Source: Dokdonella immobilis | GTDB taxonomy: Bacteria; Pseudomonadota; Gammaproteobacteria; Xanthomonadales; Rhodanobacteraceae | Assembly (NCBI RefSeq): GCF_900115085.1 | Contig: NZ_FOVF01000002.1 | Span: 1 to 64,000, forward strand | Direction: 5' to 3' | DNA: 64,000 nucleotides | Shown: piece by piece, positions 1 through 64,000 of the stretch | Position numbering within the stretch: the stretch's first letter is position 1 | Layout of the letters: each line of letters starts with the position of its first letter | The notes under the pieces: generated by a model | What the model saw: the letters and a program-made list of their open reading frames with translations, nothing else | The model's database searches: none | What the model was told of the DNA's origin: nothing | Position numbers and translations under genes: made by a program

Positions 1-267
1 CGCCGCTTTTTTTAAGATCTCGTTCTCTTCCTTGAGCCGCGCATTCTCGCGCTGAAGGGCCGCCAGCGAACCTGCTTCGACCTTTGGACGGCCGCTGCCC
101 TGAAAGGCCTTATCACCTTTCTTCTCGGCATCCTCCACCCACTTGTAAAGACGATTGCGCGGAATGCCCAATTCACGGGCCAACTCGGCGGCCGGCTTCT
201 TCGCTGCGCGGAACAGCCGAACCGCCTCTCGCTTGAACTCTGACGTGAATCGACGACGCTTTTCCAT
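1..267 (-). CDS. IS3-family transposase OrfA (partial, runs off the left edge)
   Basis: Reading from ATG at 267, the product begins MEKRRRFTSEFKREAVRLFR and continues with AELARELGIPRNRLYKWVED, the helix-turn-helix of IS3/IS911-type OrfA proteins, followed by a leucine-zipper-like stretch (LAALQRENARLKEENEILKK). A good ribosome binding site (GGAGG) lies just upstream. The visible 89 codons end in Leu-Lys-Lys on a run of seven A residues (positions 7-13 on the minus strand). This is the usual -1 programmed frameshift site that fuses OrfA to the DDE integrase OrfB in this family. The fusion and OrfB itself cannot be seen. OrfA binds the terminal repeats and OrfAB carries out transposition; this is family knowledge. 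Confidence 0.85.
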   Translation of the reverse strand, partial: MEKRRRFTSEFKREAVRLFRAAKKPAAELARELGIPRNRLYKWVEDAEKKGDKAFQGSGRPKVEAGSLAALQRENARLKEENEILKKAA

Positions 268-329
268 CGGACACCTCCTTCCGGGGATTGTCCCCGTTTT
301 GTGGTGTCCGAGAAATCAGGGGTGGTCCA
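1..329 (-). mobile_element. IS3-family insertion sequence, 5' end only (cut by window edge)
   Basis: On the minus strand an IS3-type OrfA begins at 267 and runs off the window. Upstream of it the sequence reads TGGACCACCCCTGATTTC from 329 inward, which looks like an IS3-type terminal inverted repeat; the boundary at 329 is therefore inferred, not proven, because the other end and the target duplication lie outside the window. OrfB is expected to the left of position 1. Confidence 0.7.
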
Positions 330-393
330 CGCATGATTCGTACGTACGATTCGCAATTTCGCGACGTCAGGATAGCTTGGCCATCCATCATCA

Positions 394-755
394 CTAGACA
401 GCAATGAATTTGCCGCAGGGGTCGTTCTGGAGGGGACAAACTGCGCCATTCGACGTCTCTTTGTCGTCAACCTTTGCGCATTCTCCGCAAGCGTCCGCAT
501 CCCGGTCGGGCGAATAGCCGAAAGAAGGGGTCACCATTTCGCCTCCGCTGTCAATCAGGCAAAACGCTTTCGTCCACTGAGCGAGCAGCGGAATGGCGGG
601 TCCCGTTATCGTTGTCGACCAGGGGAAACGAATGGGGTCAGGTTGACCCCGTTCTTGCACGTGCACGGGAGTCCGCAGGCCGCGGCCCCACCGCCGGAAT
701 CACAGGAGGCCATCAGCAGCAGACAGACTGACAGAAGCGCACCTTTCCCGCCCAT
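394..755 (-). pseudogene. Small Cys-rich lipoprotein gene, probably broken by a frameshift
   Basis: From ATG at 755 the minus strand encodes a lipoprotein signal (MGGKGALLSVCLLLMASC, lipobox-like MASC) and a short Cys-rich stretch, then stops at 606. The neighbouring frame, open from 666 to 394, continues with another Cys-rich protein-like segment ending DPCGKFIAV. Joined by one frameshift the two would make a roughly 115-residue secreted lipoprotein. The frame change falls at or near a perfect inverted repeat (7-bp arms, 634-650), so insertion of a short repeat may have caused it. Alternatively 606-755 is an intact 49-residue lipoprotein and the rest is chance. No function can be given. Confidence 0.35.
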
Positions 756-775
756 CCTTTGGAAAATCTGTCCAT

Positions 776-1282
776 TCAGGGTGGAGGCAATGCCCGGCCT
801 GGCACATAGGGATAAGAACCTATGCGACCAGACTGAGCCACGTCGGTCAGAACATCCCGCGCTATTCCCATCGGTTCGCGTTGACTCGGCGCATGGACGC
901 AGCCGGAATCGCTCCAAAGTTCATGGCAGACACTCCAGCGATGAGCGATGAAATACCAGTCGCGGACCAGCACGCCCCTTGCCGTCGCCGACCAGTATTC
1001 GCGGATATCGCCTGCGAATTCGGCGGACCGTTCCGGAGGCGCCGCGACATAGGCAGCGAGCATGGCTTGCCAGGTCGCCGGCGTGGCCAGCAGCGAATTG
1101 GGAATCAGAACACCGATGGACACGACGAGGGCGAGTGCAAGATTGGCAGCGGGCTTGAGTCGACCCTTTACGAACAGAACCAGAAGGGCCATCCCGCAGG
1201 CGACGATGCACAGCGCCAGCGCAAGTGTCCAGCCACTCAGCAGGAGCGAGAAGTCGTGCGCAATGTTGACGGCGAGCGTCAT
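776..1282 (-). CDS. Hypothetical membrane protein
   Basis: 168 residues from ATG at 1282. The N-terminal half contains two hydrophobic segments (about residues 12-38 and 45-68) separated by a short basic loop (VKGRLKP), typical of an inner-membrane protein with two helices. The C-terminal half is soluble, with several Trp and Tyr residues (REYW, RDWYF). The first 110 residues look protein-like in composition; the last 50 are less convincing, so the true end could be altered by a frameshift. I recognise no family. It is isolated, next to the insertion sequence region, in a stretch of poorly conserved genes. Confidence 0.45.
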   Translation of the reverse strand: MTLAVNIAHDFSLLLSGWTLALALCIVACGMALLVLFVKGRLKPAANLALALVVSIGVLIPNSLLATPATWQAMLAAYVAAPPERSAEFAGDIREYWSATARGVLVRDWYFIAHRWSVCHELWSDSGCVHAPSQREPMGIARDVLTDVAQSGRIGSYPYVPGRALPPP

Positions 1283-1569
1283 CGGGATGGCGTCCTGTCA
1301 TCGCTCGTCTGGCGATTACCCGGAGACTACGTTAGTTGAGGGGTTGGCGCAGCCCGTTGGCGGTGCGCAGGTGGAGCAGTCCGAGCGAGGAGGCAGGAGC
1401 CCTTCCTGGACAGGGAGACTGGCCGATCCGGGGATTAATGGGGGGCGACTCGCATCAAGGAGTTGCGGAGCGCGATCGCGCGGCGTTTAGGATACTCGGG
1501 AGGGAACTCTGAGCGTTGCCGTATCGAGCGGAAGGCTGCTTCCGCCCGGTTCGTTGCTACCCGCTACCC

Positions 1570-1845
1570 TTACATCCTCAGCGCGATCTGACCGGCCATT
1601 TCTTCGACGCGGCGCCGGGCCGTGTCCATCGAAGCATGGAATTCCATGCTCGGTGCCACTTCCAGTTCGCGGACCGACCAGAAGGTCAGTGCGTAGTTGC
1701 CATCCGGCCAGGGTCCGGAGATGCCGGCGACCGGGATATGGCCAACGAGCGCGACGGACAGGGCGCCGTCATAGCGTGATTCCCAGTCGATGGCCGACAT
1801 CGATGCATCCGTCTTGCGTGATCCGAAACTGAAGATGCTGCCCAT
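1570..1845 (-). CDS. Small hypothetical protein
   Basis: 91 residues starting MGSIFSFGSRKTDASMSAID at ATG 1845. I preferred this start to the longer open frame because the upstream 38 codons have unlike composition, and GGGAAA precedes the ATG. The body is a compact alpha/beta-looking sequence (DGALSVALVGHIPVAGISG, then YALTFWSVRELEV) ending in a helical TARRRVEEMAGQIALRM. No signal peptide or membrane segment is visible. I do not recognise the family. It is transcribed alone, with about 290 nt of empty sequence between its end and the membrane-protein start at 1282. Confidence 0.5.
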   Translation of the reverse strand: MGSIFSFGSRKTDASMSAIDWESRYDGALSVALVGHIPVAGISGPWPDGNYALTFWSVRELEVAPSMEFHASMDTARRRVEEMAGQIALRM

Positions 1846-2186
1846 GGTGGTTTCCCGGTTGGATGGGTGTTGCCTTGTCAATGATTGAGGGAGCAAGCGC
1901 CATGCCAATGTCCCATTTTGTTGTTCGAGTTCGCACTTTTCGCCGGAGCGCACAGTCAAAACGACGATTGCTGCGCCTCGGGCCGCTCATGGCCGGCGTT
2001 GCGGCTGAGCCGAAGATGATGGTCGGCCGCGGCGTTGTAACAGACTGACAGCGACAGACCCTGACAGACCGTGCCACTGGGACAGGGCGGACATTGCCGA
2101 AGTGCCGTGCTCCCGTTGCGTTTCCTGGACGACGACGCCCGGACGACACGCGAGCCGGTGGCTGCGCCTTTGACATGCGGATGAAC
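1846..2186. other. Intergenic stretch without a supported gene
   Basis: I see no convincing coding frame here on either strand. It separates the small hypothetical gene from the terminator of dcp. Confidence 0.5.
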
Positions 2187-2189
2187 AAA

Positions 2190-2215
2190 AAAAGGCCGGC
2201 AATGGCCGGCCTTTT
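2190..2215 (-). terminator. Rho-independent terminator of dcp (bidirectional)
   Basis: An 11-bp perfect stem (AAAAGGCCGGC at 2190-2200 with GCCGGCCTTTT at 2205-2215) closes a 4-nt loop. On the minus strand it is followed by a run of seven T residues, about 40 nt after the dcp stop codon. Confidence 0.85.
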
Positions 2216-2256
2216 CCTGGTGACTCGCGCCGGCAGGGCCGGCGCAGTCGTTCGGG

Positions 2257-4413
2257 TTACTTCAGTCCACGGAACTCGAGCAGCGGTTCGACGCTCGGAT
2301 CCTTGCCGCGGAACTCGCGGTACATCTTGGCGAGTTCCTCGGAGTTGCCGCGCGAAAGGACCTGGTCGCGGAAGGTCTGGCCGTTTTCGCGGCTCATGCC
2401 ACCGTGCTCCTTGAACCACTGGAAGGCGTCGTGGTCGAGCACTTCGCTCCACAGGTAGGCGTAGTAACCGGCCGAATAGCCGCCGCCCCAGATGTGGGCG
2501 AAGTACGGGGTCTTGTAGCGCGGCGGAACTTCGGCCATGTCGATCTTGTAGTTCTTCAGCGCATCGGTCTCGAACTTGTCGACGTCCTGCTGCGGGGCGT
2601 CGGCGGACAGGCCGTGCCAGGCCTGGTCGAGCAGGGCGGCGGCGAGGTACTCGACCGTGGCGTAGCCCTGGTTGAAGGCGCGCGCCTTGACGATCTTGTC
2701 GACCAGTTCCTGCGGCATCGGCTCGCCGGTTTCGTTGTGCTTGGCGTAGTTGGCGAACACGGTCGGCTCGAGCGCCCAGTTCTCGTTGAATTGCGAGGGG
2801 AACTCGACGAAATCGCGCGAGGTGTTGGTGCCGGCGATGCTCGGATACTTCACGTTCGAGAACATGCCGTGCAGGGCATGGCCGAACTCGTGGAACATCG
2901 TGGTCACGTCATCGAAGCTGAGCAGGGCGGGCTGGCCGTCGGCCGGCTTGGTGAAGTTGCAGACGTTGAAGACCACCGGCTGGGTGCCGGTCAGGCCGTT
3001 CTGCTCGACGAACACGTCCATCCAGGCGCCGCCGCTCTTGCTCGGGCGCTTGTAGTAGTCGGCATAGAACAGGGCGAGCTGCTTGCCGTCGGCATCGAAG
3101 ACGTCGAACACGCGCACGTCGGGCTGGTAGACCGGCAGGTCGTGGCGTTCCTTGAAGGTCAGGCCGTAGAGCTGGTTGGCGGCGAAGAAGACGCCGTCGT
3201 TGAGCACGCGGTTGAGTTCGAAGTAGGGCTTGATCGCAGCCTCGTCGAGGTCGTACTCGGCCTTGCGCACCTGGTCGGCGTAGAGGTCCCAGTCGGCGGC
3301 AGTGAGCTTGAAGCCGCCCTTCTGCGCATCGATCACCTTCTGGATCTTGTCCGCTTCGCTGCGAGCACGTGCGGTCGCGGCCGGCACCATGTCGGTCATC
3401 AGCTTGATCGCATGTTCCGGGGTCTCGGCCATCTGGTCGGCCAGGCTGTAGGCGGCGAAGTTCGGGTAGCCGAGCAGCTTGGCGCGTTCGGCGCGCAGCT
3501 GGGCGAGACGCTGGATGGTCTTGCGCGTGTCGTTGTCGTCGCCGCGGCTGGTGCGCGTCTCGGAGGCCTCGAGCACCTTCAGGCGCAGATCGCGATTGGT
3601 CAGCGAGCCGAGCACCGGCTGCTGCGTGGTGTTCTGCAGGGTCAGCAGGTACTTGCCATCGCCGAGCTTGCGCTCCTTGGCTGCGTCGGCCGCGGCGGCA
3701 ATTCCGCCCTCACCGAGACCGTCAAGCTGGGCCTTGTCGTCGACTTCGACCGCGGCGGCATTGGTGCCGGCCAGCAGCTTGTTCTGGAACTCGGTGGAAA
3801 GGGTCGACTCTTCCTTGTTCAGTGCGCGCAGCTTGGTCTGGTCCTCATCGCTGAGCTGGGCGCCGGCGCGGACGAAATCGGTGTAGGTCTTCTCGACCAG
3901 GCGCTTCTGCATGTCGTCGAGGCCGCTGCTCTCGCGGGCGTCGTAGATCGCCTTGACGCGCTGGAACAGCTTGGCATTGAGGTGGATCGCGTCGGAATGC
4001 TCGGCGAGCTTCGGCGCCAACGCGACCTGGGCGGCCTGCAGGGTGTCATTGGTGTTGGCCTGGACCAGGGCGAAGAAGATGCGCACCGAACGGGTCAGCA
4101 GTTCGCCGCTCTTTTCCATTTCCAGGAAGGTGTTGTCGAAGGTCGGCGCTTCGGTGTTGTTGGCGATCACCTCGATCTGCGCCAACTGCTGCTTCATGCC
4201 TTCCTCGATCGCAGGCTGGTAATCCGCGTCCTGGATCTTGTCGAACGGCGGTGCCTGCATCGGCAGCGCGCTTGGAACCAGAAGGGCATTCACGGGGGCG
4301 GCCTCCTTGGCCGGCGCAGGCGCCGCAGCCTGTTGGGGCGCGGTTTCGGTGGATGGGGACGAGCACGCAGCCAGCGCGACAACCAACGCGGCGGCAAGAG
4401 CGGATCGGAACAT
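2257..4413 (-). CDS. dcp: Peptidyl-dipeptidase Dcp, M3 family lipoprotein
   Basis: 718 residues, the usual length for Dcp. It starts with a lipoprotein signal peptide (MFRSALAAALVVALAACSS, cleavage before Cys17), so the enzyme should be membrane-anchored in the periplasm or outer membrane rather than cytoplasmic as in E. coli. The zinc-binding motif HEFGHALHG of thermolysin-like M3 peptidases lies around residue 505, and the C-terminal third carries the M3 substrate-binding signature (PRYKTPYFAHIWGGGYSAGYYAY). The family removes dipeptides from the C-terminus of oligopeptides. It is transcribed alone, divergently from an amidohydrolase, with its own terminator. The nearby POT and OPT transporters could import the dipeptides; that link is inference. 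Confidence 0.93.
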   Translation of the reverse strand: MFRSALAAALVVALAACSSPSTETAPQQAAAPAPAKEAAPVNALLVPSALPMQAPPFDKIQDADYQPAIEEGMKQQLAQIEVIANNTEAPTFDNTFLEMEKSGELLTRSVRIFFALVQANTNDTLQAAQVALAPKLAEHSDAIHLNAKLFQRVKAIYDARESSGLDDMQKRLVEKTYTDFVRAGAQLSDEDQTKLRALNKEESTLSTEFQNKLLAGTNAAAVEVDDKAQLDGLGEGGIAAAADAAKERKLGDGKYLLTLQNTTQQPVLGSLTNRDLRLKVLEASETRTSRGDDNDTRKTIQRLAQLRAERAKLLGYPNFAAYSLADQMAETPEHAIKLMTDMVPAATARARSEADKIQKVIDAQKGGFKLTAADWDLYADQVRKAEYDLDEAAIKPYFELNRVLNDGVFFAANQLYGLTFKERHDLPVYQPDVRVFDVFDADGKQLALFYADYYKRPSKSGGAWMDVFVEQNGLTGTQPVVFNVCNFTKPADGQPALLSFDDVTTMFHEFGHALHGMFSNVKYPSIAGTNTSRDFVEFPSQFNENWALEPTVFANYAKHNETGEPMPQELVDKIVKARAFNQGYATVEYLAAALLDQAWHGLSADAPQQDVDKFETDALKNYKIDMAEVPPRYKTPYFAHIWGGGYSAGYYAYLWSEVLDHDAFQWFKEHGGMSRENGQTFRDQVLSRGNSEELAKMYREFRGKDPSVEPLLEFRGLK

Positions 4414-4836
4414 GGCAGGGTCCTTGGCGACAAAAGAACCCGCACCTTAGACCCGAAACGGGGATTTCGCCAAGTGCGGGAGGTAACAGCAGGGGCTCTC
4501 GGTGCTCTCCGAAGCTCTTTTCGGCCGCATTCCCGCCATCACCGACCCCGGACAGCCGGAATCCCCGCCGACGCCGCCCCGTCAGGCGCTCCCTGCCCAA
4601 CCCCTTCTTGAAGGCTGATCCGTCCGGCGCGAATCCCACCCCGGAATGCGGGGCCCGCCGGCATGGCGCGACCCAATCGGCATCGGCAGGCTGCCGCCCC
4701 CGAAAGCATCGCATCCGAAGGCGCTGCTGCGCCGGTGGAGACGGCTCCAGAGATTGGGCCGGTACCTAACTTGTGGCACGCCCGCCGGGCCGATAACCTC
4801 GATAGAGTTCGCGTTGCGCATTCTAGGGAGCCCACC
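4414..4836. other. Divergent intergenic region (dcp / amidohydrolase)
   Basis: 423 nt between two divergent starts. No supported gene; the upstream in-frame extension of the amidohydrolase (from about 4663) has no signal peptide or ribosome binding site and is rejected as coding. Promoters for both genes must lie here but I cannot place them with confidence. Confidence 0.5.
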
Positions 4837-6852
4837 ATGAAAACCCCGATCTTCTGCCTGGTTCTGGCAGCGATGGCTGTTGCGCCGCTGCACGCGGCCG
4901 AGCGCGTGGAAAGAAGTGCCTTCATCCTGGCCGGGGCGAATGCCGGCTTCCAGGAAGCCCGCTACGGCGACGACGGCAGCCTCAAGGCGCATTTCGAATT
5001 CAATGACCGCGGGCGCGGTCCGAAGCTCGATGCGTCCTACACGCTCGATGAAAACGGCTTGCCGACATCGATCCAGCTGACCGGCGTCGACTACCTCAAG
5101 GCACCGGTCACCGAGAGTTTCTCGCGCAAGGGCGATGAGCTGGTCTGGAAGAACGGCTCCGAGGACGAGACACGCAAGGTCCCCGGGCCTTCATTTTTCC
5201 TGGCCCTCAACGGAGTGCCAGAGGATTCGGTGCTGCTCGTGCGCGCCCTGCTCAAGGCGCCCGGGCACAAGCTCGCCCTGGTCCCGTCCGGCGAGGCCAG
5301 CATCCGCAAGCTGACCAGCATCAAGGTCAAGGGCAAGGCCGGGTCGAAGAACGTCGATCTGTACGCCCTGTCCGGGCTCGGGCTGTTGCCGGACCTGGTC
5401 TGGCTCGATCAGGACCAGCGCTTCTTCGCCAGCTATTCGGGCTGGAGCACGATGATCCGCGAAGGCTATGAAGGCGCGATCAAGACCATCGGCGATCGCC
5501 AGGAGCAGGAAGAAAAGCGCCTGGCCGAGACGCGCGCGAAGGAATTGACCCGCACGCTGACCAGGCCGCTGCTGATCCGCAACGTGCGCGTGTTCGATCC
5601 GCCGACCGGCGAAGTGCTCGACGCGCGATCGGTGCTGATCGATGCGGGTCGCATTGTCTCGATCGGTGCCGCCGATGTCGCCTTGCTCGACGGCGTCGAG
5701 GAATTCGATGGCGGTGGCCGTTTCCTGATGCCGGGCCTGTGGGACATGCACGTGCACTTCTCGGGTGGTGCCGATGGCCTGCTCGAACTCGCCTCCGGCG
5801 TGACCACGGTGCGCGACATGGCCAACCAGGTCGAGGTGCTGCAGGGATTGATCAAGGGCATCGAGGCTGGCAGGGACATCGGGCCGCGCATCATCAGGGC
5901 CGGCATCATCGACGGCAAGGGACCGTTCGCGGGGCCGACCAAGGTCCTCGTGGATACGGAAAAGGAAGCGATCGCCGCGGTCAAGATGTACAAGGACACC
6001 GGCCACGAGCAGATCAAGATCTACAGCTCGGTGAAGCCCGAACTGATGCCGGTGATCGCCAGGGCAGCCCACGAACAGGGTCTGCGCGTCAGCGGTCACG
6101 TGCCCGCCTTCATGACGGCGCGCCAGTTCGTCGAGAACGGCGCCGACGAGATCCAGCACGTCAACATGCTGTTCCTGAACTTCATGTTCGACAAGGTCCA
6201 GGACACGCGCACGCCGGCCCGCTTCACGACGGTCGCCGAATACGGCGCGGGCCTGGATCTGAGCTCGCCGCCGGTGCGAGACTTCATCCAGTTGCTCAAG
6301 GACAGGCACATCGTCATCGACCCGACCGTCGGCACGTTCGAGGACATGTTCCTGAGCCGGCCCGGCCATCCGGGCCCCGGTTTCGCGGCGATCGTCGACC
6401 GCTTTCCGACCACCTGGCAGCGCCAGGTCAAATCCGGATCCGGCGGACTCGAGATGAAACCGGGCCAGGAAGCGCTGTTCCGCGATTCCTACCAGAACAT
6501 GGTCAACATGGTCGGCGTGCTCTACCGCAGCGGCGTGCACATCGTCCCCGGCACCGACAATCTCGCCGGCATGACCCTGCCGCGCGAACTCGAGCTGTAC
6601 GTCGAGGCGGGCATCCCGCCTGCCGACGTCCTGCGCATCGCGACCAGCGGGAGCGCCGAGGTGATGAAGCGCGAGAAGGAGTACGGCCGCGTTGCTCCCG
6701 GCTATGTTTCGGACCTGATCCTTGTCGACGGCGATCCGACCATCAACATGGCCGACATCCGCAAGGTGCGCACGACGATTCGCGGCGACCGCCTGTACGA
6801 CGCCGACGCGCTGTTCCGCGCGGTCAGCATCGCGCCAACACCGAAGCAGTAA
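4837..6852 (+). CDS. Secreted amidohydrolase-superfamily protein
   Basis: 671 residues from ATG 4837, chosen because AGGGAG precedes it at good spacing and the product starts with a Sec signal peptide (MKTPIFCLVLAAMAVAPLHAA). Residues about 25-245 form an unrecognised N-terminal domain. The rest is a metal-dependent amidohydrolase of the imidazolonepropionase/prolidase-like group: the HxH pair in MPGLWDMHVHFSGG, the metal-bridging lysine candidate in IKIYSS, further metal ligands in SGHVP and IQHVN, the catalytic Asp in GTDNLAG, and the usual C-terminal GYVSDLILVDGDP. The substrate is unknown; related secreted enzymes cleave dipeptides with a C-terminal Pro, Lys or Arg, so a dipeptidase role beside Dcp is plausible but unproven. 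Confidence 0.85.
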   Translation: MKTPIFCLVLAAMAVAPLHAAERVERSAFILAGANAGFQEARYGDDGSLKAHFEFNDRGRGPKLDASYTLDENGLPTSIQLTGVDYLKAPVTESFSRKGDELVWKNGSEDETRKVPGPSFFLALNGVPEDSVLLVRALLKAPGHKLALVPSGEASIRKLTSIKVKGKAGSKNVDLYALSGLGLLPDLVWLDQDQRFFASYSGWSTMIREGYEGAIKTIGDRQEQEEKRLAETRAKELTRTLTRPLLIRNVRVFDPPTGEVLDARSVLIDAGRIVSIGAADVALLDGVEEFDGGGRFLMPGLWDMHVHFSGGADGLLELASGVTTVRDMANQVEVLQGLIKGIEAGRDIGPRIIRAGIIDGKGPFAGPTKVLVDTEKEAIAAVKMYKDTGHEQIKIYSSVKPELMPVIARAAHEQGLRVSGHVPAFMTARQFVENGADEIQHVNMLFLNFMFDKVQDTRTPARFTTVAEYGAGLDLSSPPVRDFIQLLKDRHIVIDPTVGTFEDMFLSRPGHPGPGFAAIVDRFPTTWQRQVKSGSGGLEMKPGQEALFRDSYQNMVNMVGVLYRSGVHIVPGTDNLAGMTLPRELELYVEAGIPPADVLRIATSGSAEVMKREKEYGRVAPGYVSDLILVDGDPTINMADIRKVRTTIRGDRLYDADALFRAVSIAPTPKQ

Positions 6853-6943
6853 CGCGCAAAGAGCCATCGAAACCCACGCCACTCATTCGGCTGCGGATCC
6901 GGCTCGCGGGAATAAACGGCACGGATCTGCGCAACGTGTGTTG

Positions 6944-7102
6944 AGGTGCTTCTCCCGCCTTGCGGGAGAAGCACCTGACTCAGCCAATTGACAGGCCAGC
7001 GGAGCCGGGTTCCTGCCAGACTGTCCTTCGACTTCGCTGCGCTACGCTCAGGACGAACGGGGTGGGTGGGCTGTCGTTGTTCCTTCTCCCGCTAGCGGGA
7101 GA
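6944..7102. repeat. Cluster of palindromic intergenic repeats (two hairpins and one 37-nt repeat)
   Basis: 6944-6976 is a perfect hairpin with 15-bp arms and a 3-nt loop (arms start AGGTGCTTCTCCCGC). 7085-7102 is a second hairpin sharing the core TCTCCCGC/GCGGGAGA. Between them, 7024-7060 is a 37-nt repeat that recurs identically at 61962-61998 and in a diverged form at 63188-63224. The whole 6853-7233 gap holds no gene. Confidence 0.85.
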
Positions 7103-7233
7103 GGCACCCAACCATGGACCATCGTCGCCTCCTGCGGAAAACGTCCCTCGCTGTCAGTCCCGGCTTCCGCTGGCCTCAGGTCGACACTTCTTTTCCATCC
7201 CCGGCGAATGCCAGATGGAAACGGCCTCCCCGC

Positions 7234-8850
7234 TCACACCGTTCGATAATGATCCGCGACCGGATAGCGCTTCGCATACAGCGCGAATGCCAGTGCGGCG
7301 AGCAGGGCGAAGCCGGCGAAGAAGAACATCATGAAGGCGTTCTCGCTGAGGCCGGTGTCGGCGATGCGCGAGATCACGGTGTCGTTGCGCACGGCGGCAT
7401 TGGTGATCAACACCCACAGGTTGCCGAAGGTCACCGAGAGCAGCCAGAAGCTCATGATCGTGCCCTTCATCGACGATGGCGCCTGGCTGTAGGCAAACTC
7501 GAGGCCGGTGGCGGACACCAGCACCTCGCCGAACGTGAGCAGCACGTACGGCAGGATCTGCCAGGCCAGCGAGGTCGGGCTGCCGCCGTCGATGCTGAGC
7601 TGGATGATGCCCGCGGCAACCCAGGCCAGGCCCGAGAATGCGATGCCGTAGCCCATGCGGCGCAAGGCGGTGACCTTGAAGCCCATCCTGCGCAGCATCG
7701 GGTACAGCACGATGTTGTTGAACGGTATCAGCAGCATGACCAGCAACGGATTGAGCGCCTGCATTTGCGCGGCCTGCTTGACCAGCCAGCTCGGCCACCA
7801 CCACGCTTCGTGCGGTATGACCATGGCGTTGCCCTGCAGGATCCAGGTCGAGGCTTTCTGGTCGAACAGCGACCAGAACGGCGTGACCAGGGCGAACACG
7901 ATCAGGATGCGCAGGACCGCGCGCACGCCTTCGACGGCACTTTCCGGATGCTTCTCGCGGGCACGCTCGAGCTGCATCGAGGTGCCGAGGCCGCCGAACA
8001 GGATGACGAGGCCGAGAGCGACGCAAAAGGTGATGACGAAGCTGAAGTGCTCGGGCCACCACGCAGGGCCGATCGCCCAGAGCAGGAAGATCGCGATCGC
8101 GGCGACCACGCCGACTGCCGCCGTGACCAGGCCGGCACGGCCCTTGCCCGGCGCCAGCAGCGCGGTCCGGGCCACGTTGATCAGCGAATCGGGATTCGGT
8201 GGCGCCGGTGGCACATGCACGTACTTGTGGCGTCCGGCCCAGAACACGACGGTCGCGACGAACATGAGGATGCCCGGGATGCCGAAGGCCCAGGCCGGGC
8301 CCCACGAGGTCAGGAAGATCGGCATCAGCAGCGAGGCGAAGAAAGAGCCGAAGTTGATGGTCCAGTAGAAGGCGTCGTAGACGACCTTGGCGACGTCCTT
8401 GTTGCGCTGGTCGAACTGGTCACCGACGAAAGCCGAAACCAGAGGCTTGATGCCCCCCGAACCGAGCGCGATCAGGAACAGGCCCGTGTAGAAACCGAGG
8501 CGGTTGTCGACGAACAGGGCCAGGAAGCCCTGGCCGACGCAATACAGCAGCGAGAGCCAGAGCACGGTGTGGTACTTGCCGAAGAAGCGGTCCGAGATCC
8601 AGCCGCCGAGCAGCGGGAAGAAATACACGCCGATGACGAAGGTGTGGAAGACATCCTTGGCGATGCCGGCGCGCTCGGCGACCGGAGCATAGAGCAGCAG
8701 GCTCGTGATCAGGAACGGCGTGAGGATGTTGCGCATGCCGTAGAAGCTGAAACGCTCGCAGGCCTCGTTGCCGATGATGTAGGGAATCTGTCGCGGCATG
8801 CGGGCGGCGGCGTCCTGGACGCTGGCCGGGCTGGTCGTATTTTCGGTCAT
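7234..8850 (-). CDS. POT/PTR-family proton-dependent oligopeptide transporter
   Basis: 538 residues from ATG 8850 (MTENTTSPASVQDAAARMPR). The upstream 38 codons of the open frame lack a credible start context and were left out. The proton-coupling signature of this MFS branch, ExxERFxYYG, appears as NEACERFSFYGMRNILTPF near the N-terminus. The rest is a chain of about 12-14 hydrophobic helices, including the PTR2 motif region FPLLGGWISDRFFGKYHTV and the late PSSMKGTIMSFWLL segment. The family symports di- and tripeptides with protons across the inner membrane. It is divergent from the OPT transporter gene, sharing a 131-nt promoter region, so the two peptide importers may be co-regulated. Confidence 0.92.
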   Translation of the reverse strand: MTENTTSPASVQDAAARMPRQIPYIIGNEACERFSFYGMRNILTPFLITSLLLYAPVAERAGIAKDVFHTFVIGVYFFPLLGGWISDRFFGKYHTVLWLSLLYCVGQGFLALFVDNRLGFYTGLFLIALGSGGIKPLVSAFVGDQFDQRNKDVAKVVYDAFYWTINFGSFFASLLMPIFLTSWGPAWAFGIPGILMFVATVVFWAGRHKYVHVPPAPPNPDSLINVARTALLAPGKGRAGLVTAAVGVVAAIAIFLLWAIGPAWWPEHFSFVITFCVALGLVILFGGLGTSMQLERAREKHPESAVEGVRAVLRILIVFALVTPFWSLFDQKASTWILQGNAMVIPHEAWWWPSWLVKQAAQMQALNPLLVMLLIPFNNIVLYPMLRRMGFKVTALRRMGYGIAFSGLAWVAAGIIQLSIDGGSPTSLAWQILPYVLLTFGEVLVSATGLEFAYSQAPSSMKGTIMSFWLLSVTFGNLWVLITNAAVRNDTVISRIADTGLSENAFMMFFFAGFALLAALAFALYAKRYPVADHYRTV

Positions 8851-8981
8851 CGGGTTTGCGGATCGATGGGGGTTGCAGGCTACTATGCACGTCGCGGCGC
8901 GCGGCGTGAACCGTGTGTCCCGGATGTTGCAATGCATCACTTGAACGCGCCGACGGACCGGCACCCATCGGGGAGACCTAC

Positions 8982-10919
8982 ATGAGCGTCATCGCTGAAC
9001 CCGCGCCGCAGCTGACTCTGCGCGCGATCCTGCTTTCGATCGTGCTGGTGGTGATTCTCGCCGCGGCGAATACCTATCTCGGCCTGTTCGCAGGCATGAC
9101 CATCGCATCGGCGATTCCGGCGGCGGTGGTTTCGATGGCGGTGCTGCGTCTGCTCGGCGGTGGCGGCATCCTCGAAAACAATATCGTGCAGACCGGCGCA
9201 TCGGCCGGCTCGTCGATCGCCTCGGGCGTGATCTTCACGATTCCGGCCCTGGTCATCCTCGGTTACTGGAAGGAATTCGAATACCAGTGGGTTTTCGCGA
9301 TCGCCGGCCTCGGCGGTTTGCTCGGCGTGATCTTCTCGGTACCGCTGCGGCGTTCGTTGATCGTCGACCAGGGCCTTGCCTTCCCGGAAGGCAAGGCGGC
9401 CGCCGAAGTGCTCAAGACCGGCGAGAACCCCAAGCAGGGCGTAAAGACGCTCGGCATCGCGGCCTTGCTCGGCGGCTTCGCCAAGGTTGGCGCGGCCAGT
9501 GGCCTGCGCCTGTTTCCGGACACCGCCGCCGCCGCGGCCTGGGTCGGCAAGGGTATCGCCTACATGGGCACAAACCTGTCGCCGGCCCTGCTCGGCGTCG
9601 GCTACATCGTCGGCTTCAACATCGGCATCGTCTGCTTGCTCGGCGCAGTGATCGGCTGGAATATCGCGATCCCGATCTATAGCGCGTTCTTCATCGATAC
9701 CGATCCGGCGCTGGCCGCCCAGGTCGCCAGCGCGAGCGCCGAGGATGCGGCCTACATGATCTGGTCGGCGCAGATCCGCTACCTCGGGGTCGGTGCGATG
9801 CTGATCGGCGGCATCTGGACCCTGATCTCGCTGCGCAGCTCGTTGTTCTCGGGCATCAAGAGCGGTTTCGATGCGACCCGGTCCGGCTCGACCGCGGTGA
9901 TCGCGCATACCGAGAAAGACATTCCGATGAAGTACATCGCGATCGGCCTCGTGCTGTTCACGCTGCCCCTGCTGTGGCTCTACCAGAGCATCGTCCACCA
10001 GTGGACGGCGAGCGTGCCGATGACCATCATCATGATCGTCGCCGGTTTCCTGTTCGTTTCGGTGTCGGCCTACATGGCCGGCCTGGTCGGCTCCTCGAAC
10101 AACCCGGTCTCGGGCATCACGATCTCGACGATCCTGTTCGCCGCGCTGATCCTCGTGCTGCTGCTCGGCCGCGATTCGCCGATCGGCGCCGTGGCCGCGA
10201 TCATGATCGGCGCGGTGGTCTGTTGTGCGGCCTGCATCGGCGGCGACAACCTGCAGGATCTCAAATGCGGCCATATCGTCGGCGCGACGCCGTGGAAGCA
10301 GCAGTTGATGCTGGCCATCGGCGCGGTCTCCTCGGCCCTGATCATGGCGCCGGTCCTGAACCTGCTGCTGCATGCCTACGGCGTCGGCGTGCCGACCGCC
10401 GAACATCCGAACCCGCTGCTCGCGCCGCAGGCCAACCTGATGGCCTCGGTGGCCAAGGGCATCTTCGGCGGCGAGTTGCCGTGGGTCACGATCGGCATCG
10501 GCGCCGGCATCGGCGCGGTCATCATCGCGGTCGATTCCTGGCTCAAGGCCAGCGGCAAGAAATTCCGCATCCCGGTGCTGGCCTGCGCGATCGGCATCTA
10601 CCTGCCGATCGAACTGATGGTGCCGATCTTCCTCGGCGGCCTGCTTTCGCACATCGTCGAGCGCCATTTCGGCGGCGCGAAAGATGAAGCGCACCACGGT
10701 GAAATCCACCGCAAGGGCATGCTGTTCTCGGCCGGCCTGATCACCGGCGAGGCGCTGATGGGCATCTTCATCGCGATCCCGATCGTCATCACCGGCCGCG
10801 CCGACGTGCTCGCCTTGCCGGAGTCGCTGCACTTCGGCGGCTGGCTCGGTCTGCTCCTGATCGCCTTCATCGCCTGGTTGCTCTATCGCTATGCGACGAA
10901 GGCGGAGGCCGCGAACTAG
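8982..10919 (+). CDS. OPT-family oligopeptide transporter
   Basis: 645 residues from ATG 8982 (MSVIAEPAPQLTLRAILLSI), preceded by GGGGAGA. About 16 hydrophobic segments span nearly the whole length. OPT-family features include the N-terminal NTYLGLFAGMTIASAIPAA, the NNIVQTGASAGSSIASG segment, the YMAGLVGSSNNPVSGITIST block around residue 365, and GGDNLQDLKCGHIVGATPWK. OPT proteins are proton-coupled importers of small peptides or metal chelates. The divergent POT gene argues for peptide uptake. No binding protein or ATPase is encoded nearby, as expected for a secondary carrier. Confidence 0.9.
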   Translation: MSVIAEPAPQLTLRAILLSIVLVVILAAANTYLGLFAGMTIASAIPAAVVSMAVLRLLGGGGILENNIVQTGASAGSSIASGVIFTIPALVILGYWKEFEYQWVFAIAGLGGLLGVIFSVPLRRSLIVDQGLAFPEGKAAAEVLKTGENPKQGVKTLGIAALLGGFAKVGAASGLRLFPDTAAAAAWVGKGIAYMGTNLSPALLGVGYIVGFNIGIVCLLGAVIGWNIAIPIYSAFFIDTDPALAAQVASASAEDAAYMIWSAQIRYLGVGAMLIGGIWTLISLRSSLFSGIKSGFDATRSGSTAVIAHTEKDIPMKYIAIGLVLFTLPLLWLYQSIVHQWTASVPMTIIMIVAGFLFVSVSAYMAGLVGSSNNPVSGITISTILFAALILVLLLGRDSPIGAVAAIMIGAVVCCAACIGGDNLQDLKCGHIVGATPWKQQLMLAIGAVSSALIMAPVLNLLLHAYGVGVPTAEHPNPLLAPQANLMASVAKGIFGGELPWVTIGIGAGIGAVIIAVDSWLKASGKKFRIPVLACAIGIYLPIELMVPIFLGGLLSHIVERHFGGAKDEAHHGEIHRKGMLFSAGLITGEALMGIFIAIPIVITGRADVLALPESLHFGGWLGLLLIAFIAWLLYRYATKAEAAN

Positions 10920-10920
10920 A

Positions 10921-11275
10921 CGAGGCCCTTCAATTGCGATGGGCCTTCGGGCCCGATGCTTTTCGACACGCGAAAGATGAAAAGCATCGCGGCTGAAGCC
11001 GCTTCCTACAACGGAGCCGCGACGCGAGGCCCACCATCGAAGTCCGCGTCACCCATCACGCGCTCTTCGTAGGAAAGGCCTTCGGGCCCGATGCTTCTCG
11101 ACACGCGCGCGCGAATGATGAAATGCATCGCGGCTGAAGCCGCTTCCTACAACGAAGCGGCAACGCGGCGCGGGCCATCGAAGCCCGCGTCACCCATCGC
11201 GCGCTCTTCGTAGGAAGAGCCTTCAGGCTCGATGCTTTTGGGCGAGGCGCGGAAAGGCGCCACGGCTACAGCCAT
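10921..11275. repeat. REP/BIME-like repeat array between OPT transporter and ppc
   Basis: Two full units plus a partial one. Each unit pairs a 'GTAGGAA..GATGCTT' arm with a 'AAGCATCGCGGCTGAAGCCG' arm that ends CTTCCTAC, making a large imperfect hairpin that contains the small stem GCGGCT-GAA-GCCGC. The spacer AACGAAGCGGCAACGCG separates units. The same units form the larger array at 17540-18165. Confidence 0.85.
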
Positions 11276-11286
11276 GACCTGATGAC

Positions 11287-14016
11287 TCACCCGGTATTCT
11301 GGATCCCCGCTGCAATGCCATTGACCGTGGCGATCAGCGCATGCAGCAGTTCGTCGTCGCTGCGATCGTCGGCGCGCCAGCGCGCCAGCAGATCGACCTG
11401 GATCAAGCTGATCGGGTCGACGTAGGGGTTGCGCAGGCGGATCGACTGGCGCAGGCGCAGGTCGCGGGAGAGCAGTTCCTCTTCGTCCTTGAGTTCGAGG
11501 ATGGCCGATCGGGTGCGTTCGAATTCGGCGCTGACCTCGGCATACATCGGTTCGTGCAGTGCGCCCGCGAGGCGCGAATAGCGTTCGAAGATGGCGAGGT
11601 CCGCCTTCGCAAGGACCATCTCCACATCGTCGACGAGCTGGGCGAAGAACGGCCAGTCGCGCGCCATCTCGCTCATCGCCTCCCGGCCGAAGGTCTCGAT
11701 GCCATGGACGAGTCCGCTGCCGACGCCGAACCAGCCGGTCAGGGCGGCGCGGTTCTGCGACCAGGCGAAGACCCACGGAATCGCGCGCAGGTTCTCCACG
11801 CCTCCGGTGCCGCCGCGTCGCGACGGGCGCGAACCGATGCGCAGGCGTTCGATGACGTCGATCGGGGTCGCGTTGCGGAAGTACTCGGTGAAGTCGGCAT
11901 GTTCGTGCACGAAGGCGCGATAGGCCGATCGGGCCTCGCCGGCGATGGCGCTGGCCATCGAACGCCAGCTCGCCTCGCGCGGCTCGGGTGGCCGTGGGCG
12001 CAGGGTCGCGCGCAGCACCGCCCCGGTCATCTGTTCGAGATTGCGCAGGGCGATTGCGCGGATGCCGTACTTGCGATGGATCACCTCGCCCTGCTCGGTC
12101 AGGCGCAGCGTGCCGTCGACCGAACCGCGCGGCGAGGCGATCACGGCGCGTTCGGTCTTGCCGCCGCCGCGGCTGGCCGAGCCGCCGCGACCGTGGAAGA
12201 AGATGATGCGCACGCCCGATTCATGGGCGAGCCGGGTCAGCGCGATCTGGGTCTGCTGCAGGGCCCAGCGCGAGGCGACCAGGCCACCGTCCTTGGCGCT
12301 GTCGGAGTAGCCGAGCATGACGATCTGGCGGTTGCCGCGCGCGGCCAGATGGGCACGGTAGGCCGGGTCGGCGAACAGCGAGGTGACGACGGCTTCGGCG
12401 GCGTCGAGGTCGGCGACCGTCTCGAACAGCGGTGCGACATCGAGTGGAACCTGGCCACCGCCGTTGACGCATCCGGCGATGCGCGCCAGCGCGACCACGG
12501 CCAGCGCATCGGCGGCACTTCGGCTCATGCTGACGATGTAGGGGCCAAAGGCCTGCTCGCCATAGCGCGGCCGAAGTTGGGCCACGGTGCGGAACACGGC
12601 GAGGGTCTTGCGCGCGACTTCATCGCTGCTGGTACGTACGGAGGCCGGATTGGCAAGCACGGCACTCAGCCGTTCGACGCGCTCATCGACTTCGCGCGAG
12701 GCCCATTCGGGATCGTCCAGCAGGGCGGCGAACGCGGCATCGTGCATGGCCGAGTCCTGGCGCAGATCGAGCGTGGCCAGGTGGAAGCCGAAGGTTTCGG
12801 CGCGCCGCAGCAGGCGACGTGCGGCGAACCAGCCGGCATGCACGCCGCGATTCTCACGCAGGCTGTCGACGACGATGCGGATATCCTCGATGAAGGCCGC
12901 CACGTCCGGATAGCCGCCCTCGGTGCCGCGTTCGGTTTCGCCAAGCCGCTCACCGACCAGCTTGAGGAACTGCCGATACGGCATGTCCTCGTGGCGCGCG
13001 CGCAGACGCGCGGCGGCGGTCGGCAGCAGCGCGCGGTAGACATCGGTGCGGGCGAGCAGGTCGGCCGAACAGCCAACCCGCGACAGCGAGTGGCTGAGCA
13101 GGCGACCGAGCTGGTAGACCTCGCGCCGGTACAGGGCCAGGACCTGGCGGCGCTGCGTGGCCAGGGTTGCCGCGATCGTTTCGGCGCCGACATTCGGATT
13201 GCCGTCCATGTCGCCGCCGACCCAGTTGCCGAAGCGCAACAGGGTCGGCAATTCGGTGCCGGCCGGATCTTCGCCGAGCGCATCGGCGAGGACTTCGTAG
13301 AACACCGGCACGACCCGATAGAGCACGTCGGTCAGGTAGAAGCCGACGTTTTCGAGTTCGTCGGCCACGCTCGGCTTGTCGAGGGCGAACTCGGCGGTCT
13401 GCCAGGCCGCGGTCAGGGCCATGCGCATGCGTTCCAGATCGGCGCGGCGTTCGACCGGCGTGCGCCCGCCATCGATGTCGGCGACCAGGGCGCGCACCAC
13501 TTCGGTTTCCTTTTCCAGCAACGCACGGCGCACCGCTTCGGTCGGGTGCGCGGTGAATACCGGCTCGATGTGCAGACGAGCCAGGCAGGCGTCCAGTGCG
13601 GCCTTGTCGACACCATCGCCGCGCAGCTTCCCGACCACGTCGCGCAGGCCACCGGGCTGCGGCGAAGCATCGGCACGCTCGTATTCGCGGCGTCGGCGGA
13701 TCCGGTGCACGCGTTCGGCCACGTTGACAGCCTGGAAGTAGGTCGAGAACGCGCGCACGAGTGAGGTCGCATGCGCGACATCGACTCCGGCCAGCTCGCG
13801 TTCCATCTCTTCGGTGCTGGCGTTGTTCTCGCGGCGCAGGATGGCGGCGACGCGAATGCGTTCGACTTCATCGAGGAAGTCCTCGCCTTCCTGTTCGGCA
13901 AGGATCTCGCCGACCAGCGAACCGACCCGGTTCACGTCATCGCGCAGGGCCTTGTCGGTTTCGGGAAGGTCGCTCGAGCGCAGGCTGTCTGCGGCATTGC
14001 TGGCTTTCTTGTCCAT
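11287..14016 (-). CDS. ppc: Phosphoenolpyruvate carboxylase
   Basis: 909 residues from ATG 14016, close to the normal bacterial length. It converts PEP and bicarbonate to oxaloacetate to refill the TCA cycle in the cytoplasm. Catalytic His157 lies in FTAHPTEAVRR. The C-terminal half carries GYSDSAKDGG, the glycine-rich FHGRGGSASRGGGKTER loop that binds PEP, and the terminal ..AGIQNTG that contributes to the active and allosteric sites in this family. No frameshift or missing motif is seen. The gene stands alone, between the repeat array and a short gap before the large amidohydrolase gene, both on the minus strand. Confidence 0.97.
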   Translation of the reverse strand: MDKKASNAADSLRSSDLPETDKALRDDVNRVGSLVGEILAEQEGEDFLDEVERIRVAAILRRENNASTEEMERELAGVDVAHATSLVRAFSTYFQAVNVAERVHRIRRRREYERADASPQPGGLRDVVGKLRGDGVDKAALDACLARLHIEPVFTAHPTEAVRRALLEKETEVVRALVADIDGGRTPVERRADLERMRMALTAAWQTAEFALDKPSVADELENVGFYLTDVLYRVVPVFYEVLADALGEDPAGTELPTLLRFGNWVGGDMDGNPNVGAETIAATLATQRRQVLALYRREVYQLGRLLSHSLSRVGCSADLLARTDVYRALLPTAAARLRARHEDMPYRQFLKLVGERLGETERGTEGGYPDVAAFIEDIRIVVDSLRENRGVHAGWFAARRLLRRAETFGFHLATLDLRQDSAMHDAAFAALLDDPEWASREVDERVERLSAVLANPASVRTSSDEVARKTLAVFRTVAQLRPRYGEQAFGPYIVSMSRSAADALAVVALARIAGCVNGGGQVPLDVAPLFETVADLDAAEAVVTSLFADPAYRAHLAARGNRQIVMLGYSDSAKDGGLVASRWALQQTQIALTRLAHESGVRIIFFHGRGGSASRGGGKTERAVIASPRGSVDGTLRLTEQGEVIHRKYGIRAIALRNLEQMTGAVLRATLRPRPPEPREASWRSMASAIAGEARSAYRAFVHEHADFTEYFRNATPIDVIERLRIGSRPSRRGGTGGVENLRAIPWVFAWSQNRAALTGWFGVGSGLVHGIETFGREAMSEMARDWPFFAQLVDDVEMVLAKADLAIFERYSRLAGALHEPMYAEVSAEFERTRSAILELKDEEELLSRDLRLRQSIRLRNPYVDPISLIQVDLLARWRADDRSDDELLHALIATVNGIAAGIQNTG

Positions 14017-14180
14017 CTCCCAAGCCTACATTGTTGCAACGCGGCATGACAGATGCGAAGCGGCCGAGACGCCCGGGAGAGGTGGATGATTCAGTCAGCA
14101 GTCGGGATTACGAGAAGGCGAACCCCAACGTCGTCGAGCGGGTCGGTGCAGGGGCCGGCGTCGCGCCGGCCCCCGGTCGG

Positions 14181-17100
14181 TCAATGCACGTGCTGCGTGC
14201 CCGACTTTGGACAATGGCACGGTGCGGTCGGGCCGTATTCGATACCGAAGGTGCGTCCGTCGTGGTGGCGCTGCCAGTAGAACTCGGGAGCCTTGCGGCC
14301 CTTGCCGCCGACTTCGGCCATGTCGGCATCGACATCGAAGACGCGTCCGTTGACGGCGACATAGCGCGTGTCGATGGTAGCGCGGATGTTCTCGAGCGGA
14401 TTCGAGTTGAGAACGACGAAGTCGGCGCGCTTGCCCGCTTCGAGCGAACCGATCTGTTTCGACAGGCCGAGCATGTCGGCGCCGTCGATGGTCGCCGCGC
14501 GCAGCGCCTCGAAGTTGCTGAAGCCGCCCTGGGTCAGCATCCAGGTCTCCCAATTTTCCGACAAGCCCTGCAGCTGGCCGTGCCCTCCGGTACTGATGCG
14601 GATGCCGGCATCGCGCAGCTTCTTCGCGGCCTTGGCCACTTCGATGTGGTAGTAGTCCCAGTCCGGCGCGGTTTCGCGGCGGATCGCGCGGGCATCGAGC
14701 GTTTCGCGTGGGAAGAAGCGGTTGAGCTTCTTGTCCTCCCAGACGTTGTCGCGCGCATACCACCAGTATTCGCCGCTGAGGCCGCCGTAGCTGACCACCA
14801 GGGTCGGCGTGTTGCGCACGTCGGTCTCCTTCCACAGCTTGATGACATCGGCATACAGCGGCGCGACCGGAATGTTGTGCTCGATGCTGGTGACGCCGTC
14901 GACCATCATGGTCATGTTGTGGTTGAAGGTGGAACCGCCCTCCTCGACGACCAGCATGCCGAGCTCGTGCGCGGCGGTGTTGATCTGCTGGCGCTGGTCG
15001 CGACGCGGCTGGTTGTAGCTCTTCACGCTGAACGCGCCATTCGCCTTCATGCGGCGCAGGTGCGCGCGCGCATCGTCGAGCGAATTGACCACGGCCTTGA
15101 AGTCGCCGTCGGCGCCGTAGAGGATGGTGCCGGTCGAGAAGATGCGCGGGCCGACCATCGCGCCGGCCTTGACCAGTTCGGCCTGCGAGAACACCGTTTC
15201 CGTGGTCGCCGACGGGTCGTGCGTCGTGGTCACGCCGAAGGCGAGGTTGGTGTAGTAGGCCCAGTTCTGCTGCGGCACGACGCCGCTGTTGAAGTGGTTC
15301 ACATGGGCGTGCACGTCGACGTAGCCCGGCACGATGGTCTTGCCCTTGACGTCGATTACCTGCGCGTTCGACGGGATCGCAACGCTGCCATTGGCAGCGA
15401 CCGCCTTGATCGTGTCGCCATCGACGACGATCACGCCGTCTTCGATGACTTCCTGTTTCGACTCGGCGTCGTTCATGGTCACGATGCGCGCGCCGGTGAA
15501 GGCGAACACGTCGGTCGGCGTATCGAGTGCGGCAGTCAGGCCGACATCGATGCCCGGGTCGCTGCCCGGCTTCGGCAGGTCCTTCGGCGCACCGGGCACG
15601 AAGGCGAAAGCCTCCTTGAGGTCGCGCGAGTGGTACTGGCGACCGACCATCCAGTGCAGCGATTTCGAGTCGGCCGACCAGTGCAGGTAGGAGCCGACGT
15701 CCTTGCTGACCAGGCTGACCGGGATCGCCTTGGTTTCCTTCGTCAGTTCGATGCTGCCGCCGGTCATCGGCATTGGCGCGACATAGGCGTTGAACAGTTC
15801 GGTGAAGGCGACCCACTGACCGTCCGGGCTGATGCTGACGAAGTTGATGTACTTCAGGTCGAAGACGTCGCGCGGTTCGCTGCCGTCGATGGCGATGCTC
15901 TTGAGTTTCTTGCTCAGGCCATCGCCGGTCAGGAAGGTGATGCGCTTGCCATCCGGGGTGAAGGCCGGATCGCCGCCTTCCCGGACCAGTCGTCGCGCCT
16001 CGCCGCCGGCGGACGGCATCACGTAGATGCCGGCTTCACCCGAATTGAGGTTGCCGGTCAGCGAGCTGCCCGAGGTCTTCGCGTAGACGATATGCGCGCC
16101 ATCGTTCGAATAGCGCGGCCCGTAGTAGAAGCCCGGCTTCGTGGTCAGGATGCGGTCGGCATTCGAGGCGAAGTCGTGCTCGAGGATCTGGCCCTGCTGG
16201 GCGTCGGACCAGTTCGTGAACAGCAGCTTGCGGCCGTCGGCACTGAAGCTCGGCTGGTACTCGAAATGGGCGTCGTCGCCGGTCAGGCGGGTCGGCTTGC
16301 CGTTCGGCAGCGACTTGACCCAGAGGTGGCCGAGCGCGTGGAAGATCATCGTGCGCCCGTTCGGGCTGGTCGCCACGTCGCGGATCATCTTCGGCTCGAA
16401 GCTGCCGCGCGCGAGGGTCTGTTCGAAGCGCAGCGGTTCGGCCAGGGTCTGTTCGACATCGGCCGTGAACGGGATTTGAGCATGCTCGCCACTGGCTGCA
16501 TCGACGCGCCAGAGCTTGCCCTGGGCCCAGATCACCAGCGCCTTCGAATCGGGGGTCCAGGCATAGTTGGGATAGGGCCCGAAGATCGCCCAGGCCTCCT
16601 GCATGTCGTGCGAAAGGCCATCCCAGAGCGGCTTCGCCTCGCCGCTGTCGAGATCGAGAAGGTGCAATACGGTCTTGTCGCGCACGCGCTTGACGAAGGC
16701 CAGCGACCTGCCATCGGGCGAGGGTTCCGGGCGCACCGCGCCACCCGGCGTGGCGACCACGGTCTCGGTGGTGCCGTCGCGGCGGTCGAGACGCTTGATC
16801 GCGTAGATCAGGCCGTGCGGGTCCTTGTTGTACTCGAAGTTCGAACCACCGCTGACGTCCTCGGAATAGTAGACGTAGCGACCGTCGGCGCTGACCGCCG
16901 GTTCGCCGAGGTCCTGCTGGTCATTCTTGCGCTTGGTCAGCTGCAGGCCGGCGCCGCCCGAGATGTGGTACATCCAGAGTTCGCCGGCACCGAGCGAACG
17001 CTCGCTCGTGAAATGCTTGCGACCGATCAGGTACTGGCCGTCCGGCGTCCAGGCCGGGTTGTTGAGCAGGCGGAAATCCTCGTTGCTGACCTGGGTGCCC

Positions 17101-17477
17101 TCGCCGCCGATGACCGGCATGCGCCACAGATTGTTGCCGCCGCCGCGATCGGAGGTGTAGGCGATTTCCCGGCCGTCGGGCGAGAACCGCGGCTGCACGT
17201 CCCAGGCGGCGCCCTTGGTCAGGCGTTTGGCCTTGCCGCCGGCGATCGGTAGGGTGTAGAGGTCGCCGAGCATGCTGAAGGCGAGGGTCTTGCCGTCCGG
17301 GCTGACATCGAGGTCGAGCCAGGTGCCTTCATCGGTACTGAAGCGCACGGTCTTGGTCTTGCCGTGGGCCGCGTTGACGTCCCATTTGGGCTCGTCCTTC
17401 TTCTTCTCTTCGGCCTGGGCGATGAAGGGCAACAGGACACAGCCGAGCACGAGCGCGGCGATCGGACGTCGGATCAT
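14181..17477 (-). CDS. Secreted beta-propeller (TolB/PD40-like) amidohydrolase
   Basis: 1098 residues from ATG 17477, with a signal peptide (MIRRPIAALVLGCVLLPFIAQA). Residues about 40-640 contain many PD40/WD40-like repeats of the type FSPDGREIAYTSD and WTPDGQYLIG, predicting one or two beta-propellers. Residues about 655-1085 are an amidohydrolase domain: the HxH metal pair in VDVHAHVNHF, a later metal-ligand region around STFNHNMTMMVDGV and STGGHGQLQG, and the terminal GKRADFVVLNSNPLENI. Propeller-amidohydrolase fusions of this kind are common in Xanthomonadales, Myxococcota and Bacteroidota, but the substrate is not known. The protein is probably periplasmic or outer-surface. Its upstream side is bordered by the large repeat array. 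Confidence 0.88.
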   Translation of the reverse strand: MIRRPIAALVLGCVLLPFIAQAEEKKKDEPKWDVNAAHGKTKTVRFSTDEGTWLDLDVSPDGKTLAFSMLGDLYTLPIAGGKAKRLTKGAAWDVQPRFSPDGREIAYTSDRGGGNNLWRMPVIGGEGTQVSNEDFRLLNNPAWTPDGQYLIGRKHFTSERSLGAGELWMYHISGGAGLQLTKRKNDQQDLGEPAVSADGRYVYYSEDVSGGSNFEYNKDPHGLIYAIKRLDRRDGTTETVVATPGGAVRPEPSPDGRSLAFVKRVRDKTVLHLLDLDSGEAKPLWDGLSHDMQEAWAIFGPYPNYAWTPDSKALVIWAQGKLWRVDAASGEHAQIPFTADVEQTLAEPLRFEQTLARGSFEPKMIRDVATSPNGRTMIFHALGHLWVKSLPNGKPTRLTGDDAHFEYQPSFSADGRKLLFTNWSDAQQGQILEHDFASNADRILTTKPGFYYGPRYSNDGAHIVYAKTSGSSLTGNLNSGEAGIYVMPSAGGEARRLVREGGDPAFTPDGKRITFLTGDGLSKKLKSIAIDGSEPRDVFDLKYINFVSISPDGQWVAFTELFNAYVAPMPMTGGSIELTKETKAIPVSLVSKDVGSYLHWSADSKSLHWMVGRQYHSRDLKEAFAFVPGAPKDLPKPGSDPGIDVGLTAALDTPTDVFAFTGARIVTMNDAESKQEVIEDGVIVVDGDTIKAVAANGSVAIPSNAQVIDVKGKTIVPGYVDVHAHVNHFNSGVVPQQNWAYYTNLAFGVTTTHDPSATTETVFSQAELVKAGAMVGPRIFSTGTILYGADGDFKAVVNSLDDARAHLRRMKANGAFSVKSYNQPRRDQRQQINTAAHELGMLVVEEGGSTFNHNMTMMVDGVTSIEHNIPVAPLYADVIKLWKETDVRNTPTLVVSYGGLSGEYWWYARDNVWEDKKLNRFFPRETLDARAIRRETAPDWDYYHIEVAKAAKKLRDAGIRISTGGHGQLQGLSENWETWMLTQGGFSNFEALRAATIDGADMLGLSKQIGSLEAGKRADFVVLNSNPLENIRATIDTRYVAVNGRVFDVDADMAEVGGKGRKAPEFYWQRHHDGRTFGIEYGPTAPCHCPKSGTQHVH

Positions 17478-17539
17478 GGAGAACTCCCCGGTTGGAATCC
17501 GCCCATCCTAGAACGAATCGGCGCCGCCGACACGGGACA

Positions 17540-18165
17540 GAAGTCCTACACCGGAGCCGCAACGCGAGGGTCGCCATCGAAACCCGCGCCGCAAATTCGC
17601 CGTCTCCCGTAGGAGCGCCTTCAGGCGCGCCGCACTTCGCACGCTCATCGCAGGAAGAGCCTTCAGGCTCGACGCTCTTCGCCACGTTGTGGGAAAAGCA
17701 TTGCGGCTGAAGCCGCTCCAACAACGAAGCGGCAACGCGCGATCAGCGATCGAAACCCGCGCCGCTGGTTCGCCGCTTTTCGTAGGAACGCCCTTCAGGC
17801 GCGATGCGCTTCGGCAAGGCTTTGGGAAAGCATCGCGGCTGAAGCCGCTTCCTACAACGAAGCGGCAACGCGAGGCCAACAACGAAGCCGCAACGCGGCG
17901 CCCATGATCAAAGCCCGCGCCGCTCTTCTCGCGCTCTTCGTAGGAAGGGCCTTTAGGCTCGATGCTCTTCGGCACAACTCCGGAAAAGCATCGCGGCTGA
18001 AGCCGCTTCCAACAACCAAGCGGCAACGCGCGATCAGCCATCGGAACCCGCGCCGCATGCCGCACGCCCCTCGCAGGAAGGGCCTTCAGGCCCGACGCCC
18101 TTCGGAAAGCGAAAGACCAAGAGCATCGCGGCTGAAGCCGCTCCTACGACGAAGCAGCAGCGTGC
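17540..18165. repeat. Large REP/BIME-like repeat array (about four units)
   Basis: Roughly 630 nt of degenerate repeats filling the 17478-18171 gap. The core GCATCGCGGCTGAAGCCGCT recurs near 17825, 17985 and 18123, with a variant near 17695. Each core is preceded by a partner arm containing CCTTCAGGC followed by TCGATGCTCTTCG or a close variant. Spacing is about 140-165 nt, irregular, and the arms pair as hairpins. No gene is supported inside. Confidence 0.85.
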
Positions 18166-18171
18166 CCCCAA

Positions 18172-18522
18172 TCAAGCCGAACTGACGTCGCGCAACTTCC
18201 AGTGACGGCCGATCAGCAGGTCGAGGCGATGCTTGACGATCGCATGCGGCAGGGTCGTGGTGACGACGAGTTCGGCACGATTGGCCTCGAGGCTGCCGGA
18301 AACCGTGGCCGTCGGATCGGTTATCCCCGTTGCCGGATCGACTTCATCGGGGTCTTCCTGCAGGGCGCGCCAGCGCTCCCAGAGGCTCGCTTCGCGCAGG
18401 ACCCCCTGCAGGACGCTGGCCAGATGCTCGGGCGAACCGCCATTGAAGCTGAGCGCAGCGATATCGCCGCGCGATTCGGCGACATTGTCGACCGTGATGA
18501 AGAAACGTTGCGCCTTGGCCAT
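18172..18522 (-). CDS. Conserved-looking hypothetical protein downstream of bioD
   Basis: 116 residues from ATG 18522 (MAKAQRFFITVDNVAESRGD), 6 nt after the bioD stop codon, so very likely the last gene of the bioD operon. The sequence is soluble, without signal peptide. It has an alpha/beta pattern, with a mid-region rich in acidic and Trp residues (SLWERWRALQEDPDEVDPAT) and a strand-rich C-terminus (AELVVTTTLPHAIVKHRLDL). I do not recognise the family and see no catalytic motif. Composition and codon use match the neighbours. A biotin-related role is suggested only by position. Confidence 0.7.
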   Translation of the reverse strand: MAKAQRFFITVDNVAESRGDIAALSFNGGSPEHLASVLQGVLREASLWERWRALQEDPDEVDPATGITDPTATVSGSLEANRAELVVTTTLPHAIVKHRLDLLIGRHWKLRDVSSA

Positions 18523-18528
18523 GGTCTT

Positions 18529-19236
18529 TCACTCCCTTGGATGGATTTCGCGCATCGCCGCCAGCAGCGGTTCGACCGCCAGGCACGCGGCACCGGCGAA
18601 CGATGCATCATCCGCTCCATGCTGGACGACGCCCAGCAACGGCGCCTGAATGCGTGTCTGCAGGGTGGCGATGTTGTCCTCGCGGCGCGCCATGTCGGGA
18701 TCGATCGCGTTGCCGATCCAGCCGATCAGCGTGCAGCCATCGGCTTCGATCGCACGCGCGCTGAGCAGGGCGTGGTTGAGGCAACCGAGGCGCAGCCCGA
18801 CCACGAGGACCACAGGCAGATCGAGCGAGCGCGCGAGATCGGACTGCATCAGGCTCGCGCCGAGTGGCGCCAGCCAGCCGCCGACGCCCTCGACGACAAC
18901 GTACCGGTCATCGCCCGCGAGGCGGGAATAGGCGGCGCCGATCCGCTCCATGTCGATCGTGATGCGCGCGTCGGCCGCAGCGAGATGAGGTGCGATCGGA
19001 TCGGCAAAGGCGTACGGATTGACGTCGTCGTAGTCGCTGGCGCGCGCACTCGCGGCGATCAGATCGAGCGCATCCGCATTGCGCAGGCCGGCGGGCGTCC
19101 ACTCGCAACCACTGGCCACCGGCTTCATGCCGACCGCAGTGATGCCGTCTCGCGAGAGGTTGCGCAGCAGCAAGCAGGCGGCATGGGTCTTGCCGATGCC
19201 TGTATCGGTCCCCGTCACGTAGATTCCGCGGCTCAT
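18529..19236 (-). CDS. bioD: Dethiobiotin synthetase
   Basis: 235 residues from ATG 19236. BioD closes the ureido ring of dethiobiotin from 7,8-diaminopelargonate, CO2 and ATP, the penultimate step of biotin synthesis, in the cytoplasm. The P-loop variant GTDTGIGKTH sits at residues 8-17, followed by KPVASGCE, whose lysine is a family active-site residue. The VVEGVGGWLAPL segment corresponds to the conserved EGAGG loop. The rest of the biotin genes are not in the window. It overlaps the upstream TMEM175-like gene by 4 nt (ATGA), so the two are translationally coupled, and the small hypothetical gene follows at 6 nt. Confidence 0.93.
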   Translation of the reverse strand: MSRGIYVTGTDTGIGKTHAACLLLRNLSRDGITAVGMKPVASGCEWTPAGLRNADALDLIAASARASDYDDVNPYAFADPIAPHLAAADARITIDMERIGAAYSRLAGDDRYVVVEGVGGWLAPLGASLMQSDLARSLDLPVVLVVGLRLGCLNHALLSARAIEADGCTLIGWIGNAIDPDMARREDNIATLQTRIQAPLLGVVQHGADDASFAGAACLAVEPLLAAMREIHPRE

Positions 19237-19970
19237 GGCGCGTCCAGGAGTCGTCGCGTCGCGCGATGCATGCGCCGGGCAAGCACGAGTTGCACGCCTT
19301 CGAGGACGAAGAAGATCAGGCCGGGCAGGCTGAGGATGAAGTTGTTGCCGAGGTCCGCCGGCAATGCCGCATTGATCGACAACGAGGCGAGCGAAAACAG
19401 CGGGATCATGAGCCAACGCCGACGATAGTGACGCGTCAGCAGGCATTCCAGCGGGTCCAGGCCGAGCTGATCGCGCAGGGCCCAGGCACGACGATAGAGC
19501 GCGTACATGGCGAGACCCATCGAACCGAACGCGAAGGCGAAGACGGCGAAGATCACGCGCAGATCGTAGGCGGTGTCGAGGCTTATGCTGGCTGTCAGCC
19601 AGCCGTCGGTGATCCAGGCGAAGAACGACGCATAGACCATGCGCAATGGGTAGATGAAGACGAGCACGAGGAACACCATCAGCAATCCGAGGCGCTGGCT
19701 GGCGCGATCGTTCAGGCCGTAGCGACGGCTCCAGTCGGCATGGCCGCGCCAGAACAGCACGATGAGCAGGAAGCTGGCCGCGAATGCGGGAACCGCCTTG
19801 AGCGCTTCGACCAGCGCCTGCGCGGAATTCGGGATCGCGTCGATCGAGATGACCATCAGCGTGACGGCGAACGCGAAGGCGGCGTCGAAGAACGCCTCCA
19901 TGCGGGTAACCTCGGCGCCGCGATTGCGGAAGCCATCTTCGTCGCGACCGTGATCCGGCTCTTCGTGCAT
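19233..19970 (-). CDS. TMEM175-like (DUF1211) membrane protein, putative potassium channel
   Basis: 245 residues from ATG 19970, chosen because CCAGGAGGAG lies at ideal spacing upstream; the longer open frame has none. After about 20 polar residues comes the family hallmark at the start of the first helix (TRMEAFFDAAFAFAVTLMV), then five more hydrophobic segments, giving the six-helix repeat of bacterial TMEM175 proteins. Characterised bacterial members form tetrameric K+-selective channels. Here Phe-Phe-Asp replaces the more typical Phe-Ser-Asp of the hallmark. The 4-nt overlap with bioD has no obvious functional meaning. Confidence 0.8.
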   Translation of the reverse strand: MHEEPDHGRDEDGFRNRGAEVTRMEAFFDAAFAFAVTLMVISIDAIPNSAQALVEALKAVPAFAASFLLIVLFWRGHADWSRRYGLNDRASQRLGLLMVFLVLVFIYPLRMVYASFFAWITDGWLTASISLDTAYDLRVIFAVFAFAFGSMGLAMYALYRRAWALRDQLGLDPLECLLTRHYRRRWLMIPLFSLASLSINAALPADLGNNFILSLPGLIFFVLEGVQLVLARRMHRATRRLLDAP

Positions 19971-20194
19971 GGTGATATCGCTCCTCCTGGCCCGTCCCGC
20001 GCTGTTCGCCCGCCCGGCTTGGTGCCGCCCGGGCGCCGGGCCTTGCGGCGAATCCGGTTCGGCCGCCCGTCGGGGGAAAGGATGGTAGCCGCAGCGTCCC
20101 GCCGGGCGCGAATCCGGCGCCGCGGCGCGACATTCTGCGGGAGTGTGGCAGGAAAGGTAGAATACCGGGCTGTCGTCAACCGTGAAGAACCCCG

Positions 20195-20713
20195 ATGTCG
20201 TTCGAAGCCAAGCCCATCGACGCCGCCGACAAGGCCGCCTTCTATGCCGAGCTCGCGCAACAGGCACGCGGCCTCCTGCACGGTGAGCGCGACCGTATCG
20301 CCAACGCGGCCAATTTTGCGGCCCTGGCCTGGCACGCCTTGCCGACCATCAACTGGTGTGGTTTCTATTTCTTCGATGGCAAGGAACTCGTCGTCGGTCC
20401 GTTCCAGGGCAAGCCGGCCTGCGTGCGCATCGCGCTCGGCCGCGGTGTCTGCGGTACCGCGGCGGCCACGCGCGAGACCCAGTTGGTCGACGATGTCGAG
20501 GCCTTTGCCGGACACATTGCCTGCGACGCCGCCTCGCGCTCGGAGATCGTCGTACCGTTGGTGCTCGGCGATGCCCTGATCGGCGTCTGGGATGTCGATA
20601 GCCCGGTGCCCGGACGATTCGACGACGACGACAGGATCGGCATGCAGGTGCTCTGCAAGGTGTACATGGACAGCCTGCAGCCGACGCAGGTCGGGGAGGA
20701 GAAGGCAGCATGA
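20195..20713 (+). CDS. msrC: Free methionine-(R)-sulfoxide reductase (GAF-domain fRMsr)
   Basis: 172 residues from ATG 20195, essentially one GAF domain. It reduces free L-methionine-(R)-sulfoxide in the cytoplasm using thioredoxin-type electrons. The three conserved cysteines are present: Cys76 in FQGKPACVRI, Cys86 in GRGVCGTAAAT and Cys110 in GHIACDAASRSEI, the last two being the catalytic/resolving pair of the family. A conserved NWCGFY precedes them. It overlaps the following TfoX-C gene by 4 nt (ATGA) and runs divergently from the bioD operon with 224 nt between starts. Part of an oxidative-damage repair function by family knowledge. Confidence 0.93.
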   Translation: MSFEAKPIDAADKAAFYAELAQQARGLLHGERDRIANAANFAALAWHALPTINWCGFYFFDGKELVVGPFQGKPACVRIALGRGVCGTAAATRETQLVDDVEAFAGHIACDAASRSEIVVPLVLGDALIGVWDVDSPVPGRFDDDDRIGMQVLCKVYMDSLQPTQVGEEKAA

Positions 20714-21120
20714 GCAGTCGCGACGTCAAGATCCGCAATGTCGGGCCCAAATCGGCCGCGTGGCTGCGCCAGGTCGGCGTGCGGACCAGCGAAGACCTGT
20801 TTCGCGTCGGCCCGGTCGATGCCTTCCTCAAGGTCAAGCGAGCGGGGTTCCGGCCGAGCCTGAACCTGCTCTATTCGCTTGCCGGCGCGATCGACGACTG
20901 CCACTGGACCGACCTCTCCGCCGAGCGCAAGAGCGGCCTCATTCTCGAACTCGAGGAAGCCGAATCGGACAATCCGATCAAGACCCGGTGGGAGAAGCAG
21001 GCCGATCGCAGCGCGGCGATCGACGGCACCGAAGCGCCATCCACCGACGATGGCGACGGTTTTGGCGACGGCGACAGCGGCGTGCGCGAACTGACCGGTA
21101 CCTCGAGCGATTTCGATTGA
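20710..21120 (+). CDS. TfoX/Sxy C-terminal-domain protein
   Basis: 136 residues from ATG 20710, translationally coupled to msrC by a 4-nt overlap. Residues about 5-80 match the TfoX C-terminal helix-rich domain (IRNVGPKSAAWLRQVGVRTS then LKVKRAGFRPSLNLLYSLAG and the CHWTDLSAERK ending), a helix-hairpin-helix-like fold. The tail is acidic and low-complexity (DDGDGFGDGDSG). The N-terminal half of full TfoX/Sxy, the competence regulator, is missing, so a regulatory role in competence should not be assumed. Stand-alone copies of this domain are common and uncharacterised. Confidence 0.8.
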   Translation: MSSRDVKIRNVGPKSAAWLRQVGVRTSEDLFRVGPVDAFLKVKRAGFRPSLNLLYSLAGAIDDCHWTDLSAERKSGLILELEEAESDNPIKTRWEKQADRSAAIDGTEAPSTDDGDGFGDGDSGVRELTGTSSDFD

Positions 21121-21177
21121 AGCAAGGGCTGGCCCGAATGGCATGGCCCTGGGTGCAAAGTCGGAATGGGACCCTCC

Positions 21178-21343
21178 CTGGTGTGGTGTCCCACAAATAC
21201 CATCAAATAATTCCGGCGTCTTTCACGGCGATGCTGCGTTGCTCGTCGTCGTCATAGTGCCCACTATGAATCCTCCTCGCGCCTTGTCTCGCCATGAAAT
21301 CCATCCGGAATTTCTTCGCGTTTTCTGCGGGACGCCACACTAG
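21178..21343. repeat. 166-bp full-length imperfect palindrome, copy 1 (MITE/ERIC-like)
   Basis: The element runs from CTGGTGTGGTGTCCCACA to the near-complement ending CCACACTAG and folds into one long imperfect hairpin centred at 21260/21261 (CATAGTG-CC-CACTATG). A second copy of exactly the same length is at 41041-41206, with about 13 mismatches by hand alignment. Short open frames inside (for example one starting MKSIRNFF at 21294) are by-products of the repeat. Confidence 0.9.
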
Positions 21344-21439
21344 TGCCTTGAGTGCTTCCGGGGTCTATCAAGCGGCCGCCTGCCCGCCTTCGCGGGGACG
21401 CCGGGGTCAGGTCGGTGCCATTCACGGCCACTCCGTTTC

Positions 21440-22021
21440 TCAGCGCCGCACCACGGCAATTTCCCGGGCATCCTCGCGCCAGCGCGGAGTCGCCTGGATC
21501 GCCGGCAGCACCGCTTCTGGCTCGTCGACCAGGCTCCACATCGACAGGTGCTCGGTGTTCATGAAGCGCTCGTCGATCACGCTTTCCATGAATCCCTGCA
21601 GCGGCGTGTAGAAGCCGCGCGTGTTGAGCAGGATGATCGGATTGAAATAAAGGCCGAGGCGCTTCAGCGTGATCGCCTCGAACAATTCTTCGAGCGTGCC
21701 GCAGCCGCCGGGCAGGGCAACCACGGCATCGGAGCCGGTCAGCAGGCGATGCTTACGCTCGCGCATGTCCTCGACCAGTTCGAGCCGGGTCAGCCCGGGA
21801 TGGCCCCATTCAAGATCGGCCATGAATTTCGGCAGGATGCCGACGACTTCGCCGCCGGCCGACAGCGCGCCATCGGCGACCGCGCCCATCGAACCCGCCG
21901 AGCCGCCGCCGTAAACCAGCGTGCAGCCGGCCGTCGCGAGCAGGACGCCGAGCCGGCGCGCGACTTCGTGATAGTGCGGATCGCACTCCTGGCTCGAGGC
22001 GCAATAGACACAGATACGCAT
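21440..22021 (-). CDS. LOG-family protein (cytokinin riboside 5'-monophosphate phosphoribohydrolase)
   Basis: 193 residues from ATG 22021, normal for the family. The signature PGGCGTLEEL (residues 104-113) and the upstream MRERKH segment, which together form the nucleotide 5'-monophosphate site in LOG enzymes, are intact, as is the N-terminal Rossmann-type VYGGGSAGSMGAVAD. Family members hydrolyse the N-glycosidic bond of nucleoside 5'-monophosphates, releasing ribose 5-phosphate and a base; many are annotated as TIGR00730 Rossmann-fold proteins. In bacteria the true substrate is often AMP-like rather than a plant hormone. It is monocistronic, between the palindromic element and a hypothetical gene on the opposite strand. 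Confidence 0.9.
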   Translation of the reverse strand: MRICVYCASSQECDPHYHEVARRLGVLLATAGCTLVYGGGSAGSMGAVADGALSAGGEVVGILPKFMADLEWGHPGLTRLELVEDMRERKHRLLTGSDAVVALPGGCGTLEELFEAITLKRLGLYFNPIILLNTRGFYTPLQGFMESVIDERFMNTEHLSMWSLVDEPEAVLPAIQATPRWREDAREIAVVRR

Positions 22022-22148
22022 GGCGGGGTCCCGACGAAACCAATTGGGTATTCTAAGCCGTCATCCGTCACGGTGATCGATTCGATCGAGGCACTGGACA
22101 CCCATCGCGGCGGGTCTTGCTCGCGATATTTCTTCCAGGATAGTTGGC

Positions 22149-22586
22149 ATGAATCCCGAAACCGTTCCCACGCCGCGCACCTTGATCCGGGACGTCTTGA
22201 TGCTGCAATTCAAGTTGCTGCTCGATACCCTGCGCGACCTCGCCCTGAGTCCGCTGACGCTCGCCGCCGCGGCGCTCGACCTGCTGCTGTCGCGATTTCA
22301 GCCACCGCGCTATTTCTACGCCGTGCTGCGACTCGGCGAACGCAGCGAGGAATGGATCGATCTTTGGTCGGCCGCGCGCGGTGCCGAGTCGACCGATCGC
22401 GAAAACGTCGATGCGCTGCTTGTCCGGGTCGAGGAAGTCGTGCGCGACCCGAAAACCGGCGCACGACGGGCCCGCATCCTCAAGCGCTGGGCGGAACGCC
22501 AGGTTGCACGTGCGCGCCAGCAGATCCGGTCGCCGGCCGGCGAATCGGACGCCAGCGACCGGCAAGAGGGCTCGGGCGAGCGCTGA
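22149..22586 (+). CDS. Hypothetical protein, possibly membrane-associated
   Basis: 145 residues from ATG 22149. The N-terminal part (TLIRDVLMLQFKLLLDTLRDLALSP, then LTLAAAALDLLLSRF) is strongly amphipathic to hydrophobic, suggesting a membrane-associated helical hairpin. The remainder is a charged helix-rich region with many Arg residues and ends in a polar tail. I recognise no domain; the layout resembles short conserved proteins of Xanthomonadales without assigned function. It runs divergently from the LOG gene and precedes the leader peptide of the TPR gene by 242 nt, in which I see no gene. Confidence 0.65.
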   Translation: MNPETVPTPRTLIRDVLMLQFKLLLDTLRDLALSPLTLAAAALDLLLSRFQPPRYFYAVLRLGERSEEWIDLWSAARGAESTDRENVDALLVRVEEVVRDPKTGARRARILKRWAERQVARARQQIRSPAGESDASDRQEGSGER

Positions 22587-22828
22587 TCGAGCCTCGCAGA
22601 CGCGGAACCCTGGCTGATTCCGACCTGATCGGGTGGGTGCGGCGCAATTTGAATGCGCCGTTCGCGGCACGCACGAGCCTGCTGATCGCGCCGACGGCCC
22701 GGCACGCCCGGCCATGGGCGAAACGGCGGTTGCGATGGTCGTGGATAGCCGTGCGGAGGTCGCATGAACCGTGACGCAGTTCTCGTTCGTGTAAGATTCC
22801 GGACCACTGTTCACTGGGGAGGTGGGCA

Positions 22829-22915
22829 ATGTCCGGTTCCATCGATCCTCGCACCCGCCGCCGCCGCATCCGGCGCGGATTGGGCCTCCTGGTGGCTGAA
22901 AGGCGTCGGCGTTGA
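22829..22915 (+). CDS. Arg-rich 28-residue leader peptide coupled to the TPR gene
   Basis: ATG at 22829 is preceded by a strong ribosome binding site (GGGGAGGTG at 22817-22825). The 28-codon frame encodes MSGSIDPRTRRRRIRR and on, with 11 Arg residues, and stops with TGA at 22913-22915. That stop overlaps the TTG start of the next gene (TTGA at 22912-22915). The TTG itself has only a weak AAAGG in front of it, so ribosomes terminating on the leader probably start the large protein. This is an upstream coupling ORF, possibly sensitive to Arg-tRNA supply; no attenuator hairpin was identified. Confidence 0.55.
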   Translation: MSGSIDPRTRRRRIRRGLGLLVAERRRR

Positions 22916-25026
22916 GCTTTTTCGCCGAACTTCGCCGGCGCAACGTGATCCGCATGGCCGGGCTGTACCTGGTGGGCGGCTGGGTGGTCATCCAGGTCGC
23001 CGAGACCCTGCTCCCTGCCTTCGACATTCCCGCATGGGTCCTGCGCGCGATCATCATCGTGATCGCCCTCGGATTCATTCCGGCGCTGATCTTCTCGTGG
23101 GTGTTCGAGTTGACGCCCGAAGGCCTCAAGCGCGACACCGAAGTGGATCGCGAGCGATCGATCGCGCCGCAGACCGGCCAGCGCATGAACTACATGATCG
23201 CCGGCCTCATGGCCGTGGCCCTGGCCTATTTCGCGATCGACCGATTCGTCGTCGGGCCGACCCGTGACGCGCTCAACGTCGCGGCGAGCCTGAAGTCGCG
23301 GCCACCGGCGGATCCCGTCGTCGATCCTCCCGTCGATGCGAAATCCATCGCCGTGCTGCCGTTCGAGAATCTCAGCGGCGACAAGGACAACGAATATTTC
23401 GCCAGCGGCATGCAGGACATGATCCTGACCAAGCTGGCCGGCATTGCCGACCTCAAGGTCATCTCGCGCACCTCGACAGAGAAATATGCCAGCCATCCGG
23501 ACAACCTGAAGACCGTTGCGCAGCAGCTCGGCGTGGCGACGATCCTCGAGGGCAGCGTACAGAAATCGGGCAATGCCGTATTGATCAACGTCCAGTTGAT
23601 CGACGCGCAGAGCGACGTGCACCTGTGGGCCGAAGCCTATCCACGCACGCTCGAGAACATCTTTGGCGTCGAAGGCGAGGTGGCGCAGAAGATCGCCGAT
23701 GCCCTCAAGGCGAAACTGACCTCGGCCGAGTCGACGAATATCGCCAGCGTGTCCACACGCAACCCGGAAGCCTACGACTACTACTTCAAGGCCGAGTACC
23801 TGATGGGGCAGGCCATGGAGTCCTGGGACAAGGCCACCTTTCTCGACGCCGACGCCAACTTTCGCAAGGCCATCGCGCTCGACCCCGATTTCGCCCTGGC
23901 CCATGCCAAGCTGGCCTATTGCCAGCTCGACCGGCATTGGTTCTCATCGGGCCTGTCGCCCGCGGAGATGGCCGAAACCAGGCAATCGATCGATCGTGCG
24001 CTGGCGCTGGCGCCGGACCTTCCGGACGCCCATCTGGCGCTCGGCTACTACGAGTACTGGGGTTTTCGCCGCTATGACGCGGCAACGGTCGAGTTCAAGC
24101 GCACGCTCGAACTTTCGCCAAACAACGTCGAGGCAATCAACGGCCTGGCATTCGTCGCCCGGCGCACCGGCCATGTCGAGCAGGCGGTGACCCATCTGGA
24201 GCGGGTCCTGACCCTCGCTCCGCGCGATGCCCGTGCCAACACCAGTCTTGGCGAGACCCTCGCGATGCTGCGCCGCTACACCGAGGCGGACCGCTGGTTG
24301 ACCCGCTCACTGGCCATGGCACCGGCGGATGCCAATGCGATGGACCAGCTCCTGCAGGTCCGCCTGTTCGGACTCGGCGACCTCGCCGGTGCGCGCGATG
24401 CCTTCCGCCAGCCACCGGATTGGCGCATTTCCGGGCAGCGCCGATGGGCTGGCGATGTGTTCTTCCTGATCAATCCGCGTGCCTACATCCATTTCTTCGA
24501 GCGCCGATTCGACGATGCCCTGCACGACTGGGACACTGCGCCGGCCACGACTGACGAGGAACGCCTGGCCGGCCGCGTGGCGCGCGTGGCGATCCGCCTG
24601 GTTGCCGGTGAGCGGGATTCGCTGAGAAGCGAGTGCGCAGCCCTCGAGCCGCTGCTCGGCGCCGAGCTTCGAAGACAACCCGAATCCTTGGGCCTGTTGC
24701 ATCAATCGAGCTGGGTCGAAGTCTGCCTCGGCAACAAGGCGCGGGCGATCGCGACCGCGAAGAGGGCGGTCGAAGTGCTGCCCCTGACCAAGGATGGCTA
24801 TTTTGGCGCCTACCAGCTGTCCGGACTGGCCCAGATCGCCGCGCATGCGGATGCGCCTGACCAGGCCTTCGAGGCCCTGCACCAACTGCTGGCCATCCCG
24901 GCGGGAACGATCATCTCGGTGACGCGGCTCAGGCTCGATCCGGTCTGGGATCCGCTGCGCAGGGATCCCCGCTTCGAGACGCTCCTGAAGGCACGCGCGT
25001 ACGGCAGCGAGACCACGGAGCCGTGA
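22912..25026 (+). CDS. Membrane-anchored TolB/FlgO-like and TPR protein (adenylate-cyclase-associated type)
   Basis: 704 residues. The start is TTG 22912, accepted because the family opening MSFFAELRRRNVIRMAGLYL begins exactly there. Residues about 15-75 hold two membrane helices, and a third lies near 85-105. Residues about 140-265 form the TolB-N/FlgO-like domain (SIAVLPFENLSGDKDNEYFA then GVATILEGSVQKSGNAVLIN) found in many TPR and class III adenylate cyclase-type regulators. Residues about 280-690 are TPR repeats. No DNA-binding, kinase or cyclase domain is present, so it is a scaffold of unknown output. A shattered N-terminal copy of the same gene lies at 27073-27330. Confidence 0.85.
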   Translation: MSFFAELRRRNVIRMAGLYLVGGWVVIQVAETLLPAFDIPAWVLRAIIIVIALGFIPALIFSWVFELTPEGLKRDTEVDRERSIAPQTGQRMNYMIAGLMAVALAYFAIDRFVVGPTRDALNVAASLKSRPPADPVVDPPVDAKSIAVLPFENLSGDKDNEYFASGMQDMILTKLAGIADLKVISRTSTEKYASHPDNLKTVAQQLGVATILEGSVQKSGNAVLINVQLIDAQSDVHLWAEAYPRTLENIFGVEGEVAQKIADALKAKLTSAESTNIASVSTRNPEAYDYYFKAEYLMGQAMESWDKATFLDADANFRKAIALDPDFALAHAKLAYCQLDRHWFSSGLSPAEMAETRQSIDRALALAPDLPDAHLALGYYEYWGFRRYDAATVEFKRTLELSPNNVEAINGLAFVARRTGHVEQAVTHLERVLTLAPRDARANTSLGETLAMLRRYTEADRWLTRSLAMAPADANAMDQLLQVRLFGLGDLAGARDAFRQPPDWRISGQRRWAGDVFFLINPRAYIHFFERRFDDALHDWDTAPATTDEERLAGRVARVAIRLVAGERDSLRSECAALEPLLGAELRRQPESLGLLHQSSWVEVCLGNKARAIATAKRAVEVLPLTKDGYFGAYQLSGLAQIAAHADAPDQAFEALHQLLAIPAGTIISVTRLRLDPVWDPLRRDPRFETLLKARAYGSETTEP

Positions 25027-25145
25027 GCGATCTCGTGGAACGTCTGGATTCGACGATCATCGTTGGGGCCTGTGCCGGCATGATGGCTCGGTCTTGTATG
25101 GGTATCCAGGTCGATCATCGGCCTGATGAACAGGAGGATGGGTTG

Positions 25146-27023
25146 ATGTTGCGAGCACGCGCGCTGTTGATGGCGTCGATTCTGGTTCTGGCCGGCTGCG
25201 GCGGGAGTGCAACCCGCGAAACGGGTCGGGTTGCGCCAGCACCTGCCACCCGTGAGGCGACGCAGGCGGGATCCGCGTTCGATGCGGCTGTCGTGGCGCT
25301 TTCAAAGGGCTACTACCAGCAGGTGCCGGAGGCAGCGACCTACAACGGTGCGCCGCCGGATCTGGCCGGGGATGCCGATGCCGGGCTCAACGATCGATCG
25401 GTGGCCGGCGACGCGGCGCGAGTCGCCGAACTCGAGACACTGCTGGCGCGCTTGAAGGCGACATCCGCTGGAACGCTCGATGCGGACAGCCAGCGTATAC
25501 GTGCCACCCTGATCACCCTGTTCGATGGCGCGCTCGGACCCTCTCGCATCGTCGACTACGGCACCAGCTTCGACGTCTACGGCACCTGGTACCTGCCTTA
25601 TGCGATCAACCAGAACTCCGGACCCACCGTCGACATCCCGAAGTTGATGGAGGCCCAGCAGTCCGTACGCAACCGGGAACAGGCGCAGCTCTATTTGAGT
25701 CGGCTCGAAGCCTTGCCCCGGATACTCGACGGCAGCCTGGCCAGGCTTCGCCACGACGTCGAGCTCGGCGCCATTCCACCCGACTTCATCATCGCCAAGG
25801 CGAAGGCCGTGGTCGACGCGTTCAGTGCGCAACCGGCGGCCGAGAATGTCCTCTACAGCAGTTTCGTGGCCAAGCTGAAGGCGGCCAACGTGACCGACGC
25901 GGACACGCTTTCATCCGAGGCCTTGACCCGCGTCGGCAATGGCGTGCTGCCGGCCTATCGGCGCATCAGCACCTACCTGGGCGAGATTGCGCCGAAGGCG
26001 CCGCATGACGCGGGGCTGTGGCGCCTGCCGAATGGTCCTGCCCTGTACAAGGCCATGATCCGGCACATGACCGACAGCGATCTCGATCCCGATGCCATCC
26101 ACCAGACCGGGCTGGACGAAGTCGCACGCATTGCCGGTGAGATGGATGGCTTGCTTCGCGCCCAAGGCTACGTGGACGGGACGGTTGGCCAGCGCATGGC
26201 GGCGATGGCGAAGGACCCGCGCTTTGTCTATCCGAACACGGCCGAAGGAAAAGCGGCATTGCTGGCCGGCATCCAGACCGACCTGGCCAAGGTCCGCACC
26301 CAGCTGCCGAAGTACTTCGGAACCCTGCCGAAGCATCCGCTCGAGGTGCGCGTGGTACCTGAATTCAGCCAGGACTCGGCCCCGGGCGGCTACTACGATC
26401 CACCCGCTCCCGATGGTTCGCGACCGGGCATCTACTGGGTCAACCTGCGCGACACGGCGATGCTGCCGAAATTCTCCTCGCCGACGCTGACCTACCACGA
26501 AGCCATTCCGGGCCACCACATGCAGATGGCCATCGCCATCGACCAGCCGATGCCGTTCATCGCCAAGAGCTTTGCCTCGAATCCGGCGGCCGAGGGCTGG
26601 GCCCTCTATGCCGAAGCGCTGGCTGCGGAAATGGGCCTGTACAAGGACGATCCGTCCGGCAACCTCGGGCGCCTGCGCGACGAGCTGCATCGCGCCGTGC
26701 GCCTGGTCGTCGACACCGGCATGCACGCGAAGAAGTGGAGCCGCGAGCAGGCGATCGACTACATGGTCCGCACCGAGGGCGTTGAACCGGGCGCTGCCGA
26801 ATCGGAAGTCGAGCGCTATGTGGTCTGGCCCGGGCAGGCGCTCGGCTACAAGATCGGCATGCTCAAGCTGCAGCAATTGCGCAGGGAAGCCGAAGCCGCC
26901 CATGGCGGGAAGTTCGACATCCGCGAATTCCACGATCGCCTGCTCAGGATCCAGTCCTCGGCGTTACCCGTGATCGAGGATGAAATGCGCGCGTGGATCG
27001 CCAAGGCAAAACAGGCGCCATGA
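25146..27023 (+). CDS. DUF885-family lipoprotein, putative metallopeptidase
   Basis: 625 residues from ATG 25146, picked because AGGAGG lies 8 nt upstream and the product begins with a lipoprotein signal (MLRARALLMASILVLAGCGG). Residues about 40-610 are a DUF885 domain. The motif YHEAIPGHHMQMAIA near residue 455 provides HExxxGH, a zinc-site candidate, followed by EGWALYAEAL, whose glutamate could be the third ligand. DUF885 members are predicted periplasmic carboxypeptidase-like enzymes; few are characterised. With Dcp and the amidohydrolases it adds to the extracytoplasmic peptide-degrading set of this window. It lies 119 nt after the TPR gene on the same strand. Confidence 0.85.
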   Translation: MLRARALLMASILVLAGCGGSATRETGRVAPAPATREATQAGSAFDAAVVALSKGYYQQVPEAATYNGAPPDLAGDADAGLNDRSVAGDAARVAELETLLARLKATSAGTLDADSQRIRATLITLFDGALGPSRIVDYGTSFDVYGTWYLPYAINQNSGPTVDIPKLMEAQQSVRNREQAQLYLSRLEALPRILDGSLARLRHDVELGAIPPDFIIAKAKAVVDAFSAQPAAENVLYSSFVAKLKAANVTDADTLSSEALTRVGNGVLPAYRRISTYLGEIAPKAPHDAGLWRLPNGPALYKAMIRHMTDSDLDPDAIHQTGLDEVARIAGEMDGLLRAQGYVDGTVGQRMAAMAKDPRFVYPNTAEGKAALLAGIQTDLAKVRTQLPKYFGTLPKHPLEVRVVPEFSQDSAPGGYYDPPAPDGSRPGIYWVNLRDTAMLPKFSSPTLTYHEAIPGHHMQMAIAIDQPMPFIAKSFASNPAAEGWALYAEALAAEMGLYKDDPSGNLGRLRDELHRAVRLVVDTGMHAKKWSREQAIDYMVRTEGVEPGAAESEVERYVVWPGQALGYKIGMLKLQQLRREAEAAHGGKFDIREFHDRLLRIQSSALPVIEDEMRAWIAKAKQAP

Positions 27024-27072
27024 ATCCGCCTGCCTCAGGATCGTTCGAGCGGACTCGAGAGCCCGGAACCCC

Positions 27073-27330
27073 ATGAGCCTGTCCGCCAGACGCAATCGCC
27101 GCGACGCGATCCGCATGGCCGGTCTCAATCCGGCCGGGACGTGGTTGATCGTGCAGGTCGCCAAAACCGTACTGCCCGCGTTCGCCGTGCGCGGGTGCTG
27201 CAGGTGACGACCCTCCTGCTCCTCGCAGGTCTCGTGCCGGCGCTCGTCTTCATCTGCATCCCCGGGTCGAGGAACGGGGTCGTGAACCGGCCCGGATGGA
27301 CCCGAACCGCTGTGAACCACGCTTCGTCAC
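27073..27330 (+). pseudogene. Decayed N-terminal fragment of a TPR-gene paralogue
   Basis: The frame from ATG 27073 reads MSLSARRNRRDAIRMAGLNP and on to VQVAKTVLPAFAV, closely parallel to MSFFAELRRRNVIRMAGLYL..VQVAETLLPAFDI of the intact gene at 22912. It then hits a stop at 27205 after a frameshift; the neighbouring frame continues the homology with RVLQVTTLLLLAGLVPALVF (compare RAIIIVIALGFIPALIF). Further degenerate similarity fades out before about 27350. The TolB and TPR parts are missing. This is a truncated, frameshifted duplicate only 2 kb from its likely source. Confidence 0.75.
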
Positions 27331-27362
27331 AATCCCGCGCAGGCTCGGCGCGGTCGATGCCC

Positions 27363-27857
27363 ATGCTTCCGCGATGCGCGAGGCAGATCCGGAAAGCGCG
27401 GCTCGCCGGGGCATCCGTGCTCCTGGGCATGCTGCTCGGCGCTGCCTGTTCGGCGCCGCCACCCGTGCTCGCGGAGGATCTCGCGTATCCGGTGCTCGTG
27501 CTGTTTCCGCAGAGTGGCAGCGTGCGTCATGACGATACCGCGGACCTTCGCATGATGGGCGTGCAGCGGGTCATGGGCTATGACGGAACCGTCATGCTGA
27601 TCGATTCACGACTCGACATCTACCGCCTCGACGGCCTCGCATCCACGCATTCGGGACTCTGGCTGATGGCGCATCCGAGTGGTCGGACCGAGGTCCGCTT
27701 CGAACTGCATCGCATCGGCCAGGCGGATATCGAGCAGGCCCGACGGTTGATCCTCGAGCGCGAGCCGACGCTGCGGGATTCGGCAGAGCCCGTGCCGCGG
27801 GCGTCCCTGCTGCAGGCGAGCACGTTGCAGGCCATGCTGAAGATCATCGGCAAGTGA
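27363..27857 (+). CDS. Hypothetical lipoprotein
   Basis: 164 residues from ATG 27363 (a second in-frame ATG lies two codons upstream). An N-terminal signal with lipobox is visible: KARLAGASVLLGMLLGAACS, cleavage before the Cys. The mature part has the segments YPVLVLFPQSGSVRHDD and GYDGTVMLIDSRLDIYRLDG, an alpha/beta or all-beta pattern, and a C-terminal helix (LLQASTLQAMLKIIGK). I recognise no family. It follows the decayed TPR fragment directly, so the region has been rearranged and the true 5' end could have been replaced. Confidence 0.6.
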   Translation: MLPRCARQIRKARLAGASVLLGMLLGAACSAPPPVLAEDLAYPVLVLFPQSGSVRHDDTADLRMMGVQRVMGYDGTVMLIDSRLDIYRLDGLASTHSGLWLMAHPSGRTEVRFELHRIGQADIEQARRLILEREPTLRDSAEPVPRASLLQASTLQAMLKIIGK

Positions 27858-27906
27858 CGGCCGCTCAGAGCACGGGCAGAGCGACTGCCATGGGTGGAAC
27901 GGGTCC

Positions 27907-30444
27907 TCAGGAGGCGTTCTGGAGCGACTCGGATGCGTCGCCGGTGGCGGTCACCTGCGCAGCCGGAAAGAACGCGCTCGCCGAAGGGGCTGCAGCCGGT
28001 CGACCGAGATAATAGCCCTGCAATTCGTCGCAACCGAGCTTGCGCAGGAACTCGGCCTGCTCCCCGGTCTCGACGCCCTCCGCCGAGACACGCATGCGCA
28101 ACTGGTGGGCCAGCACGACGATGGTCTGCGCGATCGCCGCATCGTCGTCGCTGTAGGGCAGGCCGCGGACGAAGCGCTGGTCGATCTTGAGCTTGTCGAT
28201 CGGGAACTGCTTCAGATAAGCCAGGCTCGAGTAGCCCGTTCCGAAGTCATCCAGCGACAGCCTCGTTCCGATTGCCCTCAACTCGGCCAGCGTGCGCCGA
28301 ACGCGATCCACGTTTTCCATCAGCGAACTTTCGGTCAGCTCGATATTGAGCGTGGAAGCAGGAACTTCATGGACGGACAGGGCATCACGCACCTGATCGA
28401 CGAAGCCGGGCCGCTGCAGTTCCTGGGCAGAGACATTGAATGCGATCTCGAAATCGCGATGGCCCTGGTCGAGCCACTCGCGCGCCTGGCGACAGACCTC
28501 GCCGACCACCCATTCGCCGATCTCGGGCATCATGCCGAGGGTTTCCGCGATCGGTATGAAGCGGGCAGGGCTGACCCGCCCGAGCTCCGGACTGATCCAG
28601 CGTATCAGGGCCTCGAATCCGGTCAGGGCGAGGCTCGTGGCGTCACGCTGCGGCTGGTAGTGGAGTTCCATTTCGCCGCGCTGCACGGCCCCACGCAGGC
28701 TGCGCCCGAGGGTCAGCCGACTCTCGGTATCCTCCATTTCCTCCACCGAAAATTCGACGATGCAATCGCGGCCTTGTCGCTTGGCCCGATGCATGGCCGC
28801 CTCGGCACGGCTCAGAAGGTCCTGCGTGTCCAGGCCGTGGTCGGGTGAATGGCTGATTCCCATGCTCGCCGACAGGATCACGCGGTAGTCGTTGCTCTCG
28901 ATCGGCGTGGCCACCGCTGTCCGGAGCCGGGCCGCGAGCGCGAGCATTTCGGCGTGCTCCGGTGTCGCGCAGGCGATGGCGAATTCGTCGCCCGCAAAGC
29001 GGGCGATGCGGCCGTTGCCGCCCAGCGCATCCTGCAGACGCATGGCAACCCGTCGCAGGACGTCGTCGCCGATGAAATGTCCCATGAATTCGTTGACGAC
29101 CTGGAAACGATCCAGGCCAATCAACATGACCCATACCGGGTCTTCGGCGCTGCCCACCATCGCGGCCAGCGCCGCCTCGAAGACGATGCGATGGGGCAGC
29201 CCGGTCACCGCATCGTGGCTGGCCGCATGGGCGAGTTCGGCCTCCGCGCGGAGCTTTTCGCTGACATCGCGGCCGACGGCGAAGGCCTTGCCGTCGGGTC
29301 CGACGAAGGAATCCCAGGACAGCCAGCGATAGCTGCCGTCCTTGCAGCGGAAACGATAGGTCACCTGGCTGACCCGGTCGCCCTCGTTGCGCAATGCGGC
29401 GACCGCGGCCGCACAGGAACCCAGATCATCGGGATGGACGAACGCGTCGTAGCTGCGGGACGCCAGCTCAGCCTCGCTGAATCCAGTGACCTGGCTGAAC
29501 GCGGGATTGGCCTGGATGATGCGCTGGGAGCGGATATCGAAGACGCAATAGATCTCGAGGGACAAGGCAAAGAAACCATCGCGCTCCTGGACCCGCTCGA
29601 GAAGCTGCGCGCTCTCTATGGCGATGGTGGTGATGGTCAGCATCTGATCGACGCAGTCGAGCTCGTAATCGCTGGGCTTGCGCGCATCGCGGTGATACAC
29701 GGCAAAACTGCCCAGGGCCCTGCCATTGCTGCCGAACACGGGGGTCGACCAGCAGGCCAGCAATCCATTCTCGATGGCGACGTCGCGAAAATCCGACCAC
29801 AACGGATCGGTTGCCACGTCGGCCACGATCACGCGTTCGCGTCGATGCAGCGCCGTGCCGCACGAACCCTGGCCTTCACCGATTGCGACCCCGTGGATGG
29901 CGCTGTTGTAGGCCGTGGGCAGGCTCGGTGCCGCGCCGTGCAGGACATGCCTGCCATCGGCGTCGACCAGCAGGATCGAGCACAGCGCACCGGGATTGAG
30001 CTCTTCGTGCAACTGCGCGATCAACGTCAGGTTGTCGGCCAGCGGGTGCTGCGCGGCGATACCGGTCAGCACTTCGCGGTGGCCTTCGCTCATGCGATCG
30101 ACGCGACGCCGGGTGGTCACATCGCGAAAACCGATGCACATCGAATCGGGCCGCGGCTGGATAGTGCATTCGATCCAGCGATTCTCCGGAAGCCAGCGCG
30201 TTTCGAGGGTCAATATTTCCTGTCGTTCCATGGCGATGGCCGCTGAATGCCGCAGGGAATCGCCGACCCCCGAAGGGAAGGCACCCCAGACGACCCGGCC
30301 GACCAGGTCTCCGGCAGGGCCGCCAGTCAGCAGCCGGACCGCCGCATCGCTCAGGCTCGTACAGCGGCCGCTGGAATCCAGGACCAGCGTGGCGTTGGAC
30401 AGCTGCGCGCCACAGGGTTCGGTGCTCTCGTGCCACTCTTCCAC
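27907..30444 (-). CDS. PAS-GAF-PAS-GGDEF-EAL cyclic-di-GMP signalling protein
   Basis: About 845 residues using GTG 30444, preceded by CAGGGGCA. The open frame extends to 30555, but those 37 codons are Arg-rich and unlike protein. Order of domains: PAS (about 15-110), GAF (about 150-300), PAS (315-430, PDDLGSCAAAVAALRNEGDR and YRFRCKDGSYRWLSWDSF), GGDEF (440-600) and EAL (610-840). The GGDEF signature reads RFAGDEFAI, i.e. AGDEF, which may be weak or a GTP-binding regulatory site. The EAL residues look complete: FEALIRW, FNVSAQELQ, IELTESSLMEN, DDFGTGYSSL, LKIDQRFV, SAEGVET. The likely net activity is c-di-GMP hydrolysis. No membrane segment is seen, so it is a cytoplasmic sensor. Confidence 0.9.
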   Translation of the reverse strand: MEEWHESTEPCGAQLSNATLVLDSSGRCTSLSDAAVRLLTGGPAGDLVGRVVWGAFPSGVGDSLRHSAAIAMERQEILTLETRWLPENRWIECTIQPRPDSMCIGFRDVTTRRRVDRMSEGHREVLTGIAAQHPLADNLTLIAQLHEELNPGALCSILLVDADGRHVLHGAAPSLPTAYNSAIHGVAIGEGQGSCGTALHRRERVIVADVATDPLWSDFRDVAIENGLLACWSTPVFGSNGRALGSFAVYHRDARKPSDYELDCVDQMLTITTIAIESAQLLERVQERDGFFALSLEIYCVFDIRSQRIIQANPAFSQVTGFSEAELASRSYDAFVHPDDLGSCAAAVAALRNEGDRVSQVTYRFRCKDGSYRWLSWDSFVGPDGKAFAVGRDVSEKLRAEAELAHAASHDAVTGLPHRIVFEAALAAMVGSAEDPVWVMLIGLDRFQVVNEFMGHFIGDDVLRRVAMRLQDALGGNGRIARFAGDEFAIACATPEHAEMLALAARLRTAVATPIESNDYRVILSASMGISHSPDHGLDTQDLLSRAEAAMHRAKRQGRDCIVEFSVEEMEDTESRLTLGRSLRGAVQRGEMELHYQPQRDATSLALTGFEALIRWISPELGRVSPARFIPIAETLGMMPEIGEWVVGEVCRQAREWLDQGHRDFEIAFNVSAQELQRPGFVDQVRDALSVHEVPASTLNIELTESSLMENVDRVRRTLAELRAIGTRLSLDDFGTGYSSLAYLKQFPIDKLKIDQRFVRGLPYSDDDAAIAQTIVVLAHQLRMRVSAEGVETGEQAEFLRKLGCDELQGYYLGRPAAAPSASAFFPAAQVTATGDASESLQNAS

Positions 30445-30819
30445 GAAAATTGCCCCTGTTCCGGATGTCCGGCGACCGGAACGTCCGGCCCGCCGTCGCT
30501 CCCCGTGATGCAATTTATTCCTACGTTCCGCGAAGTACAAATGCCTATGCCGCAAAGTTCACTTGGAGTCGCCGAATGCGCACTGCGCAAAGACCGGCGG
30601 GACCCTGGCTGCCTTCCCGTGTGACTGCGCTCGCGGCGGGGGCTGCAGCATCGCTGGGAAGGGTGGCCGGGCTCGGGCCTGAAAATTGCGGTGGCAGGCG
30701 GCTGTGCCGGTCTTGATGCCGCTTCCACGCGGCCAGGTGCGGACCGGCTGTCTTCTGGTTCGCCGCGTATCGGCGGCTGGCGCAGCGGGATACTCGGTAG
30801 TCCGCCCGCGCGACCGTCG

Positions 30820-31353
30820 CTACCAGCCGTGCAGCTCTTCTCCGATCGACATGCTTGGCTCGTGCGCGTGGATCTGCTTGTACCGCCCGCTGTAGAAAAT
30901 CAGCGGCGTGGCTTCAGGACCCTTGCGCAGCCCTTGCACCTCGGCGATGTAGAGGAGGTGATCGCCGGCCAGGTGCACGTCGACGACGCGCGCGACGATC
31001 TGAGCCAGGCTCTCGGCAATCATCGGCATGCCTTCGAAGTCGGCGAACTCGAAATCGAGGCCGGGAACGCGATTGCCGGCGAAGTGCAGGCTGATGTCCA
31101 TTTGCGCATCGGTCAGAAAGCTGACGCCGTAACGATCACCGATCCCGATATGCGCATTGACGCTCGATTCCCGTCGCAACGAGATGAGCACGAGCGGCGG
31201 ATCGGCCGAGACCGAGAGAAAGGAATTCACGGTGATGCCGGCTGCCTGGTCATCCCGCACGAACGTGACCACGGCGACCCCGGTCGAAAAGCGGCCCATC
31301 ACGCTGCGGAACGCACGCGGGTCGATCTTCGGATCGGGCGAGGATGCTGTCAT
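30820..31353 (-). CDS. Flavin reductase family protein (FMN-binding split barrel)
   Basis: 177 residues from ATG 31353. The sequence matches the flavin-reductase-like split barrel of HpaC/RutF-type proteins: VMGRFSTGVAVVTFVRDDQA near the N-terminus, the flavin-binding GITVNSFLSVSADPPLVLIS, then YGVSFLTDAQMDISLHFAG and a C-terminal GDHLLYIAEVQGL..PLIFYSGRY. Such enzymes use NAD(P)H to reduce free FMN or FAD for a partner monooxygenase. No monooxygenase is adjacent, so the partner is unknown. It lies 66 nt upstream of glmS on the same strand and could be co-transcribed with it. Confidence 0.87.
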   Translation of the reverse strand: MTASSPDPKIDPRAFRSVMGRFSTGVAVVTFVRDDQAAGITVNSFLSVSADPPLVLISLRRESSVNAHIGIGDRYGVSFLTDAQMDISLHFAGNRVPGLDFEFADFEGMPMIAESLAQIVARVVDVHLAGDHLLYIAEVQGLRKGPEATPLIFYSGRYKQIHAHEPSMSIGEELHGW

Positions 31354-31419
31354 CGGCTCCCGTTTGCGTTACTGATCAATGCCATTGCCGGTTGCAAGAC
31401 ATGTCGGCGTACGACCGAT

Positions 31420-33252
31420 TCATTCGACCGTCACAGACTTGGCCAGGTTGCGCGGCTGGTCGACGTCGGTGCCGCGCAGGACGGCGACGTGGTAGGCGAG
31501 CAGTTGCAGGGGCACGGTGAACACGGCCGGTGCGATCAGGTTGCCGCCCGAATTGACCTTGATCAGCGCGCCGCGCACACCGTCGCTGTCGATCCTGACC
31601 TCGTCGTCGGCGATCACGAACAGCTCGCCGCCGCGCGCGCGGACTTCCTCGAGATTGGACTTGAGCTTCTCGAGCAACTGGTTGTTCGGGGCGACCGCGA
31701 TCACCGGCATGTCCTCGTCGACGAGGGCGAGCGGGCCGTGCTTGAGCTCGCCGGCCGGATAGCCTTCGGCGTGGATGTAGGAGATTTCCTTGAGCTTGAG
31801 CGCGCCTTCGAGGGCAACCGGAAAATTGACGCCACGGCCGAGGAACAGGGCGTGGTGCTTGTGCACGAAGCGTTCGGCCAGTTCGGCGATCTGCGGAGCG
31901 AGCTCGAGCGCGTCGGCGATGCGCCGGGGCAGCGTGCTGAGATCGTTGACGAGGCGCAGGTAGCGTTCCTCGGCGAGCCCGTTCATGCGCGCCAGTTCGA
32001 GCACGAGCAAGGCCAGCGCGGCGAGCTGGGTCGTGAAGGCCTTGGTCGAGGCAACGCCGATCTCGGGTCCGGCCCGGGTCATCAGGACAAGGTCCGATTC
32101 GCGCACGAGACTCGATTCGGGCACGTTGCAGATGGCGAACGAGCCGAGATAACCGTGCTGCCTGCCTTCGCGCAGCGCGGCCAGCGTGTCGGCCGTCTCG
32201 CCAGACTGCGAAATGGCCAGGAACAGGCTGTCGGCCGGCACCACGGCCTGGCGGTAGCGGTATTCGCTGGCCACCTCGATGCTGCAGGGAATGCCGGCCA
32301 GGCCCTCGAGCCAGTAACGCGCGACCATGCCGGCGTGGTAGCTGGTGCCGCAGGCGACGATCTGCACGTGGCGAACGCGGCGCAGCAACTCGTCGGACTT
32401 GACGCCAAAGATGTTCGGCAGGATGCGGTCGCTGGCGATGCGCCCTTCCAGCGTGTCGGCGACGGCGCGCGGTTGCTCGAAGATCTCCTTGAGCATGTAG
32501 TGGCGGTATTCGCCGCGCTCGACCGCATCGGCGGACAGCTCGCTCGTATGCACGCGGCGTTCGACGCGGTTGCCGTCGAGGTCATAGACCTGGATCGAAT
32601 TGCGCGTGATTTCGACCAGGTCGCCCTCGTCGAGATAGCTGAACTGGTTGGTGACCTTGATCAGGGCCTGCACGTCTGAGCCGAGGAAGTTCTCGCCGAT
32701 GCCGATGCCGACCACGAGCGGACTGCCGCGGCGTGCGCCGATCACGTGACCCGGTTCGTCACGGCTCATGACGGCGATGGCGAACGCACCATGCAGTCGC
32801 TGGATCGCCGCCTGCACGGCGCTGCGCAGGTCCATGCCCTGCTTGCGCAGGTGGTGGACCAGGTGGGCGATGACTTCGGTGTCGGTGTCGGAGTCGAAAC
32901 GGTAACCGTGGCCCTTCAGTTCCTCGCGAAGGGCCACGTGGTTCTCGATGATGCCGTTGTGCACGACGCTGACCGAGTCGATCGAGACATGCGGATGTGC
33001 GTTGACCTCGTTGGGCACGCCATGCGTGGCCCAGCGCGTGTGGGCGATGCCGGTCATCCCCGAGATCGGGTGGGATTCCAGGCGCGCTTCGAGCTCGCGG
33101 ACCTTGCCGACCGTGCGTGCGCGGGCGAGTTCCTCGCCGCTCAGCACCGACAGTCCGGCCGAATCGTAGCCGCGGTATTCGAGAGCCTTGAGGCCCGAGA
33201 TCAGGATGGGGACGACATCACGCTCGGCCGCTGCGGCGACGATTCCACACAT
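31420..33252 (-). CDS. glmS: Glutamine-fructose-6-phosphate aminotransferase (isomerizing)
   Basis: 610 residues, standard length. The start at ATG 33252 is fixed by the N-terminal nucleophile Cys of the mature glutaminase (MCGIVAAAAERDVV). The glutaminase domain occupies about 1-240 (RWATHG, DSDTDTEVIAHLVHHL) and two SIS sugar-isomerase domains follow (CGTSYHAGMVARYWLE, AISQSGETADTLAALR, ALEGALKLKEISYIHAEGYP). The C-terminus ends in the catalytic LAKSVTVE. GlmS makes glucosamine-6-phosphate for peptidoglycan, LPS and exopolysaccharide; its position next to the exopolysaccharide sugar transferase is notable. No glmS ribozyme was recognised upstream. Confidence 0.97.
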   Translation of the reverse strand: MCGIVAAAAERDVVPILISGLKALEYRGYDSAGLSVLSGEELARARTVGKVRELEARLESHPISGMTGIAHTRWATHGVPNEVNAHPHVSIDSVSVVHNGIIENHVALREELKGHGYRFDSDTDTEVIAHLVHHLRKQGMDLRSAVQAAIQRLHGAFAIAVMSRDEPGHVIGARRGSPLVVGIGIGENFLGSDVQALIKVTNQFSYLDEGDLVEITRNSIQVYDLDGNRVERRVHTSELSADAVERGEYRHYMLKEIFEQPRAVADTLEGRIASDRILPNIFGVKSDELLRRVRHVQIVACGTSYHAGMVARYWLEGLAGIPCSIEVASEYRYRQAVVPADSLFLAISQSGETADTLAALREGRQHGYLGSFAICNVPESSLVRESDLVLMTRAGPEIGVASTKAFTTQLAALALLVLELARMNGLAEERYLRLVNDLSTLPRRIADALELAPQIAELAERFVHKHHALFLGRGVNFPVALEGALKLKEISYIHAEGYPAGELKHGPLALVDEDMPVIAVAPNNQLLEKLKSNLEEVRARGGELFVIADDEVRIDSDGVRGALIKVNSGGNLIAPAVFTVPLQLLAYHVAVLRGTDVDQPRNLAKSVTVE

Positions 33253-33655
33253 GGGCAATCCAGGCTCGGGTTCGAAACGGAGGCAGAGCGCTGCGTTGCC
33301 TGCCATCGGGACGGCCATGATAAACGCTTGACCTTCGACTGGGCAGTGTCGTGGGCATCCATGGCGACCGGCCGGGCCAGTCGCGGACGCAACGGGCTGC
33401 CGAAACCGGGCCGCGCCGCGCCCTGCCGGCGCCGAATCGGCGTCAAAGACAGCACGCCGTCGTCCGAAACGTTTAGTATCCGGGCTCGATCGGCCACCGG
33501 GACGGCGCCGATCGTCCGGGCAAGGCCCTGGAAGGAACGCCAGGCCGCGAAATGCAGCCCGAAAGAAACATGTTCCGAAACAGCGACTTGCCAATTTCCG
33601 GCGCGAATCATGCATGCCGATTCGCGGCGATTGGCAAAACTCATTGGGGGGGTGA
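33253..33655. other. Divergent intergenic region glmS / sugar transferase
   Basis: 403 nt without a supported gene. Its right end holds a nested stem-loop (33588-33637) just before the sugar transferase. The left part must contain the glmS promoter; I could not assign -10/-35 boxes confidently. Confidence 0.5.
33588..33637 (+). promoter_or_regulatory. Nested stem-loop in the 5' leader of the sugar transferase gene
   Basis: Outer arms TTGCCAAT (33588-33595) and ATTGGCAA (33630-33637), inner arms CGCGAATC (33602-33609) and GATTCGCG (33619-33626), apical loop of 9 nt, one asymmetric internal loop. All 16 base pairs are perfect. The structure ends 18 nt before ATG 33656, directly upstream of a G-rich ribosome binding site, so it could control translation or mRNA stability, or be a protein operator. 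Confidence 0.55.
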
Positions 33656-35056
33656 ATGCTGCGTTTCCTGCGCGAACAAGGCGCGCGCTGGCTGCTGGTG
33701 CTGGCCGTCGCCGAGTTCCTGGTCCTGGTCGGGGCGCTGATCCTGGCCATGCGCATCCGTTTCTGGAGCGCGCCGGAAGACCTGGCCGCGTTCTCGATCC
33801 TGATCGAGGTGCGCGCCACCTTGTTCGGCCTGGTCATGGTGACCTCGATGGCGGCCATCGGCATGTACCAGAAGTCGCTGCGCGACAACCTGCTCGGGCT
33901 GATCGCGCGGCAGACGATCGGCTTCGTCATGGGCGGCATCGCCACGGCCTTCCTGTTCTATCTGGTTCCGCAGCTGTTCATCGGCCGCGGCGTCATCGGC
34001 TATGCCCTGTTGATCAGCTTTCCGATCATTGCGTTCGGTCGTGCGCTGTTCCTGCGCCTGGTCGACATCAAGGCGCTCAAACGCCGGGTCCTGGTGCTCG
34101 GTGTCGGTGCGCGGGCGGAGAAGATCGTGCACCGCATGCGGCGCCGGGTCGATCGGCGCGGTTTCCTCGTGGTCGGTTTCCTGCCGATGAACGGCGAGGC
34201 CCCGGTCGTGCCCGACGAGCTGGTCGTCAAGAGCGACAAGCCCCTCGCCGAGATCGCCGAACGCATGCAGATCAACGAGATCGTGATCGCCGCGGAGGAT
34301 CGGCGCGGCCAGTTGCCGATGCATGACCTGCTCGCCTGCAAGCAGCGGGGCATCACCATCACCAACCTGATCACCTTCTTCGAACGCGAGCAGGGCAAGG
34401 TCAAGCTGAGCCTGATCGACCCGTCGTGGTTGATCTTCTCGCAGGGCTTCGACGCCACCCCGTTGCGCAAGGCGAGCAAGCGGATCTTCGATGTCACCTC
34501 GACCGCGATCATGCTGCTGGTGCTCTGGCCGCTGATGGTACTGACCGCGCTGGCGATCTGGATCGAGTCGGGTCCCGGCGCGCCGATCCTCTATCGGCAG
34601 GAGCGCGTCGGCGAGCGCGGCAAGCCCTTTCCGTTGATCAAGTTCCGCAGCATGCGCACCGATGCCGAGAAGGATGGGGTGGCCCGCTGGGCGAGCAAGG
34701 AAGACGATCGGGTGACCCGGGTCGGCCGCTTCATCCGCAAGGTGCGCCTGGACGAGCTGCCGCAGCTGTGGAATGTCCTGCGCGGCGACATGAGCCTGAT
34801 CGGGCCGCGTCCGGAACGCCCGCAATTCGTCGCCGAACTCGAGAAGAAGATCCAGTATTACGACCTGCGCCACTGCGTGAAGCCGGGGCTTGCCGGCTGG
34901 GCCCAGCTCAACTACCCGTATGGCGCGGACGAGAAGGATGCGGCCGAGAAGCTCAAGTACGATCTGTTCTACGTGAAGAACCACAACTTCACGCTCGACC
35001 TGATCATCCTGATCCAGACCTTCGAAGTCATCCTGTTCCGCCGCGGCGCGCGCTGA
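33656..35056 (+). CDS. Exopolysaccharide initiating sugar transferase (EpsB_2 / exosortase-A type)
   Basis: 466 residues from ATG 33656 (GGGGGG ribosome binding site). Residues about 10-135 contain four membrane helices, about 135-265 a nucleotide-binding-like domain (RVLVLGVGARAEKIV), and a further helix near 285-305. The C-terminal third is a bacterial sugar transferase domain: KRIFDVTSTAIMLLVLW, YRQERVGERGKPFPLIKFRS, RLDELPQLWNVLRGDMSLIG and PRPERP. These enzymes transfer a sugar-1-phosphate from UDP-sugar to undecaprenyl phosphate. The layout fits the TIGR03013 subgroup (named from memory) found with exosortase-A/PEP-CTERM exopolysaccharide loci, consistent with the ACP/ligase/decarboxylase genes downstream. 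Confidence 0.9.
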   Translation: MLRFLREQGARWLLVLAVAEFLVLVGALILAMRIRFWSAPEDLAAFSILIEVRATLFGLVMVTSMAAIGMYQKSLRDNLLGLIARQTIGFVMGGIATAFLFYLVPQLFIGRGVIGYALLISFPIIAFGRALFLRLVDIKALKRRVLVLGVGARAEKIVHRMRRRVDRRGFLVVGFLPMNGEAPVVPDELVVKSDKPLAEIAERMQINEIVIAAEDRRGQLPMHDLLACKQRGITITNLITFFEREQGKVKLSLIDPSWLIFSQGFDATPLRKASKRIFDVTSTAIMLLVLWPLMVLTALAIWIESGPGAPILYRQERVGERGKPFPLIKFRSMRTDAEKDGVARWASKEDDRVTRVGRFIRKVRLDELPQLWNVLRGDMSLIGPRPERPQFVAELEKKIQYYDLRHCVKPGLAGWAQLNYPYGADEKDAAEKLKYDLFYVKNHNFTLDLIILIQTFEVILFRRGAR

Positions 35057-35083
35057 GCGCGGCGGCGGCAGGGTCGGCCTGCC

Positions 35084-37363
35084 TCAGTCGAACGAATCCG
35101 CGAACAGCGGATCGGCATTGACCCGCCAGTAGTCGAGCAGGTTCTTCAGTGCCACTGGCATGTTCGTCGCCGGCGCGTGGCCGGCCTGGTCGATCGAGTT
35201 GACGCCGTGGCAACCGCCGCAGGCGCGCACTTCGCCGGGCTTGACCGAAATCCAGTAGCGCTCGCGCACCACCGGCGTGCCGTTCGCCGCGGTCGACTGC
35301 CAGGCCAGCGCGCGCTGGGCCGGCACGATCACCGCCACCGAGCCGTCACTGGCGATCGGCACCGCGCCGGCCGGTGTACCGGCTGCCGGGGTCGGCATCC
35401 ATTGCAGGGCTGCGGCATCGTGCAGCGGTTGGGCCAGCACGCGCCGACCGGGATTCGGCGAGGCGGTGCCGCCGATGCCGCGGATCTGGTCGCCCTGCAG
35501 GAACTGCATGTAGCGGATGTCGTAGAGGATGCCGGCATTGGCCACGGTCTGCACGCCGCCCGGCACGCGCAGGTTGAACGGCTGCTGGTGGTCGGCCTTG
35601 TCGCGCGTGGTGACGTTGCGGCTGACCAGTACGCCGAGTCCGCGTGCGGCGAGGAAGGACTGGAAAGCCTGGAAATCCACACCGGCCGCGGCGAACGCCT
35701 GCGCTTCCGGCGCCTCGGCCGGCAGGTTGCCGGTATCCGGTGGCACGGCGCGCGCGCGCACCTCGACCGGCGAAAGCTCCCAGAGCGGCCCGTTGTAGGT
35801 GACCAGGACATCCGGATCCCACCACGTGACCGACTTGCTGATGCCATTGGTCAGCGCGCCATTCGGGTCGGCGCGCTGATAGCCGCCACCATCGGCGATC
35901 AGGCTGTGGAGACGGAATTTGTAACGCGGGACCGGATTGGCCCGGGTACCCTCATTGGCGGCCCCGCGCGGCTCGGCGACCCAGGCTGCGACCATCTGGC
36001 CGTCCGACAGCGGCAAGGGATTGCGGTAGTGACCGCTGAAGTCGGCGGGCACCGTGCCTGGATAGAAGGTGCTCGTGCTGCGCGGCGTGCGGTAGCCGAC
36101 CAGCATGTCATCGGGATTGGTGGACGGCGAGCCGTTGATCGAGATGATCTGGCCCGAGGCATGCGTGTAGAACTCCGGCGCGTCGATCGCGAAATAACGT
36201 CCCGGGGTGGTTGGGTCCTCGGCGATCTGCAGCCAGTTGTCGACCGAACGGCTGTTGTTGCGCGGCGGTGCCGAGCCGTAGATGTATTCGACCAGGTTCG
36301 GATCGTTCCTCAGGCTCTGGTTGAAGTAGTCGAACAGCTCGTGGCGGCCGACGTGGTTGAGCGTTTCCTCGCCGCTGCCATCCTGGTTCAGCTGCCACGG
36401 AAAGAAGTGGTTGATGCGAAACCCGTAGCTCGCGGCCGTGTCCGAACGGGGCTCCGGAAACACCTCGCTGGCGGTCTGGGTTGCCGCCTGCGCCGATTCC
36501 GACGCCCAGTTGAAGGTGCCGTAGGTACCGGCATCGGCCTGCTGGTCGCGCTGCAAATGGTCCCAGCGCGTGAAGATGATGCGCCCAAAGCTGTCCACCA
36601 GGGGCCGGAACGAGCCGGACGGCGCGTGCTGCAGCAGGCGCAGGCTGCCGCTGGCCGGATCAAGTTTCCACAGGCCGCTGTTGGTGGGGGTCGATTCGTA
36701 TTCGTCCAGTTGCGGGTACAGGTGGCGCTCGCCGTTGCGCGGACGGTCGCTGGTGAAGATGATGCTGCCGTCCGAGGCGTAGGTCGGCTCGACGTTGTTG
36801 GTGTCGATCGGTTGCCCGGGAACCCTGCTGATCACGACCGTCTGGCCGCTGCCGAAGCCGCTGATCTCGTAGAGCTGCCAGTAGCGCGTGATGGTCTGGT
36901 ACTGCTGGGTCGGTGCACCGACGACCATGCTGAAAACGGCTTTGCTGCCGCTGAAGTGGATGGCTGGATCGCGCACCGCGATCGCATTGGCGCCCTGTTG
37001 TCCGCTGTTGCCGTAGCCGGCTTCGGCGGTCAGGTTGCGCAGCGTGCCGTTCGCATAGCGGATCCAGAGATCGCCGCCGCGCGCGGCGCTCTGCACGTCG
37101 CCCATGTGGTTGGCGAACACCGAGCCAACCGTGGCGAAATCGCCGGGCACCGGGACCTGGGTCACGAACATGATCGGGTTCGGCAGGTTCGGTGCGGCCA
37201 CGGCCGCCGTTGCGCAGTGCAGGGCGGTGATCGCCGCCGCGAGGGCCCAGCCCAGCGGATGCCCGGCGCCGAACCGCATCCGGATCGGGTCGAGTGGCCC
37301 CTGATGGCTTGGCGGCGAAGTCCGGGAAAGCGGGCGGAGCGGACGGGGCGATTCGGTACGCAT
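35084..37363 (-). CDS. Secreted HzsA-like c-type haem protein with C-terminal FADSFD tag
   Basis: 759 residues from ATG 37363, preceded by AAGGA; a TTG two codons earlier is less likely. After a long basic leader comes a Sec signal (GWALAAAITALHCATAAVAA). The body contains PD40-like strands (YASDGSIIFTSDRPRNGE) and broad resemblance to the propeller/middle domains seen in hydrazine-synthase-alpha-like proteins, which in heterotrophs have no known hydrazine role. One haem-attachment site, RACGGCHG, sits about 35 residues from the end, so a single c-type haem is expected in the periplasm or outside. The protein ends DPLFADSFD, matching the terminal motif of two other secreted proteins here. Function unknown. 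Confidence 0.75.
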   Translation of the reverse strand: MRTESPRPLRPLSRTSPPSHQGPLDPIRMRFGAGHPLGWALAAAITALHCATAAVAAPNLPNPIMFVTQVPVPGDFATVGSVFANHMGDVQSAARGGDLWIRYANGTLRNLTAEAGYGNSGQQGANAIAVRDPAIHFSGSKAVFSMVVGAPTQQYQTITRYWQLYEISGFGSGQTVVISRVPGQPIDTNNVEPTYASDGSIIFTSDRPRNGERHLYPQLDEYESTPTNSGLWKLDPASGSLRLLQHAPSGSFRPLVDSFGRIIFTRWDHLQRDQQADAGTYGTFNWASESAQAATQTASEVFPEPRSDTAASYGFRINHFFPWQLNQDGSGEETLNHVGRHELFDYFNQSLRNDPNLVEYIYGSAPPRNNSRSVDNWLQIAEDPTTPGRYFAIDAPEFYTHASGQIISINGSPSTNPDDMLVGYRTPRSTSTFYPGTVPADFSGHYRNPLPLSDGQMVAAWVAEPRGAANEGTRANPVPRYKFRLHSLIADGGGYQRADPNGALTNGISKSVTWWDPDVLVTYNGPLWELSPVEVRARAVPPDTGNLPAEAPEAQAFAAAGVDFQAFQSFLAARGLGVLVSRNVTTRDKADHQQPFNLRVPGGVQTVANAGILYDIRYMQFLQGDQIRGIGGTASPNPGRRVLAQPLHDAAALQWMPTPAAGTPAGAVPIASDGSVAVIVPAQRALAWQSTAANGTPVVRERYWISVKPGEVRACGGCHGVNSIDQAGHAPATNMPVALKNLLDYWRVNADPLFADSFD

Positions 37364-37529
37364 GCGCAATTCCTTGGCGAGGGTCTGAACACGTGGCGCA
37401 ATCGAGATGGCTTCTGGACGCCACCCTTATGTCATTGAATCAATCGCCTGGGCGAAGCCTGCCTGCGCGCAGTCCCTTGCTGCGCCAACTTGCAGGCGGC
37501 CATGGTCGCTTGCGCACGGCCCCGATACA

Positions 37530-37543
37530 GTGAACGTGTTCAC
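37530..37543. promoter_or_regulatory. Operator-like dyad between the HzsA-like gene and the ACP operon
   Basis: GTGAAC-GT-GTTCAC, a perfect 6-bp dyad with 2-nt spacer, next to GATACAG in the 344-nt divergent gap 37364-37707. The gap has no supported gene. The regulator is unknown; the call rests on symmetry and position only. Confidence 0.35.
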
Positions 37544-37707
37544 AGCGACCCTGCTGCGGGGAATGGTCCGGAACGCGGCCTGCGCAGGCGCCGCGACCGC
37601 CGGGGGGTGTCGCCCGGACGCGCTTCTGGCACACTGCGCCGCCTGTCCGTCAGCAAGTCCGGCCGGAGCGCCGCAGGGCCCCGGATCGGCTTGCGCCAGA
37701 GTCGTGT

Positions 37708-37971
37708 ATGCAATCCATTGAACAGCGCGTGCGGAAGTTCCTGCGCGAAACCTTCCCGGTCGCGAACGAAACCGAACTGACCGCCGAGCAGAGCCTGCTC
37801 GAATCGGGCGTGCTCGATTCGATCGGCGTGCTCAACCTGATGACCTGGCTCGAGCGCGAGTTCGCCATCTACGTCGAAGACCACGAGGTCGTTCCGGAAA
37901 ACATCGACGGCATCGGCGCGCTGGTGCGCTACGTCGAATCCAAGCGCGCCGAGGCCGGACTGACGGAATGA
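37708..37971 (+). CDS. Acyl carrier protein, exosortase-A cluster type
   Basis: 87 residues from ATG 37708. The phosphopantetheine attachment serine is Ser38 in LLESGVLDSIGVLNL, followed by the typical ACP helices (MTWLEREFAIYVEDHEVVPE). It overlaps the acyl-AMP ligase by 4 nt (ATGA), so carrier and ligase are made together, and the ligase presumably loads this ACP. Free-standing ACPs of this kind accompany the ligase and PLP decarboxylase of exosortase-A exopolysaccharide loci. The group carried is not known; with a non-ribosomal peptide line in the same region it could also feed an acyl or amino-acyl starter there. Confidence 0.88.
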   Translation: MQSIEQRVRKFLRETFPVANETELTAEQSLLESGVLDSIGVLNLMTWLEREFAIYVEDHEVVPENIDGIGALVRYVESKRAEAGLTE

Positions 37972-39536
37972 TCCGTTTCGAGGAGAGCCTGCGCCAGTCG
38001 GCGGAGCGCGATCCGGAGCGCGTCGCCCTGGTCTGCCGCGGCGAGCGCACGAGCTACGCGGAACTGGCTGGCGAGGTCGAACGTTGCGCCGCGCAACTGG
38101 TGGCCGAGGCCGGATTCGCGCGCGGCGAACGCTGCGTGCTGTTCCTCGAAAATCGTCTCGAGACCGCGGTCGGCCTGTTCGGCACGTTGCGCGCCGGCGG
38201 CGTGTTCAGCGTCATCAATCCGACGACCAAGGCCGACAAGCTCGCCTACATATTGAACAACTGCGAAGCCTCGGTGCTGGTCACGCAGGCCTCGCTGCTC
38301 GCGGTCGCGCGCGCGGCCCTGGCCGAAGCGCCGGGCGTGCGCCGTCTGATCGTCGTCGATGCCGAATCGGCCGCCGATGCAATCGGCTGGACCGCGTTCA
38401 TGGCCGGCCAGGCGCCCCTGCTGGCAGCGGCGCCGCGTGGCATCGACATCGACCTCGCCATGCTCGTCTATACCTCCGGTTCGACCGGTCGTCCGAAGGG
38501 CGTGATGATGACCCACCGCAACGTGCTGTTCGCGGCGACGTCGGTCTCCAGCTATCTGCAGATGCGGGGCGAGGATGTCGTCCTCAGCGTGTTGCCGCTG
38601 TCCTTCGACTACGGCCTCTACCAGTTGCTGATGTGCGTGCTGCGGGGTGCGACCCTGGTCCTCGAGAAATCGTTCGCGTTTCCGCAGAAGATCCTGCCGA
38701 TGCTGGCCAGCGAGGGCGTGACCGGATTTCCGCTGGTGCCGACCATGGCCGCGCTGATCGTGCAGTTGCGCAATTTCGATCCGGCCTGGGCGGCCGGCGT
38801 GCGCTTCGTGACGAATACGGCGGCGGCGCTGCCGCCGGCCCACATCGCCCGCCTGCAGTCCCTGTTCGGCCAGGCACGCCTGTACTCGATGTACGGACAA
38901 ACCGAATCCAAGCGCTGTACCTGGCTGCCGCCGGAGCAACTGGCGCGGCGGCCGGACAGCGTGGGCATCGCCATTCCGGGCACCGAGGTCTGGGTCGCCG
39001 ATGACGAAGGCCGTGCGGTCGGGGCGAACGTGGTCGGCGAACTCGTCGTGCGCGGCGGCCATGTCATGCTCGGCTACTGGCGCGATGCCGAGGCGACCGA
39101 TCGCGCGCTGAGGCCGGGCCGCTATCCCGGTGAGCGGGTCCTGCACACGGGCGACTTGTTCCGCATGGACGAGGAAGGCTATTGCTACTTCGTCGGGCGC
39201 AAGGACGACATCCTCAAGTCGCGCGGCGAGAAGGTCAGTCCGAAGGAAATCGAGAACGTCCTCTATGCGATGGAGGGCGTACGCGAGGCGGCGGTCGTCG
39301 GCATCCCGGACGAACTGCTCGGGCATGCGCTGAAGGCGATTCTGGTGCCGGCCGAGGGCGTGCAGCTCGAGGCACGCGAGGTGATCGCCCATTGCCAGGG
39401 CCGGCTCGAGGACTTCATGGTTCCGCGCCTGATCGAATTCCGGGCGTCGCTGCCGAAGACCGCGACCGGCAAGATCCGTCGCGCCGGCCTGCAGGCCGAA
39501 GCCGAGGGCCGCGGATCCGCCGACGAGGAAGCCTGA
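37968..39536 (+). CDS. Acyl-CoA/acyl-AMP ligase, exosortase-A system type
   Basis: 522 residues from ATG 37968. ANL-superfamily adenylating enzyme with intact motifs: the P-loop MLVYTSGSTGRPKGVMMTH, the aromatic LYSMYGQTESKRC, the ribose-binding TGDLFRMDEEGYCYFVGRKD, and the catalytic lysine in LPKTATGKIRR. It activates a carboxylate with ATP and passes it to CoA or a carrier thiol. The closest family I can name is the TIGR03098 ligase of exosortase-A loci (from memory). Coupling to the ACP by a 4-nt overlap argues for loading of that carrier. It is convergent with the PLP decarboxylase gene, with only 17 nt between stops. Confidence 0.88.
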   Translation: MIRFEESLRQSAERDPERVALVCRGERTSYAELAGEVERCAAQLVAEAGFARGERCVLFLENRLETAVGLFGTLRAGGVFSVINPTTKADKLAYILNNCEASVLVTQASLLAVARAALAEAPGVRRLIVVDAESAADAIGWTAFMAGQAPLLAAAPRGIDIDLAMLVYTSGSTGRPKGVMMTHRNVLFAATSVSSYLQMRGEDVVLSVLPLSFDYGLYQLLMCVLRGATLVLEKSFAFPQKILPMLASEGVTGFPLVPTMAALIVQLRNFDPAWAAGVRFVTNTAAALPPAHIARLQSLFGQARLYSMYGQTESKRCTWLPPEQLARRPDSVGIAIPGTEVWVADDEGRAVGANVVGELVVRGGHVMLGYWRDAEATDRALRPGRYPGERVLHTGDLFRMDEEGYCYFVGRKDDILKSRGEKVSPKEIENVLYAMEGVREAAVVGIPDELLGHALKAILVPAEGVQLEAREVIAHCQGRLEDFMVPRLIEFRASLPKTATGKIRRAGLQAEAEGRGSADEEA

Positions 39537-39553
39537 TCCTCCGGGGTGCCGGT

Positions 39554-40810
39554 TCAGACCAGTGCTTCGGCCACGTCCGCATGGCCGAGAAATTCGCGGG
39601 GACTCGCGCTGCGTCCGTAGGCGCCGGACTGGAACACGACGACCAGGTCGCCGACGTCGGCGACCGCGAGTTCGGCGCGATCGGCGAGCAGGTCCAGCGG
39701 CGTGCACAGCGGTCCGACCACGCTGGCCGTTTCGCGCCCGGCGCCGCCGCGATTGATCGCGACCGGATAATTGCGCCGCATGACCTGGCCGAAATTTCCC
39801 GATGCGGCCAGGTGTTGGTGCATGCCGCCGTCGACGACCAGGAAGACCTGGCCACGTGAAACCTTGCGATCGACCACGCGCGTGACATAGAGGCCCGCTT
39901 CGCCGACCAGGTAGCGACCGAGTTCGAGGGCGAGATGCGCAGCGGGCATGTCGCGCCGGGCGCGCTCGACCAGTCGTTCGAGATGGGCGGCCACCGGTTC
40001 GATGTCGAGCGGGGTATCGTTGAGCGTATACGGAATGCCGAAGCCGCCGCCCAGGTTGAGCGTGCGCGGCGCGGCCGGGCAGTGATCGAGCCAGCCGAGC
40101 ACGAGCTCGTAGCTCAAGGTCTGCGCCTCGATGATCGCCGCCGGGCGCAGGTTCTGCGAGCCGGCGTACAGATGGAATCCTTCGAAGGCCAGGCCGCGTG
40201 CGGCGATCGCGGCGAGCATCTCCGGCACGCGTTCGGCGTCGATACCGAACGGTCGGGCGCCGCCGCTCATCTTCATGCCCGAGGCGCGCAGCTCGAACGG
40301 CAGGTTGACGCGCACGGCCACGCGCGCGGGCAGGCCCCAGGCTGCGCTGGCGCTGGCCAGGATGTCGAGTTCGCGAAACGACTCGAGGTTGACGAGGATG
40401 CCGGCGGCGACCGACTGCTGCAGCTCCAGCGCAGACTTGCCCGGTCCGGCGAAGCTGATCCGCGTCGCCGGCATGCCGCTGTCCAGGGCCACGCGCAGTT
40501 CGCCGCGCGAGGCCACGTCGATGCCGTCGACGAGGCCGGCCATATGGCAGACCAGGGCCGGCATCGGATTGGCCTTCATCGCGTAGTGAAGGCGGACTGC
40601 ATCGGGCAGGGTCGCCCGTAGCTGATCGACGCGTGCACCGAGGCGCGCACGATCGTACAGGTAGCACGGCGTGCCGCCGACGCTGTCGACGACTTGCGAG
40701 AGCGGTTGCCCGCCGATCAGCCACTCGCCGCCGGCATTGCGCGGCCACGGTTGCCGGGCAGACCATGCCGCGGCCGGGGCGGCGGGTACGGATTGGGTCG
40801 GGTCGGTCAT
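39554..40810 (-). CDS. PLP-dependent decarboxylase, exosortase-A system type (fold III)
   Basis: 418 residues from ATG 40810 (MTDPTQSVPA); an ATG 36 nt upstream is possible. Alanine-racemase-like fold, Orn/DAP decarboxylase group. PLP lysine is Lys79 in LHYAMKANPMP; HLYAGSQNL, the phosphate-binding GGGFGIPY and the substrate-side ELGRYLVGEAG are intact, and the cross-subunit catalytic Cys lies in VVGPLCTPLDLLA. The family should decarboxylate an amino acid or diamino acid to an amine; TIGR03099 (name from memory) is the exosortase-A-associated branch. The amine could be an exopolysaccharide substituent or a building block for the adjoining peptide line. Confidence 0.85.
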   Translation of the reverse strand: MTDPTQSVPAAPAAAWSARQPWPRNAGGEWLIGGQPLSQVVDSVGGTPCYLYDRARLGARVDQLRATLPDAVRLHYAMKANPMPALVCHMAGLVDGIDVASRGELRVALDSGMPATRISFAGPGKSALELQQSVAAGILVNLESFRELDILASASAAWGLPARVAVRVNLPFELRASGMKMSGGARPFGIDAERVPEMLAAIAARGLAFEGFHLYAGSQNLRPAAIIEAQTLSYELVLGWLDHCPAAPRTLNLGGGFGIPYTLNDTPLDIEPVAAHLERLVERARRDMPAAHLALELGRYLVGEAGLYVTRVVDRKVSRGQVFLVVDGGMHQHLAASGNFGQVMRRNYPVAINRGGAGRETASVVGPLCTPLDLLADRAELAVADVGDLVVVFQSGAYGRSASPREFLGHADVAEALV

Positions 40811-41040
40811 TCGGGCTCGTGCGCCATCGGTTCGTGCATGCGCCAAGGGAGGGTCTGATCAGGTAGCAAAGTCGTCACGTTGCCTGGGCGATTGATGGGT
40901 CAATCAAAAAGGTGGCGCCCTGAAGGCTCTCCACAGGCGCCGCGTGCCTCGTCAAGGCGACCCGCCTTCGCTTCGCCACGCAGCGCCTGTGGAAAACCTT
41001 CCGGACGCCATGACGACCTCGCAACCTGGTCAGACCCACC
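40811..41040. other. Intergenic region with a 10-bp inverted repeat
   Basis: Upstream of the decarboxylase. CCACAGGCGC (40931-40940) and GCGCCTGTGG (40983-40992) are perfect inverted arms 42 nt apart, possibly another repetitive palindrome. No gene is supported here. Confidence 0.5.
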
Positions 41041-41206
41041 CTGGTGTGGTGTCTCACAAATACCATCAAATGATTCCGGCGTCTTTCACGGCGATACTGC
41101 GTTGCTCGTCGTCGCCATAGCGCCCACTATGCCTCCTCCTCGCGCCTTGTCTCGCCATGAAATTCATCCGGAATTTCTTCGCGTTATTTGCGAGACACCC
41201 CACTAG
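41041..41206. repeat. 166-bp full-length imperfect palindrome, copy 2 (MITE/ERIC-like)
   Basis: Same length and ends as the element at 21178-21343: starts CTGGTGTGGTGTCTCACA, ends CCCCACTAG, centre at 41123/41124. About 13 mismatches separate the copies by hand alignment. Small frames inside (for example one starting MKFIRNFF at 41157) are repeat by-products. Confidence 0.9.
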
Positions 41207-41252
41207 TCTAAGCGCTGCGGCCGGTTCCATCGCATCCGGCGCGGCGGCTCGT

Positions 41253-42155
41253 CTACTCGAACCCGTTCGAATACACCGCGTCACCGGACTGGTAGGCGAG
41301 CAACCACAGGATGGCGCCCTCGCTCGGCGACTGCGACCAGCTCACGTTGTAGGTTCCCGCGGCACTGACCTGGCGCACCGCGACGACGCATTGCACGGCG
41401 CTGTTGGGCGGCAGGCTGACGAAGTTCTCGATGATCGAGAAGCCGTTGTTCGGGATCGCGCTGTGCTGGAGTCCGGCCGCGTCGCCCCACCACACCGCGA
41501 CCAGGGTCGCTGGTCCGCTCGTGGTGACGTTGCCGCTGGTCACCAGTGCCGCCGATGCCGGATAGTTCTGCGCGACGGCATGCAAGCCGCCGGATTGTCG
41601 GATCTCGATGAACGGGACCGTGATCTCACCGGACGGCTCGCCGTTCTTGACGATGCTGAGGCGATGCCCGCTGCCGCCGTGCGCCGACGGGACGACATAG
41701 GCCTTGACGTCGAATTGGCCGTTGTAGCCGCGGTAGACGACCGGCGCGCCGAGCGCGGTCCAGGTGTTGCCCTTGTTATCGGTCGGCAGCGCGGTGTTGG
41801 TCGCATAGCCGGCGCTGAACGCGAGCAGCGAGCTGCCCGCCACCTGGGTGTCGATGGCGGGCGTCAGCGCCGTGCTCGGCCCGCTGCCGTCCTCGTGCCA
41901 GAGCAGGACATGGCTGCCGAGCAGCGGCGCCGCGGCTGCCTCAGGCAGGCACGGCAGCGCCGAAGGGTCCTCGCTCGCCTGGCCGGGCGCGAGGCAGGGC
42001 GAGGAATGCAGGCCGATGCCGACGCCGTCGCTGCGCCGGGTCAGCTGGCGCTTGACCATGCCGGCTTTCTCGACCAGCGCAGGCGAGCTCACGACGAGGC
42101 CGCCGACGACCAAAGGCGTGCATAGCCACGCGATGATGCGCCCGACAGCCAGCAT
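41253..42155 (-). CDS. Secreted hypothetical protein with C-terminal YSNGFE tag
   Basis: 300 residues from ATG 42155, with a strong ribosome binding site (GTGGAGGAAA). A signal-like hydrophobic N-terminus (MLAVGRIIAWLCTPLVVGGL) leads into a secreted protein. The body is rich in small polar residues and predicted beta-strands (DNKGNTWTALGAPVVYRGYN, SGPATLVAVWWGD, GTYNVSWSQSPSEG), like a jelly-roll or other beta-sandwich. The sequence ends SGDAVYSNGFE, matching the termini of two other secreted proteins in this window. I know no function. It sits between the second palindromic element and the biosynthetic operon, on the opposite strand. Confidence 0.75.
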   Translation of the reverse strand: MLAVGRIIAWLCTPLVVGGLVVSSPALVEKAGMVKRQLTRRSDGVGIGLHSSPCLAPGQASEDPSALPCLPEAAAAPLLGSHVLLWHEDGSGPSTALTPAIDTQVAGSSLLAFSAGYATNTALPTDNKGNTWTALGAPVVYRGYNGQFDVKAYVVPSAHGGSGHRLSIVKNGEPSGEITVPFIEIRQSGGLHAVAQNYPASAALVTSGNVTTSGPATLVAVWWGDAAGLQHSAIPNNGFSIIENFVSLPPNSAVQCVVAVRQVSAAGTYNVSWSQSPSEGAILWLLAYQSGDAVYSNGFE

Positions 42156-42417
42156 GGGTTTCCTCCACGGGTGAGTGACCGGATGCTACGCGCCCGCATC
42201 GAGGGTTCCAAGCCGCGCGGACCCGCCGGGACCGGCCCCCCGATACCCCCGGGCAGCTTGCCCGCGCGATCTTTCGCCCCGATGACGAGGACCGCCTGCT
42301 TACAAGACCACGGGGCTGGGCTACCATGCTCCGTCTCCGCATACGCATCGAGGCATCGAGCGTATCCGCCGGCGGCAACTCGGGCCTCCACATATTCGAT
42401 CGGGCAGGGAGCACTCC

Positions 42418-43233
42418 TTGGGCGTCCAGCGCAGCAGGATCCGTCGCATCATCAACGAGATCAGCGAACTGCCGGGCCTGAACCTGCTCGCCAGGCCGCT
42501 GTATCGGCGCCGATTCCGCGCCCACCGCCGCGGCAATGCCTACTACGGGGTCTATGCGAGTTTCGAAGCGGCGCGTGCCGACATTCCGCCCGGCCTGCCG
42601 CCCGACTACAACACCGCCGCCGCCGCCGAGCTCTACGAGCAGCGCCTGAGCCGGCTCGAGGCGAGCGACTACCCGGCCCTGTACTGGCTGCAACGCATGC
42701 TCGGCGAAGGCTGCCGGCGCATCGTCGACCTCGGCGGCCATGTCGGGCTGAGCTACTACGCGTTCCAGCCCTACCTGGACTACCCGCGCGACCTGCTCTG
42801 GCAGGTGCACGACGTGCCAGCGGTGATGGAAAAGGGCCGAGCCCTGTGTGCGGAGCGCGGCGAACAGCGCCGCCTCGCCTTCGTCGATCTCGACGCTGTC
42901 GACGGATGCGACGTTCTGATGGCCAAGGGCGCGCTGCAATACCTCGACTATTCCCTGGTCGAGCTGCTCAAGGCGCAGCGCGTGCTGCCGCGCAGGTTGC
43001 TGGTCAACCTGACGCCGATGCATCCAGACCGGAGCTTCTTCACCCTGCAGAATATCGGGGTCGCGGTCTGTCCGTACCGGATCGGCGCCGTTCCCGAGTT
43101 CCTGCACGGGATTCGTGCGTTGGGGTATCGGCTCATCGAGCGTTGGGAGCATCTGGATCGGTCGGTGCAAATTCCCTTTTGTCCCGAATACTCGATTGAC
43201 CGCTATCATGGCATGTGCTTCAGCCTCGAATGA
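42418..43233 (+). CDS. Putative methyltransferase, TIGR04325-like
   Basis: 271 residues from TTG 42418, with AGGGAG just upstream; no better start exists before the conserved region. An N-terminal polar segment precedes a Rossmann methyltransferase core: SAM-binding motif I appears as IVDLGGHVGLSYYAFQPYL near residue 110, with an acidic residue after strand 2 (VHDVPAV) and CDVLMAKGALQYLDYS as the later motif. This matches the TIGR04325 putative methyltransferases (family name from memory) often seen in surface-polysaccharide loci. Here it could methylate the peptide product or the polysaccharide. It is the first gene of the co-directional run that leads into the megasynthases. Confidence 0.78.
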   Translation: MGVQRSRIRRIINEISELPGLNLLARPLYRRRFRAHRRGNAYYGVYASFEAARADIPPGLPPDYNTAAAAELYEQRLSRLEASDYPALYWLQRMLGEGCRRIVDLGGHVGLSYYAFQPYLDYPRDLLWQVHDVPAVMEKGRALCAERGEQRRLAFVDLDAVDGCDVLMAKGALQYLDYSLVELLKAQRVLPRRLLVNLTPMHPDRSFFTLQNIGVAVCPYRIGAVPEFLHGIRALGYRLIERWEHLDRSVQIPFCPEYSIDRYHGMCFSLE

Positions 43234-43477
43234 GTGGACGCGATGGAAAACTTTTGCGCCCGGAGCCGGTCAATTGCAGCAGGGCACTTCGGCGGACAGG
43301 GGCTGATGCTTGCATGGCGTTGCGCTCGACGACCCGGTCCAATCGCTGCGCACGGCCGGCGATGGCGAATCGCGCGGCCAGCCGGTTCACGGTGCGCCGA
43401 TCGAGGCGCATGCAAATCGGTACAGGCGCGATGAACGTGCGTGCGGCTGGGGAGAAATGCGGCATGGGAGCAGGCTC

Positions 43478-44401
43478 ATGAGCGACAAGCGAACAGCTCG
43501 TGTCGACCTGGACTGGGCGAACTTCGATCCCTGGCGCATCCAGGGCTTCCGTCATCGCCTGATGGAGCACCCGCTGTTGCAGCCGGACCAGCTGGTCGCC
43601 CTCGGTGGCCGCCTCGAGGCGCACGGCCGCGTGCGCACGCACAGCAACGCCGTCGACGCCGGCACCTCGTTCAACAATGCCCCGCGCCTGCACCCGAACA
43701 AGCGTTCGGCGACCGACACGCTCGAGCACATCGCCGACGCGAAGGCCTGGATGTCGCTGCTCAACGTGCAGACCGATCCGCTGTACCGGACCCTCGTCGA
43801 CGAGGTCCTCGACGGCATCGCCTCCGACATCGAAGCCCGCGACCCCGGCATGTGCTATCGCGGCGGCTGGATCTTCGTCACCTCGCCGAGTACGGTCACG
43901 CCGTTCCATTTCGACAAGGAACACAATTTCCTTTTCCAGGTCCGCGGCCGCAAGACCGTCTACGTCTGGGACCATCGCGATACCGAGGCGGCCAGCGAAG
44001 CCGCGCGCGACCGCTTCCACGCCTGTCACGAGCGCGACCTGCTGGTCTGGCGCGACGAGCTGCGCGAGCGCGCGCAGAAGTTCGAACTCGAACCGGGCCA
44101 GGGCGCCTACATGCCTTCGACCAGTCCGCACATGGTCGAAAACGGCGCCGAGCCGTCGATCACGATGAGCTTCACCTACTACACCGATGCGACGCGGCGC
44201 GACAGCCTCCTGCATCGCGCGCACTACCGCCTGCGCCAATGGGGCATCGAGGCGCCGGCGGTCGACAGCAACCGTCTGCTCGACGGCTTCCTGCACGCCT
44301 CGTTTCGCTCGATTTCGAATGCACGACTGCTGGTCCGCCGCGTCGCCGGGCGCACGATCCGCTCCGACCGCGCGGCCTACGCGCACTCCGATGTGCACTG
44401 A
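43478..44401 (+). CDS. JmjC/cupin-like Fe(II)/2-oxoglutarate oxygenase
   Basis: 307 residues from ATG 43478, preceded by GGGAGCAGG. The double-stranded beta-helix carries the facial triad HxD..H: His144 and Asp146 in TPFHFDKEHNFLFQV, and His218 in STSPHMVENGAE. The strand FLFQVRGRKTVYVWD is typical of cupin-like JmjC hydroxylases. The C-terminal 80 residues are helical and basic. These enzymes hydroxylate amino-acid side chains using 2-oxoglutarate and O2. Its place 63 nt upstream of the first megasynthase suggests tailoring of a precursor amino acid or carrier-bound residue; the substrate is not predictable. The 244 nt before it show no gene. Confidence 0.83.
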   Translation: MSDKRTARVDLDWANFDPWRIQGFRHRLMEHPLLQPDQLVALGGRLEAHGRVRTHSNAVDAGTSFNNAPRLHPNKRSATDTLEHIADAKAWMSLLNVQTDPLYRTLVDEVLDGIASDIEARDPGMCYRGGWIFVTSPSTVTPFHFDKEHNFLFQVRGRKTVYVWDHRDTEAASEAARDRFHACHERDLLVWRDELRERAQKFELEPGQGAYMPSTSPHMVENGAEPSITMSFTYYTDATRRDSLLHRAHYRLRQWGIEAPAVDSNRLLDGFLHASFRSISNARLLVRRVAGRTIRSDRAAYAHSDVH

Positions 44402-44464
44402 GCGCCCGGCGATGGTATCGGCGCCGCCATCGCCGCCGCTGGCGAGCGGCCGGTGCGTGCCGGC

Positions 44465-57821
<13,357 letters not shown>

Positions 57822-57825
<4 letters not shown>

Positions 57826-58589
57826 GAATTGAGCCGTTGTGGATACCCGCAAGTTCGCCGCGCCTGTTCGGCGTGCTGCACGTCGCCACCGCACCGGCAC
57901 GCGCCGCCATCCTGCTGTGCGCACCGATCCTGCACGAGTACGTGCGCAGCCACCGCCTGTTCGCCCTGCTCGCGCATGAACTGTGCGAGCGCGGCTTCGA
58001 CGTGCTGCGATTCGACTACCGCGGCTGCGGCGATTCCGAAGGCGACGCCGAGGAATTCCTGATGTCGCAGGCAGACGCCGAAGCCGCGTTCTGCGCGGAT
58101 TTCCTGCGCCGCAGGAACCCCGCCGTGCCGCTGGTCGCGCTCGGCGTTCGCGCCGGCGCGCATGTCGCCGCCCGGCTCGTGCGCGAACGCATCGCCGACG
58201 CGCTCTGGCTGTGGCAGCCGGTCGTCGACGGCGCGTCCTACCTGGCCGGCCTGCGCCAGCGCGATGCCGACGAGCGCAGTTCGCCGATGCGCTATCCGAT
58301 GGCGCGCACGATCCCGCCCGGCGCCACGGACTCCCTGATGGGCTATCCGTTCACGACCCGGTTGTTCGACGAGCTCGAACAACTGGCCTGGTCCGATGCC
58401 GGCATCGATGCGGCGCGCGTGACCCTGCTCGACGCCGGCGTCGGCGCGGCATCGCCGGCCCATGCGCGCTTCGTCGAACTGCCCGTGCCGCTGTCGGCCT
58501 GGGCCGAGGAGATTGACATGTCGCGCGTCGCCGTCGCGCCGATTCGCACGATCGCCGATGCGCTTGCCGCAGGAACCATCGCACGATGA
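57822..58589 (+). CDS. Alpha/beta-hydrolase, exosortase-A hydrolase-2-like, without nucleophile serine
   Basis: 255 residues from GTG 57822, which overlaps the NRPS stop (GTGA). The fold is clear: oxyanion-side CAPILHEYVRSHR, FDYRGCGDSEGD after strand 4, and a nucleophile-elbow position at LVALGVRAGAHVA. At that elbow Arg110 stands where Gly-x-Ser-x-Gly would place Ser. A similar Gly-x-Arg-x-Gly is, to my memory, usual in the TIGR03101-type hydrolase of exosortase-A loci, so the protein may be non-catalytic or use another residue. It could serve as a release or editing factor for the NRPS, which lacks a thioesterase. It is coupled on both sides by 4-nt overlaps. Confidence 0.8.
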
Positions 58590-59377
58590 GCAGCGAGGAG
58601 ATCGTCATTCTCGAAGAAGGCCGCTTCGGGGTGCTGGCCGGGCCGCCGCCGGAGCAGGGCAGCGGCGTCTGCGTGCTGCTGCTCAATGCCGGCTTCATCC
58701 ACCGCAGCGGGCCGTTCCGCCTGCACACGCGGCTGGCCCGGCGCCTCGCCGCGAGCGGCCATGCCTCGCTGCGTTTCGATGCGCCCGGCGTCGGCGATTC
58801 GATCGCGCGCAGCGACGTGCCGCTGGTACAGACGATCCGTGCGGCCATGGACGTGCTGCAGTTCCGCCACGGTTATTCGAGGTTCGTCGTCGGGGGCCTG
58901 TGCAGCGCGGCCGATCTCGGCTGGCAGGTGGCCCTGGCCGATGCGCGCGTCTGCGGCCTGCTCTCGATCGACGGCCTGGCGCGCAAGGGCTGGTGGTATC
59001 GTTTCGCCAGGCTGCGCCGCGGCCTGGCCAAGAACCCCGTGGCCTGGGTACGCGCGCTGCACCGGCGCGTGCGGCCACGCCCGGGACCGGGCATGACCGA
59101 CGCCGACCTGCGCGACTGGCCGGCGGACGGTCTCGAGCGCGCGCAGTTCGCCCAATTGATCGAGCGCGGCGTGTCGATGTTCTTTCTGTTCACCGGCGGC
59201 GCGAGCTACTTCCTGCACCGTCGCCAATTCGGCGAGACCTACGGCGCCGCGAGCCGATCGGCCGCGGTCGCATTCGAACACTGGCCGCTGTGCGACCACA
59301 CCTTCTTTGCCGCCGCCGATCGCCTGCGCCTGATCGATTCGATCGACGATTGGATGGGGCGCCACCTGCGGCGTTAA
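58586..59377 (+). CDS. Alpha/beta-hydrolase, exosortase-A hydrolase-1-like, with cysteine elbow
   Basis: 263 residues from ATG 58586, overlapping the previous gene by 4 nt. Alpha/beta-hydrolase core: LLLNAGFIHRSGPFRLHTRL, SLRFDAPGVGDS, and an elbow VVGGLCSAADLG in which Cys106 occupies the nucleophile place (Gly-Leu-Cys-Ser-Ala). A late catalytic His is likely in PLCDHTFFAA. It resembles the TIGR03100-type hydrolase (name from memory) that usually stands beside the previous type in exosortase-A loci. As the last gene of the megasynthase operon it is the best candidate for product release or transfer. Acceptor and substrate are unknown. Confidence 0.82.
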   Translation: MSSEEIVILEEGRFGVLAGPPPEQGSGVCVLLLNAGFIHRSGPFRLHTRLARRLAASGHASLRFDAPGVGDSIARSDVPLVQTIRAAMDVLQFRHGYSRFVVGGLCSAADLGWQVALADARVCGLLSIDGLARKGWWYRFARLRRGLAKNPVAWVRALHRRVRPRPGPGMTDADLRDWPADGLERAQFAQLIERGVSMFFLFTGGASYFLHRRQFGETYGAASRSAAVAFEHWPLCDHTFFAAADRLRLIDSIDDWMGRHLRR

Positions 59378-59526
59378 GATGCGTGCCTGCATCCGGTCAT
59401 TCGCCGGATTTTCGATTCGCCGGATGCCGGCAGCCCATTCAGGACGATCGCGTGCCGAGTGTCCGTACAACGGCCTCCAGAGGCCGGCGGCCCGGACTCC
59501 GTGGCAGCAACGAGAAGGAAACCACC

Positions 59527-60801
59527 ATGCATCCATTCGATCCGACCCGGGCCCTGCGCGGATTTCTCCTGGCCCTCGCCCTGGCCTTGCCCGGCCTCGC
59601 CGGCGCCACGATTCCGGGCGACCTGCACCTGACCTCGGTCGCCACCGGCCTCAACAACCCGGTCGCCATCCGCAGTCCGAACGATGGCAGCGGGCGCCTG
59701 TTCGTGGTCGAGCGCGGCGGCGCGATCCGCATCATCAACGCGGCCGGCACCCTGCTGACCACGCCGTACTACACGCGTTCGGTCGATACCTCGGATGTCG
59801 AGCGCGGCCTGCTTGGCCTCGCCTTCGATCCCGCCTTCGCCAGCAACGGCACGCTCTACATCGTCTACTCGGGCAGCGGCGCCAACGGCGAGATCCTGCG
59901 CCGGCTGGTGGCGAGCAACCCGGCCGCCAACACGTTCTCGGGCAGCGACACCGAGGTGATGCGCATCCCGCTGTTCTACAACCACAACGGCGGCGACATC
60001 CATTTCGGGCCGGACAACTACCTCTACTGGAGCACCGGTTCGGGCACCGGTTCGTTCGATCCCGAGGATCTCGCCCAGAACCTCTGGAAGAAGACCGTCA
60101 GCAACGTCACCTACTACCTGATGGGCAAGATCCTGCGCCTCGACGTGCGCAACCCGACGGCCTCGGCGGCGGCCAACCAATGCGGCGCCACGGCGGGCCA
60201 AGCGGCGCAGTATTCGATTCCGGCCGGCAATCCCTATGCCGGCACGGCCAATACCTGCGCCGAGATCTGGCTGTACGGATTCCGCAACCCCTGGCGCTTC
60301 AGCATCGATCGTCTCAATGGCGAGATCTGGATCGGCGATGTCGGCGAAGGCAACTGGGAAGAGATCGACCGCTACGCGAGCGGCAACCGCAACTTCGGTT
60401 ACCCGCAATGCGAGGGCAACCACCCCGGCCGACCGGGCGGCACCGGATCCACCTGTCCGGCCACCTACGGCACGGTCGGGCCGGTCATGGAGTATTCGCA
60501 CGCCAACAGCCGTTGCTCGGTCGCCGGCGGGGTGCGCTACCGCGGCCCGATCAGTCCGCTCAACGGGCACTTCATCTTCGGCGATTCGTGCACGAGCGAA
60601 GTCTTCATCGGCACCGAAGGCGGTGGCGGCAACTGGACGTTCTCGGTCTTCCCTTCGGGCATCGCCCCCGGCTACGGCACGGTCAGCGCCTTCGGCGAAG
60701 GCCCGAACGGTGACCTCTACCTGGTCGACCACCAGAACGGGCGCATCTGGCGCTTCGATTCGGCGGCGTCGGACCTGATCTTTGCGAACGGGTTCGAGTA
60801 G
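59527..60801 (+). CDS. Secreted PQQ-dependent glucose/sorbosone-dehydrogenase-like protein with FANGFE tag
   Basis: 424 residues from ATG 59527 (GAAGGAAA upstream). Signal peptide: GFLLALALALPGLAGA. The rest is a six-bladed propeller of the soluble glucose dehydrogenase / Hedgehog-interacting-like family: LNNPVAIRSPNDGSGRLFVV, ERGLLGLAFDPAFASNGTLY, NHNGGDIHFGPDNYLYWSTG, RNPWRFSIDRLNGEIWIGDV, AFGEGPNGDLYLVDHQNGRI. The catalytic His of the family could be that in NHNGGDIHF. It probably oxidises sugars in the periplasm with PQQ, but many relatives are untested. It ends SDLIFANGFE, the terminal motif shared with two other secreted proteins. A terminator follows at 60898. Confidence 0.87.
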   Translation: MHPFDPTRALRGFLLALALALPGLAGATIPGDLHLTSVATGLNNPVAIRSPNDGSGRLFVVERGGAIRIINAAGTLLTTPYYTRSVDTSDVERGLLGLAFDPAFASNGTLYIVYSGSGANGEILRRLVASNPAANTFSGSDTEVMRIPLFYNHNGGDIHFGPDNYLYWSTGSGTGSFDPEDLAQNLWKKTVSNVTYYLMGKILRLDVRNPTASAAANQCGATAGQAAQYSIPAGNPYAGTANTCAEIWLYGFRNPWRFSIDRLNGEIWIGDVGEGNWEEIDRYASGNRNFGYPQCEGNHPGRPGGTGSTCPATYGTVGPVMEYSHANSRCSVAGGVRYRGPISPLNGHFIFGDSCTSEVFIGTEGGGGNWTFSVFPSGIAPGYGTVSAFGEGPNGDLYLVDHQNGRIWRFDSAASDLIFANGFE

Positions 60802-60897
60802 CTCTCGGGACTTGCCGGTCGAAATTGGACGCTTCTTTCGCCAACGCGAGAGGGAGAAAAAGCCGCACCAAGCATCGACTTTCCCTTTGGGGGGAGA

Positions 60898-60921
60898 CAA
60901 AACGGCAGGATTGCCGTTTTG
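60898..60921 (+). terminator. Rho-independent terminator after the propeller dehydrogenase
   Basis: Perfect 10-bp stem CAAAACGGCA / TGCCGTTTTG with GGAT loop, a T4 run in the 3' arm, 97 nt after the stop codon. The flanking gap 60802-61150 holds no supported gene. Confidence 0.6.
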
Positions 60922-61150
60922 AGCAGCGAATGCTGCCCGGAGGTTGAGCCCCATGGATGGGGCGAATTCACCTGCCGACAGGCCGGTGAGGGTGGGCGCG
61001 CGAAGCGCTTGGCCACTGGCTCAAGTCAGGCTTGTGGACAAGACATTTTGGGGCTCTGTCTTATGCAGAAGACTTCGACCGCACCCACCTGGGTTCAAGG
61101 CTCGAGATCCGGCCCAGCAAACCGCGCCCGGCGATGATGGAGGTACCCGC

Positions 61151-61561
61151 GTGGGAATCGTCATCCGCGGCGGAGTCGACGACGTCGTGAACCGCGGCGG
61201 CGTGGACCCATTGCGATTCTCGGTCTGGGACGACGGCCAGGAACTGGACTTCAAGGTGCTGGACATACCCATCGGCCGCGGCGGCACCGTCACCGTGCGC
61301 CTCGGCTTCGATGGGCGCTACGCCATCGAAGCCGACGGCATAGGCATTGCCATCATGGCCGGTTCGGAAGCACACGGCGAACGCGTATTCGATCTGGATC
61401 CGCCTTTACGGATGCGTCGTCGTCGACATGAGTCAGCGCATGATCGGGACAAATGTGACCCGGGATTCGATCGGCCACGGCAATCGATCGAAGTGCGCGG
61501 CGGATCGCGACGTGCCGAGAAAAGCGATCAATCGGGACTCAGGACTCCGGGTCGAACATGA
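61151..61561 (+). CDS. Hypothetical protein
   Basis: 136 residues from GTG 61151, chosen because GGAGGT lies 6 nt upstream; the open frame extends further back without any such signal. The first 90 residues look like a small all-beta protein with strongly G/C-ended codons (VGIVIRGGVDDVVNRGG, FSVWDDGQELDFKVLDIPIG, GGTVTVRLGFDGRYAIEADG). The last 45 residues are Arg- and Asp-rich and overlap the end of the YCII gene on the other strand, so a frameshift or misplaced stop near 61430 is possible. I recognise no family. Confidence 0.5.
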   Translation: MGIVIRGGVDDVVNRGGVDPLRFSVWDDGQELDFKVLDIPIGRGGTVTVRLGFDGRYAIEADGIGIAIMAGSEAHGERVFDLDPPLRMRRRRHESAHDRDKCDPGFDRPRQSIEVRGGSRRAEKSDQSGLRTPGRT

Positions 61562-61877
61562 TCTCGCGCACTTCCTGGGCGCAACGGCAGGCCGCGGCGA
61601 ACTTGGCGGCCCACGTCAGGGCCTCATCCCGGGTCGGCACTTCGATGATCGAGAAGCCGCCAAGGACGGCCTTGGTTTCGGGGTAGGGGCCGGCGGTGAC
61701 CGTTCCGTCAATGGCGACGATGCTGGCTTGCTGGGTCAGCAGGCCGCCGCCGAAGATCCAGGCGCCTGCGGCCTTGGCTTCGCGCACGACGGCGCGGGCG
61801 GCCGCATCCACGGCGGGGAGGTCGGCTTCGGCAATCCGCATGGTTCCGTCATCGAATGAGATCAGGAATCGCTTCAT
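61539..61877 (-). CDS. YCII-related (DGPF-type) protein
   Basis: 112 residues from ATG 61877, with GGGAGA upstream. It is a small ferredoxin-like-fold YCII/DGPF domain: MKRFLISFDDGTMRIAEADL at the N-terminus, AAGAWIFGGGLLTQQASIVA, then DGTVTAGPYPETKAVLGGFS and IIEVPTRDEALTWAAKF. This is the order seen in DGPF-domain proteins that are often encoded with ECF sigma factors or with AHSA1 proteins. Function is not established. It lies downstream of the ArsR and AHSA1 genes on the same strand, 236 nt after AHSA1, so it may be a third member of that cassette. Its end overlaps the opposite hypothetical gene. Confidence 0.82.
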   Translation of the reverse strand: MKRFLISFDDGTMRIAEADLPAVDAAARAVVREAKAAGAWIFGGGLLTQQASIVAIDGTVTAGPYPETKAVLGGFSIIEVPTRDEALTWAAKFAAACRCAQEVREIMFDPES

Positions 61878-61961
61878 TTCTGTCTCCCGCTCCAGGGTCC
61901 GTTGTCGGGTACCGGGGAGCATACGGCGAATGGCATCTTTGCTAGAAGGTTGTCGCCGTCA

Positions 61962-61998
61962 TCCTTCGACTTCGCTGCGCTACGCTCAGGACGAACGG
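61962..61998. repeat. 37-nt dispersed palindromic repeat, copy 2
   Basis: Identical over 37 nt to 7024-7060; begins TCCTTCGACTTCGCTGCG and ends CAGGACGAACGG. Lies between the AHSA1 and YCII genes. Confidence 0.85.
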
Positions 61999-62113
61999 AG
62001 TGATTCCTTCTTTGCAGCGGAGGCCAAGGGTCGATCTGCGGGTTGGTTGGCGCTTGCGGAGGCGGTGTCGGCGTGAAAGCCGTGAAGCGACGACCGACCC
62101 GGATGGTACCGGA

Positions 62114-62602
62114 CTACTTCATCGCTATGACGTGCGCCACGAATTGGTCGATGGCGATTTCGGTGCCCTGGTAGAAGCCGGATTCCCTGTTGGTCTGGAA
62201 GTCGGTTTCGTTGCGGTGCAGGGCCGTGAACACGTAGCGCGTTCCGCTGCCGTCGGATGCCATCTGCATGATCGCGGTGATCGGGATGTCGTCGAAGACT
62301 GCCGGCCGGTATCCGGGGAACAGCATCGAAGTCCAGACCAGGCGTTGCAGCGGAACGACCTCGAGGACGCAGCCGAGGTTCGGTGAATCGGGGCCGTCGC
62401 CGACGGCGATGTCGATGCGGATGATGCCGCCTGGGCGCAGGTCCAGTTCGGCATGCGAGACGCGTCCCCAGGCCCTGGGCATGTACCAGGCCGCGAGGTG
62501 CTCGGGCTTCGTCAACGCTTCCCAGACCAGGCGCGTCGGTGCATCGATGAAGCGTTCGATGGCGAAGTCGGTTTTCGGATCGAACGGGAAGGGTGGGTTC
62601 AT
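62114..62602 (-). CDS. AHSA1/SRPBCC-domain protein
   Basis: 162 residues from ATG 62602, overlapping the ArsR stop by 4 nt. It is a single START-like SRPBCC domain of the AHSA1 (Aha1 C-terminal homologue) branch: FAIERFIDAPTRLVWEALTK with the signature PEHLAAWYMPRAWG, then AELDLRPGGIIRIDI, LQRLVWTSMLF and the C-terminal long helix ESGFYQGTEIAIDQFVAHV. These proteins form a hydrophobic cavity for an unknown ligand. In many bacteria they are co-transcribed with an ArsR-type repressor, as here, which may sense the same signal. Cytoplasmic; no catalytic motif known. Confidence 0.88.
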   Translation of the reverse strand: MNPPFPFDPKTDFAIERFIDAPTRLVWEALTKPEHLAAWYMPRAWGRVSHAELDLRPGGIIRIDIAVGDGPDSPNLGCVLEVVPLQRLVWTSMLFPGYRPAVFDDIPITAIMQMASDGSGTRYVFTALHRNETDFQTNRESGFYQGTEIAIDQFVAHVIAMK

Positions 62603-62940
62603 GTCTGCGGTTCCTTTTCCTTGAGTTCAGTGACGTACCGGTCGAAGCGGTCGAGGCGCGCCTCCCATGCCTGTCGGCGCGCGCTGAGCCAGTTCTCGGC
62701 GACCTTGAAGCGCTCGGGCGCGATCGCATACGTGCGCACGCGCCCGCGCTTGCTCGATTTCACGAGCCGGCTGCGTTCGAGCACCGACAGGTGCTGCACG
62801 AACGAGGGCAGTTGCATGTCGAACGGGGCGGCCAGTTCGCCGACCGTGGCCGGTGCGCGCGAAAGGCGCTCGAGGACCTTGCGCCGGGTCGGGTTGGACA
62901 GGGCGAGAAACACGGCGTCGGCGACGGCGGACTGGGCCAC
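62599..62940 (-). CDS. ArsR-family winged-helix regulator
   Basis: 113 residues from GTG 62940 with AAAGGA at good spacing. Winged helix: VFLALSNPTRRKVLERLSRA, the recognition region TVGELAAPFDMQLPSFVQHL and wing RSRLVKSSKRGRVRTYAIAP, followed by a charged helix ending in LKEKEPQT. It belongs to the metal-free ArsR group that travels with AHSA1 proteins; the ELCVCDL-type metal site of arsenic sensors is absent. It probably represses its own operon (ArsR-AHSA1, perhaps YCII). The AT-rich dyad at 63004-63026, 64 nt before its start, is the obvious operator candidate. Confidence 0.88.
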   Translation of the reverse strand: MAQSAVADAVFLALSNPTRRKVLERLSRAPATVGELAAPFDMQLPSFVQHLSVLERSRLVKSSKRGRVRTYAIAPERFKVAENWLSARRQAWEARLDRFDRYVTELKEKEPQT

Positions 62941-63003
62941 TTCGTTTTCCTTTGCCGGGATGGGCGAGGCTGTTGCGTTGCCCGAGTCTACGCTGCGCCA
63001 ATG

Positions 63004-63026
63004 CTAAGGTAAATACCTAAGTATTG
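63004..63026 (-). promoter_or_regulatory. AT-rich dyad, candidate operator of the ArsR-AHSA1 operon
   Basis: Two overlapping dyads, AGGT-AAAT-ACCT (63007-63018) and AATAC-CTAA-GTATT (63012-63025), in an AT-rich island that stands out from the G+C-rich surroundings. It lies 64-86 nt upstream of the ArsR start codon. The rest of the 62941-63248 gap has no gene. Confidence 0.55.
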
Positions 63027-63187
63027 ATCGCATGATCGAGCGACGGGCCAGGTTTGTCGCCGCCCGGATGGATCGGGCGCCTCGCCGGAAGGAGACGATG
63101 CGGCGGTGATGGGATCGAGGCATCGCTCGCGCCTCGATGCGCGCCGGATGCCGTTCCATCGAGATCGTATGCATGACGCCGCGGGTG

Positions 63188-63224
63188 TCCTTCGACGCCG
63201 CTTCGCTGTGTTCAGGACGAACGG
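63188..63224. repeat. 37-nt dispersed palindromic repeat, diverged copy 3
   Basis: Same ends (TCCTTCGAC, CAGGACGAACGG) and length as 7024-7060 and 61962-61998, with a changed centre. Confidence 0.7.
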
Positions 63225-63248
63225 AATTTCCGCAACGGGTTGGCCGGC

Positions 63249-64000
63249 TCAGGGGTGGCGCCGGAACAGGTTCAGGACCCGGCGCTTGAGGGCGAGGACG
63301 CGCATGGCGCGTGCCTCGCGGCGGATGTCCGGGTTGGCGGAGGTCTTCTGCGCAGTGCGGATCCAGCGCCGGGCATCGCCGAAGCGGTTTTCGAACACGG
63401 CGCCGCGTGCATTGCGCAGGTAGGCGGCGGCCAGTGCGCGCTGGCCGACGTCGGCCGGCACCTTGTCACCGGCGGCGGCCACCGCACGCTCGATCACCCG
63501 GGTGTAGTCGTCATAGGTACGCGACAGCGAAGACAGGCCGTCATGGCCGCGGATGGCGCGGGCGAGCACTTCGTCGATCACGCCGATCGGCCAGTGCGCG
63601 GCCACGCGCAGGTGGAAGTCGAGGTCCTCGGCCGTGGCCAGTGATTCGTCGAACCCGCCGACGTCGGCGAACACTTCGCGGCGGAACATGGCCGAGACCG
63701 GTGCCAGGGCCGGGTTCTGCAGGACGCTGCCGAGCACCCAGCCGTCCTCTTGGATCACCTCGCGGCGACGGAAGCGGTCGATCGGCTTGCGTTCGATATC
63801 GATGCGCTCGACATCGCAGAGGACCATGCCGAACCCGGGATGGGCCTCGAGCCAGGCGACCTGGCGTTCGGTTTTCTCCGGCAGCCATTCGTCGTCGCTG
63901 TCGAGCAGGGCGAGGTAGCGGCCGCGAGCCATGGCCATGCCGCGGTTGCGCGCCGCCGAGACGCCGGCATTGGCCTGACGCACCTGGATGATGCGGTCGC
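63249..64000 (-). CDS. Glycosyltransferase family 2 (partial, 5' end beyond the right edge)
   Basis: About 250 visible residues; the frame is open to position 64000, so the N-terminus is missing. GT-A fold features are present: VRQANAGVSAARNRG (nucleotide-sugar pocket), then YLALLDSDDEWLPEKTERQV containing the DxD-type metal motif DSDD, the MFRREVFADVGGFDES acceptor region and ATAEDLDFHLRVA with the ED(L) catalytic-base motif. The C-terminus is an Arg-rich helix. Such enzymes add sugars to surface polysaccharides from nucleotide sugars. It may begin a further part of the exopolysaccharide locus to the right, although the ArsR cassette and other genes separate it from the sugar transferase at 33656. 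Confidence 0.9.
   Translation of the reverse strand, partial: DRIIQVRQANAGVSAARNRGMAMARGRYLALLDSDDEWLPEKTERQVAWLEAHPGFGMVLCDVERIDIERKPIDRFRRREVIQEDGWVLGSVLQNPALAPVSAMFRREVFADVGGFDESLATAEDLDFHLRVAAHWPIGVIDEVLARAIRGHDGLSSLSRTYDDYTRVIERAVAAAGDKVPADVGQRALAAAYLRNARGAVFENRFGDARRWIRTAQKTSANPDIRREARAMRVLALKRRVLNLFRRHP

Follow-up and report, generated by a model that had tools for sequence, protein, structure and literature searches.

The window, a 64,000-nucleotide stretch of the Dokdonella immobilis contig NZ_FOVF01000002.1, contains two near-identical copies of a small repeat element (Table 1). A sequence-only reading had described them as a pair of 166-bp non-coding copies, and they were found as such, with 13 of the 166 positions differing and no coding content of its own seen in either copy. 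In both, the left flank is CTGG and the right flank CTAG, and the element proper comprises the 160 bp (G...C) between the TA dinucleotides. The end-to-end hairpin that had been proposed was significant, as both copies folded better than 200 of 200 dinucleotide shuffles (z-scores of -4.09 for copy 1 as DNA and -7.38 for copy 2 as RNA). However, "full-length palindrome" overstated the fold, with 45/83 and 44/83 facing positions pairing in the ungapped comparison. Pairing occurs at the two ends, in a middle helix, in an inner stem and at a central CATAG/CTATG; next to the centre, about 18-20 nt per side lie opposite each other without pairing, and these form the most conserved part of the element.

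Table 1 Coordinates of the repeat element and its parts in the window
Feature	Position	Strand	Remarks
Copy 1 with flanking CTGG/CTAG	21178..21343	- (= GA-rich, folding strand)	element proper 21181-21340, 160 bp
Copy 2 with flanking CTGG/CTAG	41041..41206	-	element proper 41044-41203, 160 bp
Left IS630-type terminal inverted repeat, copy 1 (GTGTGGTGTCCCACAAATA)	21181..21199	+	
Right terminal inverted repeat, copy 1	21322..21340	-	2 mismatches to the pattern
Left terminal inverted repeat, copy 2	41044..41062	+	
Right terminal inverted repeat, copy 2	41185..41203	-	1 mismatch to the pattern
Inner module, copy 1 (covarying stem and conserved unpaired loop)	21218..21303	-	model R1, 85.6 bits
Inner module, copy 2	41081..41166	-	model R1, 99.8 bits
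Separate higher-copy Dokdonella repeat, ends GGAGGGTCTGATC...	40848..41040	.	adjoins copy 2, outside the element; CTAG-type site in common

The source genome (G000; 4.64 Mb, 78 contigs) contained further copies, namely seven full copies and several fragments, and 9 of the 60 genomes searched, the source genome counted among them, matched the element. Identities of full copies were 95-96% in a genome of the same genus (G006), 80-87% in another genus (G025) and 71-77% at the order level. Mobility was indicated by copies at non-orthologous places and by empty sites in G006. The element is thus short, lacks a functional transposase and occurs in several copies at non-orthologous places, and insertion sequences with identical terminal repeats exist as described below, all of which agrees with the MITE named in the earlier reading. 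The "ERIC-type" label offered there as well did not hold. ERIC sequences are common in E. coli, and 20,395 E. coli records gave no match at E 0.01; the plasmid, E. coli and phage collections also held no match to the window element. An ERIC or REP-type intergenic repeat of non-IS origin would account for a long, imperfect palindrome between genes, but the E. coli genomes were without a match and the terminal repeats are those of IS630 elements and are accompanied by a TA duplication, leaving this explanation a negligible chance.

An end-sequence scan of 197 genomes of the family gave 16 matches. In one of them (G026:C57), MITE-type ends lie ~1.19 kb apart around a 374-aa transposase of the IS630 family (NF033545, 283.4 bits against a cut-off of 100; Pfam DDE_3). 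An IS with the terminal repeats of the element thus exists, here and in other genera. The MITE end sequence CTAGTGTGGTGTCYCRNAARTA occurred at no fewer than 118 loci, that is, at least this number in a scan of species genomes. Among the matches listed, end pairs 1148-1214 bp apart enclosed relatives of the G026:C57 transposase, including a full-length relative in Comamonas testosteroni (84% identical), more distant ones in Candidatus Brocadia pituitae (46%) and a Terriglobia MAG (52%), and one in Keguizhuia (49%) in which the transposase is in two pieces. Acidovorax temperans contained a full-length relative at at least 7 loci, with 86-87% identity over aa 3-371. Furthermore, one MITE in G046 adjoins the apparent left end of such an IS630 element, with the CTAG in common, and the source genome retains a transposase remnant (80% identity over aa 240-338) with the decayed end CTATTGCGGTGTCTC. 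A search for the G026:C57 transposase gave matches in 4 of 16 chosen genomes. An intact IS630 partner was not found in the source genome or in G006, both draft assemblies, and an NF033545 search of G046, G055, G038, G049 and G025 gave weak fragments, none over the cut-off.

Two further candidates were considered and rejected. An autonomous copy between terminal inverted repeat pairs 2.7-3 kb apart in G025 was discarded, as the ORFs there resemble host genes by eye. An IS481 origin, considered for the TGT ends and the CTAG, scored 74 bits against a cut-off of 224, compared with 283 bits for the IS630 model.

On the strength of its ends and of the transposases found between such ends, the classification of the element as a non-autonomous MITE of the IS630 (Tc1/mariner) group, which would owe its mobility to IS630, is well supported. 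Mobilization would take place in trans: an IS630 transposase encoded elsewhere, now a remnant in the source genome, would bind the 19-22 bp terminal repeats, and the 160-bp element would be cut out and pasted into the TA of a CTAG site, whereby the TA would be doubled.

The flanks were counted for 72 of 75 elements (L075, L121, L190 and elements cut at the locus end excluded). TA flanked 47 elements on both sides and 25 on a single side, and no element lacked it altogether. The 47 targets with both TAs kept comprised 42 CTAG, 2 TTAG, 2 CTAA and 1 ATAG. A 4-nt target had been suspected from the CTAG-like termini; the preference for CTAG (42/47) was borne out, but the duplication is the 2-nt TA and not 4 nt. 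The TTAG and CTAA targets repeat TA only, which identifies TA as the duplication and assigns the outer G and C to the element. In 21 of the 25 elements with one changed TA, a transition had turned TA into CA or TG, and both window copies are of this kind. Over all flanks, this change at one end was seen in 21/72 elements, as if CTAG were under removal. The + strand of the window contains 8 CTAG, 2 of them element ends, against ~196 expected from base composition. Across 464 kb of the source genome there were 78 non-element CTAG sites, ~18-fold under an expectation scaled up from the base composition of the window. TA target duplication has been described for IS630 of Shigella sonnei and for ISY100 in the accessible text of PMC2170065, which cites Tenzen and Ohtsubo 1991 for TA within 5'-CTAG-3'. 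The present element shares with these two the TA duplication, the CTAG preference, the inverted ends and, through its partner, an NF033545 DDE transposase. In contrast to the IS630 family, it is a 160-bp MITE without a transposase gene, and its conserved folded inside, including the core, was not seen by eye in the IS630 element L081.

Because the element starts with G, insertion into a C-TAG stop rebuilds TAG and leaves the host protein unchanged. According to a simple gene caller, the 78 non-element CTAG sites in the 464 kb were divided into 9 gene stops, 20 intragenic and 49 intergenic sites. When only the full copies of G000 and G006 were tallied (n = 14), called gene stops carried 5/14 copies, compared with 9/78 of the other CTAG sites (Fisher p 0.035). 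With ortholog support the number rose to 7/14 (Fisher p 0.002), by addition of L003 and L005, whose ORFs were missed by the caller and whose G006 orthologs end at the identical codon. The counterpart of L002 in G006 is an empty site in which a single CTAG provides the stop codon; that of L003 is also empty and has TAA as its stop. At the L005 counterpart, TGA terminates the gene at the identical codon and the flank downstream was unalignable, and for L004 the G006 alignment fails across the junction. A wider tally, in which 29/54 long open sides were in frame 0 against 36/111 in the control, includes related copies and was not relied on. As CTAG is strongly depleted, surviving copies gather at stop codons and beside the other CTAG-flanked repeat. 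The stop-codon insertions indicate how a CTAG-targeting element with G as its first base can enter genes harmlessly.

The terminal repeats enclose an ~85-nt module in which a covarying stem holds a near-invariant unpaired loop (GRCAAGGCGCGAGGAG / CGACGAGCAACGC). In alignment A2, which comprises 29 copies from different genomes aligned by sequence alone, RNAalifold predicted 41 pairs, and 27 of these showed at least one compensatory change. A second set of 26 module matches from 25 loci, mostly with other ends, had its 11-bp stem paired in 96% of cells and double changes at 10 of the 11 stem pairs, in an alignment that was fitted to the model and leans toward it. In MITEs, conservation is usually expected chiefly at the ends, which are all that the transposase reads. 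In the present element, the inside matches the ends in conservation, pairs in a strand-specific manner and is common to repeats with different ends; the sequence of the stem drifts while its pairing is kept around the near-invariant loop. An ordinary IS630 MITE, with an inside kept by recent shared ancestry and horizontal spread and a fold left over from an old palindrome, would agree with the same kind of terminal repeats in all A2 copies and with the many near-identical copies per genome. This is nonetheless rather unlikely, as the stem sequences diverge widely with pairing kept, of the 17 invariant columns of A2, 12 belong to the core and 5 to the ends, and the core recurs within repeats that have other ends. 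In Rfam 15, the window gave 0 matches at the gathering score, and the module was without a match in 10 module loci at E up to 0.5, where matches lay outside it (a tRNA at L313:2431-2504 and sub-threshold miRNA models at L301:12-189). No paper describing the module was found, a text search for the core strings gave nothing apart from one entry that seems unrelated, and no literature on Dokdonella repeats was found. The element thus joins the IS630 MITEs as a new member with an unusual conserved inside.

The distribution of the module was searched with R1, a covariance model built on the inner 85 nt alone, accepting matches at E up to 1e-4. R1 matched 30 of 249 Pseudomonadota genomes, the source genome included, with up to 17 copies per genome. 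A mirror-image decoy model matched 0 of the 249; this decoy, built from 22 of the 29 rows of alignment A3, had no positive control and differs in predicted pairing. Of 20 genomes outside Pseudomonadota, chosen because their loci carry an IS630-type end, 16 had no match and four did: a Binatia genome (45 copies), a Verrucomicrobiales MAG (6), an Omnitrophota MAG (5) and a deltaproteobacterium (3). The 45 copies of the Candidatus Binatia genome (G469, OX638375.1, 4.2 Mb) were accompanied by at least three IS630-type end variants (CTAGTGTGGTGTC, CTAGTGTCCTGCGTC, TTAGTGTCCTGTC). Repeat boundaries were set by BLAST with a second copy in 12 of 15 genomes, with L302, L309 and L313 left without boundaries. 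Dispersed repeats that bear the module had the ends AGGGCGTGTTGACATT and the related TAGGGYSTGTTNACR (L303, L306, L310), and the TAGGGYSTGTTNACR end was present in 14 of 20 genomes tried. Other ends around the module were TATAGGGCACCTCGAAAAACC (L298), CATAGTAACTGCTCA (L295), GGGAAGCTCTGCACGAATC-like (L297), TAGGGTCCGTRCTCGATACCGG (L311/L337) and CTAGAACCYATCTCATAAATC (L342/L346). Judged by these ends, the module carriers would belong to different transposon families.

Two module-like hairpins were observed side by side in 264-283 bp repeats at L310 (G406), L296 (G281) and L306 (G310). The L310 repeat matched 4 plasmid records, with no annotation beneath the match, and its unannotated relatives lie on plasmids of Pseudomonas aeruginosa, Azotobacter and Halomonas; the L303 repeat had no match in the plasmid collection.

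The module could itself be mobile, as a small stem-loop element, moved by an enzyme as yet unknown, that has entered several kinds of MITE. This would explain core hairpins of 84-95 nt around which a simple scan detected no longer ends (L296, L304, L306, L308, L310, L312-L317), as well as the presence of two hairpin units inside one repeat (L296, L310). However, comparison with a second copy from the same genome usually placed the repeat boundary farther outward, at a terminal repeat of greater length, so that most of the "stand-alone" hairpins belong to larger elements. An enzyme was not found either, and a mobile module is quite unlikely.

Mismatches in the stem were predominantly G·T rather than A·C (38:4 in A2 and 24:3 in the second set), with ratios of 32:9 in the terminal helix and 6:5 in the middle helix; the related sequences are not independent, and binomial values for this excess are not true probabilities. 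A cruciform would treat G·T and A·C alike, so the excess of G·T indicates that one strand, the GA-rich one, folds. The GA-rich strand alone thus seems to fold, as RNA or as single-stranded DNA, G·T being stable in DNA too. Most likely, an RNA element would form when a copy is transcribed from outside, and the module and its loop may have a function. The orientation relative to the gene whose stop is used was the same in 12 and opposite in 17 cases (n = 29 sides, counted by hand), without bias; an RNA read from the host gene would be expected to show a preferred orientation, and the 12:17 ratio counts against it.

Alternatively, the hairpin could act as single-stranded DNA in a replication-linked step, comparable to IS200/IS605 or integron attC sites. 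Folding of one strand, with G·T tolerated and A·C not, would fit such a step, and the module copies in G386:C1, unlike those in other genomes, were unevenly placed (4 leading and 13 lagging of 17). Yet 22 copies were leading and 28 lagging overall (n = 50, 6 genomes; a single match in G277 excluded from 51, and only 14 G025 places read as separate elements), so that there was no overall bias and a lagging-strand step is not supported overall. The ends, moreover, are those of a DDE (IS630) element that duplicates TA, a type acting on double-stranded DNA. A single-stranded DNA step is therefore very unlikely.

We assign a probability of roughly 0.8 to the whole account, that is, an IS630 MITE that targets TA within CTAG, survives at stop codons and carries a strand-folding inner module. 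More tentatively, and at somewhat less than even odds, the module may be a new structured nucleic-acid family, probably RNA, that serves as a shared cassette of small transposons, whose terminal repeats are of at least six kinds, in Pseudomonadota, Binatia, Verrucomicrobiota, Omnitrophota and deltaproteobacteria, and that is selected for a role in how the elements spread or are tolerated. If the conservation of the inside, its strand-specific pairing and its occurrence between different ends hold, a passenger structure is common to many small transposons, and mutation of a single short loop could test what lets some tiny elements spread.

The Correia elements of Neisseria are bacterial MITEs that are small and non-coding, with terminal inverted repeats and presumed mobilization in trans. 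The same small non-coding form, terminal inverted repeats and presumed trans mobilization are found in the available descriptions of MITEPsy1 of Pseudomonas syringae, which has a CTAG or YTAA target and a 4-nt duplication and resembles ISPsy2 (PMC3189936), and of QMITE1 and QMITE2, the latter residing mostly in 3' untranslated and intergenic regions of Coxiella (PMC5896051). In these descriptions, by which rather than by sequence the elements are set apart, the core is not seen to be carried. The R0/R2 repeats of P. fluorescens, suspected MITEs, likewise have an inverted-repeat stem with a core; that core is described as variable in the consulted part of PMC2718517, whereas the module core, compared by description, is conserved across genera and phyla. 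REPs tagged with GTAG or CGTC are also widespread palindromes, and CGTC REPs have no dedicated transposase, but as far as described in the accessible text of PMC3733652 they measure 20-40 bp and bear the tag at one end. A term search of the available text of a 2024 MITE review (PMC10969869) found no mention of IS630, CTAG or a stop codon.

Another Dokdonella repeat family, whose ends are of the type GGAGGGTCTGATCA, was present at at least 20 places each in G000 and G006, including the one in the window that adjoins copy 2 and further ones at L007, L023, L233 and L265-L268. This repeat is often next to the IS630 MITE, and the MITE copies at L005, L006, L007, L023 and L233 adjoin its sequence. 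Its ends resemble those of MITEPsy1 (GGAAGGTCTGA, CTAG target, as given in part of PMC3189936), and it may therefore perhaps be an IS5-type MITE. Elsewhere in the window, positions 44453-57825 hold two very large adjacent ORFs of 2400 aa and 2057 aa. The 2400-aa protein has AMP-binding/ketosynthase/acyltransferase/aminotransferase domains, the 2057-aa protein has condensation and AMP-binding domains, and the region looks like a PKS-NRPS cluster.
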